From: Halobiforma nitratireducens JCM 10879
GTDB taxonomy: Archaea > Halobacteriota > Halobacteria > Halobacteriales > Natrialbaceae
Assembly (NCBI RefSeq): GCF_000337895.1
Contig: NZ_AOMA01000089.1
Coordinates: forward strand, 1-42,281
Direction of reading: 5' to 3'
DNA: 42,281 bases
Shown here: piece after piece, positions 1-42,281 of the stretch
Layout of the letters: each line of letters opens with the position of its first letter
How positions within the stretch are numbered: position 1 is the first letter of the stretch
Position numbers and translations under genes: made by a program
The notes under the pieces: generated by a model
The model's input: only the letters and a program-made list of their open reading frames with translations
What the model was told of the DNA's origin: nothing
Database searches by the model: none

Positions 1-1106
1 AAGACGGTCGCGTCACCGATCGTGATCTCCGTCAGGGGCTCGTGCTCGTCGACATCGTTCGGTTCGTCGTCCTCGAGTTCGTCGTCGTTGTCGACATCGT
101 TCGGTTCGTCCTCGTCATCGACTTCCTCCGGTTCTTCCTCGAGGTGGTCTCCGAGTTGCGTGACGGTCGCCTGCTCGATCGAAACGTCGATCTGGCCGTC
201 GAATTCGACATCCTCGAGGCCGTTCTCGTCGATATCGTCCACTTCGTCGTCGTCCATCTCATCGTCGTCCATCTCATCGTCGTTCACCTCGTCGTCGTTC
301 ACCTCGTCGTCGTTCAGATCGTTCTCGTCTTCGATCGGCATTTCGTCGACGCCGTCGATGTACGTGAACACGGTCGCCTGTTCGATGACGACGTCGATCG
401 CTACGTCGTCGGGTAGTTCATCGACAGGCTCCTCATCCACCGGTTCGTCGTCGACCGGCTCTTCATCAACGGGTTCATCGTCGACCGGCTCCTCATCCAC
501 CGGTTCGTCCTCGACGGTAACGGTCGCCCGGTCAGTCACCGGCTCCCCGTCCGCCGTCAGGTACGGAATGTCTTCCTGACCGTCGGTCTCGACGAAATCG
601 AGTTGCTGGTTGTCGTTCGTGTCCCGGTGTGGCATCGCGAACAGCTCTTCGTCGGCCTCGAGCGGTTCGTCGAGTGCGATCTCGACGTTCTCGTGGGTAC
701 CGGGTTCGAGGTACTCCGAAGAGCCGATGACGCTCCCGAAGACGTCGTCGATGAGGAGCGTGCTGTCGTGGATCACCACGAAGCCACCGTTGGCCATCGT
801 TACCTCGTCTACGACGACCGTTTCACCGTCGGTCGTCTGGGCTTCGAACGTAACGTAGGCGGCTTGCTCCTCGTCATCGTCCGGGTCGGGGTCGAGTTCG
901 ATCTCTTCTTCCTCAGCCGCTACGTCGTCGTCTTCCTCGTCGTCCTCGTCGTCCTCGTCGTCTATCTCGACCGGTTCCTCCTCTTGGATGTCCTGATCGA
1001 CCGCAGCCGGTGCGCCGGCACCGGCGGCTCCAGCGACCATCGCCCCGCTCGAGCACACCATCATCACCGCGGTGAGTACTACGAGCAGTTGATTGCGTGC
1101 GTTCAT
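1..1106 (-). CDS. Secreted acidic DUF7282-type surface protein, C-terminus cut by window edge
   Basis: An open frame runs from ATG at 1106 off the left edge, giving at least 368 residues without a stop. Residues 1-33 form a Sec-type signal peptide (Asn-Ala-Arg-Asn, then a hydrophobic stretch and Ala-rich end). A very acidic linker follows to about residue 82. Residues 82-200 resemble the haloarchaeal DUF7282 domain: VTFEAQTTDGETVVVDEV, then GFVVIHDS, GSVIGSSEYLEPGTHENV and MPHRDTNDN. After this come five alternating VDEEP/VDDEP units, runs of DD(E/D)V/M, and a recurring strand motif (DVVIEQATV, DVSIEQATV, EITIGDATV), probably degenerate repeats separated by acidic linkers. The function of DUF7282 is not known to me; a cell-surface role is inferred. 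A TATA-like TTTATG on the minus strand near 1149-1155 and a GCCT/AGGC hairpin at 1113-1123 lie in the upstream region. Confidence 0.85.
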   Translation of the reverse strand, partial: MNARNQLLVVLTAVMMVCSSGAMVAGAAGAGAPAAVDQDIQEEEPVEIDDEDDEDDEEDDDVAAEEEEIELDPDPDDDEEQAAYVTFEAQTTDGETVVVDEVTMANGGFVVIHDSTLLIDDVFGSVIGSSEYLEPGTHENVEIALDEPLEADEELFAMPHRDTNDNQQLDFVETDGQEDIPYLTADGEPVTDRATVTVEDEPVDEEPVDDEPVDEEPVDDEPVDEEPVDELPDDVAIDVVIEQATVFTYIDGVDEMPIEDENDLNDDEVNDDEVNDDEMDDDEMDDDEVDDIDENGLEDVEFDGQIDVSIEQATVTQLGDHLEEEPEEVDDEDEPNDVDNDDELEDDEPNDVDEHEPLTEITIGDATV

Positions 1107-1294
1107 TGTAACTGCCTGAAAGGCATGGGGAGGTCCACGGAGGCCCGCATAAACCGCTCCAACGCTTTCGAGGGGAAACACCGGACTAGACACGCCGCCG
1201 TGACCGTAGCGACAGTCCGCCCCGTCGTTCGATCCGGAAATTCCGAATTGCCTCGAGTACGCCGCTCCCAACCTCTAACTACCGACTACTGGCC

Positions 1295-1795
1295 CTACTC
1301 GCTTTGTGGCTGCTCCTGGGATTGTGAGGCCGTCGGTTCGTGGCCCGGCAAGCAGATCAGGTTCTCGCGTCCGAGCCTGAGCTTCGTGATCTGTCCCTCT
1401 TCCTCGAGTTCGGCCAGGAGGCGGCTGACTTTCGCTTTCGACCAGTCTACCGAGTCGACGATCCGGGACTGTTTCATTCGTCCGCCGTTCTCCTCGATGA
1501 GCTGTCGAACCCGTTCGCGGTCGGTCATGTACTCGTCGCCGGACGGAGTACGGTCGTCGTCGATCGGGTCGTGGTCCTCGAGCCGGTTACGGATCGCGAG
1601 AAGCCCACCCAAGAGAGCGAGTCCGATGATTCCCGCGGCGGCGACGGCGTGTGGCGTCCCGCCGAGCTGTCCTATCGACTCCCGCCAGTAAGAGACCGAT
1701 CCGGGGAACCGGCGGAGAGCGCTGGCTACGGAGAGCCCACTCGAAGAGAGAGTGAGCGCAACGAAGCGACTCGAGTGTCGTCGGTGGATACTCAT
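1295..1795 (-). CDS. Membrane-anchored winged-helix (DUF7343-like) regulator
   Basis: 166 residues. The N-terminal third is basic and weakly hydrophobic, followed by one clear membrane segment at about residues 49-68 (AVAAAGIIGLALLGGLLAI). After a charged linker, residues 88-150 form a MarR-like winged helix: RERVRQLIEENGGRMKQSRI, then SKAKVSRLLAELEEEGQI with a basic wing (KLRLGRENLI). This is the layout of haloarchaeal membrane-linked helix-turn-helix proteins assigned to DUF7343. The C-terminus is a Gln/Glu tail. It probably senses or is tethered at the membrane and binds DNA on the cytoplasmic side; no target is evident. It is monocistronic on the minus strand. An AT-rich stretch with a minus-strand TTATAAAA near 1870-1877 could be its promoter, with a leader of about 50 nt. 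Confidence 0.75.
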   Translation of the reverse strand: MSIHRRHSSRFVALTLSSSGLSVASALRRFPGSVSYWRESIGQLGGTPHAVAAAGIIGLALLGGLLAIRNRLEDHDPIDDDRTPSGDEYMTDRERVRQLIEENGGRMKQSRIVDSVDWSKAKVSRLLAELEEEGQITKLRLGRENLICLPGHEPTASQSQEQPQSE

Positions 1796-1940
1796 GGCAT
1801 GTGACTGGACTAAACTGGTCGTCGCTCACTCGTTGCTGTACCGTCGTGACCGTTCTACAAAGTGTTTTTTATAATTCATTTGCTGTTGTTCATTATTCTG
1901 TATCTCACGAGGGATGACAGGTGCTGGTTCGTCTGACGGG

Positions 1941-2186
1941 TCACGAACTGGTCGACGGCGGTGACCAGTACGGGTCGGCCGTGCCGTCGAGGCCGACGTA
2001 GCTCCCAGCAGGCTGATCGATCGGTTGCCCGTCGTCGGTGGGACCGTCCGTTTCGTCCGGCGGATGATCGGACGGGTCGTCCTCGCCGTCGGTTTCCTCT
2101 TCGGGTGCGTCGCCCGGCCCGCCGCATCCGGCAAGGGCCGCGACGAGGGCGAGCGAGATCGCCGCGAGGACGAGTTGGCGTTTCAT
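1941..2186 (-). CDS. Small acidic lipoprotein
   Basis: 81 residues from ATG at 2186. The N-terminus is a classic lipoprotein signal: MKRQLVLAAISLALVAALAGC with lipobox LAGC. The mature part is Asp/Glu/Pro-rich and ends GLDGTADPYWSPPSTSS. It has no recognisable domain. An in-frame TTG at 2198 would add four residues, but the Lys-Arg start next to the hydrophobic core makes 2186 better. A minus-strand TTTATT at 2222-2227 would give a leader of about 10 nt from 2186. Likely anchored to the outer face of the membrane; function unknown. Confidence 0.7.
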   Translation of the reverse strand: MKRQLVLAAISLALVAALAGCGGPGDAPEEETDGEDDPSDHPPDETDGPTDDGQPIDQPAGSYVGLDGTADPYWSPPSTSS

Positions 2187-2420
2187 GCCGGGACGCAAGG
2201 GGCCGTTCGAGAAGGGGTCGAATAAACTCGGCCGGACGTTCGAGAGGATTAGCTCGGATTCGATCCGGGTTTAGCCGGTAATAGCGTTTTTCGATCCGTC
2301 TATCGCCCGCCACCGGACGTTCGAACTGGGCGTCCACGACGAACGGGTACACGGACGGTGGATCGACGACTGGTGTCACGCCGGCTCCGGTCGCGGGTAT
2401 CAGGGAACCGCTCGAGGGTA

Positions 2421-2774
2421 TCAGACGCCCGGAACTCCGACCGCTTCGAACCCGGTGAGACCGAGCAGTGCGAGTGCATAGAGGACGACCAGCACCGACA
2501 CCCACGCGGCGAGCGTAATCGCTGCAGCATCGACCCAGCCGCCGGGATATCGGGCGTTGATCACCGCCAGATAGGCGACGAATACGAGCAACGGGCCAAG
2601 CAGTGGAATCCAGCCGAAGAAGAACCCGACGATAGCCCAGACCACCGCACCAATCAACGCGGTGATGATCGCGTACGTGTAGTCCTCGGCGTCGACGATG
2701 ACTTTCGCGCCCGCGTAGATGCCGAGCGCACCGATCAACAGGCTGACGGCGAATACGATGAGGCTATCGATCAT
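2421..2774 (-). CDS. Small four-helix membrane protein, unknown function
   Basis: 117 residues with about four membrane segments (near 3-22, 34-54, 56-73 and 84-106) and short polar loops such as KVIVDAEDYT and NARYPGGWVD. There are no catalytic motifs. The start at ATG 2774 fits a TATA-like minus-strand ATAACTAT at 2801-2808, about 30 nt upstream, so the transcript is probably leaderless. It stands alone on the minus strand between the lipoprotein and the epimerase. I do not recognise a named family; similar small hydrophobic proteins are common and uncharacterised in haloarchaea. Confidence 0.7.
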   Translation of the reverse strand: MIDSLIVFAVSLLIGALGIYAGAKVIVDAEDYTYAIITALIGAVVWAIVGFFFGWIPLLGPLLVFVAYLAVINARYPGGWVDAAAITLAAWVSVLVVLYALALLGLTGFEAVGVPGV

Positions 2775-3042
2775 GCTCGGCGATGAGGCCGTCCATACCG
2801 ATAGTTATCTCTCACGTACACGTACTGGATCGCCACCTTACTTCCAGAAACGTCGGCGCGCAGTTGCGCTGTCTCTCGAGTGCTCGTGGAAATCCGTTTG
2901 TACTGTCGGAACCACGGGACGGACCGACTCGAGGGAACCCCGCTGGGGGAGGGAGTGAGACGGTCGGTGGCCGCTAGTCCTGGTGGACTACGATGTCGTC
3001 GGTCGCGTACGGACGGATGTGCTTTCAGCTTCTGGTTCGGTG

Positions 3043-4032
3043 TCAGTGCCCACCATACTTCTCCTGGGAAACGATGGGACTGGCCGGCGACTCGGTACTC
3101 ACGGGGTCCTCGTGAGCGACGAGCCCTCGGAGACCTGCTTCTAGCCCGACCCGGGACTCGAACCCGAGTTTGCGTCGAGCCTTCGAGACGTCGGCGGCGC
3201 TGTGACGAACGTCGCCGGGTCGCGGATCGCGGTGGACGATCGGGGACGAGGAGTTCGTTACGTCCCGGACCGTCTCCGCGAGTTCCGTGATCGAGGTTCG
3301 AGCACCAGTTCCCACGTTGTAGGCCTCGCCGACTTCGTCGGTCGTCGCGGCCGCGAGGTTCGCCCGCACGACATCGCTCACGTGGACGAAATCCCGGGTC
3401 TGTTCCCCATCGCCCTCGACCGTAATCGGTTCCCCCGAACGGGCCTGTTCGAGGAACGTCGAGATCACGCCGCTGTACGGGCCCTGCTGGCGGAGCCCGT
3501 AGACGTTGAAGTATCGAAGCGCCACGGTCGGCAGTCCGTACAGTTCCTCGTAGCGGCGAGCGTACTGGTCCAACGCGAGCTTCTGGATACCGTACGGTGA
3601 CTGGGGTTCGGTCGACGCACTCTCCGAGATCGGCAACTCGTCTGGATAGCCGTACACCGCCGCGCTCGAGGCCAGTACCACCCGCGCGTCCTCCTGGCGG
3701 GCCTGTTCGAGCACGAGCAGACCGGCCTCGAGGTTCGTCCGATTGCTCCGGCGGGGTGCGTCGACGCTTCGGGTGACGGAGACGACGGCGGCCTGGTGAA
3801 AGATCAGATCGACGCCGCGGGCGGCCCGCTGGAGAGCCATCGGGTCGCGGATGTCGCCCTCGTAGACGGAAACGTCGTGATCGTCGGGCACGTTCTCCCG
3901 GCTGCCACTCGAGAAATCGTCGAGCACGCGAACGTCGTTCCGAGGCGCGAGCGTATCGACCAGGTGGCTACCGATGAACCCGCCGCCGCCGGTTACGAGT
4001 ATCGTTCTGTCGCGGATCGCTGGCGTACCCAT
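3043..4032 (-). CDS. NAD-dependent sugar-nucleotide epimerase/dehydratase (UDP-glucose 4-epimerase-like)
   Basis: 329 residues, an extended short-chain dehydrogenase. The NAD-binding Rossmann motif TGGGGFIGS is at residues 14-22, with an acidic residue in VRVLDDF after strand 2. The active site has Ser at about 122-123 (ASSAAVYG) and Tyr147/Lys151 in SPYGIQK. LRYFNVYG and DFVHVSDVV are typical of UDP-glucose or UDP-GlcNAc 4-epimerases and dTDP-glucose dehydratase relatives. It probably supplies a nucleotide sugar for surface glycans, which fits the glycan genes after 27 kb although it is far from them. The exact sugar cannot be read from the sequence. It is transcribed alone, with a TATA-like site and a palindrome upstream. 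Confidence 0.9.
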   Translation of the reverse strand: MGTPAIRDRTILVTGGGGFIGSHLVDTLAPRNDVRVLDDFSSGSRENVPDDHDVSVYEGDIRDPMALQRAARGVDLIFHQAAVVSVTRSVDAPRRSNRTNLEAGLLVLEQARQEDARVVLASSAAVYGYPDELPISESASTEPQSPYGIQKLALDQYARRYEELYGLPTVALRYFNVYGLRQQGPYSGVISTFLEQARSGEPITVEGDGEQTRDFVHVSDVVRANLAAATTDEVGEAYNVGTGARTSITELAETVRDVTNSSSPIVHRDPRPGDVRHSAADVSKARRKLGFESRVGLEAGLRGLVAHEDPVSTESPASPIVSQEKYGGH

Positions 4033-4061
4033 CGATCGACACGACCTCGACCGCGGCGTTT

Positions 4062-4068
4062 AGTATAA
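4062..4068 (-). promoter_or_regulatory. TATA-like box of the epimerase gene
   Basis: On the minus strand GTTATACTA is centred about 33 nt before the epimerase ATG (4032), the expected place for an archaeal TATA box with no leader or a very short one. Confidence 0.5.
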
Positions 4069-4082
4069 CTCGCCTACCCCGG

Positions 4083-4099
4083 CGTAGCACGGTGCTACG
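4083..4099. promoter_or_regulatory. Perfect palindrome, candidate operator upstream of the epimerase promoter
   Basis: CGTAGCAC-G-GTGCTACG has 8-bp arms and a 1-nt centre, 15-31 nt upstream of the epimerase TATA-like box. The place and symmetry suit a dimeric winged-helix regulator. It is not followed by a T-run, so a terminator is less likely. No second copy was seen in the window. Confidence 0.4.
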
Positions 4100-4373
4100 G
4101 GTTCTTCGTGCCAGCCTGGAACCGATGGAACCGAGAGAGCGGATACGACCACTGGGGGTCGCATCGCAGGTGTCCGTAAATGGTACCGCTACCTACCACG
4201 GTCCCGAAACGGGACACAGGGGTGGCTCCCTCGGGATTCCGACGTTTCGCCGCCGCTGGAGGGGGTCGACGACAGTCCTGGCCGGATCATCACTCGGAGA
4301 ATTACTATAGGACATCATAGAACGTGGTGACTATTTCTCTTACCCATACCGGTTCTTGAACAGGGGACAAACG

Positions 4374-5360
4374 ATGGGGAGTATGAACCGACGAACCCTC
4401 CTGCACACCGCCGGTGGCGTCGCCGCTGGAACGCTAGTTGCTGGCTGCATCGGCTCGAGCGGACGAACCGTCACGGTCGATTACGCCTATTACAACCCGG
4501 TCAGCCTCGTGATACGTGAGCACGGCTGGCTCGAGGACGCGTTCGCGGACGCCGATGCCGAGGTTGAGGTCGAGTGGGTGTTGAGCCTCGGGAGCAACGA
4601 CGCAAACGAGTACTCCCAGAGCGGCGAGGCAGCTGTCGCCTCGACCGCCGGAATCGCGGCGTTGATGGCGCGGTCGAACGGCGTTCCGATCCGGACGCCG
4701 TACATTTACTCGGACCCCGAGTGGACGGCGCTCGTCACGAAGTCCGAGTCGGCTATCGAGACCGTCGCCGACCTCGAAGGCAACTCCGTCGCGGCCACTC
4801 GGGGGACTGATCCGTACTTCTTCCTGTTGCAGGCACTCGAGGACGCGGGACTCACCGAGGACGACGTCGAGGTCGTCCACCTCCAACATCCCGACGGACA
4901 GACCGCGCTGGTCCAGGACGACGTCGACGCCTGGGCGGGGCTCGATCCGCACATGGCCGAACTCGAACTCGAACACGACGTCGATCTGTTCTTCCGTGAG
5001 CCGGGGTACAACACCTACGGCTTCCTCAACGTCCTCGAGTCGTTCCTCGAAGACCACCCCGAAGACCTAGAACGTGTCCTCGAGACGTACGAGCGCGGCC
5101 GGCAGTGGGCACTCGAGAACCCCGAGGAAACCGCCGGGATACTCGCGTCCGAATCGGAGATGTCCCGGCCGGTCGCCGAGCGTGTCTTCGTCGAGCGGAA
5201 CGACCTCAGTCGGCCGCGTCCGGACGACCAGCACCGATCGTTGCTCGAGGACCTCGCGCCGATCCTCACTGCGGAAGGGTTGGTCGACGACGACGCCGAT
5301 CCGGCGGAGAGTGTAGACGATCTGATCGACACCCGTACTGCGGCGGCGGTGATCGACTGA
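4374..5360 (+). CDS. ABC importer substrate-binding lipoprotein (SsuA/NrtA/THI5-like)
   Basis: 328 residues from ATG 4374. ATG 4383 is the main alternative, and a TTG at 4356 is less likely. The N-terminus is a Tat lipoprotein signal: NRRTLLHTAGG, then LVAGC, so the mature protein is anchored outside by a lipid on Cys. The rest has the NMT1/SsuA-type periplasmic-binding fold: YYNPVSLVIREHGWL, the ligand-loop region EAAVASTAGIAALMARSNG, DLEGNSVAATRGTDPYFFLL, and VDAWAGLDPHMAEL. The family binds sulfonates, nitrate, taurine or pyrimidine-like thiamin precursors. It lies first in a three-gene operon, with its stop overlapping the permease start by 1 nt. The substrate is unknown; the cyclic amidohydrolase downstream hints at a cyclic ureide or pyrimidine-like ligand. 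Confidence 0.85.
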   Translation: MGSMNRRTLLHTAGGVAAGTLVAGCIGSSGRTVTVDYAYYNPVSLVIREHGWLEDAFADADAEVEVEWVLSLGSNDANEYSQSGEAAVASTAGIAALMARSNGVPIRTPYIYSDPEWTALVTKSESAIETVADLEGNSVAATRGTDPYFFLLQALEDAGLTEDDVEVVHLQHPDGQTALVQDDVDAWAGLDPHMAELELEHDVDLFFREPGYNTYGFLNVLESFLEDHPEDLERVLETYERGRQWALENPEETAGILASESEMSRPVAERVFVERNDLSRPRPDDQHRSLLEDLAPILTAEGLVDDDADPAESVDDLIDTRTAAAVID

Positions 5361-6148
5361 TGGCGACGGTTCGTAAGCGGGCGCTCCGACGACCCGAACT
5401 CGATCTCGACCGGTTTCGGTGGCTGCTCGGGCTGGTCGTTCCGGCGATCCTGGTCGTTCTCTGGCACGTACTCGTCACCGTCGGCGTCTTCGCTCCCCAC
5501 CAGCTTCCCGGGCCGCTGACAGTCGCCACGACGCTGTATAGCATGGCCGTTGCCGGCGAACTGACTGGCCACGTCGCGATCACGCTCCAGCGCGTCGCGG
5601 CCGGGATCTTGCTCGGCGTGAGCGTCGGTATCCTCTTCGGTGCCGTGACGGGGCTGTACGGGCTCGCCCACGACCTGCTCGATCCGCTGTTCCAGAGCAC
5701 GAAGAACATCCCGTCGCTGGCCTGGGTGCCGTTGTTCCTGCTGTGGTTCGGTATCGGTGAGGGCGCGAAAGTGACCCTCATCGCACTCGGCGCGTTCTTT
5801 CCCGTCTACCTCAACTTCTCGACGGGGATCAAGGAGGTCGACCGGGACCTGCTCGAGGTCGCCGAAGTGTACGATATCGGCCGACTCGAGTCGTTACGGC
5901 GGGTCGTCGTACCCGCAGCGTTGCCGAGCCTGCTCGTCGGGATTCGCGGCGGGGTCGGACTCGCCTGGATGTTCGTCGTCGCGGCCGAACTCATCGCGGC
6001 CAGCCAGGGGATCGGCTTCCTGCTTTCGGACGGCCGGGTGATGTCACGGCCGGATGTCATCGTCGGCTCGATCCTGCTGTTTGCGTTCTTCGGCAACCTG
6101 TCCGATCTCGCCGTCAAGGGGGTGCAACGCCGTGTCGTCGACTGGTGA
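5360..6148 (+). CDS. ABC importer permease (SsuC/TauC/NrtB-type)
   Basis: 262 residues starting at ATG 5360, which overlaps the stop of the binding-protein gene by 1 nt (TGATG). It has about six membrane helices and the BPD-transport inner-membrane domain. The cytoplasmic EAA loop is visible as EVAEVYDIGRLESLRRVVVP, followed by AALPSLLVGIRGG. FQSTKNIPSLAWVPLFLLWFG is typical of the nitrate/sulfonate/taurine permease branch. It forms the membrane channel with the ATPase encoded next; the ATPase start lies inside its 3' end. Confidence 0.9.
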   Translation: MATVRKRALRRPELDLDRFRWLLGLVVPAILVVLWHVLVTVGVFAPHQLPGPLTVATTLYSMAVAGELTGHVAITLQRVAAGILLGVSVGILFGAVTGLYGLAHDLLDPLFQSTKNIPSLAWVPLFLLWFGIGEGAKVTLIALGAFFPVYLNFSTGIKEVDRDLLEVAEVYDIGRLESLRRVVVPAALPSLLVGIRGGVGLAWMFVVAAELIAASQGIGFLLSDGRVMSRPDVIVGSILLFAFFGNLSDLAVKGVQRRVVDW

Positions 6149-6908
6149 CCGAGACCTCGAGCCGAGGGGCGGCGACGGAGCCGATTCCGACCAGCCCGCG
6201 CTAGAAGTTTCGGCGCTACGGAAGGCTTACGGCGACACCGTCGCGCTGTCCGACGTCGATCTCACCGTCGACCACGGGGAGTTCGTCACGGTAGTCGGCC
6301 CCTCCGGCTGTGGAAAGAGCACGCTGTTGCGCGTGCTCACCGGCCTCGAGGAGCGGTTCGAGGGCCGAGCCGAAATCGACGGCAGCGACGTTCGAGAAGG
6401 TGGTAGCGACGACGTTGGGATGGTGTTCCAGGAGCCTCGACTGCTCCCCTGGGCGACCGTCCGTGAGAACGTCGCTGTCGGTCTCGACGGACCGGACGAC
6501 GGCCGCGTCGACGACCTCGTCTCGCAAGTCGGACTCGAAGGGTTCGGAGACACACGGCCGGACGAACTCTCCGGTGGCATGGCTCAACGAGTCTCGCTCG
6601 CTCGCGGGCTCGCGTACGAACCCGAACTGCTGTTGCTCGACGAACCCTTCTCGGCGCTCGATGCCCTGACGAAGTACGAACAGCAGGATTTCCTGCTCGA
6701 GGTCTGGAACCGTCTCGAGCCGACGGTCCTGCTCGTCACTCACGACGTCGAGGAGGCAGCCTACCTCGGCGACCGTGTGGTCGTCCTCGGCGATCAGCCC
6801 GGGACCGTCGAACGCGTGATCGACGTGGCTGTCGATCGGCCACGCGAGCGGACGGCCGACGGGCTCGTTCCGGTCCGCGAGTCGATCACCGACGCCCTGG
6901 GGGTCTGA
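6132..6908 (+). CDS. ABC importer ATPase (SsuB/TauB/NrtD-type)
   Basis: 258 residues from GTG 6132, which overlaps the last 17 nt of the permease gene. No ATG is available nearby, so the GTG is chosen. It has all nucleotide-binding motifs: Walker A GPSGCGKST (56-64), Q-loop VFQEPRLLPW, signature LSGGMAQR, Walker B LLLLDEPFSALD and H-loop VTHDVEEAAYL. The acidic first 20 residues are a halophilic extension. It completes a binding protein-permease-ATPase importer. LLPWATVRENV after the Q-loop is typical of the nitrate/sulfonate/taurine group. Confidence 0.92.
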   Translation: MSSTGDRDLEPRGGDGADSDQPALEVSALRKAYGDTVALSDVDLTVDHGEFVTVVGPSGCGKSTLLRVLTGLEERFEGRAEIDGSDVREGGSDDVGMVFQEPRLLPWATVRENVAVGLDGPDDGRVDDLVSQVGLEGFGDTRPDELSGGMAQRVSLARGLAYEPELLLLDEPFSALDALTKYEQQDFLLEVWNRLEPTVLLVTHDVEEAAYLGDRVVVLGDQPGTVERVIDVAVDRPRERTADGLVPVRESITDALGV

Positions 6909-6944
6909 CCACAGTCCGACGGCGGCCCGAACGAGCAACCGAAG

Positions 6945-6950
6945 CTATAT
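6945..6950 (+). promoter_or_regulatory. TATA-like box of the amidohydrolase gene
   Basis: CTATAT centred about 29 nt before ATG 6977 suggests a leaderless transcript, separate from the importer operon. Confidence 0.55.
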
Positions 6951-6976
6951 GCTATCGCCTCGGCAACCCCACGGCA

Positions 6977-8347
6977 ATGACCGTCGATCTCGTCGTGTGC
7001 AACTGTACCGTCGTCACCCCTGCCGGTCGGACACCCGACGCGGGCGTCGCCGTCGAGGACGGCACGATCGTCGCCGTCGGCCGGAGCGAGCAACTGCCCG
7101 ACGCCGACCGCGTCGTCGACGCCGAGGGAAACGTCCTCGTTCCGGGGATCGTCGACTGTCACATCCACAACCGCGAACCCGGCCTCGAGTACAAGGAAGA
7201 CTGGGAAACCGCCACTCGCGCCGCGGCGGCCGGCGGTGTGACGACCGTCGTCGGGATGCCAAACACCGACCCCGTGATCGACCGGCCCGAACACCTCGAG
7301 TTGAAGTTCGAACGCGGTGAGGCTTCGGCCCACGTCGACTTCCAGAGCTACGCCGTGGTCACGAGCGAGAACCTCGAGTTGATCCCGGCACTGGACGAGA
7401 CCGGCGCGCTCGGGTTCAAAATCTTCCTCGGCTCGACCGTCGGCGACGTGCCGCCGCCGTCCGACGGTGAAATCCTCGAGGCGATGGAGCGGATTCGGGA
7501 GACGGGCAAGCGACTGGGCTTCCACGAGGAGAACGGCGAGATCATCGACTACTACACCGAGACGTTCCAGGCGGAGGGGCGGAACGAGCCGATCGACCAC
7601 TCCCACTCCCGGCCCGTGATCGCCGAACAGGAGGCCGTCGAGCGAATGATCACCTTCGCCGACGAGACCGGCGCGAAGATCCACATGTTCCACGTCTCCT
7701 CGGGATCGGCCGCCGAGGCTGTCGCACGCGGGAAGGAGATGGATGTGGACGTGACCGCCGAGACGACGCCGCACTACCTCTGGTTCACCGAGGAGGTAAT
7801 GCGTGAGAAAGGCAACCCGGCACGAATCCAGCCGCCAATCCGGGACGCCGAGGAACGGGAGCGCCTCTGGGAGGTCGGGATCGACGACGGTGCGATCGAC
7901 TGCTTCGCCACCGATCACGCACCCCACACGCCCGAGGAGAAGAAAGTCGACGACCCGTTCGGAAACACCTGGGACGCGACCTCGGGCTTCGTCGGCCTCG
8001 AGACCGAGGTGCCGGTGATGTTATCGTTCGTCGACGACGGCCGGTTTACGCTCGAGGAGTGGGTCCGCCGCCACTCGGCGCGGCCAGCCCAGGTCTGGGG
8101 AATGTACCCCCAGAAGGGATCGTTACAGGTCGGAACTGACGCCGACTTTACGATCGTCGACCCCGAGCGGGAGTGGACGCTCGAGGATAGTTCGGAACTG
8201 CACTCGAAAAACTGCGTGACGCCGTTCGTCGGCGAGTCCTTCACGGGGAAAGCAATCGCCACCGTGGTTCGTGGCGAAGTGGTGTACGAGGACGGGGAAG
8301 TCGTTGGTGAGAGCGGCTACGGGTCTCGAGTCGACGTGGACGGCTAA
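6977..8347 (+). CDS. Cyclic amidohydrolase, dihydroorotase/allantoinase/hydantoinase superfamily
   Basis: 456 residues; a metal-dependent TIM-barrel hydrolase that opens cyclic amides. Metal ligands are in DCHIHNREPG, near residue 57-66; a probably carbamylated Lys in GFKIFLG; HEENGEI and FHVSSG; and the catalytic Asp in TDHAPHTPEEK. MPNTDP and DHAPHT are typical of dihydroorotase. The Lys in GFKIFLG and HEEN resemble hydantoinase and allantoinase more. It could therefore be PyrC of pyrimidine synthesis, which the nearby pyrD supports, or an allantoin/hydantoin-degrading enzyme, which the adjacent importer supports. The start at ATG 6977 is fixed by a TATA-like box. It lies 68 nt after the importer operon. 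Confidence 0.85.
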   Translation: MTVDLVVCNCTVVTPAGRTPDAGVAVEDGTIVAVGRSEQLPDADRVVDAEGNVLVPGIVDCHIHNREPGLEYKEDWETATRAAAAGGVTTVVGMPNTDPVIDRPEHLELKFERGEASAHVDFQSYAVVTSENLELIPALDETGALGFKIFLGSTVGDVPPPSDGEILEAMERIRETGKRLGFHEENGEIIDYYTETFQAEGRNEPIDHSHSRPVIAEQEAVERMITFADETGAKIHMFHVSSGSAAEAVARGKEMDVDVTAETTPHYLWFTEEVMREKGNPARIQPPIRDAEERERLWEVGIDDGAIDCFATDHAPHTPEEKKVDDPFGNTWDATSGFVGLETEVPVMLSFVDDGRFTLEEWVRRHSARPAQVWGMYPQKGSLQVGTDADFTIVDPEREWTLEDSSELHSKNCVTPFVGESFTGKAIATVVRGEVVYEDGEVVGESGYGSRVDVDG

Positions 8348-8431
8348 TGGCAGGCCGGTCGGAGACGACAGGAGATCGGGTCGAACCCCCTCGAGTTCCG
8401 GACGTTCCCACCGAGTGAAAGGAACACACGA

Positions 8432-8437
8432 TTTATA
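8432..8437 (+). promoter_or_regulatory. TATA box of small acidic protein gene
   Basis: TTTATA matches the haloarchaeal TATA consensus and is centred 27-28 nt before ATG 8462. This strongly suggests a leaderless mRNA and selects that start codon. Confidence 0.65.
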
Positions 8438-8461
8438 TCGGCGTACCGCTCGTTCGGAGCG

Positions 8462-8716
8462 ATGAGGGATCGACCCATGACTGCGACCGACGCTGACGCC
8501 GACGGCGACTCCGAGACGGACAGAACCGAACAACTCCGGTCAGTGTATCTCTCCGTGACCGACGGGAATACGGAGCCGACGGTCGAGACTCAATGCGAAG
8601 GGGCCAAAACTCGGGAGTTACGCGAAGCACGCGCCGAAGAGGCGGTCGGTCCAGCAGAACTCCACGGGCTCGACGACGCCATCGACGATCCCGATCCGTC
8701 GAACGCGCCGTCGTAA
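8462..8716 (+). CDS. Small acidic hypothetical protein
   Basis: 84 residues rich in Asp, Glu and Thr, with no membrane segment and no recognisable domain. The start is chosen from the well-placed TATA box; a second ATG six codons in (8477) is the alternative. The middle contains EQLRSVYLSVTDGNTEPTV and a predicted helix KTRELREARAEEA. It sits between the amidohydrolase and the convergent pyrD. The promoter and halophilic composition support a real gene; the function is unknown. Confidence 0.6.
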   Translation: MRDRPMTATDADADGDSETDRTEQLRSVYLSVTDGNTEPTVETQCEGAKTRELREARAEEAVGPAELHGLDDAIDDPDPSNAPS

Positions 8717-8814
8717 CGCTCGATTTTCGTCTCACAGCGTAGACTCCGATTCGTGGCACTGGACCCTCGAGCAACGCTTCTGGTCCCGATCGAGTTCAGC
8801 CCCGGCCTCGATGC

Positions 8815-9891
8815 CTACGCGAGGTCCAGATCCGCCCCGACGGCCTCCTCGACCGACGAGAAGCCGTCGCGCTCGAGCAGCGCCGCCAGGCCCCGGTTGA
8901 TCCGCTTTGCAGTCGAGGGACCATGGTAGACGAACCCGGTGTACAGCTGGACGAGCGACGCGCCCGCGCGAATCTTCTCGTAGGCGCTTTCGGCCGAGTC
9001 GACGCCACCGACGCCGACGATCGGGAGTTCGCCGTCCGTATGATCGGCGATCGTCCGGATCACGGCCGTCGACCGGTCCTCGATCGGCTTCCCGCTCAGG
9101 CCGCCCCACTCCTCGCGTGCGGGTGACTCGAGACCCTCGCGACTCGTGGACGTGTTCGTGGCGACGATGCCGTCGACGCCCAGATCACGAACGACATCGA
9201 CGAGTTCCAGAATTGCATCTTCGGGTGAGTCGGGGCCGATCTTGACGAGAATCGGCAGGTCACGGTCGTTCTCGGCCGCGAGCGTCTCGAAGATTCGTTC
9301 GAGGTGCTCGGCGGAGGTCTCGTCGAACTCGTCGGGTGTGTTCGGACAGGAGACGTTGACGACGACGTAATCGGCAAACGGCGACAGTCGATCGAACACG
9401 CGCCGATAGTCCTCGATCGCCTCGTCCTCGCTCGAGGTGTTCATCTTGCCGACGTTGACCCCGAGTGGGACGGCGGGCGTCCCGTCGGCCTCGAGTCGGT
9501 CCTTGACGCGTTCCATCCCCTGGCCGTTGAACCCCATCCGGTTGATCATCCCGTCATCGTCCTGCAGGCGGAACAGCCGTGGCCGATCGTTGCCCTCCTG
9601 TGGATAGGGAGTGACGGTGCCGATCTCGACGAAGCCGAAGCCAAGCGCGGCGAGTGCGTGCGTTATCTCGGCGTTCTTGTCGAAACCAGCGGCGACGCCG
9701 ACGGGGTTTGGAAAAGTCGAACCGAAGGCGTCGACCTCGAGTGTGGGGTGTTCGTAGCGGTAGGCGTACGACAGCGCCGCTTTCGTGGGTCGCGTCGACT
9801 GGGCCGCCCGGAGTGCCCGCTTGCCGAGACCGTGGGCCGCCTCGGGTGGAAGTTTGAACGCGAGGGGCCGAACCCGCGAGTACAGCGTCAT
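8815..9891 (-). CDS. pyrD: Dihydroorotate dehydrogenase, class 2 (quinone-type)
   Basis: 358 residues; oxidises dihydroorotate to orotate in pyrimidine synthesis, with FMN and, for this class, membrane quinone. The length and N-terminal extension (residues 1-40, SRVRPLAFKLPPEAAHGLGK) are those of class 2. FMN and substrate motifs are PVGVAAGFDKNAE, GTVTPYPQEGN, NRMGFNGQG, IVATNTSTSRE, GGLSGKPI and VGVGGV. The catalytic-base loop reads NVSCPNTP: Cys182 stands where E. coli PyrD has Ser175, and Cys is the usual base of class 1 enzymes. A minus-strand TTTACC at 9916-9922 gives a leaderless start at 9891. It is convergent with the small acidic protein gene. Confidence 0.93.
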   Translation of the reverse strand: MTLYSRVRPLAFKLPPEAAHGLGKRALRAAQSTRPTKAALSYAYRYEHPTLEVDAFGSTFPNPVGVAAGFDKNAEITHALAALGFGFVEIGTVTPYPQEGNDRPRLFRLQDDDGMINRMGFNGQGMERVKDRLEADGTPAVPLGVNVGKMNTSSEDEAIEDYRRVFDRLSPFADYVVVNVSCPNTPDEFDETSAEHLERIFETLAAENDRDLPILVKIGPDSPEDAILELVDVVRDLGVDGIVATNTSTSREGLESPAREEWGGLSGKPIEDRSTAVIRTIADHTDGELPIVGVGGVDSAESAYEKIRAGASLVQLYTGFVYHGPSTAKRINRGLAALLERDGFSSVEEAVGADLDLA

Positions 9892-9915
9892 TGGCGGGTG
9901 ATGGGGGCGATGGAT

Positions 9916-9922
9916 GGTAAAC
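9916..9922 (-). promoter_or_regulatory. TATA-like box of pyrD
   Basis: On the minus strand GTTTACC is centred about 28 nt before the pyrD ATG, consistent with a leaderless transcript independent of the thiolase gene upstream. Confidence 0.5.
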
Positions 9923-9973
9923 GTCCCGAAGTGACGTGGCTCGATCGGACACTCGGGGGGCTGGCAGCGACGG

Positions 9974-11158
9974 TCAGGCCGTCTCGAGCAGCGCCATGAT
10001 CGCTCCGCCGCCGCCGACGCTCATGCCGACCATGCCTCTGCTGACATCGTCGTCGCGCTGGAGCTGGTAGGCGAGACTGGTCGCGAGCATCCCACCGGAG
10101 CCGCCGATCGGATGGCCGAAAGCGACCGCGCCGCCGAGCGGATTCATCCGCTCGCGCGGGATGCCGACCCGCTCCATTACGTACACCGACTGGGCGGCGA
10201 AGGCCTCGTTGATCCAGAAGGCGTCGACATCGTCGGCCCGAAGGTCGTTGCGCTCGAGCAGTCCCTCGACGACATCGCCGACCGCCTCGTTGAACTCGTC
10301 GGGGTCGCGGTAGACGAGATCGTAGTCGACCAGTCGGGCCATCGGCTCGAGGCCGTGTTCGTCGGCCGCGTCTTCGTCGGCCAACAGCACCGTCCCAGCG
10401 CCGTCGCTGAGTTTCGAGGCGTTACCGGGCGTGATCGTCCCGTCCTCGCGGAACGACGTGGGCAGTTCGGCCAGATCCTCGAGCGTGGAGTCCGGACGGT
10501 GTCCTTCGTCTCTCTCGACGACCTCACCACCGGTCTCGACGGGCACGATCTCGTCGTCGAACGTTCCCGATTCGATGGCGTCGGCGGCCAGCTGGTGGCT
10601 CTCGAGTGCGTACTCGTCCTGGGCGTCCCGTGGGATTCCCTCGCGGTCGACCAGTTGTTCGGTGATCTCGCCCATGTGAACGTCGAGGTTGACGTCCCAC
10701 AGCGAGTCGAGGATCATCGAGTCTTTGATCTGTACGTCGCCGTGACGACGCCCCTTCCGATAGTCCGGGAGAATCCAGGGGGCGTTGGTCATCGATTCGA
10801 AGCCGCCGGCGATCGCAAACGCCGCGCGACCGGCGTCGATTCTGTCCGCGGCGAGCGTGATCGCCCGCAAGCCGGAGCCGGAAGCCTCGTTGACGGTCGT
10901 CACCCGCGTCGCGTTCGGCAGTGAGGATTCGACGACTGCCTGTCGGCCGGGAACCTGGCCGATGCCCGCCTGGATGGCGTTGCCGAGGCTGACCCAGTCG
11001 ACCGTCGATCCCTCGAGGGCGACGCGCTCGAGCAGGCCGTCGATCGACGTTCGTGCCAACTCGACGGCATCGACATCGGCAAGCGAGCCGAGGAGGGTTC
11101 CGTGTGGCGTTCGGGCACCGTCTACCAGGACGACATCGGCGTCTGCACTCCGTGGCAT
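9974..11158 (-). CDS. Thiolase (acetyl-CoA C-acyltransferase family) with Ser in place of both catalytic Cys
   Basis: 394 residues, the normal thiolase length. Thiolase landmarks are DGARTPHG, GFESMTNAPW, QDEYALESHQ, ITPGNASKLSDGAG, NEAFAAQ and AFGHPIGGSG with the expected His at about 349. The nucleophile loop, normally N-x-x-C-G-S-G, reads VNEASGSG, placing Ser93 at the Cys position. The C-terminal base motif, normally C-x-G-G-G, reads MSVGGGG, placing Ser380 there. Both codons were read on the DNA (TCC and AGC). It may act as a modified thiolase in fatty acid, mevalonate or PHA metabolism, or have another acyl-CoA role. No OB-fold thiolase partner lies next to it. Confidence 0.85.
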   Translation of the reverse strand: MPRSADADVVLVDGARTPHGTLLGSLADVDAVELARTSIDGLLERVALEGSTVDWVSLGNAIQAGIGQVPGRQAVVESSLPNATRVTTVNEASGSGLRAITLAADRIDAGRAAFAIAGGFESMTNAPWILPDYRKGRRHGDVQIKDSMILDSLWDVNLDVHMGEITEQLVDREGIPRDAQDEYALESHQLAADAIESGTFDDEIVPVETGGEVVERDEGHRPDSTLEDLAELPTSFREDGTITPGNASKLSDGAGTVLLADEDAADEHGLEPMARLVDYDLVYRDPDEFNEAVGDVVEGLLERNDLRADDVDAFWINEAFAAQSVYVMERVGIPRERMNPLGGAVAFGHPIGGSGGMLATSLAYQLQRDDDVSRGMVGMSVGGGGAIMALLETA

Positions 11159-11200
11159 AGGCGGCGCTACTACGTCAACCGAAAAGAACGTTTACGGTGA

Positions 11201-11560
11201 TCAGGCGTCGTCGGTTTCGCCGTCGGCATCGGGTGACTCGTCGACCCGATCGGCATCGGGGCCGAATTCGTCGGTGAGGAGGGCCAGAACGTCGTCGGGG
11301 GACACGTCGGAGTACCACTCGTTTCGCGGCTGGATCGTGACTGCAGCACCGCCTTCGCTACAGAGCCCGAGGCAGTCCGTCGTCGAGACGCCGACGGGCG
11401 ACCAGAACGCGTTACGCTCCCGGAGCCACGATTTCACCGCGTCGACCGTCGCCTCGGCGTCCGCGTCGGCACAACACGCGTGGTCGGACGAGCGATCGTG
11501 TGTACAGACGAAGACGTGAGCCGCGAGCCGCCGTCGTTGTTCGTCCGTTCGTCGGTTCAT
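11201..11560 (-). CDS. Thioredoxin-like [2Fe-2S] ferredoxin domain protein of the cobalt-uptake operon
   Basis: 119 residues. Cysteines at 19 (HVFVCTHDR), 29/30 (HACC), 63 and 67 (TTDCLGLCSEGG) match the spacing of thioredoxin-fold [2Fe-2S] ferredoxins. The C-terminus is acidic. Its ATG overlaps the cbtA stop by 4 nt (ATGA), so it is the last gene of a cbtB-cbtA-ferredoxin operon. This suggests a redox or metal-handling role linked to cobalt or cobalamin rather than general electron transfer; that is inference. Confidence 0.82.
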   Translation of the reverse strand: MNRRTDEQRRRLAAHVFVCTHDRSSDHACCADADAEATVDAVKSWLRERNAFWSPVGVSTTDCLGLCSEGGAAVTIQPRNEWYSDVSPDDVLALLTDEFGPDADRVDESPDADGETDDA

Positions 11561-12303
11561 GCGACGTTCGAGTGACCCGCTCGAGTCCGATCGGTTGCGG
11601 TTCGTCGTCGGTCGCGTCCACGGAGCCGATCGACGGTAAACGCCAGGCCGAACCAGATGCCGGCCTGAGTCAGGACGGCGAGGGCCTGGTACGCGGCGAC
11701 GAGGTCACCAGGGAGGTCGGGATGGGTGACAATCGACGGGGCGACAAGCGGGAGGACGATGGCGGTCGCGAGAAGGGGGACCGCACCGACCGTCACACCG
11801 AGGAGACGGCTTCGGGATGCCGTCCGCCGGTATCCACCGATCGCCGCGGCGGAGACGACTGCACCGAGTCCGACGAGCGCGACGTAGATACCGAGTCGCG
11901 CTTCGATCGTATAGAGTTGCTCGGCACCCGGAGCGGCGGGAGGCAATACGAGCCACGGAACCCCGGAAACGGTGACGAATCCCGCGGCTGCGAGCACGTA
12001 CGGGCCAACCGCGTCGGTGCCGGGGAGAGCCGGCTCGAGGAAGTACAGCGCGGTAGCAAAGAGGCCGCCGAGCAGGATCGCCCAGAGGACGCCGCTGCCG
12101 GCGCTGACGATGGCGGTCGTCGTCTCCGAGACGGCATGGCCGTGGTCGTGGGAGTGTCCGTGACCGTGATCGTGTCCGTGGTCGTGTTGGGCCTCGTGGA
12201 GGTATTCGCTGAGCGGATTCCCGACGAACACCAGGTAGAGACCGTACGCGAGCCCCGTCGCGACGCCGGCGACGACGCCGCGGCGGAAGTAGTCTACGAT
12301 CAT
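11557..12303 (-). CDS. cbtA: CbtA family cobalt transporter subunit
   Basis: 248 residues with five to six predicted membrane helices. The N-terminal helix (DYFRRGVVAGVATGLAYGLYL, interrupted by GNPLSEYLHEA) is typical of CbtA. A His-rich loop at residues 36-56 (HDHGHDHGHGHSHDHGH) is a likely divalent-metal-binding stretch. CbtA works with the small CbtB protein in cobalt uptake for cobalamin synthesis. Its start overlaps the cbtB stop by 1 nt and its stop overlaps the ferredoxin start, showing tight translational coupling. The C-terminal 25 residues are strongly basic, which is unusual beside the acidic proteome. Confidence 0.9.
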   Translation of the reverse strand: MIVDYFRRGVVAGVATGLAYGLYLVFVGNPLSEYLHEAQHDHGHDHGHGHSHDHGHAVSETTTAIVSAGSGVLWAILLGGLFATALYFLEPALPGTDAVGPYVLAAAGFVTVSGVPWLVLPPAAPGAEQLYTIEARLGIYVALVGLGAVVSAAAIGGYRRTASRSRLLGVTVGAVPLLATAIVLPLVAPSIVTHPDLPGDLVAAYQALAVLTQAGIWFGLAFTVDRLRGRDRRRTATDRTRAGHSNVA

Positions 12304-12485
12304 CAGTGACAGGTGATTCCCGCGGCGTGGCGGAAGTTGTGCATTGCGTCGTGAGCGAGCGGTTCCTGCAGGAAGACGAGCGTGAACGCGATCGCCGCGC
12401 CGAACGCGAGGCCGGCGGCGGCTTCCGGAATCGACAGATCAGCTCGTGCCAGTGCTATGCGATCGGAGACGGTTTCGGTAGCCAT
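12303..12485 (-). CDS. cbtB: CbtB family cobalt transporter subunit
   Basis: 60 residues: a short polar N-terminus, one membrane helix (EAAAGLAFGAAIAFTLVFLQ) and a conserved His-rich end (HDAMHNFRHAAGITCH) that is the hallmark of CbtB and probably binds the metal. First gene of the cobalt operon. A minus-strand TTTTACA near 12517-12523 lies about 35 nt upstream and may be its TATA element. No cobalamin riboswitch-like structure was recognised. Confidence 0.92.
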   Translation of the reverse strand: MATETVSDRIALARADLSIPEAAAGLAFGAAIAFTLVFLQEPLAHDAMHNFRHAAGITCH

Positions 12486-12544
12486 GAAATCCAGGTTTCT
12501 CTACTGAAAGTCAGGTTGTAAAACTTGTGATCGACGCGTTACGA

Positions 12545-12568
12545 ATTCTCCGCCCTGATCGGGAGAAT
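12545..12568. promoter_or_regulatory. Inverted repeat upstream of the cbtB promoter, candidate operator
   Basis: ATTCTCC (12545-12551) and GGAGAAT (12562-12568) form a perfect 7-bp inverted repeat with a 10-nt spacer, just upstream of the presumed cbtB TATA element. It could bind a metal- or cobalamin-responsive repressor. Another short inverted repeat, TTTCCG-GT-CGGAAA, is at 12633-12646. Confidence 0.35.
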
Positions 12569-12758
12569 GCGTTCGGTCCACGTGGTCGATACCTCGAGAA
12601 TCGAACGAACGGCCATAGTTTTCCAGAATCGATTTCCGGTCGGAAACCATAATCATCGTATTGGCGGATATTCGTCGATCCTCTTGCCGTACCGGCGGAT
12701 AACGAAATAGTTTTCCTACGGCTGGCGCTTGGTGCGACTAACGAGAAGAGAGCCATGA

Positions 12759-12947
12759 GTGTCAAACGACGGTCACCAGGAGGGATCTGCGGTGGCGGCT
12801 GAACGATTGTGCGTACCGCTGTCGGACACGGTGACCGTCCGACAAGCGGTCTGTCACGGGACCGATGATAGAACGCCCGACTCGGCCAAGCGGCACGAAG
12901 GCCCTGTCGACTCGGGACGTGAGAACTGCCGGAGGTGGGCAGTGTGA
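12759..12947 (+). CDS. Small Usp-like stub at the head of the mrp operon
   Basis: 62 residues from GTG 12759. Its TGA overlaps the GTG start of mrpE by 4 nt (GTGA), so it is translationally placed as the first cistron of the mrp operon. The segment AAERLCVPLSDTVTVRQAV resembles the first strand and helix of the universal stress protein fold, and also matches the pattern of the MrpE N-terminus (GVLVPVSPSPTLEETVEYAV). The rest looks like random acidic/basic sequence and has no ATP-binding G-2x-G-9x-G motif. It may be a truncated Usp domain or a translated leader. Confidence 0.5.
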   Translation: MSNDGHQEGSAVAAERLCVPLSDTVTVRQAVCHGTDDRTPDSAKRHEGPVDSGRENCRRWAV

Positions 12948-14044
12948 GCGCCACGAACGGCGTACTCGTTCCGGTGAGCCCGTCTCCGACGCTCGAGGAG
13001 ACCGTCGAGTACGCCGTCGACGCGGTCGGTCGTCGGGAGGACGACGGTACCGTCCACCTCGTTCTCACGGTTCCGGGCCACCACGTCGGCAAGGAGGGCC
13101 TCGAACGCGACGAGAAACTCCTTGCAACGGCCGAGGGGTACGCTACCGAGGCTACCGAGACCGTCGAAGACAGCGTCTCGATCCGAACGAGCCTGCTCGG
13201 TGCCGACGAGTATTTTTCCGACCCGCTGAACCACTTCGAGTTGCTCGTCGACTACGTCGCGGAGCACGATCTCGATCGGGTGATCATCGACCCCGACTAC
13301 TCCGTCGACGCGACCGCACACGTCCTCCAGGACATGGAGACGGTACTCTCCGAGGCCGACATCCGGTACGAGGTCGCGCCGGTCTCGAGTGGCTGGCGGC
13401 CGACCGGTCCGGAACTGGTCCGTGGCGGCATCATCGCGGTCATCGCGTTCGCGTTCTACGTCGCGCTGGGCGGTCCGACTTACACGTTTGCGCTCTGGAC
13501 GGGGGCCGTAACTGCCCTCATCGCGGCCGTCCTCTTGCGAAACGTCGCGTTCGAGCGAACGCCCCACGTCGGCCCCGCACTGGCGACGCTCGGTCGTGCC
13601 GTACTGTTCGTCCCCTATCTGCTCTGGGAGATCGCCAAAGCAAACGTGCAGTTCGCCTACGTCGTGCTCCACCCATCGTTGCCGATCGACCCCTGTCTCG
13701 ACCGGGTCGACGCCGCAGTCGGCGACGGCCTCTCCGTGACGGCTTTCGCCAACAGCATCACGCTAACGCCGGGGACGCTGACGGTCGACACTGTCGGGAA
13801 CGAGCTGCTTGTCCACTCGCTCGCTCCCTCGGCGCGCGAAGACCTCGTCGAAGGCGTTCACGAGCGAGCCGTTCGATTCCTCTTCTACGGCCGCGAAGGG
13901 CTCGAGCTTCCCGGGCCGGCCGCTCGTGACGACGTCGATCCGGTCGTACAGCCCGCCGAGGCGGTCTCGAGAGCCGAATCAGACTCCGAATCCGAAGTCG
14001 AAACCGAAGCCGACGCGAACCCCAGAGGTGACACCGATGACTGA
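12944..14044 (+). CDS. mrpE: Mrp cation/proton antiporter subunit E fused to an N-terminal Usp-like domain
   Basis: 366 residues from GTG 12944, chosen because GGAGGTG (12931-12937) lies 6 nt upstream. Residues 1-150 are a universal-stress-like alpha/beta domain (VLVPVSPSPTLEETVEYAV, then HLVLTVPG and DYVAEHDLDRVIIDPDYSVD). Residues about 160-320 are the MrpE/MnhE domain with membrane helices (ELVRGGIIAVIAFAFYVALG) and the signature LLWEIAKANVQFAYVVLHP with ANSITLTPGT. The tail is acidic. It is part of a membrane antiporter exporting Na+ in exchange for H+. The Usp fusion is typical of haloarchaea and may bind nucleotide for control. It overlaps mrpF by 8 nt. Confidence 0.92.
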   Translation: MSATNGVLVPVSPSPTLEETVEYAVDAVGRREDDGTVHLVLTVPGHHVGKEGLERDEKLLATAEGYATEATETVEDSVSIRTSLLGADEYFSDPLNHFELLVDYVAEHDLDRVIIDPDYSVDATAHVLQDMETVLSEADIRYEVAPVSSGWRPTGPELVRGGIIAVIAFAFYVALGGPTYTFALWTGAVTALIAAVLLRNVAFERTPHVGPALATLGRAVLFVPYLLWEIAKANVQFAYVVLHPSLPIDPCLDRVDAAVGDGLSVTAFANSITLTPGTLTVDTVGNELLVHSLAPSAREDLVEGVHERAVRFLFYGREGLELPGPAARDDVDPVVQPAEAVSRAESDSESEVETEADANPRGDTDD

Positions 14045-14321
14045 CATCGCCAACGCGGCCATGATACTGGGTGCGGCGGTCGTCGTAGTACTCGCAATCG
14101 CGGTCCTGTACCGCGTCGTCGCCGGCCCGACGACCCACGATCGAGTCGTTGCGATCAACGTGATCGGCACCAGCATCGTCATCATCCTGGCGCTGATCGC
14201 GGCCGGGCTCGACCGCCCCGAATACCTCGACATTGCTATCGTCTACGCCATCCTCAACTTCGTCCTGAGTCTGGCAGTCGGTCGGTTCTCCTACCGAACC
14301 GAGGAGGTGAACTGGCGATGA
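14037..14321 (+). CDS. mrpF: Mrp cation/proton antiporter subunit F
   Basis: 94 residues with three membrane helices and the MrpF/MnhF pattern VLYRVVAGPTTHDRVVAINVIGT. The start at ATG 14037 follows GAGGTGA (14025-14031) by 5 nt and lies inside the mrpE 3' end. The C-terminus encodes the Shine-Dalgarno site of mrpG. Confidence 0.93.
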   Translation: MTDIANAAMILGAAVVVVLAIAVLYRVVAGPTTHDRVVAINVIGTSIVIILALIAAGLDRPEYLDIAIVYAILNFVLSLAVGRFSYRTEEVNWR

Positions 14322-14659
14322 CGATACTGACGGCCGTTATCGTCCTCTTCGTTGCGCTTGGCGTGTTCTTCACGCTGGTCGCCGCGGTCGGCGTCCTCCG
14401 TCTCCCTGATGTCTACACGCGCTCGCACGCGGCAACCAAAGCCGACACCCTCGGAGCCGGATTCGCGATCGTCGCCGTCGGTATCTACTTCGGCACCGCC
14501 GGCGAGTTGCTCCGGGCCGGTCTGTTGCTCGTGTTCATCTACATCACGAATCCGACGGCGGCCCACGCGATTACCCGCGCCGCCTACAGCCAGGATATCG
14601 AGGTCTGGACGACCGACGGAAACGATTCCACCGCCGAGAGCGGAGGTGACTCGCCATGA
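14318..14659 (+). CDS. mrpG: Mrp cation/proton antiporter subunit G
   Basis: 113 residues, three membrane helices, with the MrpG/MnhG signature LRLPDVYTRSHAATKADTLG and FIYITNPTAAHAITRAAY. It starts at ATG 14318, overlaps mrpF by 4 nt and is preceded by GGAGGTGA (14303-14310). Confidence 0.94.
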   Translation: MTILTAVIVLFVALGVFFTLVAAVGVLRLPDVYTRSHAATKADTLGAGFAIVAVGIYFGTAGELLRAGLLLVFIYITNPTAAHAITRAAYSQDIEVWTTDGNDSTAESGGDSP

Positions 14660-15285
14660 TGTGGCTCGGACTCGAGTTCGCGCTGATACTGTTCGTCATC
14701 GCGGCCGCAGTGTTCGTCGCGTTCGCACGCGATATCGTCGGCGCGATCGTCACGTTCGCGGCCTTCACCCTGGGTATCGCCGTGATCTGGGTGCTGCTGG
14801 CTGCGCCCGACGTCGCGTTGATCGAAGCGGCGGTCGGGGCCGGCGTCACGTCGGTGCTGTTCCTGATCACCGTGATGAAAACGACGGGCATGTCCGGCGA
14901 GAACGAGGCAACCGGCGCTCGAAGGGCGGAAACGGACGGTGGAAACACCGCCGATGCCGATAGCGACGGCGGCGCGTTCCGCCCGATCAACGTCCCGGCG
15001 CTGATGATGGTCGGCGCGCTCGCGATCCCGCTTGGGTACGTCGTCCTCTCGCTCGAGCCCGTCGGTGCCGAGAACGCCCCGGCAGTCGTCGAGACCTACG
15101 CCGACGGCGAACTCACGCCGTACGGTCACTACATCGAGAACACGCTCGAGGAGACCGGGTTCCCCAACGCGGTCGTCGCAGTACTCGTCGTCTACCGCGG
15201 ACTGGACACGCTCGGCGAACTCATCGTCGCGTTCGCCGCAGCAGTGAGTATTCTCATCGTACTCGAACGGGAGGACATTCTATGA
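14656..15285 (+). CDS. DUF4040 subunit (MrpA C-terminal/MbhD-MbhE-like)
   Basis: 209 residues. The first 75 residues match DUF4040, the piece corresponding to the C-terminal part of bacterial MrpA and to MbhD: FARDIVGAIVTFAAFTLG, APDVALIEAAVGAGVTSVLF. After an acidic soluble insert (residues 78-113), two or three more helices resemble MbhE (PNAVVAVLVVYRGLDTLGEL, then FAAAVSILIVL). Haloarchaea thus carry the MrpA C-terminal module as a separate protein. It overlaps mrpG by 4 nt, with GGAGGTGA at 14642-14649, and overlaps mrpB by 4 nt. Confidence 0.9.
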   Translation: MMWLGLEFALILFVIAAAVFVAFARDIVGAIVTFAAFTLGIAVIWVLLAAPDVALIEAAVGAGVTSVLFLITVMKTTGMSGENEATGARRAETDGGNTADADSDGGAFRPINVPALMMVGALAIPLGYVVLSLEPVGAENAPAVVETYADGELTPYGHYIENTLEETGFPNAVVAVLVVYRGLDTLGELIVAFAAAVSILIVLEREDIL

Positions 15286-16019
15286 CTGGTAACGACGACG
15301 CGTCCCGAGACGTCGACGATCGGGGCGATGGGATGGACCACGAAGCGGCCTCGCGAACAGACGGTGGGACCGATACCGACGCCGACACCGCCGACGGAGA
15401 GGACGTCCACGGCTACGTTCCGGCTGACGATCCCGAAGAGAAAGAAGCCGTCACGGAGGATAATCCGCGGACGGACACGCAGGATACGGCCGAAGACGCC
15501 CGCTCCGAGAGAGTCACCGAGGAGCGAGTCACAGGAACCACGCCGACGGTCGTCCAGAGCCCGGTCGTCAAGACGGTCGCCCGGATTCTGACGCCGTTCG
15601 TCGTGGCGTTTGGTGTCTATCTGACCCTGTTCGGGACTAGCCTCCCCGGCGGCGCGTTCCAGGGTGGCGTCATGATGGCGTCGGCCATCGTCCTGATCGG
15701 ATTGGCCTTCGGCTTTGATCCGACCCGCAAGTGGATCGATCCGCGGGGACTGGCCGGACTGTTCGTGCTCGGCGCGTTCCTGTTCGGTGGGATCGCCGTC
15801 GCCGCGGTCGTACTCGGGGGCGCGATCCTCGAGTTGTTCGTCTTCCCGCTGTCGGTCGAAAACATGGTCAAGCTGGTCGAGGTCGCGATCGCTGCCCTCG
15901 TCAGTGGCGTAATCACTGGGCTGGTGATCTGGCTCGCGGCCGGCTACGAGACGGCCGACCACGGCGAGAAAGCGAACAAGAGTGAAAACGAGAACGGAAA
16001 CGGAGGTGACGACGCGTGA
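15282..16019 (+). CDS. mrpB: Mrp cation/proton antiporter subunit B with acidic N-terminal extension
   Basis: 245 residues. Residues 1-95 are a highly acidic, probably disordered extension not found in bacterial MrpB. Residues 96-225 are the MnhB domain with four helices: ILTPFVVAFGVYLTLFGTSL, PGGAFQGGVMMASAIVLIG, and helices around FVLGAFLFGG and VSGVITGLVIW. The tail is Asn/Glu/Lys-rich. It starts at ATG 15282 after GGGAGG (15269-15274). Confidence 0.92.
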   Translation: MTGNDDASRDVDDRGDGMDHEAASRTDGGTDTDADTADGEDVHGYVPADDPEEKEAVTEDNPRTDTQDTAEDARSERVTEERVTGTTPTVVQSPVVKTVARILTPFVVAFGVYLTLFGTSLPGGAFQGGVMMASAIVLIGLAFGFDPTRKWIDPRGLAGLFVLGAFLFGGIAVAAVVLGGAILELFVFPLSVENMVKLVEVAIAALVSGVITGLVIWLAAGYETADHGEKANKSENENGNGGDDA

Positions 16020-16426
16020 TCGACGGAACCTATCACTACTATCTGACGGCGTTCGCGCTGTTCCTGATCGGGATGTACATGATGATCGACAACCGGAACC
16101 TGATCAAGAAGGTAATCGGGCTCAACTTCGCCCAGATTTCGGTCTATCTGATGCTCGTGACGATCGGCTACGTCGAAGACTCGAATCCGCCGATCATCGG
16201 GTTCGGTGAGCCTCACTCGAACCCGCTGGTCCACGTGCTCGTACTGACCGCGATTGTCGTCGGCGTCTCGCTGACGGCGCTTGCACTCGCGCTCGTGATC
16301 CGGCTCTACTCGGAGTTCGGCACCCTGGACACGCGTGAGATAGAGGCGAAGATCGCTGCCAGCGAGGGTGGCAAGAACAAGAGCAAGAGCAAGAGCAAGG
16401 GTACAGGAGGTGAAAGCGATGACTGA
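16016..16426 (+). CDS. mrpC: Mrp cation/proton antiporter subunit C
   Basis: 136 residues from GTG 16016, overlapping mrpB by 4 nt, with GGAGGTGAC at 16002-16010. NuoK/MrpC-like, three helices: YLTAFALFLIGMYMMIDNRN, LIKKVIGLNFAQISVYLMLV, and HVLVLTAIVVGVSLTALALAL. Residues 119-130 are a Lys-Ser repeat (KNKSKSKSKGTG), an unusual basic tail in this acidic proteome. Confidence 0.93.
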   Translation: MIDGTYHYYLTAFALFLIGMYMMIDNRNLIKKVIGLNFAQISVYLMLVTIGYVEDSNPPIIGFGEPHSNPLVHVLVLTAIVVGVSLTALALALVIRLYSEFGTLDTREIEAKIAASEGGKNKSKSKSKGTGGESDD

Positions 16427-18131
16427 GGCGATCGTCGCGAGCGCCGGAACGGAACCCGTCGACTCGTTCCGACCGCTCGCCGTGCTGATCGTCCCGCTGA
16501 TCACCGTCGGGCTCATCTTCCTCTCGAAGAACCGGCCCAACGTCCGTGAGGCGTGGTCCATCCTCGCCGCCGTGACGATGTTCGGAATCGTCGCCAGCAT
16601 GGTCCCGGACGTCCTCGAGGGACGGGTCCACGAGACCGATCTCGGGATGTTCGTCGACGGGATCGAGCTCATGCTGCGCGCGGACGAACTCGGGATGCTG
16701 TTCGCGCTCGTGGCAAGCGGTCTCTACGTCGTCACCGCCGTCTACAGCATCGGCTACATGCGCGGCCACCACGAGCCGTTCCAGACGCGCTTTTTCGCGA
16801 TGCTGTGTGCGAGCGTCGGTGCGGCGCTGGGCGTCGCGTTCGCGTCGAACCTGTTCATGCTGCTCGTCTTCTACGAGGTGCTAACGCTTGCGACCTACCC
16901 ACTGGTCGCCCACGACGAGTCCGAGGAGGCCCGCGTCTCGGGGTACAAGTATCTCGCATACGCGCTCTCGGGCGGACTGGCGATCTTCGGCGGGATGATC
17001 GCGGTCTACTGGCTGACCGACCCCAACACGATCGCGTTCACTCGAGGCGGCATCGAGAGTCTCGCCGAAGTCGCCGCAGCCGATCCGTGGGCCGCACGCG
17101 GAGCATTCGCCCTGCTCGCGGGCGGCTTCTGTGTGAAGGCGGCCGTAATGCCGCTGCATTCCTGGCTGCCGAGTGCGATGGTCGCGCCGACGCCGGTCTC
17201 GGGACTGTTGCACGCGGTCGCGGTCGTCAAGGCCGGCGCGTTCGGCGTCGCCCGGACCGTGATCGACGTCTTCGGACCTGGAACGGTCGGCGACATCGGT
17301 ATGGGCCTGCCGCTGACGATCGCCGCCGGTGCGACGATCCTCATCGCGAGCCTGTTCGCGCTCAGACAGGACAACCTCAAGGCGCGGCTGGCGTACTCGA
17401 CGATCGCGCAGCTATCCTACATCGTGCTCGGACTCTCCTTGCTGTCCCAGATGGGACTGATGGGGGGGCTGCTCCACATCCCGGCACACGCGTTCTCGAA
17501 GCTGACGCTGTTTCTCTGTGCCGGTGCGCTGTACGTCCAGCTCGATGTCAAGTACATCAGCGAGATGGCCGGCGTCGGCAAGCGGATGCCGCTCACGATG
17601 AGCGCGTTCGGGCTCGCCAGTTTCAGCATGGCCGGCATCCCGCTGATGGCCGGCTTCGTCAGCAAGTGGCACCTCATCTGGGGTGGTGCAGAAGCGGGTT
17701 ACCTGCTCGTCGCCCCACTGCTCGTCCTCTCGGGCGTGTTGAACATCGGGTACTTCTGGCCCATCGTCTACACGGCGTTCTTCGAGTCCGAAGACGCCGC
17801 CGACCAGAAGCCGGTACTCGACAACCCCTTCGGCGGCGCGCCCGGTCAGCGAGCGTACCGACCGGACGGCGGAACGGAGCCAACGGAGCCACACGACGAG
17901 GACGGACACGAGGGCCACGAAGACCACGACCATCACGGCCATCCCGACCTCCCGCCGGCAGACGGCTGGGACCGTGCCGACTGGCGGGGCGGGGAGACGA
18001 CGCTGCTGATGCTCGTCCCACTGATGACGACCGCGACGCTGATGCTCCTGTTCGGCACGGCTCCGGACTACGTCGTCTTCTTCGACCTCATCGACGGTAT
18101 CGTCGAGGGTGCAATGGAGGTGTCTGAGTAA
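16419..18131 (+). CDS. Mrp D-type proton-conducting subunit, first of three (D1)
   Basis: 570 residues from ATG 16419 (GGAGGTGA at 16406-16413). It has about 14-15 membrane helices of the NuoL/M/N-MrpA/D family. Key charges expected of the family are present: Glu in LLVFYEVLTLATYPL, Lys240 in FCVKAAVMPLHSWLP, Lys271 in AVVKAGAFGVAR, His/Lys in HAFSKLTLFLCAGAL, and Lys in GFVSKWHLIWGG. A His/Asp-rich loop near residue 500 (EDGHEGHEDHDHHGHPD) could bind metal. It overlaps mrpC and touches D2 by 1 nt. Confidence 0.92.
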   Translation: MTEAIVASAGTEPVDSFRPLAVLIVPLITVGLIFLSKNRPNVREAWSILAAVTMFGIVASMVPDVLEGRVHETDLGMFVDGIELMLRADELGMLFALVASGLYVVTAVYSIGYMRGHHEPFQTRFFAMLCASVGAALGVAFASNLFMLLVFYEVLTLATYPLVAHDESEEARVSGYKYLAYALSGGLAIFGGMIAVYWLTDPNTIAFTRGGIESLAEVAAADPWAARGAFALLAGGFCVKAAVMPLHSWLPSAMVAPTPVSGLLHAVAVVKAGAFGVARTVIDVFGPGTVGDIGMGLPLTIAAGATILIASLFALRQDNLKARLAYSTIAQLSYIVLGLSLLSQMGLMGGLLHIPAHAFSKLTLFLCAGALYVQLDVKYISEMAGVGKRMPLTMSAFGLASFSMAGIPLMAGFVSKWHLIWGGAEAGYLLVAPLLVLSGVLNIGYFWPIVYTAFFESEDAADQKPVLDNPFGGAPGQRAYRPDGGTEPTEPHDEDGHEGHEDHDHHGHPDLPPADGWDRADWRGGETTLLMLVPLMTTATLMLLFGTAPDYVVFFDLIDGIVEGAMEVSE

Positions 18132-19966
18132 TGAACGAACTACTCTCGATTCCGCCGGCGCTTTTCGTCGTTGCCGCGGCCCTGATCGTCCCGTTCGCCT
18201 CCCGGCGAATCGCTCACGGCGTCAGCGTCCTCTCGCTGCTGGCCGTCGTCGCCTGGGCACTGCTCGTGCCCGACGGCGTGGGTCCGACGTACACGTTCAT
18301 GGGTCTCGAGATCGTCACCGTCTCGGTCGACGACTTCTCGAGGCTGATGGCGATCATCTTCGGCGGATTCGGCGCTGCGGCGGTCGCGTGGGCGTACTTC
18401 GCCGATACCGACAACCGCCACCTCCTGTGGGGGCTGGCCTACGTCGCGCCGTCGCTGTGGACCGTAATGGTCGGAGACTGGCTCGGACTCGTCATCGGCT
18501 GGGAGGTGATGGCGATCACGAGTACCGTCTTCGTCTGGCTCTCGGGCGGCACCGCGGTGCGAGCGGGCTATCGCTACGCACTCGCACACGGTATCGGCGG
18601 GAGTCTCTTGCTGGCCGGCGTCGTGCTCTACCTGTTCGCGGCCGACCCGAGCGCGACCGCGCTGCACTTCGACGGGACGGGAATCGGGGGCGTCCCGATC
18701 CCGCTCCCGATCGCTGGAACGACGGTCTCGCTTGCTGCCGTCCTCGCCGGCGTGGGGATCGGCGTCAACACGGCGATGATCGGGCTGCATAGCTGGCTGC
18801 CCGATACCTACCCACAGCCTCACGTCGCCACGTCGGTCTTCCTCTGTTGTTACACCACGAAGACCGCCGTCTACGCGGCCTACCGCGCGTTCCCCGACGG
18901 GAACGCCGTGCTCGCGTTCGTCGGGGCCGCGATGGCGATCTACGGTGCGGGCTTCGCGCTGGCCCAGAAGGATATGCGGCGGCTGCTGTCTTACCACATC
19001 CAGTCCCAGGTCGGCATCATGCTCGCCGGGATCGGCGTCGGCTCCGCGCTCGGCATCGCCGGCGCGTTCGCCCACCTGTTCAACCACATCCTCTACAAGG
19101 GACTGCTGTTCATGGCCGCCGGCATCCTGATCCTCCAGCTAAAGGAGAACCGACTCGACAACTTCGGCGCGATCGGCACCTCCGCACCGATCGCACTGGT
19201 CGTGTTCCTCGTCGGTGCCATGTCGATTAGCGGCGTGCCCGGCTTCAACGGCTTCATCAGCAAGGGGATGGTGATGGACGCCGCCGACTACGACTTCCCC
19301 TCCAACGTCGTCCTCTTCGGCGACTTCTCGATCGACATCCTGTTCTGGATGATCGTCGTCGGCAGCATGGGGACGTTCGCGTCGTTCATCAAGTTCGGCT
19401 ACTACGCCTTCCTCGACGGCGAACCGATCGAAACCACCGACGCGAACCTCGGCCACGCGATCGTCGCCGGCACCGTCGCCGCCGCCTGCGTCGTCTTCGG
19501 CGTCTACTACCAGGCGCTGGTCCCGTACCTGCCGATGGCCGGCGGCCTCGAGCTCGATCCCTACTCGGCGTCGCATCTGCTGAAGGCCGGCTACCTCGCC
19601 GCCGGCGGGATCGCGATCTTCGTCCTCGGCAGGCCGATCATCGACCGGCTCCACGGCGGGTTCGACGTCGACCAGATTTTCGACCCCACGGCGTTCTACG
19701 GGACACGCGGGGTTTCGGGTCGGCTCGGAGGCGTCTACAACCGGGTCGACGATCTGGTCGTCGGCACCGGCTGGCGGCTCGTCGGTGCCATCCACGATCC
19801 GAACACGGCCATCCGTGGGAAGGTCCCCGATCGGTGGCGGGACGCCTACGACCGTCGGTACGAGAACACGCCCGGCAAGACCGGCGGCAAACTCGGGATC
19901 GGCCTGACGATTTACGTCGCCGCGGGCGTGCTCACGATCGCACTCGCTATCGCACTCTTCATCTAA
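18131..19966 (+). CDS. Mrp D-type proton-conducting subunit, second of three (D2)
   Basis: 611 residues. ATG 18131 shares one base with the D1 stop (TAATG), and GGAGGTG is at 18116-18122. About 14 helices plus a C-terminal amphipathic extension. The family Glu is in LVIGWEVMAITSTVFVW, the helix-8 Lys in TTKTAVYAAYR, and the late Lys in GFISKGMVMD. In the helix-7 motif, usually K-x-A-x-x-P-x-H-x-W-L-P, it reads GVNTAMIGLHSWLP, so the conserved Lys is Asn213. That suggests altered proton or ion conduction. The soluble tail (residues 520-590) contains YDRRYENTPGKTGGKLG. Confidence 0.9.
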   Translation: MNELLSIPPALFVVAAALIVPFASRRIAHGVSVLSLLAVVAWALLVPDGVGPTYTFMGLEIVTVSVDDFSRLMAIIFGGFGAAAVAWAYFADTDNRHLLWGLAYVAPSLWTVMVGDWLGLVIGWEVMAITSTVFVWLSGGTAVRAGYRYALAHGIGGSLLLAGVVLYLFAADPSATALHFDGTGIGGVPIPLPIAGTTVSLAAVLAGVGIGVNTAMIGLHSWLPDTYPQPHVATSVFLCCYTTKTAVYAAYRAFPDGNAVLAFVGAAMAIYGAGFALAQKDMRRLLSYHIQSQVGIMLAGIGVGSALGIAGAFAHLFNHILYKGLLFMAAGILILQLKENRLDNFGAIGTSAPIALVVFLVGAMSISGVPGFNGFISKGMVMDAADYDFPSNVVLFGDFSIDILFWMIVVGSMGTFASFIKFGYYAFLDGEPIETTDANLGHAIVAGTVAAACVVFGVYYQALVPYLPMAGGLELDPYSASHLLKAGYLAAGGIAIFVLGRPIIDRLHGGFDVDQIFDPTAFYGTRGVSGRLGGVYNRVDDLVVGTGWRLVGAIHDPNTAIRGKVPDRWRDAYDRRYENTPGKTGGKLGIGLTIYVAAGVLTIALAIALFI

Positions 19967-19968
19967 CA

Positions 19969-20064
19969 ATGACGGGGAATCTAACGGAGACGACTGACAC
20001 GGCTGGACGGGGTAGCGAACGCGAACGCAACTGCGACGGAGACGGCTCGATGGAGGTGAGCTAA
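19969..20064 (+). CDS. 31-codon micro-ORF bridging D2 and D3
   Basis: ATG 19969 follows the D2 stop by 2 nt. The frame ends at TAA 20062-20064, one base before the D3 ATG at 20066. The peptide begins MTGNLTETTDTAGRGS and ends GSMEVS; the last codons encode the GGAGGTGAG Shine-Dalgarno site of D3. All other mrp junctions have overlapping stop/start codons, so this frame exactly fills the only gap and may act in translational coupling. It has no Shine-Dalgarno of its own. It could equally be a non-coding spacer. Confidence 0.45.
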   Translation: MTGNLTETTDTAGRGSERERNCDGDGSMEVS

Positions 20065-20065
20065 C

Positions 20066-21541
20066 ATGGAGGCGTACAGCTGGCTGCTTGCCGTCATCGT
20101 CCTCCTGCCGCTGATTTCAGCCACGGTACCGATCGCCGCGACCGTTCGCTGGAAAAACGTCGGCTGGGCGTTCGCCAGTGCGATCGTCACTGCGACGTTC
20201 GCACTGTCAGTGGCGCTCGCGTGGATGGTTTCACGGACCGAGGACAGACAGCTCAGCCACGCACTCGGCGGCGTCGAGGTACCGGTCGGGATCGAGCTGT
20301 TCGCCGACGAGTTCTCGGTCGTCGTCATCCTGCTCGTGTTGCTGGTCTGTCTCGGCGTCCTCGTCTACACGCGCGTGGGCGGCCCGCGGGGGAACGCCTT
20401 CTACGGCGGCTTCCTCCTGCTGGTCGGTGGCATGCTCGGTATCCTGCTCACCGGCGACCTGTTCAACATGTACGTCTTCCTCGAGATCATGGCGATTTCC
20501 TCGTACGCCCTGGTCTCGGCCTCGAAGTACCGGTGGTCGACCTACGCGGCGTTCAAGTATCTGCTCGTGGGCACCGTCGGTGCCGGCTTCTACCTGCTCG
20601 GCGTCGCGCTGGTGCTTGCCTCGACCGGGACCCTGACGATGCGGGAACTGCCGGAACTGCTCGCCGATGTCGGCTACACCGATCCCGTGGTGACCGCCGC
20701 GTTCGTCCTGATCGCGGTCGGACTCGCGATCAAGATCGCGCTGTTCCCGGTCCACACGTGGCTGGCAGACGCTCACGCCTCCGCACCGGACGGGATCAGT
20801 GCGGTCATCTCGGCGCTGGTGCCCGCCGTCGCGATGTATGCCTTCGCTCGCGTGCTCTTTACCGTCTACACGCTCGACTTCCTGGCGGCCAACCCCGCGG
20901 TCGGCAACATGCTGCTCGTCGCCGCGCTCTTTAGCCTCTTTGCCGGGAGCTTCTTCGCACTCCTGCAGGACCACATCAAGCTCGTGTTGGCGTACTCGAC
21001 GGTCTCGCAGTTTGGCCTGATCTTCGTCGGCATCGCGATCGCGAACGAAACTGCGGTCTTCGGTTCGATCCTGCAAATCTTCGGCCACGGCATCGTCAAG
21101 GCCTCGCTGTTCGTGCTGGCCGGGATGTTCGCGCTTCGCTTCGGCGGCATCCGCACGCTCGATGAGTACGCCGGCGTCGCGAAACGTGCGCCGGTCATGG
21201 CCGGTGCCTTCGCCATGCTCGGGATCGCGATGATCGGTCTGCCGCCGACGGTCGGGTTCGTCGGCAAGTGGTACATCGCGCTCGGTGCCTTCGAGGAGGG
21301 GATGTGGCTCGTCTCCCTGCTCGTCCTGGGCAGCACGCTGCTGTCGGCGGGATACATCCTGCCGTTTATCAACCGAATATACTTCCATCCCTTCGACGGG
21401 GAAGACGTGGACCCGGCCGCGATCACGAAGGGGATGTTGCTCGCCATCGTCATCGGTGCCGTGCTCGGTCTGACCCTCGGGTTCGCCTCCGCGGAGATTC
21501 AGGGAGCGATCGGCACGTCGGTCGAACGACTGGTCGCCTAG
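20066..21541 (+). CDS. mrpD: Mrp cation/proton antiporter subunit D (D3)
   Basis: 491 residues, the size of bacterial MrpD, with about 14 helices. The closest MrpD signature is LTGDLFNMYVFLEIMAISSY with the conserved Glu, then AFKYLLVGTVGAGFYLLG, the helix-7 Lys in IKIALFPVHTWLADAH, and GFVGKWYIALGAFEEG. At the helix-8 position, where bacterial MrpD has Lys in LLTKVGVYAIIR, it reads LVPAVAMYAFAR, so the Lys is Ala254. GGAGGTGA (20052-20059) lies 6 nt upstream of ATG 20066. Last gene of the operon. Confidence 0.93.
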   Translation: MEAYSWLLAVIVLLPLISATVPIAATVRWKNVGWAFASAIVTATFALSVALAWMVSRTEDRQLSHALGGVEVPVGIELFADEFSVVVILLVLLVCLGVLVYTRVGGPRGNAFYGGFLLLVGGMLGILLTGDLFNMYVFLEIMAISSYALVSASKYRWSTYAAFKYLLVGTVGAGFYLLGVALVLASTGTLTMRELPELLADVGYTDPVVTAAFVLIAVGLAIKIALFPVHTWLADAHASAPDGISAVISALVPAVAMYAFARVLFTVYTLDFLAANPAVGNMLLVAALFSLFAGSFFALLQDHIKLVLAYSTVSQFGLIFVGIAIANETAVFGSILQIFGHGIVKASLFVLAGMFALRFGGIRTLDEYAGVAKRAPVMAGAFAMLGIAMIGLPPTVGFVGKWYIALGAFEEGMWLVSLLVLGSTLLSAGYILPFINRIYFHPFDGEDVDPAAITKGMLLAIVIGAVLGLTLGFASAEIQGAIGTSVERLVA

Positions 21542-21740
21542 CGGCGAAGACCGATCCGTCTCTTCCCGTTCGTCTTCGGGCTGAACGTGGCCCCACGGCA
21601 GCAGGGACTGTAAGACAACTCGAGCGGTCGGATCGCTCTCCGGGTCCGACTGCAGTCCGTTTGGAACGCTGGAAGTACAATCGGTTCACCGCCGAGGATA
21701 TTTGTCGGGAGAAGACTTGCATCGTGAACTGAGAGAACGC

Positions 21741-21746
21741 TTAAAC
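21741..21746 (+). promoter_or_regulatory. TATA-like box of response regulator gene
   Basis: TTAAAC is centred 28 nt before ATG 21771, suggesting a leaderless transcript and supporting that start over any upstream in-frame codon. Confidence 0.55.
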
Positions 21747-21770
21747 CCGCCGCTCCCCACCGGAGAGATA

Positions 21771-22172
21771 ATGGTCTCCCCGAAATGTGTCGAAGAAATA
21801 CTCCTGGTGGAAGACAATCCGGGGGACATCAGACTCGCCGAAGAGATGTTGACGGGCGGTGACCTGGACCCGACGATTCACGTCGTTACCGATGGGTCGG
21901 ATGCCATCGACTTTCTCACCAGATCGGACGAGTACACCGACGCACCACGACCGGACGTCATCCTCCTCGATCTCCATCTGCCGCGGATGGACGGCGAAGA
22001 AGTGCTGATCGAGCTCGACGAGAAAGCCCGCTGTGCACCCGTAATCGTGCTCTCCGGCTCGCAGCAGGGTGCCGACCTCAAACTCGACGACGTCGAAGTG
22101 GAGGTCGATGCCCGCGTCGAGAAGCCGCTCGAGGCGGAGACGTTCAAGCATCTGGTGCGATCGTTCGAGTAG
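21771..22172 (+). CDS. Single-domain response regulator (receiver only)
   Basis: 133 residues forming one CheY-like receiver domain. Acidic pocket VEDNPGD (Asp15), phosphoacceptor Asp67 in VILLDLHLPRMDG, Ser95 in VIVLSGSQ and Lys118 in RVEKPL. It belongs to the Rcp1-like group common in haloarchaea (ILLVEDNPGDIRLAEE). It has no output domain, so it probably passes phosphate or acts by protein contact. No histidine kinase is encoded nearby. Convergent with the integrase-like gene. Confidence 0.92.
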   Translation: MVSPKCVEEILLVEDNPGDIRLAEEMLTGGDLDPTIHVVTDGSDAIDFLTRSDEYTDAPRPDVILLDLHLPRMDGEEVLIELDEKARCAPVIVLSGSQQGADLKLDDVEVEVDARVEKPLEAETFKHLVRSFE

Positions 22173-22267
22173 CGGGTGTGATGTGGCGTAGCGTGGGGTA
22201 GCGTGAGATGGTGTCGGGTAATACCACATGGTTGTGATATCCACACCGACTCGAGAGCGGCGAGACG

Positions 22268-23605
22268 TTATGGGCCAGGATCAGATTCGGATTCGGATTC
22301 GGATTCGGATTCAGGTTTAGACTCCGACCCGGACTCAGGCCCGGACTCAGGCCCGGACACGGACACAGAATCGTGTCCTGGCCCGGGTGCACCTTCTCCA
22401 GCGTGTTCCTCGCTGGGAACCACACGGGCCGGAACGTCGACGATCGATCCGGGACCGTCTCGAGATGCCGAGACGACGATCGCTCGTTCCGTAATCGAGG
22501 TCCGCAACGCCGGACTCGAAGGGGTCGCCTCGCGGCGGTAGCGGTCGTCGCCCGCGCCGTCGTCTCTGACGCCACGCGGCGTCAGGTAGTCGCCGTCGAC
22601 CTCGAGACCCGCGTCGCGACACAGGCGTTTGAGTACCGATCGCGCCCCTTCGGTCGTGATCGCCGGCGGCGCGATCGATCGCTCGCGAGCCAGTTCGGTC
22701 GCCGTCGCCTCCTCGAAGAGGGCCTCGATCGTCGCCTCGTCGTGGCCCCGCTCCCGGAGCACCGCCCGGACTCGGCGGGCGACCGACGGCGCGTGGCGGG
22801 TCGGAAACAGCGGCCAGTCGTTCGATGGCGGGTCGAGGACGACTCCGTACCGCCGAAGCGGGGTGCGGGCAGGGGCCAACAACGTCACCTCCTCGCGTCG
22901 CTGAGTCCGGCCGAGCACGCGAATCGTGCCGGCATAGAAATCGACGTCGTCCCAGGTCGCGCCGGTCCGACGATCGTCCTCCGGCACGCGGAACAGCTCC
23001 GCCCCGCGGACCGGCGAGTGGGCAAGCAGTGCCACCATCGCGTACTCGCGCAGCCGGGTTCGACGCTCGTCGGGATCGACATCGGTCTCGAGTGCTCGCT
23101 CCCGTACGTATCGCTCGAGTCGTCGCCTCGAGACGGCGGTCCAGTGAGGAGGGTCGTCGTCGACCCCGGACCCGGAGTCCGACTCGGGCAGCGTCGCCGC
23201 CGCATCGGCATCCGTCGCCGGATTCTCCTCGAGAATTCCGCCGCGGACACACCAGGAGAGAAACGCCCGGACGACCGCGTAGTACGTGTGTGCGGTCGAG
23301 GCCGTGTAGGTTCCCTCCTCGGCCCGCGCTTGCAGTTCCGCGGCGTAGGACCGCATGTGTCGGGCCTCGAGGGCGCGGATCGCCGTGAGCGCGTGTTCGC
23401 GCTCGAGCCAGTCGGCGAACCGCCGGAGCACCGACTCGGCGTTCGCCGCGTAGGCACCGACCCCCGTCCCGTCGGAGTCGGCGACGGCCTTGCGCTGCAG
23501 GTAGGCGTCGATGGCGTCGCCGATCGCGACGTCGATGGATGCGGCGCGGTCGCTTGCGGGTTCGGGATCGGGATCGGGGTCGGGATCGGAAACTGAATCG
23601 GTCAC
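22268..23605 (-). CDS. Tyrosine recombinase/integrase-like protein with degenerate catalytic motifs
   Basis: 445 residues from GTG 23605. Residues 26-125 look like a SAM-like core-binding domain (DAYLQRKAVADSDG, YYAVVRAFLSWCVRGGILEENP). Residues 150-380 resemble the catalytic domain, with the box-I Arg200 in HSPVRGAELFRV. The box-II H-x-x-R becomes TPRGVR (342-347), keeping only the final Arg, and the expected Tyr region reads TERAIV (372-377) with no Tyr. The first 20 and last 45 residues are low-complexity Asp-Pro and Ser-Glu repeats. It is probably a non-catalytic, domesticated DNA-binding relative, or decaying. No att sites or cargo were seen beside it. Confidence 0.7.
   Translation of the reverse strand: MTDSVSDPDPDPDPEPASDRAASIDVAIGDAIDAYLQRKAVADSDGTGVGAYAANAESVLRRFADWLEREHALTAIRALEARHMRSYAAELQARAEEGTYTASTAHTYYAVVRAFLSWCVRGGILEENPATDADAAATLPESDSGSGVDDDPPHWTAVSRRRLERYVRERALETDVDPDERRTRLREYAMVALLAHSPVRGAELFRVPEDDRRTGATWDDVDFYAGTIRVLGRTQRREEVTLLAPARTPLRRYGVVLDPPSNDWPLFPTRHAPSVARRVRAVLRERGHDEATIEALFEEATATELARERSIAPPAITTEGARSVLKRLCRDAGLEVDGDYLTPRGVRDDGAGDDRYRREATPSSPALRTSITERAIVVSASRDGPGSIVDVPARVVPSEEHAGEGAPGPGHDSVSVSGPESGPESGSESKPESESESESESDPGP
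22284..22313. repeat. GATTCG hexamer tandem repeat (about 5 copies)
   Basis: Four GATTCG units plus one GATTCA, lying within the 3' end of the minus-strand integrase-like gene, where they encode the Glu-Ser repeat tail. The repeat is a likely site of replication slippage. Confidence 0.85.
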
Positions 23606-23713
23606 CCGAGTCTCACCCCGTCCGTAGAGACGACTCGAACGCAGCGGTTCGTTCGCATTCGTCCGGTACTTACTGGTACACCGCCGTAAATCTGTGTTTC
23701 GCTCGCGACCGCG

Positions 23714-25324
23714 TCACTCGAGATAGCCCAGATCCGCGAGCCGGTCCTCGACCGTGTCGTCGGCCGTCGCCGCCGAGCGATCGTCCGCGAGCCGCGGGTA
23801 GCTACGGCTGCCCGGCGAGTCCACACACGGGAGCGGCGACCCGTCCATGCGGTCGTCGACCGGCACGTCCAGCGTCGCCAGCACGGTCGGCGCGACATCG
23901 AACAGGTGGGCGCTCCCGATACCGGCCGTTCCGTCGACGGCCGTGCCTTTCGCGGCGACGATCCCCTCGAGTTTGTGGTTCCAGGGTTCGGCGGGCGGGC
24001 CGAACTGCTCGTCACGCAACGTCGCCGAGAGGAAGTGGTCGAACTCGGCGGGGATCGCCACCACGTCGACGGCGTCTTCGGTCTCGGGGCCGTGGAAGAA
24101 CTCTTCCCGTGGCCGAACGGTTTCGAAGACCCGCTCCCCCGCCGGCGTCTCCACCGACCGGAGCGCGTCGATGATCCGCGTTCGGACGGCTTCGTACTCC
24201 GCCTGTGGGACGACGCCGTCGGGTTCTCGACCCTCGAGGTTGATCCGGACGCCGAGTTCGATCCGTGAGCGAACGTACGCCCGCGAGGACGCGAAGTCGA
24301 CCTGTGTCGCGCCAGCGTTGACGACGCCGGTCGGGGCGTGGCGGGCGACGAAGTTCGCGAGACCGAGTCGCCGCAGAACGGCCCCGATGCGCTGGCTTGT
24401 CAGCCCTGCACGGGCGGCCGTCGCCATGGCGCGTTCGCCGAACCCGGGGGCGGCGTCGGTGTCCTCGTCGCCCTCCTTGAGCGAGTCGTCCCGTACCGTC
24501 GCCCAGGTCGGCATCCCGCGGCCGCCGCGTTCGGTCTCGACGAGCCCCTCGGCCCGGAGGAACTCGTTGACGCGAAACTCGTGGCCGTCGTACGGCCCCA
24601 TCCCGTGGTCGCTGGCGAGGACGACGTTGTCCGGATCGTGTACCTCGAGAATCCGGGCCACCTGCCGGTCGACCTCGCGGTAGATCGCCCGGATCGCGTC
24701 GTCGTTGCCGGGTTCCTTGTGGAAGATCGAGTCCGTCACCTGAAACTCGAGGAAACCGAAGTCGGGATCGTACCGGTCGGCGAGGTAGCGAAACGCCTCG
24801 CCACGCATGCGGGCACAGTCGCTGTAGGTCTCGGCGCGATCGCCGTCCTCGGCGGGGTAGACGCGATACTCGCCGATCTCCTCGCGTACCTCCGCGAGCA
24901 GTCCGTCGGGGTGGCAGTCGGGGTCTTCCGGCGCAGTGTAGCCCGGGATCAACGCCCCGTCGAACTCGCGGGGCGGATGTGTCACCGGGACGTTGACGAC
25001 GACGCTCGTCAGCCCGCGGTCGGAGAGCAGTTCCCACAGCGCACGCTCGCGGACATCCGTCGCGTTGACCACGTCCCAGTCGTAGCCGTCGAACGAGAGG
25101 AACCCGTAGACGCCGTGTTTTCCGGGGTTCTTCCCCGTATACATCGAGGGCCACGCGCTCGCCGTCCACGGCGGGATCTGTGACTCGAGGGGACCGCTCG
25201 CGGCGTCGGGAGCCTCGATGAGCGACTCGAGGGTCGGCACCTCGCCGTCGGCGACGAGCGGCTCGAGTACCCGTTCGCAGGCTGCGTCGACGCCGACGAG
25301 CAGCGTTCGAAGCGAAGAGTCCAT
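23714..25324 (-). CDS. AlkP-superfamily phosphohydrolase (type I phosphodiesterase/nucleotide pyrophosphatase-like), paralogue 1
   Basis: 536 residues with no signal peptide or membrane helix, so predicted cytoplasmic. Metal and catalytic motifs of the superfamily: Asp13 (LLVGVDA), nucleophile candidate Thr54 in PPWTASAWPSMYTG, Asp/His in TDSIFH, SDHGMG, and a late His in EPWNHKLEG. It resembles COG3379-type predicted phosphohydrolases or phosphomutases that occur with archaeal surface-glycan genes. It is closely similar to the gene at 32500-34176, for example in GVRINL-GREP-GVVPQ and the C-terminal RLADLGYL. The substrate is unknown; a phospho-glycan, polyprenyl-phosphate or nucleotide-sugar is plausible. 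Confidence 0.85.
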   Translation of the reverse strand: MDSSLRTLLVGVDAACERVLEPLVADGEVPTLESLIEAPDAASGPLESQIPPWTASAWPSMYTGKNPGKHGVYGFLSFDGYDWDVVNATDVRERALWELLSDRGLTSVVVNVPVTHPPREFDGALIPGYTAPEDPDCHPDGLLAEVREEIGEYRVYPAEDGDRAETYSDCARMRGEAFRYLADRYDPDFGFLEFQVTDSIFHKEPGNDDAIRAIYREVDRQVARILEVHDPDNVVLASDHGMGPYDGHEFRVNEFLRAEGLVETERGGRGMPTWATVRDDSLKEGDEDTDAAPGFGERAMATAARAGLTSQRIGAVLRRLGLANFVARHAPTGVVNAGATQVDFASSRAYVRSRIELGVRINLEGREPDGVVPQAEYEAVRTRIIDALRSVETPAGERVFETVRPREEFFHGPETEDAVDVVAIPAEFDHFLSATLRDEQFGPPAEPWNHKLEGIVAAKGTAVDGTAGIGSAHLFDVAPTVLATLDVPVDDRMDGSPLPCVDSPGSRSYPRLADDRSAATADDTVEDRLADLGYLE

Positions 25325-25420
25325 TGCCAGGTGTTCCTCGAGGTGTGAACTTGGTTATGGACGCTGTTACGCGCCGAATCCGTTGCTTTCTGCCCGTCGC
25401 TTCGGACAGTTTGGGGCTCG

Positions 25421-26032
25421 ATGGGGCGGCCGAGTGGACGCAATCTGGATGGTTCCCGATGGTCGCGGTTACGACACGCAGCCTGGTTCGTCGACGACAT
25501 CGTCTCGCTCATCGTTCTCCTCGCGGTCCTGCTATCGATGCTACTCCTGTTCTCGGCGGGAGGATCGCCTGCCGCCGGGGACGGAATCGGGAGGCTCGGG
25601 AGTCTTTGGTCTAATCGCCTACTACGCGGGTTTCGAAGGGAAGTGGGGACAGACGCCGGGCGAGCTGCTGCTCGGGATTCGCGCCGTCTACACGACGGCC
25701 GGGAGTGTTCCGGTTCTGGTGCCGGTGCCGGTGCCGCCATCAGAAACGTCACGACACTCATCGGCGGCGCGGCGGCGTTCCCGGGACTCGTCGCGATCGT
25801 GCCCGGTCTTCTGACCGACAACAACCAGCGACTCGGCGACATCCTCGGCGATACGACGGCCGTTCGGACCGCTCGCCGTCACGTGCTCCTGGCCGAACTC
25901 GAGTACAACAGCTCTCCGTCCGCAGTGGGTCCACAGGTACCGTCCGATCTGACCGCCGGTAGGACGGCGTTACGACTCACGGGAGTAGACGGGACACTTA
26001 TACGTTCGGCTCGCAATCGTGTCAAACAGTGA
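25421..26032 (+). pseudogene. RDD-family membrane protein, disrupted by two frameshifts
   Basis: Pieces of one RDD domain appear in order in two frames. Frame 1 from ATG 25421 holds LRHAAWFVDDIVSLIVLLAV. The next reading frame (about 25587-25705) holds GLIAYYAGFEGKWGQTPGEL followed by LLGIRAVYTTAG. Frame 1 resumes at about 25718 with AIRNVTTLIGGAAAFPGLVA, then LLTDNNQRLGDILGDTTAVR. Together these give the standard haloarchaeal RDD order (Asp-rich first helix, GQTPG-LLGI, NQRLGD). The second shift lies by a GGTGCC triplet repeat at about 25718-25735, a plausible slippage site. Either a real pseudogene or sequencing errors; the net shift is zero. The remaining frame runs on to TGA 26030-26032. 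Confidence 0.7.
25998..26002 (+). promoter_or_regulatory. TATA-like box of the FilR1-type regulator
   Basis: TTATA is centred 29 nt before GTG 26029, inside the tail of the RDD pseudogene. It supports a leaderless transcript starting at the GTG. Confidence 0.55.
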
Positions 26033-26826
26033 CGACGAGCGGCGACGAGGAGACCGTGCCCGGACTCGAAACGCTCGCGACGTTGACGCGGTCGCCCGTT
26101 CGACTTTGCGTCCTCGAGTCCCTGCTCGAACGTGGGCCTGCGACCGCGTCCGACCTCGAACCACACGTCGACGCGTCCCGACGAACCGTCTCTCGATCGC
26201 TCTCGGCCCTCGACGAGCAACAGTTGGCAATCAGCGAGGGACGAACGTACCGCGCGACGACCTATGCCGAACTGGTCGCCGACGACGTCTTTTCTCTCCT
26301 CGAACGCCTGGAACGGGGCCACGAGTTCGCGACCTTCCTCGAGGCGTTTCCGACGGAAGAGATCGGTCTCACTGCGTCCGAAATCGCGAGCGCGGATGGG
26401 ACGACGACGTGCCGTCGGTCCGCGGACCCACACGCCCCAGTGTCACACGTGATCGACGTCCTCGAGGGGACACGACGGGTCAGGGTACTCGCGCCGATCG
26501 CGTCGCCGCTGTACGTTCGACCCCTCGTCGCTTGCGTTCGCGACGGTGCGACGGTCGAGGCCGTCGTCGACGCCGACGCCTACGACTCCTTCTGCTCGAA
26601 GCTCCGCGGGGGTGTCCGGGTCGCCGCGACGCTCGGAGACATCTCGCTCGCGGTCCACGACGACGTCTCGTTCGGACTGCTCGAGTGTGACGAACGGGTC
26701 GTTCTCGGAGCCTACGAGGACGGAATCCTGCAGGCGACGTTCGAAACCGACGACGAGCGCATTCGGGACGCGGGACAGGACGTTTACGACCGATATCGAA
26801 CGGCCGCGAATCACGTCGTCGACTGA
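26029..26826 (+). CDS. Winged-helix transcriptional regulator with FilR1-like sensor domain
   Basis: 265 residues from GTG 26029, placed by the TATA-like box. Residues 12-85 are an ArsR/MarR-type winged helix: LATLTRSPVRLCVLESLLER, ATASDLEPHVDASRRTVSRS, LSALDEQQLAI. Residues about 130-260 resemble the FilR1 middle domain of archaeal regulators: HVIDVLEGTRRVRVLAPIAS, VRDGATVEAVVDADAYD, and SLAVHDDVSFGLLECDERVV followed by LGAYEDGILQATFETDDERI. It is a probable one-component regulator; ligand and targets are unknown. It is followed 86 nt later by a small membrane protein gene. Confidence 0.85.
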   Translation: MTTSGDEETVPGLETLATLTRSPVRLCVLESLLERGPATASDLEPHVDASRRTVSRSLSALDEQQLAISEGRTYRATTYAELVADDVFSLLERLERGHEFATFLEAFPTEEIGLTASEIASADGTTTCRRSADPHAPVSHVIDVLEGTRRVRVLAPIASPLYVRPLVACVRDGATVEAVVDADAYDSFCSKLRGGVRVAATLGDISLAVHDDVSFGLLECDERVVLGAYEDGILQATFETDDERIRDAGQDVYDRYRTAANHVVD

Positions 26827-26912
26827 CCGGAAGTCGGACGGCGACAGGGAGTGACCACTCTCGCGAAACGGACGGGCGCTGTCATTACGTTCGTGGCCGC
26901 TCGAGTTCCACT

Positions 26913-27344
26913 ATGGTCACCGCTGACAGCCTCGGACCTGCCAGTCCGAGCGTCCTCCTCGGTATCGGTCGGGGCGTCCGACGCATCGTTATCAATCGGC
27001 TCGTTCTCGCGGTCGTCGCCGTCTTCTGGACGCTCGCGCTCGGAACGTGGGCCCTCGGATACGTCTTCGCCACCGCCGGGATCGACGGCGGAATCGTCTT
27101 CGAGGCCGTCCGGACGAGCTGGTTTGCCGTCGTCTACCTGCCGGCGTCGCTGTTCTCGATTCTCGTCCTCGATCCGCTGTTCGGAATGGCGTTCTACCAG
27201 GTAGTAGAACCGCTCGGGATCGTCGGGACGGCCGCCGTGTTCGTCGTCTCGCTTACGACGATGTACTATCTGGTCGCCCTCGTCGCCTCCGTGCTGGCTG
27301 TCGCCGGGCACGAACTTCGGCGCGGAATCGCGGCCCGCTGGTAA
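26913..27344 (+). CDS. Small membrane protein, unknown function
   Basis: 143 residues with about three membrane helices (near 28-50, 65-85 and 105-130), GIVFEAVRTSWFAVVYLPAS between the first two, and a basic C-terminus (GHELRRGIAARW). No catalytic motif or named family recognised. It follows the FilR1-type regulator in the same direction and is convergent with the FemAB-like gene, whose end abuts it with no gap. Confidence 0.7.
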   Translation: MVTADSLGPASPSVLLGIGRGVRRIVINRLVLAVVAVFWTLALGTWALGYVFATAGIDGGIVFEAVRTSWFAVVYLPASLFSILVLDPLFGMAFYQVVEPLGIVGTAAVFVVSLTTMYYLVALVASVLAVAGHELRRGIAARW

Positions 27345-28355
27345 TCACTTCACCGAATCGTACAGCGATGCAGCCTGTCGCATCCCCCAACTGCCGTACT
27401 CGAGACTGTAGTAGGTCCGCAACTCCGGGTTGAACTTCGCCTTGTAGCGGTTGATTCGGCGGTTGTCGGCCCCGACAAGGTCGTAGCCCGCGAGCCCGCG
27501 CTCGAGGCCGTCTTCCATGATTGCCCAGTCCAGCAGGTCGTTCGTCGGGAGATCGAGCTCGGCGTCGGTCCGGACGCCGCCGAGCCACCGGCCCGTGGTG
27601 TCGCCGTACTCGACGGCCAGAATGCCGCCGACGAATTCGCCGTCGACCCGCAACGTATAGGGTCGAATCGCACCGCCTGTCACCCGTTCGTGGAGGTCCA
27701 GCACGAACTCGTCGGGGACCCGAAAGTCGATGCCCTGGGATTCGTAGCGGTTGCGGACCTGTGCCATAATCAACTCGATCTCTTCGGGGCCGCCGGCGGT
27801 GACCTCGAAGACGTCCTCGTCCGCGTTCCGGACGTTGCTCCGGGCGTCGCTGCTAAAGGACAGCAGGAGGTCTTCCCGATCCCGTGTGAGGTCGACGACG
27901 TAGGTGTACTCCGGCGAGGCGTCGTACTCGTTCCACTCGAGGGGCCGGGCGTCCGTGAATCCGGTCGCGGTCCGGACGTGGCCGTACTTCGGGTTCAGTT
28001 CCGACCGGACCCACTCCATGCAGTCGTCGACGAACGCCAGCCGCCGTCGTTCGCGTTTGCGCTGTTTCAGCTTCCCCATGTTCAGAAACGCCGGACCGAG
28101 GTACGGCACCCGGAGGTGCGGCGGCGGCGAGAAGACGGTGGTAACGAACCGCTTGTCGATCTCGAAGACAGGGAAGAGTCCGACCGCCTCCTGACCCTTG
28201 AACCCGATCAACGGGTGCAGGGTCGCGTCGGCGTAATCGGCCTGCGCCTCGAGCGCCTCAAGTTCGTGCCAGAGCCGTCCCTGTGGCGAGCGCTCGACGT
28301 AGCGGTTCCAGCGCTCGAGGTCGTCGTCCGTGGCGAGCCGAACGTCGACGCTCAT
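27345..28355 (-). CDS. FemAB/GNAT-type acyl or aminoacyl transferase
   Basis: 336 residues from ATG 28355 (MSVDVRLATDDDLERWNRYV). The frame stays open for 86 more codons upstream, but these run through a tandem repeat and look non-coding. The fold is a double GNAT of the FemAB/Acetyltransf_6 kind: RSPQGRLWHELEALEA, LFPVFEIDKRFVTTVFSPPP and YLGPAFLNMGKLKQRKRERR; then LSFSSDARSNVRNADEDVFE, VRNRYESQGIDFRVPDEF, GEFVGGILAVEYGDTTGRWL, and DLVGADNRRINRYKAKFNPE. These enzymes are common in polysaccharide clusters and may add acetyl or amino-acid groups to sugars. It is the left border of the surface-glycan region. Confidence 0.85.
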   Translation of the reverse strand: MSVDVRLATDDDLERWNRYVERSPQGRLWHELEALEAQADYADATLHPLIGFKGQEAVGLFPVFEIDKRFVTTVFSPPPHLRVPYLGPAFLNMGKLKQRKRERRRLAFVDDCMEWVRSELNPKYGHVRTATGFTDARPLEWNEYDASPEYTYVVDLTRDREDLLLSFSSDARSNVRNADEDVFEVTAGGPEEIELIMAQVRNRYESQGIDFRVPDEFVLDLHERVTGGAIRPYTLRVDGEFVGGILAVEYGDTTGRWLGGVRTDAELDLPTNDLLDWAIMEDGLERGLAGYDLVGADNRRINRYKAKFNPELRTYYSLEYGSWGMRQAASLYDSVK

Positions 28356-28429
28356 CGGGTCCACCCGTCGTCTACTGCGTCGGCTTCGATGTCGATTCCG
28401 TCTCCGAGCGGCCCCACCGTCGTTCCGTT

Positions 28430-28474
28430 CGCTCGTCGCGCTCGTCGCGCTCGTCGCGCTCGTCGCGCTCGTCG
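28430..28474. repeat. CGCTCGTCG 9-bp tandem repeat (5 copies)
   Basis: Five exact CGCTCGTCG units in tandem, between the FemAB-like and DUF1616 genes. In the minus frame they would encode Thr-Ser-Ala, but this lies outside the likely coding region. Confidence 0.9.
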
Positions 28475-28614
28475 GTTCCGGATCATACCCGGGACCTCGA
28501 GACGAACGCACTTTGTAAGCGCCCGGTTTCGGCCCCGAAAAGAGCGTTCGTGGGGGATACTCTTGTGGGGACAGTATCGACATCCGTGTCAGTGTCGGTG
28601 TCAGTGCCAGCATC

Positions 28615-28650
28615 CGTGTCCGTGTCCGTGTCCGTGTCCGTGTCCGTGTC
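28615..28650. repeat. CGTGTC 6-bp tandem repeat (6 exact copies, plus degenerate ones)
   Basis: Six exact CGTGTC units, preceded from about 28584 by degenerate units (GTGTCA, GTGTCG). Non-coding by appearance. Confidence 0.9.
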
Positions 28651-28814
28651 AGTACCGGCGGTAACGCCTCACCGACACCGCGATACCGACCTCATCGGCC
28701 ACTCGAGTGGACGTATGGCCACCGACGGCACATCGCCGCTACGAACGGTCCTCGATCCCTGACAGTCGGTTATGCGACCAGTAACAATGGTCGAACCACT
28801 CGAGGCGTCGATAG

Positions 28815-29861
28815 ATGAAGAAACGTCTGCTTCGAACCGTCCGACCGCTCGGCGTCGGGCGAGAGACCGGACCGCTCACCGGCGTGCCGACGGATCTGGT
28901 CGTCACGGCCGGGTTCGTCCTCGCGGCGGCCGCCCTCCTGGCGGTCCTCGAGGTCTCCTCGCCCGTCGTCCGCGCCGCGGTCGGGGTCCCGCTGCTGTTC
29001 CTCGCGCCGGGGTACGCCGTCGTCTCGCTGTTGTTTCCGCGCGCTCGAGGAGTCGACTTGGACGAAGAGGCGTCACCCTGGCTCGTCGGCCAGACACAGG
29101 CCATCAGCGACGTGGAACGGGCCGCCCTGGCATTCGGCCTAAGTTTCGCGGTCGTGCCGCTGCTCGGGCTCGGACTCACGGCTCTCTCCTGGGAGCTCTC
29201 GACGACGACCGTCGTCGGGACTGTCGCGGGGTTCGCGCTGCTGGTAACGCTCCTCGCCGCGGTACGGCGGGTTCGCGTCACCCCCCGAGAACGGTACAGT
29301 TTCGGACTCGAGCGAAAGCTCGGTCGTCTCCGTGCGGCCATCTTTGGGACCAGTTCGCCCGTGACGACGGCGGTCAACGTCGTCCTCGTCATCAGCGTCC
29401 TCCTCGCGCTCACGACCGTCGCCTACGGGCTCGCGGTCCCGCAAAGCGGCGAGCAGTACACCGATCTGCGGCTGCATACGGACGCCGAAGACGGCGAGTA
29501 CGTCGTCGGGGACCTTCCCGACGAGGTCGATCCTGGCGACCCGCTCTCGTTCGTCGCCACCGTCGAAAACCAGGAAGGCGAGGCGATGGAGTACACCGCC
29601 GTCGTCCAGGAACAGTGGGTCGACGAGAGCGGCACCGTCCTCGAGCGTACTGATCTCCAGCAACTCGAGTACAGCGTCGGCGACGGTGCGACCGCTCACG
29701 GCGACCTCGAGGTGACGCCCGAAGCAGACGCCGGCGAGGTCCGGATCGTCGTCATGCTGTTCGACGGCGACGGTGCGGTCCCCGACGAACCAGCTACCGA
29801 CGACGCCTACCGCTACGCACACTTCTGGACCGAAATCGAGGACACACCGGGAGAGGAGTGA
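28815..29861 (+). CDS. DUF1616 membrane protein
   Basis: 348 residues. Four or five membrane helices lie in residues 27-205, for example LVVTAGFVLAAAALLAVLEV, VRAAVGVPLLFLAPGYAVVS followed by LLFPR, and ISDVERAALAFGLSFAVVPL. The FLAPGYA and ERAALAFGLS motifs are characteristic of DUF1616. The C-terminal 140 residues form an extracellular beta domain with Asp/Glu-rich loops (YTDLRLHTDAEDGEYVVGDL, then DPLSFVATVENQEGE), resembling a CARDB-like fold. DUF1616 proteins often sit beside archaeal glycosylation or exopolysaccharide genes; the biochemical role is unknown to me. Confidence 0.85.
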   Translation: MKKRLLRTVRPLGVGRETGPLTGVPTDLVVTAGFVLAAAALLAVLEVSSPVVRAAVGVPLLFLAPGYAVVSLLFPRARGVDLDEEASPWLVGQTQAISDVERAALAFGLSFAVVPLLGLGLTALSWELSTTTVVGTVAGFALLVTLLAAVRRVRVTPRERYSFGLERKLGRLRAAIFGTSSPVTTAVNVVLVISVLLALTTVAYGLAVPQSGEQYTDLRLHTDAEDGEYVVGDLPDEVDPGDPLSFVATVENQEGEAMEYTAVVQEQWVDESGTVLERTDLQQLEYSVGDGATAHGDLEVTPEADAGEVRIVVMLFDGDGAVPDEPATDDAYRYAHFWTEIEDTPGEE

Positions 29862-30281
29862 TGGGTGAGGCGACGAGCCGGGAAAGGAGCGACGAGTGAG
29901 GCGACGAGTGACGAGTACCGGCCGTTGCTACTGTCGTTTGGCACGAACAGGCTTCGGCCCCGCGTTTCGAGTTCTGTGTCGGATCGCATCGAATCGCGTC
30001 GACAGTCGCCACGACCGCGCCACGGAGTTTTCCTGACCGAATCCACACGAACGCGAGTCTTCGCTCCGACCCACTCGGGCGGACACCCAACTCGAGCGGT
30101 CGTCGGACTTCAATCGGCTCGAGCGCCGTGTCCCGACCCGTTTTCGAGAGGTAGAAACGTTCGACGGCCGATCGTCGAGCCCTGCGGAAACCCGTCGCCG
30201 ACGGAGACGGTATTCCGCTCCACACTGTCGGAAGGCGGGGAATAACAAGGGCTGGAACGGGAAAACCGGAGAGCAGTTCGA
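29862..30281. other. Intergenic region, no gene recognised
   Basis: About 420 bp. It begins with short imperfect GCGACGAG repeats (29870-29915). Open frames exist on the plus strand, but their composition is not like a haloarchaeal protein. TATA-like AATAACAAG at about 30241 lies 40 nt before the next gene. Confidence 0.4.
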
Positions 30282-32123
30282 ATGTCTCCCCACTCCGCCG
30301 CCGACGCAGAACCGTTCAGGAAGTTCGCGCTCGCGATCGGGTTTCTCGTACTCGCCGGCAGTGCCCTCCTGGCTCGCTCGGCTCCCGCGACGGGGTACGA
30401 ACTCTCTCCGTTCACTGCGACCCCGGCGCTCGTGTGGGCTGGGCTCCTCCTCGCGATGGCGATCGCGCTGACTGTCGCGTTCGTCCCGCCCGCAGGGAGC
30501 CGCGGCCCCGACGGGCGTAGTCGAACCAGGCCCGTCGCCCTCCTGCTCGGCGGGCTCTCGATGGCTGTCTTCGCTGGCCTCCCGATCCTCCGGGGGTACC
30601 GGTTCTACGGGCACCACGACGCGCTGACCCACCTCGGCTGGGCGCGGGCGATCAGCGACGGGACGATGGCTCCGTTCGAACTCTACTACCCCGGCATCCA
30701 TACGACGACGGCGCTGGTCGACGCGACGCTCGGGACGCCGGTGACACGATCGTTGCTCTACGTCGTGTTGCTCGCGGTGCTCGTGTACTGTGTGTTCGTG
30801 CCGCTGTGTGTCGGTACCGTCGTCTCGGATCGTCGTGGGACCGTCGTCGCCGCGTTCTCCGCGTTCCTCCTGTTGCCGATCACGACGATTTCGATGTACC
30901 TGTCGGCCCACGCGATGTCCCAGGCAGTCATGTTTTCGGCGCTGTTTTTCTACCTGCTGACGCGGTACGTCCGGACCGAGGGGACGACTGCAGCCGTGAC
31001 GGCGACCGGCGCACTCCTCGGACTCGCCGCGACGGCGACGGTCGTCTACCACCCCCAGCTGGTCGCGCACCTGATCGTCGTGCTCGCCGGGATCGGCGTC
31101 GTCCAGCATTTCGCCCGCCGGCTCGCCAGCGACGGCCGGGTGGCCGGACAGACGACCGTGTACGGGCACACGGCGTTGCTGATCGGGCTCTTCCTCGTCT
31201 GGACGTCGAACCACGGTTTCTTCGGCGGGATGATCCAGTACTTCCTGGGCTCCGCGGTCGAATTCCTTCTCGAGGGCAGAGGCGGCGCGGACGCGATGGC
31301 TGCCCAGGGCGCGTCGCTGTCGGCGATCGGCGGCAGCCTGGGCGAGATTTTCGTCAAGCTCTTCCTGGCACAGCTGGTGTTTACTGTACTCGCTGTCGCG
31401 CTGGCGGTCGGGATCGTCGCGTCGCGGTCCGACCTCCTTCGGCGCGTTCGACCCGAGACGACGTACTTCACGATCGCGGTGCTCGGCCTGGGGCCGCTGT
31501 TTCTGATCTACTTCGTCGCTCCCGGTTCGACGATGCACTTTCGCGTGTTCGGGCTGATGATGGTGTTCGTCACGTTCCTCGGGTCGATCGCCCTGTTCGG
31601 CATCTACACCTGGCTCTCCAACTCCAGTAGCCCCCGTTCGAGGGGTCGCCTGCCGGGGGGGCGGCCGCTGTTCGCCGTGGGGTTCGCACTGTTGCTTATC
31701 CTCTCGCTCGTTGCGGTCTTCCCCTCGCCGTACACGTACAACGCATCCCCACACGTCAGCGATACGAAAATGAGCGGATACGAAACGGCATTCGACGAAC
31801 GCCTCGAGGACGTGCCGCTGGTCGGGCTCCGGAACGGGCCGAACCGGTACGACGACGCGATCAACGGCAACGAAGAGCGGATGCGACTCCACGAGGGTCC
31901 ACCTGAGACCGGCCTCGGCGGCGACCTCGCGAGCCAGTACGACGAGAGTCGATACCTCGTCCTCACCGAGACCGACTACGAGCGGGAGACGGTGGCCTAC
32001 CAGGAGCTACGGGTTACGGAGAGTGAACTCGACTCGGTCGCGACCCAGCCGGGTGTCGATCGAGTCCAATCGAACGGCGAGTTCGACCTGTACTGGATCG
32101 ACGGGGAGGACGAGGAAGCCTGA
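30282..32123 (+). CDS. Large polytopic membrane protein, GT-C glycosyltransferase-like
   Basis: 613 residues: about 12 helices in residues 12-485 and a soluble C-terminal domain of about 120 residues (YTYNASPHVSDTKMSGYETA through LYWIDGEDEEA). The first external loop has RFYGHHDALTHLGWARAISD followed by G-T-M and then ELYYPGIHTTTALVD. Acidic/His residues at this position are typical of GT-C-fold lipid-linked glycosyltransferases, but no catalytic pair can be proven. It is probably a membrane enzyme or transporter of surface-glycan assembly. It is the last gene before the first inverted repeat of the cassette. Confidence 0.7.
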   Translation: MSPHSAADAEPFRKFALAIGFLVLAGSALLARSAPATGYELSPFTATPALVWAGLLLAMAIALTVAFVPPAGSRGPDGRSRTRPVALLLGGLSMAVFAGLPILRGYRFYGHHDALTHLGWARAISDGTMAPFELYYPGIHTTTALVDATLGTPVTRSLLYVVLLAVLVYCVFVPLCVGTVVSDRRGTVVAAFSAFLLLPITTISMYLSAHAMSQAVMFSALFFYLLTRYVRTEGTTAAVTATGALLGLAATATVVYHPQLVAHLIVVLAGIGVVQHFARRLASDGRVAGQTTVYGHTALLIGLFLVWTSNHGFFGGMIQYFLGSAVEFLLEGRGGADAMAAQGASLSAIGGSLGEIFVKLFLAQLVFTVLAVALAVGIVASRSDLLRRVRPETTYFTIAVLGLGPLFLIYFVAPGSTMHFRVFGLMMVFVTFLGSIALFGIYTWLSNSSSPRSRGRLPGGRPLFAVGFALLLILSLVAVFPSPYTYNASPHVSDTKMSGYETAFDERLEDVPLVGLRNGPNRYDDAINGNEERMRLHEGPPETGLGGDLASQYDESRYLVLTETDYERETVAYQELRVTESELDSVATQPGVDRVQSNGEFDLYWIDGEDEEA

Positions 32124-32146
32124 CCTCGCTCGACCCTCGCATCTGT

Positions 32147-32232
32147 CCTATAATCGCCACTGCAAGTCAGTGCGTACCGAAGCGCCAGACGGAGCGGCGG
32201 TCAGTGTGCAGATCGTTGCAGTTGTCACTATA
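32147..32232 (+). repeat. Inverted repeat, left copy, flanking the phosphohydrolase-flippase cassette
   Basis: 86 bp that match the reverse complement of 35950-36032. The core 32184-32232 agrees with the right copy at 45 of 49 positions without gaps; the outer 35 bp agree less well with small gaps. Both start at CCTAT and end at ACTATA. It lies 23 nt after the GT-C-like gene and about 115 nt before the small ORF at 32348. Confidence 0.85.
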
Positions 32233-32347
32233 TGTCACTGATCGGATGAGTCGGATACGACGGTCGAGCGTTCTCCCGGCGTTGTGGAACGACTACCGCC
32301 GCGAAACCGCGCGATAACAAAGCCCGCGAGGACGGTTGCTCGAGGTA

Positions 32348-32503
32348 ATGAATCGGTCGAACGACACGGCTCGCAGGCTCCACGGATACGACGATAGCGA
32401 CGGTGACGGCGATAGCGACGGTGACGTAACCCCCTCGAAACTGGCTCGACTCGTACCGTCGGGCCCAGAACCACCGCTCCAGTCGAGGTGGGACGACCGA
32501 TGA
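32348..32503 (+). CDS. 51-residue small acidic ORF coupled to the phosphohydrolase
   Basis: ATG 32348 to TGA 32501-32503, which overlaps the phosphohydrolase start by 4 nt (ATGA). The peptide begins MNRSNDTARRLHGYDD, has a Ser-Asp-Gly-Asp repeat from a direct DNA repeat (GATAGCGACGGTGACG at 32393 and 32411), and ends PPLQSRWDDR. The ATGA overlap favours translation. No homologue recognised; it may be a leader cistron or small partner of the phosphohydrolase. Confidence 0.5.
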   Translation: MNRSNDTARRLHGYDDSDGDGDSDGDVTPSKLARLVPSGPEPPLQSRWDDR

Positions 32504-34176
32504 AGACGGTCGTTATCGGACTCGACGCGCTCGATTTTCGCTATCTGAACGAATTCGCCGACGCGACGCCGAACCTCCAGCGACTACGAGAACGCGGTCA
32601 CGAGGCGCGTCTCGAGTCGACACACCCCCCGTGGACGGGCAGTGCCTGGCCATCGATGTACACCGGCACCGACCCGAGCCACCACGGCGTCTACGGCTTT
32701 TTCGCCTACGACGGCTACCCCGACGACGCACGACTCGTCTCCCGAACCGACGTCGACGCGCCGACGCTCTGGGACTACCTCTCCAGCGACGGCGACCGCT
32801 CGGTCGTGCTGAACGTCCCGGTGACTCATCCTGCAGACCGGATCGAGGGGACGCTCGTGCCGGGCTATCTCGCTGTCGAGGACGAGCCGGGTCACCCGGC
32901 GGGCATTCGTGACGAGCTCTCGGACGCGATCGGCGAGGAGTACAGTATCTACTCGCGCGCCGAAGTCAGCGACGACAGCGCGGAGAAGTTCGACGGCTAC
33001 CTCGAGTTGATCGACCAGCGGCGGCGTGCGGCCGTGGAGCTTCTCACCCGAGAAGAGTGGGAACTGGCGGTGGTACAGGTTCAGAAGACCGACGCCGTCT
33101 TCCACAATTTCGAGCGCGACGAGCGATTCCGGCGGATTTACCGGGCCGCCGACCGGTTGGTCGGTGACGTCCTCGAGGCGGTCGACGACGAGATCAACGT
33201 CGTCGTCTGTTCCGATCACGGGATCGGACCGGTCACCGGCTACAACGTCCACGTCAACGAAGTGCTCCGGGAGCACGGGTTCGTAGAGACGACCGACGAG
33301 ACGGATCGACCGACCATCGGGACCGAGAAGGCATCGCTCGTAGCGGGCGACGGCAGCGGCGGAGCTGAATCTTCCTCGAGCCCTGCCGACGACACAGCCG
33401 ACGCCGACGGTACCGCCACCGACCTACTCGAGAACACCGTCCGTATGGGTCAGCGACTCGCCGCCCGCGTCGGCGTCGAACCCGCGGACGTCTACGCGGC
33501 CGCGGAACGGGTCGGCCTCGAGTCGACGCTACTCCGGCTCGCACCGGATGCCGTCAAATCCGCCGCCACCGAGAGCGTCGACTGGCGCAACTCTCGGGCC
33601 TACTGTGCCGACGGGACCCGAATGGGCGTCCGGATCAACCTCGCCGGCCGGGAACCCAACGGGGTCGTCCCCCAGTCGGCATACGAGTCGACGCGGGACG
33701 ACCTCGTCGGGATTCTCTCCGACCTCGAGACCCCCGACGGCGAGCCCGTCTTCGAGTACGTCTGCCGGCGAGAGCAGTTGTACGACGGCCCACACGTCGA
33801 GCGGGCCCCCGACATCTGTTTCCTGCCGACCGACATGAACCACCTCGTCTCGAGTTCGCTCTACGGACGGCGGTTCGTGAGCGTCGACGCCCACAATCAC
33901 AAGCTCGACGGCGCGTTCATCGGTGCTGGACCCGGCTTCGCCGACGGCGACGCAGCGCCCGACCGCTTCTCGCTGAGCGATGTCGCCCCGATCACGATGG
34001 GACTGCTCGGGCGTCCCGTTCCCGCGACGATGACCGGCACCGTTCCCGGCGGATTGCTCGGGCACGATGTCCGCCGCCGCGACTACGGTGACGTTTCCCA
34101 CGGTCGTACCGTCGCCGATCCGACCGCCGACGACGGCGAGGTGACCGAACGACTCGAGGACCTCGGCTACCTCTGA
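32500..34176 (+). CDS. AlkP-superfamily phosphohydrolase, paralogue 2, coupled to a flippase
   Basis: 558 residues from ATG 32500. Catalytic layout as in the other copies: Asp9 (VIGLDALD), nucleophile candidate Thr46 in PPWTGSAWPSMYTG, Asp/His in KTDAVFHNF, SDHGIG, and a late His in DAHNHKLDG. An acidic Ser/Asp insert lies near residues 275-310. It has no signal peptide. The C-terminus RLEDLGYL is shared with paralogue 1. It overlaps the small ORF upstream by 4 nt and the flippase by 1 nt (TGATG), which ties it to handling of a lipid-linked or nucleotide-linked glycan precursor. The whole unit is enclosed by inverted repeats. Confidence 0.87.
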   Translation: MKTVVIGLDALDFRYLNEFADATPNLQRLRERGHEARLESTHPPWTGSAWPSMYTGTDPSHHGVYGFFAYDGYPDDARLVSRTDVDAPTLWDYLSSDGDRSVVLNVPVTHPADRIEGTLVPGYLAVEDEPGHPAGIRDELSDAIGEEYSIYSRAEVSDDSAEKFDGYLELIDQRRRAAVELLTREEWELAVVQVQKTDAVFHNFERDERFRRIYRAADRLVGDVLEAVDDEINVVVCSDHGIGPVTGYNVHVNEVLREHGFVETTDETDRPTIGTEKASLVAGDGSGGAESSSSPADDTADADGTATDLLENTVRMGQRLAARVGVEPADVYAAAERVGLESTLLRLAPDAVKSAATESVDWRNSRAYCADGTRMGVRINLAGREPNGVVPQSAYESTRDDLVGILSDLETPDGEPVFEYVCRREQLYDGPHVERAPDICFLPTDMNHLVSSSLYGRRFVSVDAHNHKLDGAFIGAGPGFADGDAAPDRFSLSDVAPITMGLLGRPVPATMTGTVPGGLLGHDVRRRDYGDVSHGRTVADPTADDGEVTERLEDLGYL

Positions 34177-35738
34177 TGGCCGACCAGGCGCGTGAACTCT
34201 CCGCGTTGCTCTCGAGTGCGGCGATCGTGATGGTTGGCGGGATCGTCGGCTCCGCCGCGCAGTTAGCGGAGCGAGTCGTGATCGGCCGGCTGCTCTCGCC
34301 GGACGCCTACGGCGAGGTCAGCGTCGGCCTCGCGCTGTTGACCGTCTCGGTGACGGTCGCGCTCGCTGGGTGTACCCAGGGCGTCTCCCGGTTCATTCCG
34401 CGGTACGATGCGACCGAGGACAGGCGTGGCGTCTGGATAAGCGGGTTGCTCGTCGCGATGCCGCTTTCGTTCGCGATCGCGACGGGGATGTTCCACTTCG
34501 CGGAGTCGATCGCGAGCCACCTGTTCGAGACGGCCGAGGCGGTGACGTTCGTCCGGTTGCTCGCCGTCGCGCTACCGTTCGTCGCCGCCTTCCGGATCGC
34601 CGTCGCGGGTATCCGTGGTTACGAGAACACCGTCTACCGGACGATCGCTCGCGATCTGCTCGATCCGGGACTACGGATCGGACTGATCGCCGCCCTGTTG
34701 CTCGCCGGCGTCGGCATCGTCGCCGCAGGGATTGCGTACCTCCTGGCGGCCGTTATTACCCTGCTCGTCGCCCACTACTTTCTGGCCCGGCTCATGCCGT
34801 TAGTCGGCGAGTTCCGAACGCACGTTCCCGAACTCCTCCGATTTTCCGCGCCGCTCGTCGTTTCGACCGTGGTGAGCATCCTGCTTACCCGCACCGATAC
34901 GCTGATGCTTGGATACTTCCGGACATCCTACGAAGTCGGTATGTACGACGCGGCGTACCCGCTCGCGGGCGGGTTGCTCGTCGTTCTCTCGGCCTTTGGC
35001 TTTCTCTATCTCCCGATCGCGTCGCGTCTCGACGCCGAGGGCGAACGCGATGCCGTCGACGATATCTACGCGACGACGACGAAGTGGGTCTACGTCGTTA
35101 CGTTCCCCGCGTTCCTGTTACTCGTCGTCTTCCCGGAAGACGTGATCGCGCTCGTCTTCGGCCCCGATTACGCCGAAGCAGCCCGAGTGTTGCCGTTGCT
35201 CGCGGTCGGCTTCTTCCTCAGCGCCGCCGCCGGCCGCGACCGAGAGACACTCTCGGCACTCGGTGCGACGACCTGGATCGCCATCGGCAATGCGACCGCA
35301 CTCGTCCTCAATATCGCGGTCAACCTCGTTCTCATCCCACAGTACGGGTTCGTCGGTGCGAGCATCGCGTCGGTCACCTCGCTCGTAACTCTCCATCTCA
35401 TCATTTGCGGATTCTTGGCGGCCAAGTACGGCATCACTCCGTTCTCACCGTCGGCCTCGCGCTGTTACGTCTCGCTTCCGGTCGTCTTGCTCCCCCTCGG
35501 GGTCGCCGCCTCGAGCGTCGTCACGATCTCTCTCGTCACGCTGGTTCCATTCCTCGTGGTGGCCGGGCTCGCCTCACTGGTCATCGTCGCGGTCGCCGGC
35601 GGTCTCGAGGCCAACGACATCGTCGTCCTCGATCTCCTCGAGGATACGACCGGGATCGATGTCCCAGTGGTCCGTCGCTGGATTCCCGAGAGGAAGACGG
35701 AGGCGGGCGAGATCGGCGACTCGAAGTCCCCGAACTGA
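34176..35738 (+). CDS. Wzx/RfbX-type polysaccharide flippase (MATE-like oligosaccharide exporter)
   Basis: 520 residues with about 14 membrane helices, the expected size. Family features: N-terminal SSAAIVMVGGIVGSAAQLAE, then RVVIGRLLSPDAYGEVSVGL; GCTQGVSRFIPRYDATEDRR; ILLTRTDTLMLGYFRTSYEV; and VTFPAFLLLVVFPEDVIALV, then FGPDYAEAA. Such proteins move lipid-linked sugar repeats to the outer face of the membrane for surface polysaccharide or S-layer glycan. The start ATG shares one base with the phosphohydrolase stop. It is the last gene inside the inverted repeats. Confidence 0.9.
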   Translation: MADQARELSALLSSAAIVMVGGIVGSAAQLAERVVIGRLLSPDAYGEVSVGLALLTVSVTVALAGCTQGVSRFIPRYDATEDRRGVWISGLLVAMPLSFAIATGMFHFAESIASHLFETAEAVTFVRLLAVALPFVAAFRIAVAGIRGYENTVYRTIARDLLDPGLRIGLIAALLLAGVGIVAAGIAYLLAAVITLLVAHYFLARLMPLVGEFRTHVPELLRFSAPLVVSTVVSILLTRTDTLMLGYFRTSYEVGMYDAAYPLAGGLLVVLSAFGFLYLPIASRLDAEGERDAVDDIYATTTKWVYVVTFPAFLLLVVFPEDVIALVFGPDYAEAARVLPLLAVGFFLSAAAGRDRETLSALGATTWIAIGNATALVLNIAVNLVLIPQYGFVGASIASVTSLVTLHLIICGFLAAKYGITPFSPSASRCYVSLPVVLLPLGVAASSVVTISLVTLVPFLVVAGLASLVIVAVAGGLEANDIVVLDLLEDTTGIDVPVVRRWIPERKTEAGEIGDSKSPN

Positions 35739-35949
35739 TACGGATCGGTGTGACGATTTACCGGTGCAACCGTTTCGAGTCGCGATTGTAGCGGAACTGA
35801 CGATAGTAAACCGTATGAGGCCGTCTTCGCGTCGGTTCCTGCTGGCCAACCGAACGACCGCCGATGGTCGGTACGGGAAGCCACTTCGAAGCCGGGTTTC
35901 GTCTCGGTCCGAACTGCTCGGACGCGCTGGTACTGTCCCTCGATAGCAC

Positions 35950-36032
35950 TATAGTAACAACTGCAACGGTTTGCACACTGATCGCCGCTCCGTCTGGCAA
36001 GCACGGACGCTGACTGCAGAGGCTACGATAGG
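35950..36032 (-). repeat. Inverted repeat, right copy, flanking the phosphohydrolase-flippase cassette
   Basis: 83 bp, the reverse complement partner of 32147-32232. The core 35950-35998 is 45/49 identical to 32184-32232; the four differences are all transitions. It lies about 210 nt after the flippase stop and 175 nt before the beta-helix gene. Confidence 0.85.
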
Positions 36033-36175
36033 GTGGGACGCTCCAGCTCGGTCGCTGTCGGTGGCCCGTTCTCTCCTTCCTGAAAGTAACTTCGACACTA
36101 CAGTCACTATTACCTGAACAAACACTCACGAATACAATTATATACGCGAAACACAGACACTCAGGAAGGGAAAAC

Positions 36176-36181
36176 TTATAA
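36176..36181 (+). promoter_or_regulatory. TATA box of the beta-helix gene
   Basis: TTATAA within CTTATAAAG, centred 28-29 nt before ATG 36207, in a strongly AT-rich 80-bp stretch. Suggests a strong leaderless promoter. Confidence 0.65.
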
Positions 36182-36206
36182 AGTTATAATTCAGTAAATC
36201 GGACGC

Positions 36207-37913
36207 ATGGCACGCGATCCGACGGAACTGGATGACGACGAACCACACGGAACAGACCCTGGAACGACCGATAACGGGGGTAACGACCCCCTACTCGGCC
36301 GACGATCCTACCTGACGATGGCCGGCACGGCCGCGGCGACGACGGTCGCCGCGGTGGGCTCGGCCGCAGCCAGCAGTGATTACGACGTGGTCGAAGTCCC
36401 CGCCGGGGGCACCCACAGTATCCGGCTCAACGACGGCGACACGTTAGAGAACGTCCTGATCGATATCTCGGCACGCGGCGCGGAGTACAACATCCACGCC
36501 GTCGGCAACGACATTACGATCCGGAACGTCGGTGTTCGTGGCCAGTGGGACAACACGAGCCAGACCTCGCCGCTGATCATGGCCGTCCCCGATCCGAATA
36601 GCACGTCTCGTATCGAGAACGTCTACCTGGGCGACGGCGCTCGCGGGAACACCTATCCTAACGGACCGACCGGAATCTTCGTGGCGGCACTGCATGCTGG
36701 CACGATCGAGATCGACAGCGTGAACATTCAGGACATGCCCGACAACGCGGTGTACGCTTCTTCCCCAGGCAACCCGCCACGTCACCCGAACACGGGTAAC
36801 GACGGCGTCGTCCGAATCACGAACTCATACGCGGCCGACTGTAACGCCGGCGGGTTCCGAATCGGGACCGACGGCTCCTCGGTCGAAAACTGCGTGATGG
36901 TCAACAACGACCGCAACTTCTGGGGCTACTTCAACGAAACCGATGTCCGCGACTCCGACATGTCCGGCGGTCGCATCCACGACGTTCGCGCCGGCGCTCG
37001 AGCCTGGAACACCTCCTCGACCGTCCGACTCGAGAACTGCCGATTCGAGACGACGAACACGGCAACTCGAAACGATCGTATCGTCGGTAGCTCCCAAGGG
37101 ACCCCGCGAACGGAACCGCCGGAATCCGCGCCTCGGTCGCCCGAAGAGGCCGCGGCCGGTGAGTCGGGAGACGGTGACCCGAACCCGCCGTCGGAACCCG
37201 ACGAGGGTGACGACGGTGACGACGAACCCGAAGAAGAACCGGACGACGGTGACGACGACCCAACGATCGAAGACGCCTGGGAAGACGACGGCGCTACCCA
37301 CCTCGTTCTCGAGGGGGGCTCCGGGGGCGTCTCCGAGTACGAGTTCGTCGGTCGCGGCGATGCGGAACCCGGCGACGACGCCAACACGAATTCCGACGAT
37401 CCGTATCGGGATACAGTAACGCGTGACGGCGACGAGTTCGTCATCGAGGGCTACCTCGGCGGCTACCGCGACGACTTCTACGTCGACGGCCGCATCGACA
37501 GCGTGTCGGCCGACTCGGACGTGACGGCGATCGTCAACGGCTACGAGTTCGATCCCGCCGACCTCGAGGGCGTCGGCTCGTGGGACGGTGGCGAGGACGA
37601 ACCGGAAGACGACGAAGACCAGAACGAAAACGAAGACGGAGACGACGACTCGTCCGGTGACCTCCCGCACGTCCTGCTGTTCGATGGGACCGAAGCCAGC
37701 GGCCCGACCACCTACTCGTTCACGATCGACGGGACCGTCGAGCCCGCCGAGTACATGGGCGCGACGATCGACGACGAAACCGAGATCGAGGGGACGACGG
37801 TCCGCGGGATCGTCGCCAACTGGCGCGACGCCTACCGCTTCGACGGCGACATCACCGACTTCCGACTGGTCGGTGACGCCGAAGTCCACCTCGAGTACGA
37901 CGTCGACGACTGA
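36207..37913 (+). CDS. Secreted right-handed beta-helix protein with duplicated C-terminal domain
   Basis: 568 residues. A Tat signal is visible: Arg32-Arg33 in GRRSYLTMAG followed by an Ala-rich core, with cleavage near residue 56. Residues 60-290 form a parallel beta-helix of the pectate-lyase-like kind (ENVLIDISARGAEYNIHAVG, RIENVYLGDGARGN, VRITNSYAADCNAGGFRIGT). Two related C-terminal domains follow, at about 364-460 and 484-568, separated by acidic linkers; both have the pattern strand-Gly-x-x-YxF(x)nG, then R-D-x-(Y/F)-x-x-D-G-x-I. It is probably a surface glycan-binding or -cleaving protein; no catalytic residues could be assigned. Confidence 0.85.
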   Translation: MARDPTELDDDEPHGTDPGTTDNGGNDPLLGRRSYLTMAGTAAATTVAAVGSAAASSDYDVVEVPAGGTHSIRLNDGDTLENVLIDISARGAEYNIHAVGNDITIRNVGVRGQWDNTSQTSPLIMAVPDPNSTSRIENVYLGDGARGNTYPNGPTGIFVAALHAGTIEIDSVNIQDMPDNAVYASSPGNPPRHPNTGNDGVVRITNSYAADCNAGGFRIGTDGSSVENCVMVNNDRNFWGYFNETDVRDSDMSGGRIHDVRAGARAWNTSSTVRLENCRFETTNTATRNDRIVGSSQGTPRTEPPESAPRSPEEAAAGESGDGDPNPPSEPDEGDDGDDEPEEEPDDGDDDPTIEDAWEDDGATHLVLEGGSGGVSEYEFVGRGDAEPGDDANTNSDDPYRDTVTRDGDEFVIEGYLGGYRDDFYVDGRIDSVSADSDVTAIVNGYEFDPADLEGVGSWDGGEDEPEDDEDQNENEDGDDDSSGDLPHVLLFDGTEASGPTTYSFTIDGTVEPAEYMGATIDDETEIEGTTVRGIVANWRDAYRFDGDITDFRLVGDAEVHLEYDVDD

Positions 37914-37961
37914 CACCGCTGGTTCGGATCACTCTCCGTTGCTCTTTTCGACGGTCTCCGG

Positions 37962-39236
37962 TCAGAGTTGCCCGTTGTAGTGGTTGTACGCCTCCCGCAT
38001 ATCCCACAGGAACGGACGCACGTCGTCGACGCTCGCACAGTCGAACCGCGGGTGTTCGACCATCGAACGGGCGATCTCGGCGACCGCAGACGTGAACGAC
38101 GGCTTCTCGGCGAGGTCCACGTCCTCGGACAGGATCGACCGCAGGTAGAGAAGCTCCCCCCGCAGGAGGTGTCCGGCCATCCCCGCCTCGTAGGCGTGTT
38201 CGATCCGGTCACGGTCGCCGTTTGCCAGCTGCCAGTAGTAGTACGGGAAGTCCGCGCCCGCCTGTACCGAAAACGGTAGCGACGACCAGAACCGCGGGTT
38301 GATCTCCATCAGTTTGAACTCGCCCGTCTCGTCGTCCCGCAGGAACTCGACCATCGCAAGCCCGTGCCACTCGAGGTGATCGAGCAGGTCACGGCCCGCT
38401 TCCTCGAGGGCCGGGATGCGAACCGATTCGCGGAACGAACTCGCGCCACCGGCGTAGCTGTACCCCCGTAGCTGTCGGTGCTGGAAGGTCGCGACCGGCT
38501 CTCCGTGATCGTACAGCGCGAAGAAGCCGTACTCCTCGGTCGTCGGGACGTACTCCTGGAGCAACGGGACGTGATCCATCTCGCGTCTGAGCCGATCGAT
38601 GTCGGGCTCGCTCCCCCGTGGGAGATACTCGGTCTTGGGCGGGTCGAGGAACTCGGCAGGGGTGTACCGATCGACGTACTCGTCGACGAGGATCGAGTAC
38701 CGCGCCTTGACGATCCACTTGCGGTTCCAGTCCCAGTCCGGGCCGCTCGAGTCGAGCAGCGCAGTTTCGGGAACGGGAACCCCGGCCGCCTCTGCTGCGT
38801 CGAACAGTCGCACCCGGTCCTGTGTGGCTGCAAGCGTCTCGAGATCGGGCCACGGCGTACTTACGTACTGGTCGAACTCGTCTTTGTACTTCGCGAGGAC
38901 GTAGACGTCGACGTCTCGGACGGGGATTATCGTTTTCAAGTCGGGTCGCATCGCGACCGACAACAGCGCGTCCTTGTAGGCAAGCAGGTTCTCGTGTGGG
39001 GAAGGGACGGGGATAGACTCGTCGCAGTACTTCGAGCGGGTCGCGGGGATGCCGTCGCGATCCGCGAGCGCGATCGTTCGGACGTCGAGCCCCTCTTTCC
39101 GGCCGAACGACCGGAAGCACGCCAGCGTACTGGGTGCCGTGATCGCCGGCACCGCGACCGACGTCTCGGCCCACTCGTCGGTGACGGTCACCGACTCCGC
39201 GTCCGTCCCTCCCAGGCCGTCGTCGGCCCTAGCCAT
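37962..39236 (-). CDS. ATP-grasp carboxylate-amine ligase
   Basis: 424 residues from ATG 39236 (GTG 39245 is an in-frame alternative). ATP-grasp landmarks: PSTLACFRSFGRKEGLDVRT in the pre-ATP domain, WIVKARYSILVDEY with the ATP-binding Lys, PLLQEYVPTTEEYGFFALYD, AMVEFLRDDETGEFKLMEIN followed by P-R-F-W with the Mg-binding Glu and Asn. Such enzymes join a carboxylate to an amine through an acyl-phosphate. In surface-glycan loci they may add amino acids to sugars. It is convergent with the beta-helix gene, 48 nt away. Confidence 0.85.
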   Translation of the reverse strand: MARADDGLGGTDAESVTVTDEWAETSVAVPAITAPSTLACFRSFGRKEGLDVRTIALADRDGIPATRSKYCDESIPVPSPHENLLAYKDALLSVAMRPDLKTIIPVRDVDVYVLAKYKDEFDQYVSTPWPDLETLAATQDRVRLFDAAEAAGVPVPETALLDSSGPDWDWNRKWIVKARYSILVDEYVDRYTPAEFLDPPKTEYLPRGSEPDIDRLRREMDHVPLLQEYVPTTEEYGFFALYDHGEPVATFQHRQLRGYSYAGGASSFRESVRIPALEEAGRDLLDHLEWHGLAMVEFLRDDETGEFKLMEINPRFWSSLPFSVQAGADFPYYYWQLANGDRDRIEHAYEAGMAGHLLRGELLYLRSILSEDVDLAEKPSFTSAVAEIARSMVEHPRFDCASVDDVRPFLWDMREAYNHYNGQL

Positions 39237-39411
39237 CGAGACCACCCGCCATCGGGGCCTTCGACTGGCAGAAATCCCCCTCGAGGATCGATCCGAGCCG
39301 GCAGTGTCCGATGGCCATCTCGCCGGTCCGCTCGATCAGTCTGTCGCCCCGGCCGTGACGGTCCGGTCCCTCCGCTCGAGGCCGTCGAAATCCCGCATCA
39401 CCGTCGATCAT
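39229..39411 (-). CDS. Possible 60-residue ORF upstream of the ATP-grasp gene
   Basis: ATG 39411 to a TAG at 39231-39229, overlapping the ATP-grasp start by 8 nt. The peptide (MIDGDAGFRRPRAEGPDRHG...) is basic, with Cys in GHCRLG and DFCQSK. The overlap is suggestive, but composition and third-base pattern are not like the neighbours and no homology is recognised. Confidence 0.22.
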   Translation of the reverse strand: MIDGDAGFRRPRAEGPDRHGRGDRLIERTGEMAIGHCRLGSILEGDFCQSKAPMAGGLDG

Positions 39412-39540
39412 GCTCACCAGTATCGGATTCTGAACGTTAGTTAACAACCGGATACCGCCTCGTGGCGGCCGGATCGGCGGCCCGGTTCCCGTTCCGGCAC
39501 TCCGTCACGGTTTCCGGTGTCGCTCGGTAGGAGTCCCATA

Positions 39541-39780
39541 CCTGTTCTCCCGGGCGTAACCGTAGACATATAGCCCGTTGCATGTGCAAAATTAGTTGAT
39601 GCTTGGTACCCGGATGTGGGCATTAGTAGCCAACCCTGTTCAGAGAAACCTGCAACATCATCTGGTTTTTGGCCCTAATTTCGAAAGCGTGCAACAGGGT
39701 AACATACTTAAGAATTCTATTTCGGTAACACGAGATAGCACCCCGCGCCCGACTGGAACGAGCGCACGCAGGAGACACCG
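39541..39780. other. AT-rich island with inverted repeats upstream of the deacetylase
   Basis: Within the 39412-39878 gap, this 240-bp stretch is much more AT-rich than the rest. It holds a palindrome TTGCA-TG-TGCAA (39578-39589), an inverted pair ACCCTGTT/AACAGGGT (39633-39640 and 39693-39700), several TGCAAC units, and TATA-like CTTAAGAATT at about 39708. A 36-codon frame (39781-39891) overlaps the deacetylase start but is Arg-rich and unconvincing. It could be a regulatory region or the scar of a mobile element. Confidence 0.5.
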
Positions 39781-39878
39781 ATGATTTCGAACACGAACCG
39801 AGCCGTGACGGCGGTCCGACGACGACCAGCCGCGGGAGCCGTCCGGTCAGTTCGACGAGAGCGACGAGGGACGCCGAA

Positions 39879-40952
39879 ATGGGTCGGGTAGTGATCTCGA
39901 TCGACGCCGAGCTCGCCTGGGGGTTCCACGATCTCGAGAACCCGCCTCAACGACGGATAGACGGTGCCCGTCGCGGCTGGCGTCGGCTACTCGAGTGGCT
40001 CGACGCGTACGACGTTCCCGCGACCTGGGGAGTCGTCGGCCACCTCTTTCTCGAGGACTGCGACGGCTGCCACCTGAACCATCCCGCGGCCGACTGTGGC
40101 TGGTTCGATCGCGATCCGGGCGGTCCGGCGTCCGAGAACGCCCGCTGGTTCGGTCCGGGTCTGATCGACCGGATCGAGGACGCGACAGCCGACCACGAGA
40201 TCGCCTGCCACTCGTTTTCTCACGTCCTGTTCGACCGCGACGGGACCGACCGCGAGGTCGTCGAAGCGGAGCTCGAGGCCAGTCTCGCGGCCGCACGCGA
40301 GCGAGGGGTTTCCCTCGAGTCGTTCGTTTTTCCCCGCAACGTCGTCGGTCACCGAGATGTCCTGGCGGAGTACGACTTCCGCTGTTATCGCGGTACGGAA
40401 CCGAACCGGTGGTACGACTCGTGGCCGTGGGTCCGCCCCATCGGCAAGTTCGCAAGTTACTCCGCGGGGCGGTCGCCCCCGCCGCTGGTCGAGCCGACCG
40501 TCGACGATCGCGGGCTCGTCGACGTACCCGGCTCGCTGGGATTGTTCTCTTTCGAGGGGCCAGCCCGCACGCTCGTCGAACCGATCGCGGGCGATCCGGT
40601 TCTCCGAAAGGCGAAACGCGGGATCGACGCAGCAGTCGCGGCCGACGACGATGCGGTCTGTCACCTCTGGTTGCATCCCAACGAACTCACGAGCGCCCGC
40701 AACGTCCGTCGCCTCCGGCGCGTCCTCGAGTACCTCGACGAGTGCAGACGCGAAACGGAGCTGCGAGTCGAGACGATGGCAGCGGTCGCACGCGATGCAC
40801 TCGCGGAGACTGGAGATGCCGCCGCCGAGCGCTCCGTGGCGGACGACCGCCGGCTCGCTGTCGGCTCCGAGCGTGACCTCGACGCCGGCGTGGGACAGTC
40901 CGATCCGGGCGGCGACGACGAGCCGGTCGCTGCCGACGCGATCAATCGATAG
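39879..40952 (+). CDS. Polysaccharide deacetylase (NodB-like)
   Basis: 357 residues from ATG 39879. NodB motifs: Asp9 with Glu11 in VISIDAELAWG, zinc ligands His111 and His115 in CHSFSH, FPRN with Arg153, and a late His in VCHLWLHPNEL. The variant D-A-E in motif 1 is common in archaeal members. It probably removes acetyl groups from amino sugars of a surface or secreted polysaccharide. It has no signal peptide, so it may act inside on a lipid-linked precursor. The C-terminal 50 residues are acidic and look disordered. Confidence 0.87.
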   Translation: MGRVVISIDAELAWGFHDLENPPQRRIDGARRGWRRLLEWLDAYDVPATWGVVGHLFLEDCDGCHLNHPAADCGWFDRDPGGPASENARWFGPGLIDRIEDATADHEIACHSFSHVLFDRDGTDREVVEAELEASLAAARERGVSLESFVFPRNVVGHRDVLAEYDFRCYRGTEPNRWYDSWPWVRPIGKFASYSAGRSPPPLVEPTVDDRGLVDVPGSLGLFSFEGPARTLVEPIAGDPVLRKAKRGIDAAVAADDDAVCHLWLHPNELTSARNVRRLRRVLEYLDECRRETELRVETMAAVARDALAETGDAAAERSVADDRRLAVGSERDLDAGVGQSDPGGDDEPVAADAINR

Positions 40953-41153
40953 CCGCGACATCGACCTTGTCCTCGAGTCGCTCGGGACCCTGATCGAGCG
41001 CCGACTCCTCGAGTCCCCCTGTCGGAACGCTACCGAACGGCCACACAAACGAGCGTAGCACCCTCGTTCCTGACGGTTACTCCGTTACTGTGGCCGGTAA
41101 CCTCGGTCATAACAATCAGGGCTCTCGATGGGGTGCCGAACGAATCCACCTCT

Positions 41154-42258
41154 ATGACTCGAGTCAGCGACACAGACCGTGCGTTCGTTCTCGGTATCGA
41201 CGGCGTCCCCTGGACCCTCCTTCGCGACTGGATCGACGACGGTGAACTCCCCGCGTTCCGGCGGCTCCGCGACGACGGCGTCGCCACACCCCTCGAGAGC
41301 ACGACGCCGCCGACGACCCCCACGGCCTGGCCGACGATCGCGACCGGTTCTAGGCCGGACAATCACGGTATCTACGGCTTCCAGCGACTCGAGGCCGACT
41401 ACACACAGGAAATGAACACGAGCGTCGACCGCGAACGGCCGGCCGTGTGGGACCTGTTCTCGCCGGCAGTCGTCGGCAACGTCCCGATGACCTATCCCGC
41501 AAGCGAGATCGACGGCCGGATGGTCGCCGGAATGATCTCGCCGTCGCCCAACGAGCGGTTCGCCCACCCCGACGGCTTCGCAGAGGAAATCACTACGGCG
41601 ATCCCCGACTACCGGATCGGCCTCAACTGGTACGATTACGCCGGCGAAGAGGACCGATTCCAGGTGGACCTGAACTCGCTGGTCGCCGCGCGACGTACCC
41701 TCATGGACCGGCTCATGGAAACCGACGACTGGCGGCTGTTCTTCTTCGTGTTCACCGCGCCAGACCGCCTCCAGCATCTCATCTGGAAGGAAGACGTCAT
41801 CCTCGAACACTACAAACAGCTCGACGATATCCTCGCCGAGGTCCTCGAGTACGTCGACGAACGCGATGCCAACCTCTTTGTCGCCTCGGATCACGGGTTC
41901 GGCCCGATCTCGAAGTTCGTCCACCTGAACGCGATTTTGGAGCAGGAGGGCTTTCTCTCCCGGAAAGAGCGCAACGCGGCCGGAAGTTCGCTGGCCCAGC
42001 TCGGCGTGACGAAGTCGAACGTCCTCGGAACGTTGAAACGCGTCGGCATCGACGAGAAGCGGTTCATCCAGTCGCTTCCCAAGGGACTGGTCGACGGGGT
42101 CGCCGAACAGGTGCCGGGCGACCACGGGCTGTACGATGTCGACTTCGGGGACACGATCGCCTTCGCCCACGATCCGAGCTACGTCTACGTCAACGACATC
42201 GACCGGTTCGAGAAGGGGGCAGTAGCACCCGCCAACGTCGACGCAGTCAAGCGAGAAC
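41154..42258 (+). CDS. AlkP-superfamily phosphohydrolase, paralogue 3, C-terminus missing at contig end
   Basis: At least 368 residues from ATG 41154 (GTG 41133 is an in-frame alternative). Catalytic features: Asp16 in VLGIDGVPW, nucleophile candidate Thr55 in TPPTTPTAWPTIATG, Asp/His in APDRLQHLIW, SDHGFG. It belongs to the same superfamily as the genes at 23714 and 32500 but is more distant, with APDRLQH in place of TD(S/A)(I/V)FH. The C-terminal metal His and the end are missing because the contig stops. The final codons before 42281 are adapter, not gene. Context suggests surface-glycan metabolism. Confidence 0.83.
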
Positions 42259-42281
42259 CTGTCTCTTATACACATCTCTGA
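42259..42281. other. Nextera transposase mosaic-end adapter (assembly artefact)
   Basis: Bases 42259-42277 are exactly CTGTCTCTTATACACATCT, the Nextera mosaic end, followed by CTGA. The translated ends VSYTHL (plus) and MCIRDR (minus) are well-known adapter peptides in metagenome assemblies. This is not organism sequence. Confidence 0.97.

Follow-up and report, generated by a model that had tools for sequence, protein, structure and literature searches.

Inverted repeats at a haloarchaeal glycan locus as probable independent insertions of an 80-bp miniature element

The inverted repeats that bracket a phosphohydrolase–flippase cassette in Halobiforma nitratireducens probably arose as two separate insertions, each into an intergenic gap of a surface-glycan locus, of a dispersed 80-bp miniature inverted-repeat element that is non-coding and would be moved in trans by an IS630-family transposase; this is the best explanation of the pair. 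The cassette is a separate matter: It is present, or exchanged, at the locus without the repeats. A tempting repeat-driven glycan cassette switch is thus removed, and a concrete mobile-element explanation stands in its place.

Within the window—the whole analyzed stretch of 42,281 nucleotides—the inverted pair consists of 49-nt arms (32184–32232 and 35950–35998) that are 92% complementary (45/49), with all four mismatches being transitions. It is the longest among 50 inverted pairs detected in 30000–38500, and the search reproduced the transition-only core given in the preliminary description. Full repeat boundaries were taken from the alignment of the repeat family, termed family 1 (Table 1). 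The left copy comprises the 80-bp element plus flanking C-TA / TA-N, the right copy is 3 bp under consensus length, and over their full length the two share 71/81 aligned bases with 7 gap positions. The gene content earlier assigned to the interval (51-aa ORF, PF01663 phosphohydrolase, and PF13440/PF01943 flippase) was borne out, and, as also stated there, no transposase was seen between the repeats.

Table 1. Features of the repeat-bracketed locus, in window coordinates
Feature	Position	Strand	Evidence
DUF6541 membrane protein gene, upstream flank	30282..32123	+	PF20176 E 8.6e-8
Family-1 element, left copy	32148..32233	+	CTATAA...CTATAT, 86 bp; profile 84.8 bits; CM 79.8 bits
Cassette 51-aa ORF	32348..32503	+	Translation; G001/G002 retain the start region
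Type I phosphodiesterase / AlkP-superfamily gene of cassette	32503..34176	+	PF01663 E 8.9e-42
Wzx-like polysaccharide flippase gene of cassette	34176..35738	+	PF13440 E 5.2e-24, PF01943 E 6.8e-23
Family-2 element	35736..35818	+	TGA-TACGG...CCGTA-TGA; profile 58.0 bits; dispersed family
Family-1 element, right copy	35949..36031	-	83 bp; profile 72.0 bits; CM 66.4 bits
Downstream flanking gene	36207..37913	+	Without Pfam match; neighbor kept in G001–G004

Family 1 is an 86-bp imperfect palindrome, CTATAGTA...TACTATAG, and it occupies about 94 dispersed sites in the genome; the preliminary description, made without the wider genome, could not have seen the roughly 92 further sites. Flanks were usable for 89 copies; not one of these sits mainly within a predicted gene, and nine overlap a gene end, each by at most 30 nt. 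Conservation ceases at both ends, giving sharp terminal inverted repeats (CTATAGTA..TACTATAG). The family is short, non-coding, multicopy, and dispersed, with sharp terminal inverted repeats and polymorphic insertion—all traits of a MITE. It occurs in 32/37 genomes of the host's taxonomic family and in 1/24 genomes from other families of the order, as well as on 41 named haloarchaeal plasmids; none was found in the phage collection, and viral contigs scanned with two exact patterns gave no match.

Of the options raised previously for the pair, that of two MITE copies is thus supported, both being members of this dispersed intergenic family, whereas ends of one mobile unit, cassette recombination sites, and a transposase-gene remnant are not. 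Indels of 1, 1, 3, and 4 nt occur in four of 31 aligned copies; because these break or shift the frame, the shared string PDGAA(V/I)SVQ(I/T)VAVVTI reflects only common DNA. We rejected the gene-remnant candidate on these indels, with coding signal judged from ORF lists alone.

Comparison with four congeners (G001–G004) separates the cassette from its repeats. All four keep the downstream neighbor and the upstream DUF6541 neighbor (DNA matches in 4/4). G001 and G002 carry the same phosphohydrolase–flippase cassette at the same locus and in the same orientation relative to its neighbors; G003 and G004 carry a glycosyltransferase–flippase cassette instead. In none of the four does the homologous locus (L094–L097) yield a family-1 profile match to either the left or the right copy. 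The bracketing is clean and the copies are inverted, as would suit a pair marking a cassette that inverts, is exchanged, or relocates as one unit. That unit reading is nevertheless highly improbable: The cassette lacks the repeats in two congeners and is replaced without them in two, the ends have diverged independently, and such bracketing is expected by chance. The genome has 11 neighboring family-1 pairs at most 3.9 kb apart, against 8.8±2.7 under random placement, and at least one inverted pair within 3.9 kb arose in 99% of random-placement runs; spacing and orientation of the pair are as expected by chance. The proposed cassette-linked core likewise proved, in the genome search suggested as a check, to be a dispersed intergenic repeat, the outcome named in advance as speaking against a link to cassette borders. 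We accordingly rejected the border and inversion candidates on the congener loci and the chance test. The locus varies between congeners, with no sign of the repeats as cause.

Mobility of the family-1 element was read from occupied and empty sites. Clean empty counterparts were found for 6/14 copies examined in other replicons, a sample that includes five pHmuk01 and four pLC1Hm-01 matches (three clean pairs come from those). The net difference was +82 bp in five pairs and +81 in one, which fits a TA duplication. By eye, the empty-site 4-mers were CTAG twice (Haloarcula), CTAC, CTGG, CCAG, and CCAG, so that exact CTAG occurs in 2/6 and the remaining four are one off, with one of the CTAG sites (Haloarcula c2) sitting in a badly aligned gap and the 4-mers of pHmuk01 21344 and L195/L219 depending on the alignment of repeats or changed flank bases. 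A further Haloarcula copy (c1) differed by 205 and was unclean, the G001 counterpart of copy L198 has different DNA at the site, and three Natrinema/Natronorubrum plasmid copies gave only one-sided matches, with no clean empty site among the matches listed. A flank scan of 58 good copies revealed no duplication that stood out; that scan would miss a TA lying within the conserved CTATAG termini. The family-1 element is mobile, a tiny gene-less element of a little-known kind.

The candidate mover is suggested by a shared setting. An IS of the type annotated as ISNma7 (IS630 family, 1055 bp with transposase) has, like the element, the arrangement C-TA-[TAGTAG...]-TA-G, and ISNma7 itself (L266) has one TAGTAG and one TAGTAAC end, the same two ends as the element. 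Among the ISNma7-type ends listed, CTA precedes 22/24 and all 24 start with TAGTA(G/A), a terminus found at 11/30 IS630-type loci. The likeness to this much larger transposon is limited to those ends: The first six or seven bases are equal at the element's two ends (10/15 overall), and beyond them the two differ. An ISNma7-type transposase acting in trans would cut at the TAGTAG/TAGTAAC ends and insert the element into the TA of CTAG-like sites, duplicating the TA and giving the layout C-TA-[80 bp]-TA-G. Inverted ends, a probable TA duplication at CTAG, and an IS with the same terminal bases would align family 1 with IS630/Tc1-mariner MITEs; unlike these, family 1 is a single palindrome over almost its entire length and has a conserved core, and many genomes that carry the element lack the matching IS. 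Family-1 copy number shows no correlation with IS630 presence over the 37 genomes of the host's taxonomic family (Spearman 0.06, p 0.71), 7/16 genomes with at least 20 family-1 matches have no IS match, and the H. nitratireducens genome (draft, 85% complete) has no ISNma7-type IS at E<=1e-20. The open-licence literature yielded no paper on ISNma7, and the excerpted text of the N. magadii genome paper (PMC3403918) describes no such repeat.

High copy numbers where this IS is not detected, together with non-CTAG empty sites in 4/6 pairs, would also suit mobilization of the same element by another enzyme, either an IS5-type transposase or the mover of the small mobile repeats (SMRs) of Haloquadratum. 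Excerpts of PMC3119063 describe SMRs as haloarchaeal, non-coding, 80–110 bp long, with inverted ends and tens of copies, present strain-specifically and inserting into other mobile elements; a family-3 element was likewise found inserted inside a family-1 copy. In the same excerpts, SMR ends are unrelated to known transposons there and the mobilization is "enigmatic," and SMR-A and SMR-B of Haloquadratum walsbyi are said to have neither target duplications nor related transposons. The present families differ from that description in their probable TA and TNA duplications, and for family 1 an IS with matching ends is named. We regard another enzyme as unlikely, given the terminal bases and CTA..TAG setting common to element and ISNma7-type IS. 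How short mobile repeats of haloarchaea move had been reported as unexplained; the question becomes testable here through precise empty sites, a target, and a transposase candidate.

The palindrome itself could instead serve a function through its structure, as a DNA-binding site, terminator, or RNA, and be under selection, with mobility secondary. It folds to -48.6 kcal/mol, and comparison with family 2, a further family of 86 bp with probable 3-bp TNA duplications, is consistent with retained pairing: The blocks CTGYAACGATTT and ACTGACKTRCAG are conserved at the same positions, and 11 pairs are changed on both sides with pairing kept (52 such cells vs. 0–12 in slid controls). Few lineages, however, contribute these double-change cells, and complementarity is inherent to inverted ends; covariation among copies within the genome is absent, and Rfam gave no match to the element at gathering score, its sole further match being a chance one outside it. 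Copy number varies from 0 to >70 among relatives, and orientation relative to tandem genes is balanced (21:21). Selection for structure is on balance quite improbable as the primary account. REP/REPIN elements with RAYT transposases are also dispersed intergenic palindromes; family 1 differs in its probable target duplication and transposon-like ends.

The ends vary by family—TAGTA with a probable TA duplication (1), TACGG with a probable TNA duplication (2), TACTG with a probable TNA duplication (3)—and families 1 and 2 have a common core but not common ends. A possible, still doubtful, extension is a haloarchaeal superfamily of 80-bp hairpin elements that retain the core (CTGYAACGATTT ... 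inner hairpin ... ACTGACKTRCAG) and exchange the outer 12 bp, and hence the transposase; selection would then act on the core rather than on the ends, and the core would hitch-hike on any available transposase. If true, what defines such a mobile element would be its middle and not its ends. At the locus itself, a family-2 repeat not visible in the preliminary description separates the flippase gene from the right family-1 copy, and its left TGA at 35736 is the flippase stop codon. Family-2 copies fall on stop codons in 15/22 cases in the first set; we do not claim this preference as a rule because G003 shows it in only 4/20.

The two inverted repeats that enclose the phosphohydrolase–flippase cassette are copies of family 1, a dispersed 86-bp imperfect palindrome and a new element of the MITE/small-mobile-repeat kind. 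Their arms match at 45 of 49 bases and differ by four transitions, exactly as the preliminary description reported. In the strain's own assembly (3.69 Mb, 205 contigs, 85% complete), at least 40 sites match a 181-bp query around the left copy; 30 of those loci, together with the window's right copy, can be aligned to a consensus, CTATAGTAGCCACTGCAAGTCAGTGCGCACCTGATCGCCAGACGGATCGGCGATCAGTGTGCAAATCGTTGCAGTTGTTACTATAG, which folds with an energy of -48.6 kcal/mol. A covariance model from 31 copies gave 125 rows (E ≤ 0.01, among the best 150 of 2107 first-look candidates), the lowest of which (~27 bits) may be family 2 or chance. Counting two strands at one site once, these rows collapse to 94 sites; the core is a dispersed multicopy repeat in this genome.

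Repeat copies, arms, and contig end in the window
Feature	Position	Remark
Family-1 left copy, full extent	32148-32233	boundaries from family alignment
Family-1 right copy, full extent	35949-36031	boundaries from family alignment
Inverted arms, 49 nt each	32184-32232 / 35950-35998	
Family-2 copy	35736-35818	left TGA = flippase stop codon; dispersed 86-bp family
Contig end	42259-42281	adapter match

Relatives carry the family widely: 33 of 61 genomes have matches (E ≤ 1e-4), with per-genome counts of at least 71 at the high end. They comprise 32 of 37 genomes from the same taxonomic family as the window and 1 of 24 from elsewhere; this family is probably Natrialbaceae, since coordinates in genome G029 coincide with those on Natrialba magadii plasmids. 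Named plasmids with family 1 number 41 and hold 145 places, Haloarcula and Halomicrobium—of a different family—being among the carriers; phage records gave no family-1 match. Plasmid copies in different genera (loci L228 and L230; Natrinema zhouii, Natronorubrum bangense) reach 98.8% identity, which suggests recent spread.

Copies sit between genes. Among the 89 with usable flanks in the strain's genome (two further contig-end copies were dropped), a codon-usage gene caller placed none mostly inside a gene, and 9 overlapped a gene end by ≤30 nt. Contexts were tandem (42), divergent (23), convergent (20), or unresolved (4), and tandem orientation relative to the genes was 21:21. Three annotated genes in N. 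magadii and Natronorubrum bangense extend 6 to 68 bp into a family-1 copy.

Fourteen copies were compared across replicon pairs: five copies on pHmuk01 and four matches on pLC1Hm-01 (matching stretches of the two 92–94% identical), three in Haloarcula hispanica pHH400 versus H. sinaiiensis and H. marismortui, and two in congener genome G002 versus G001. Six were clean occupied/empty pairs; five of these gained a net 82 bp and the sixth gained 81 bp. By visual reading, the empty site is CTAG at c3 (in both Haloarcula species) and at c2 (where the alignment is poor), CTAC and CTGG at two further sites, and CCAG at L195/L219, where adjacent bases also changed, and at pHmuk01 21344, where a short repeat makes placement ambiguous; of the 256 possible four-mers, 13 differ from CTAG at no more than one base. 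The layout of occupied sites is C-TA-[80 bp]-TA-G, the outcome that would be expected if an IS630-type element inserted at CTAG and duplicated the TA. PMC2170065 describes ISY100 as inserting into and duplicating TA, and the title of a paper cited there names an IS630 transposon preference for TA in CTAG.

The preliminary description also suggested that the repeats could border the cassette, as ends of a mobile unit or as recombination sites, a reading that the dispersal, spacing, and congener loci do not sustain. The strain's genome holds 11 neighbouring pairs ≤3.9 kb apart (7 direct, 4 inverted), against 8.8 (sd 2.7) expected under uniform random placement with contig breaks ignored, and at least one inverted pair arose in 0.99 of 2000 runs. 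Because both the pair number and an inverted pair are expected by chance, the bracketing needs no explanation. The suggested locus comparison among relatives points the same way. The cassette (window 32276-35736) is present in G001 and G002 at 79% identity and has the same neighbours there; its left border measures 43 bp versus 171 in the window, and the right gap is too diverged for base-by-base alignment. In congeners G003 and G004, the same neighbours flank in its place a glycosyltransferase (PF00534) on the minus strand and a flippase (PF01943/PF13440) other than the window's. A profile search found no family-1 copy in any of these four loci. Since cassettes were kept or exchanged there, the genes at this locus vary with no contribution from family 1, and the inverted pair is ordinary as a cassette border. 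In G003, the left edge of the exchanged cassette carries a copy of family 2 (L096:4320-4401), positioned at the TGA that terminates the DUF6541 gene.

Family 1 has a candidate mobiliser open to testing. A search of 41 genomes found IS630-type (PF13358) genes in 20; ends are TAGTA(G/A) at 11 of 30 such loci, one of them annotated as ISNma7, and CTA precedes 22 of 24 IS ends among the matches listed. ISNma7 and four others resemble family 1 in having TAGTAG at one end and TAGTAAC at the opposite end, whereas others carry TAGTAG at both; 10 of 15 bases are identical between IS and family 1 at each end. Against an IS630-type mobiliser, IS presence (25 of 61 genomes) does not correlate with family-1 copy number (Spearman 0.06, p 0.71): nine high-copy genomes have the IS and seven lack it. 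Hypothetically, those seven may have lost it after a family-1 burst.

A modular design is possible. The 86-bp consensuses of families 1 and 2 are identical at 11/12 positions in 13–24 and 9/12 in 63–74, but at only 4/12 at each outer end; 0 of 200,000 shuffles reached this 20/24 core agreement. A core-block pattern, derived from the families themselves, matched 134 times in 1.47 Mb of retrieved DNA (a few of them spurious, judged by spacing) and 0 times in one shuffled copy. Pairing persists despite base changes (87% of cells paired, 11 pairs doubly changed, versus 24–46% and 0–6 in slid controls). Because the rows belong to few lineages, these figures favour a structure under selection without proving it. 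The likeness of family 3 to the core is visual only.

Family 2 (16 of 41 genomes, all of one family) has the layout TNA-TACGG...CCGTA-TNA. The two flanking triplets are equal in 22/22 copies chosen by end similarity (permutation expectation 0.68 per copy) and in 19/20 G003 copies chosen by position; one occupied/empty pair, G001 versus G002, shows a TCA duplication by eye. Copies sit on a gene stop codon in 15/22 of the first set and 4/20 in G003 (null 3.8–8.4%). Family 3, from Halomicrobium, has equal TNA triplets in 12/14 copies among the matches listed. One such element is nested inside a copy of family 1, where it shows a duplicated TCA (L192:35136-35219; pLC1Hm-01 185136-185219), and at pLC1Hm-01 17147 another fills the gap where family 1 sits in pHmuk01.

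The contig end holds an exact 19-base match to CTGTCTCTTATACACATCT, which we take to be a transposon-sequencing adapter; the last window bases and the ORFs reading SYTHL/MCIRDR are therefore artefacts.
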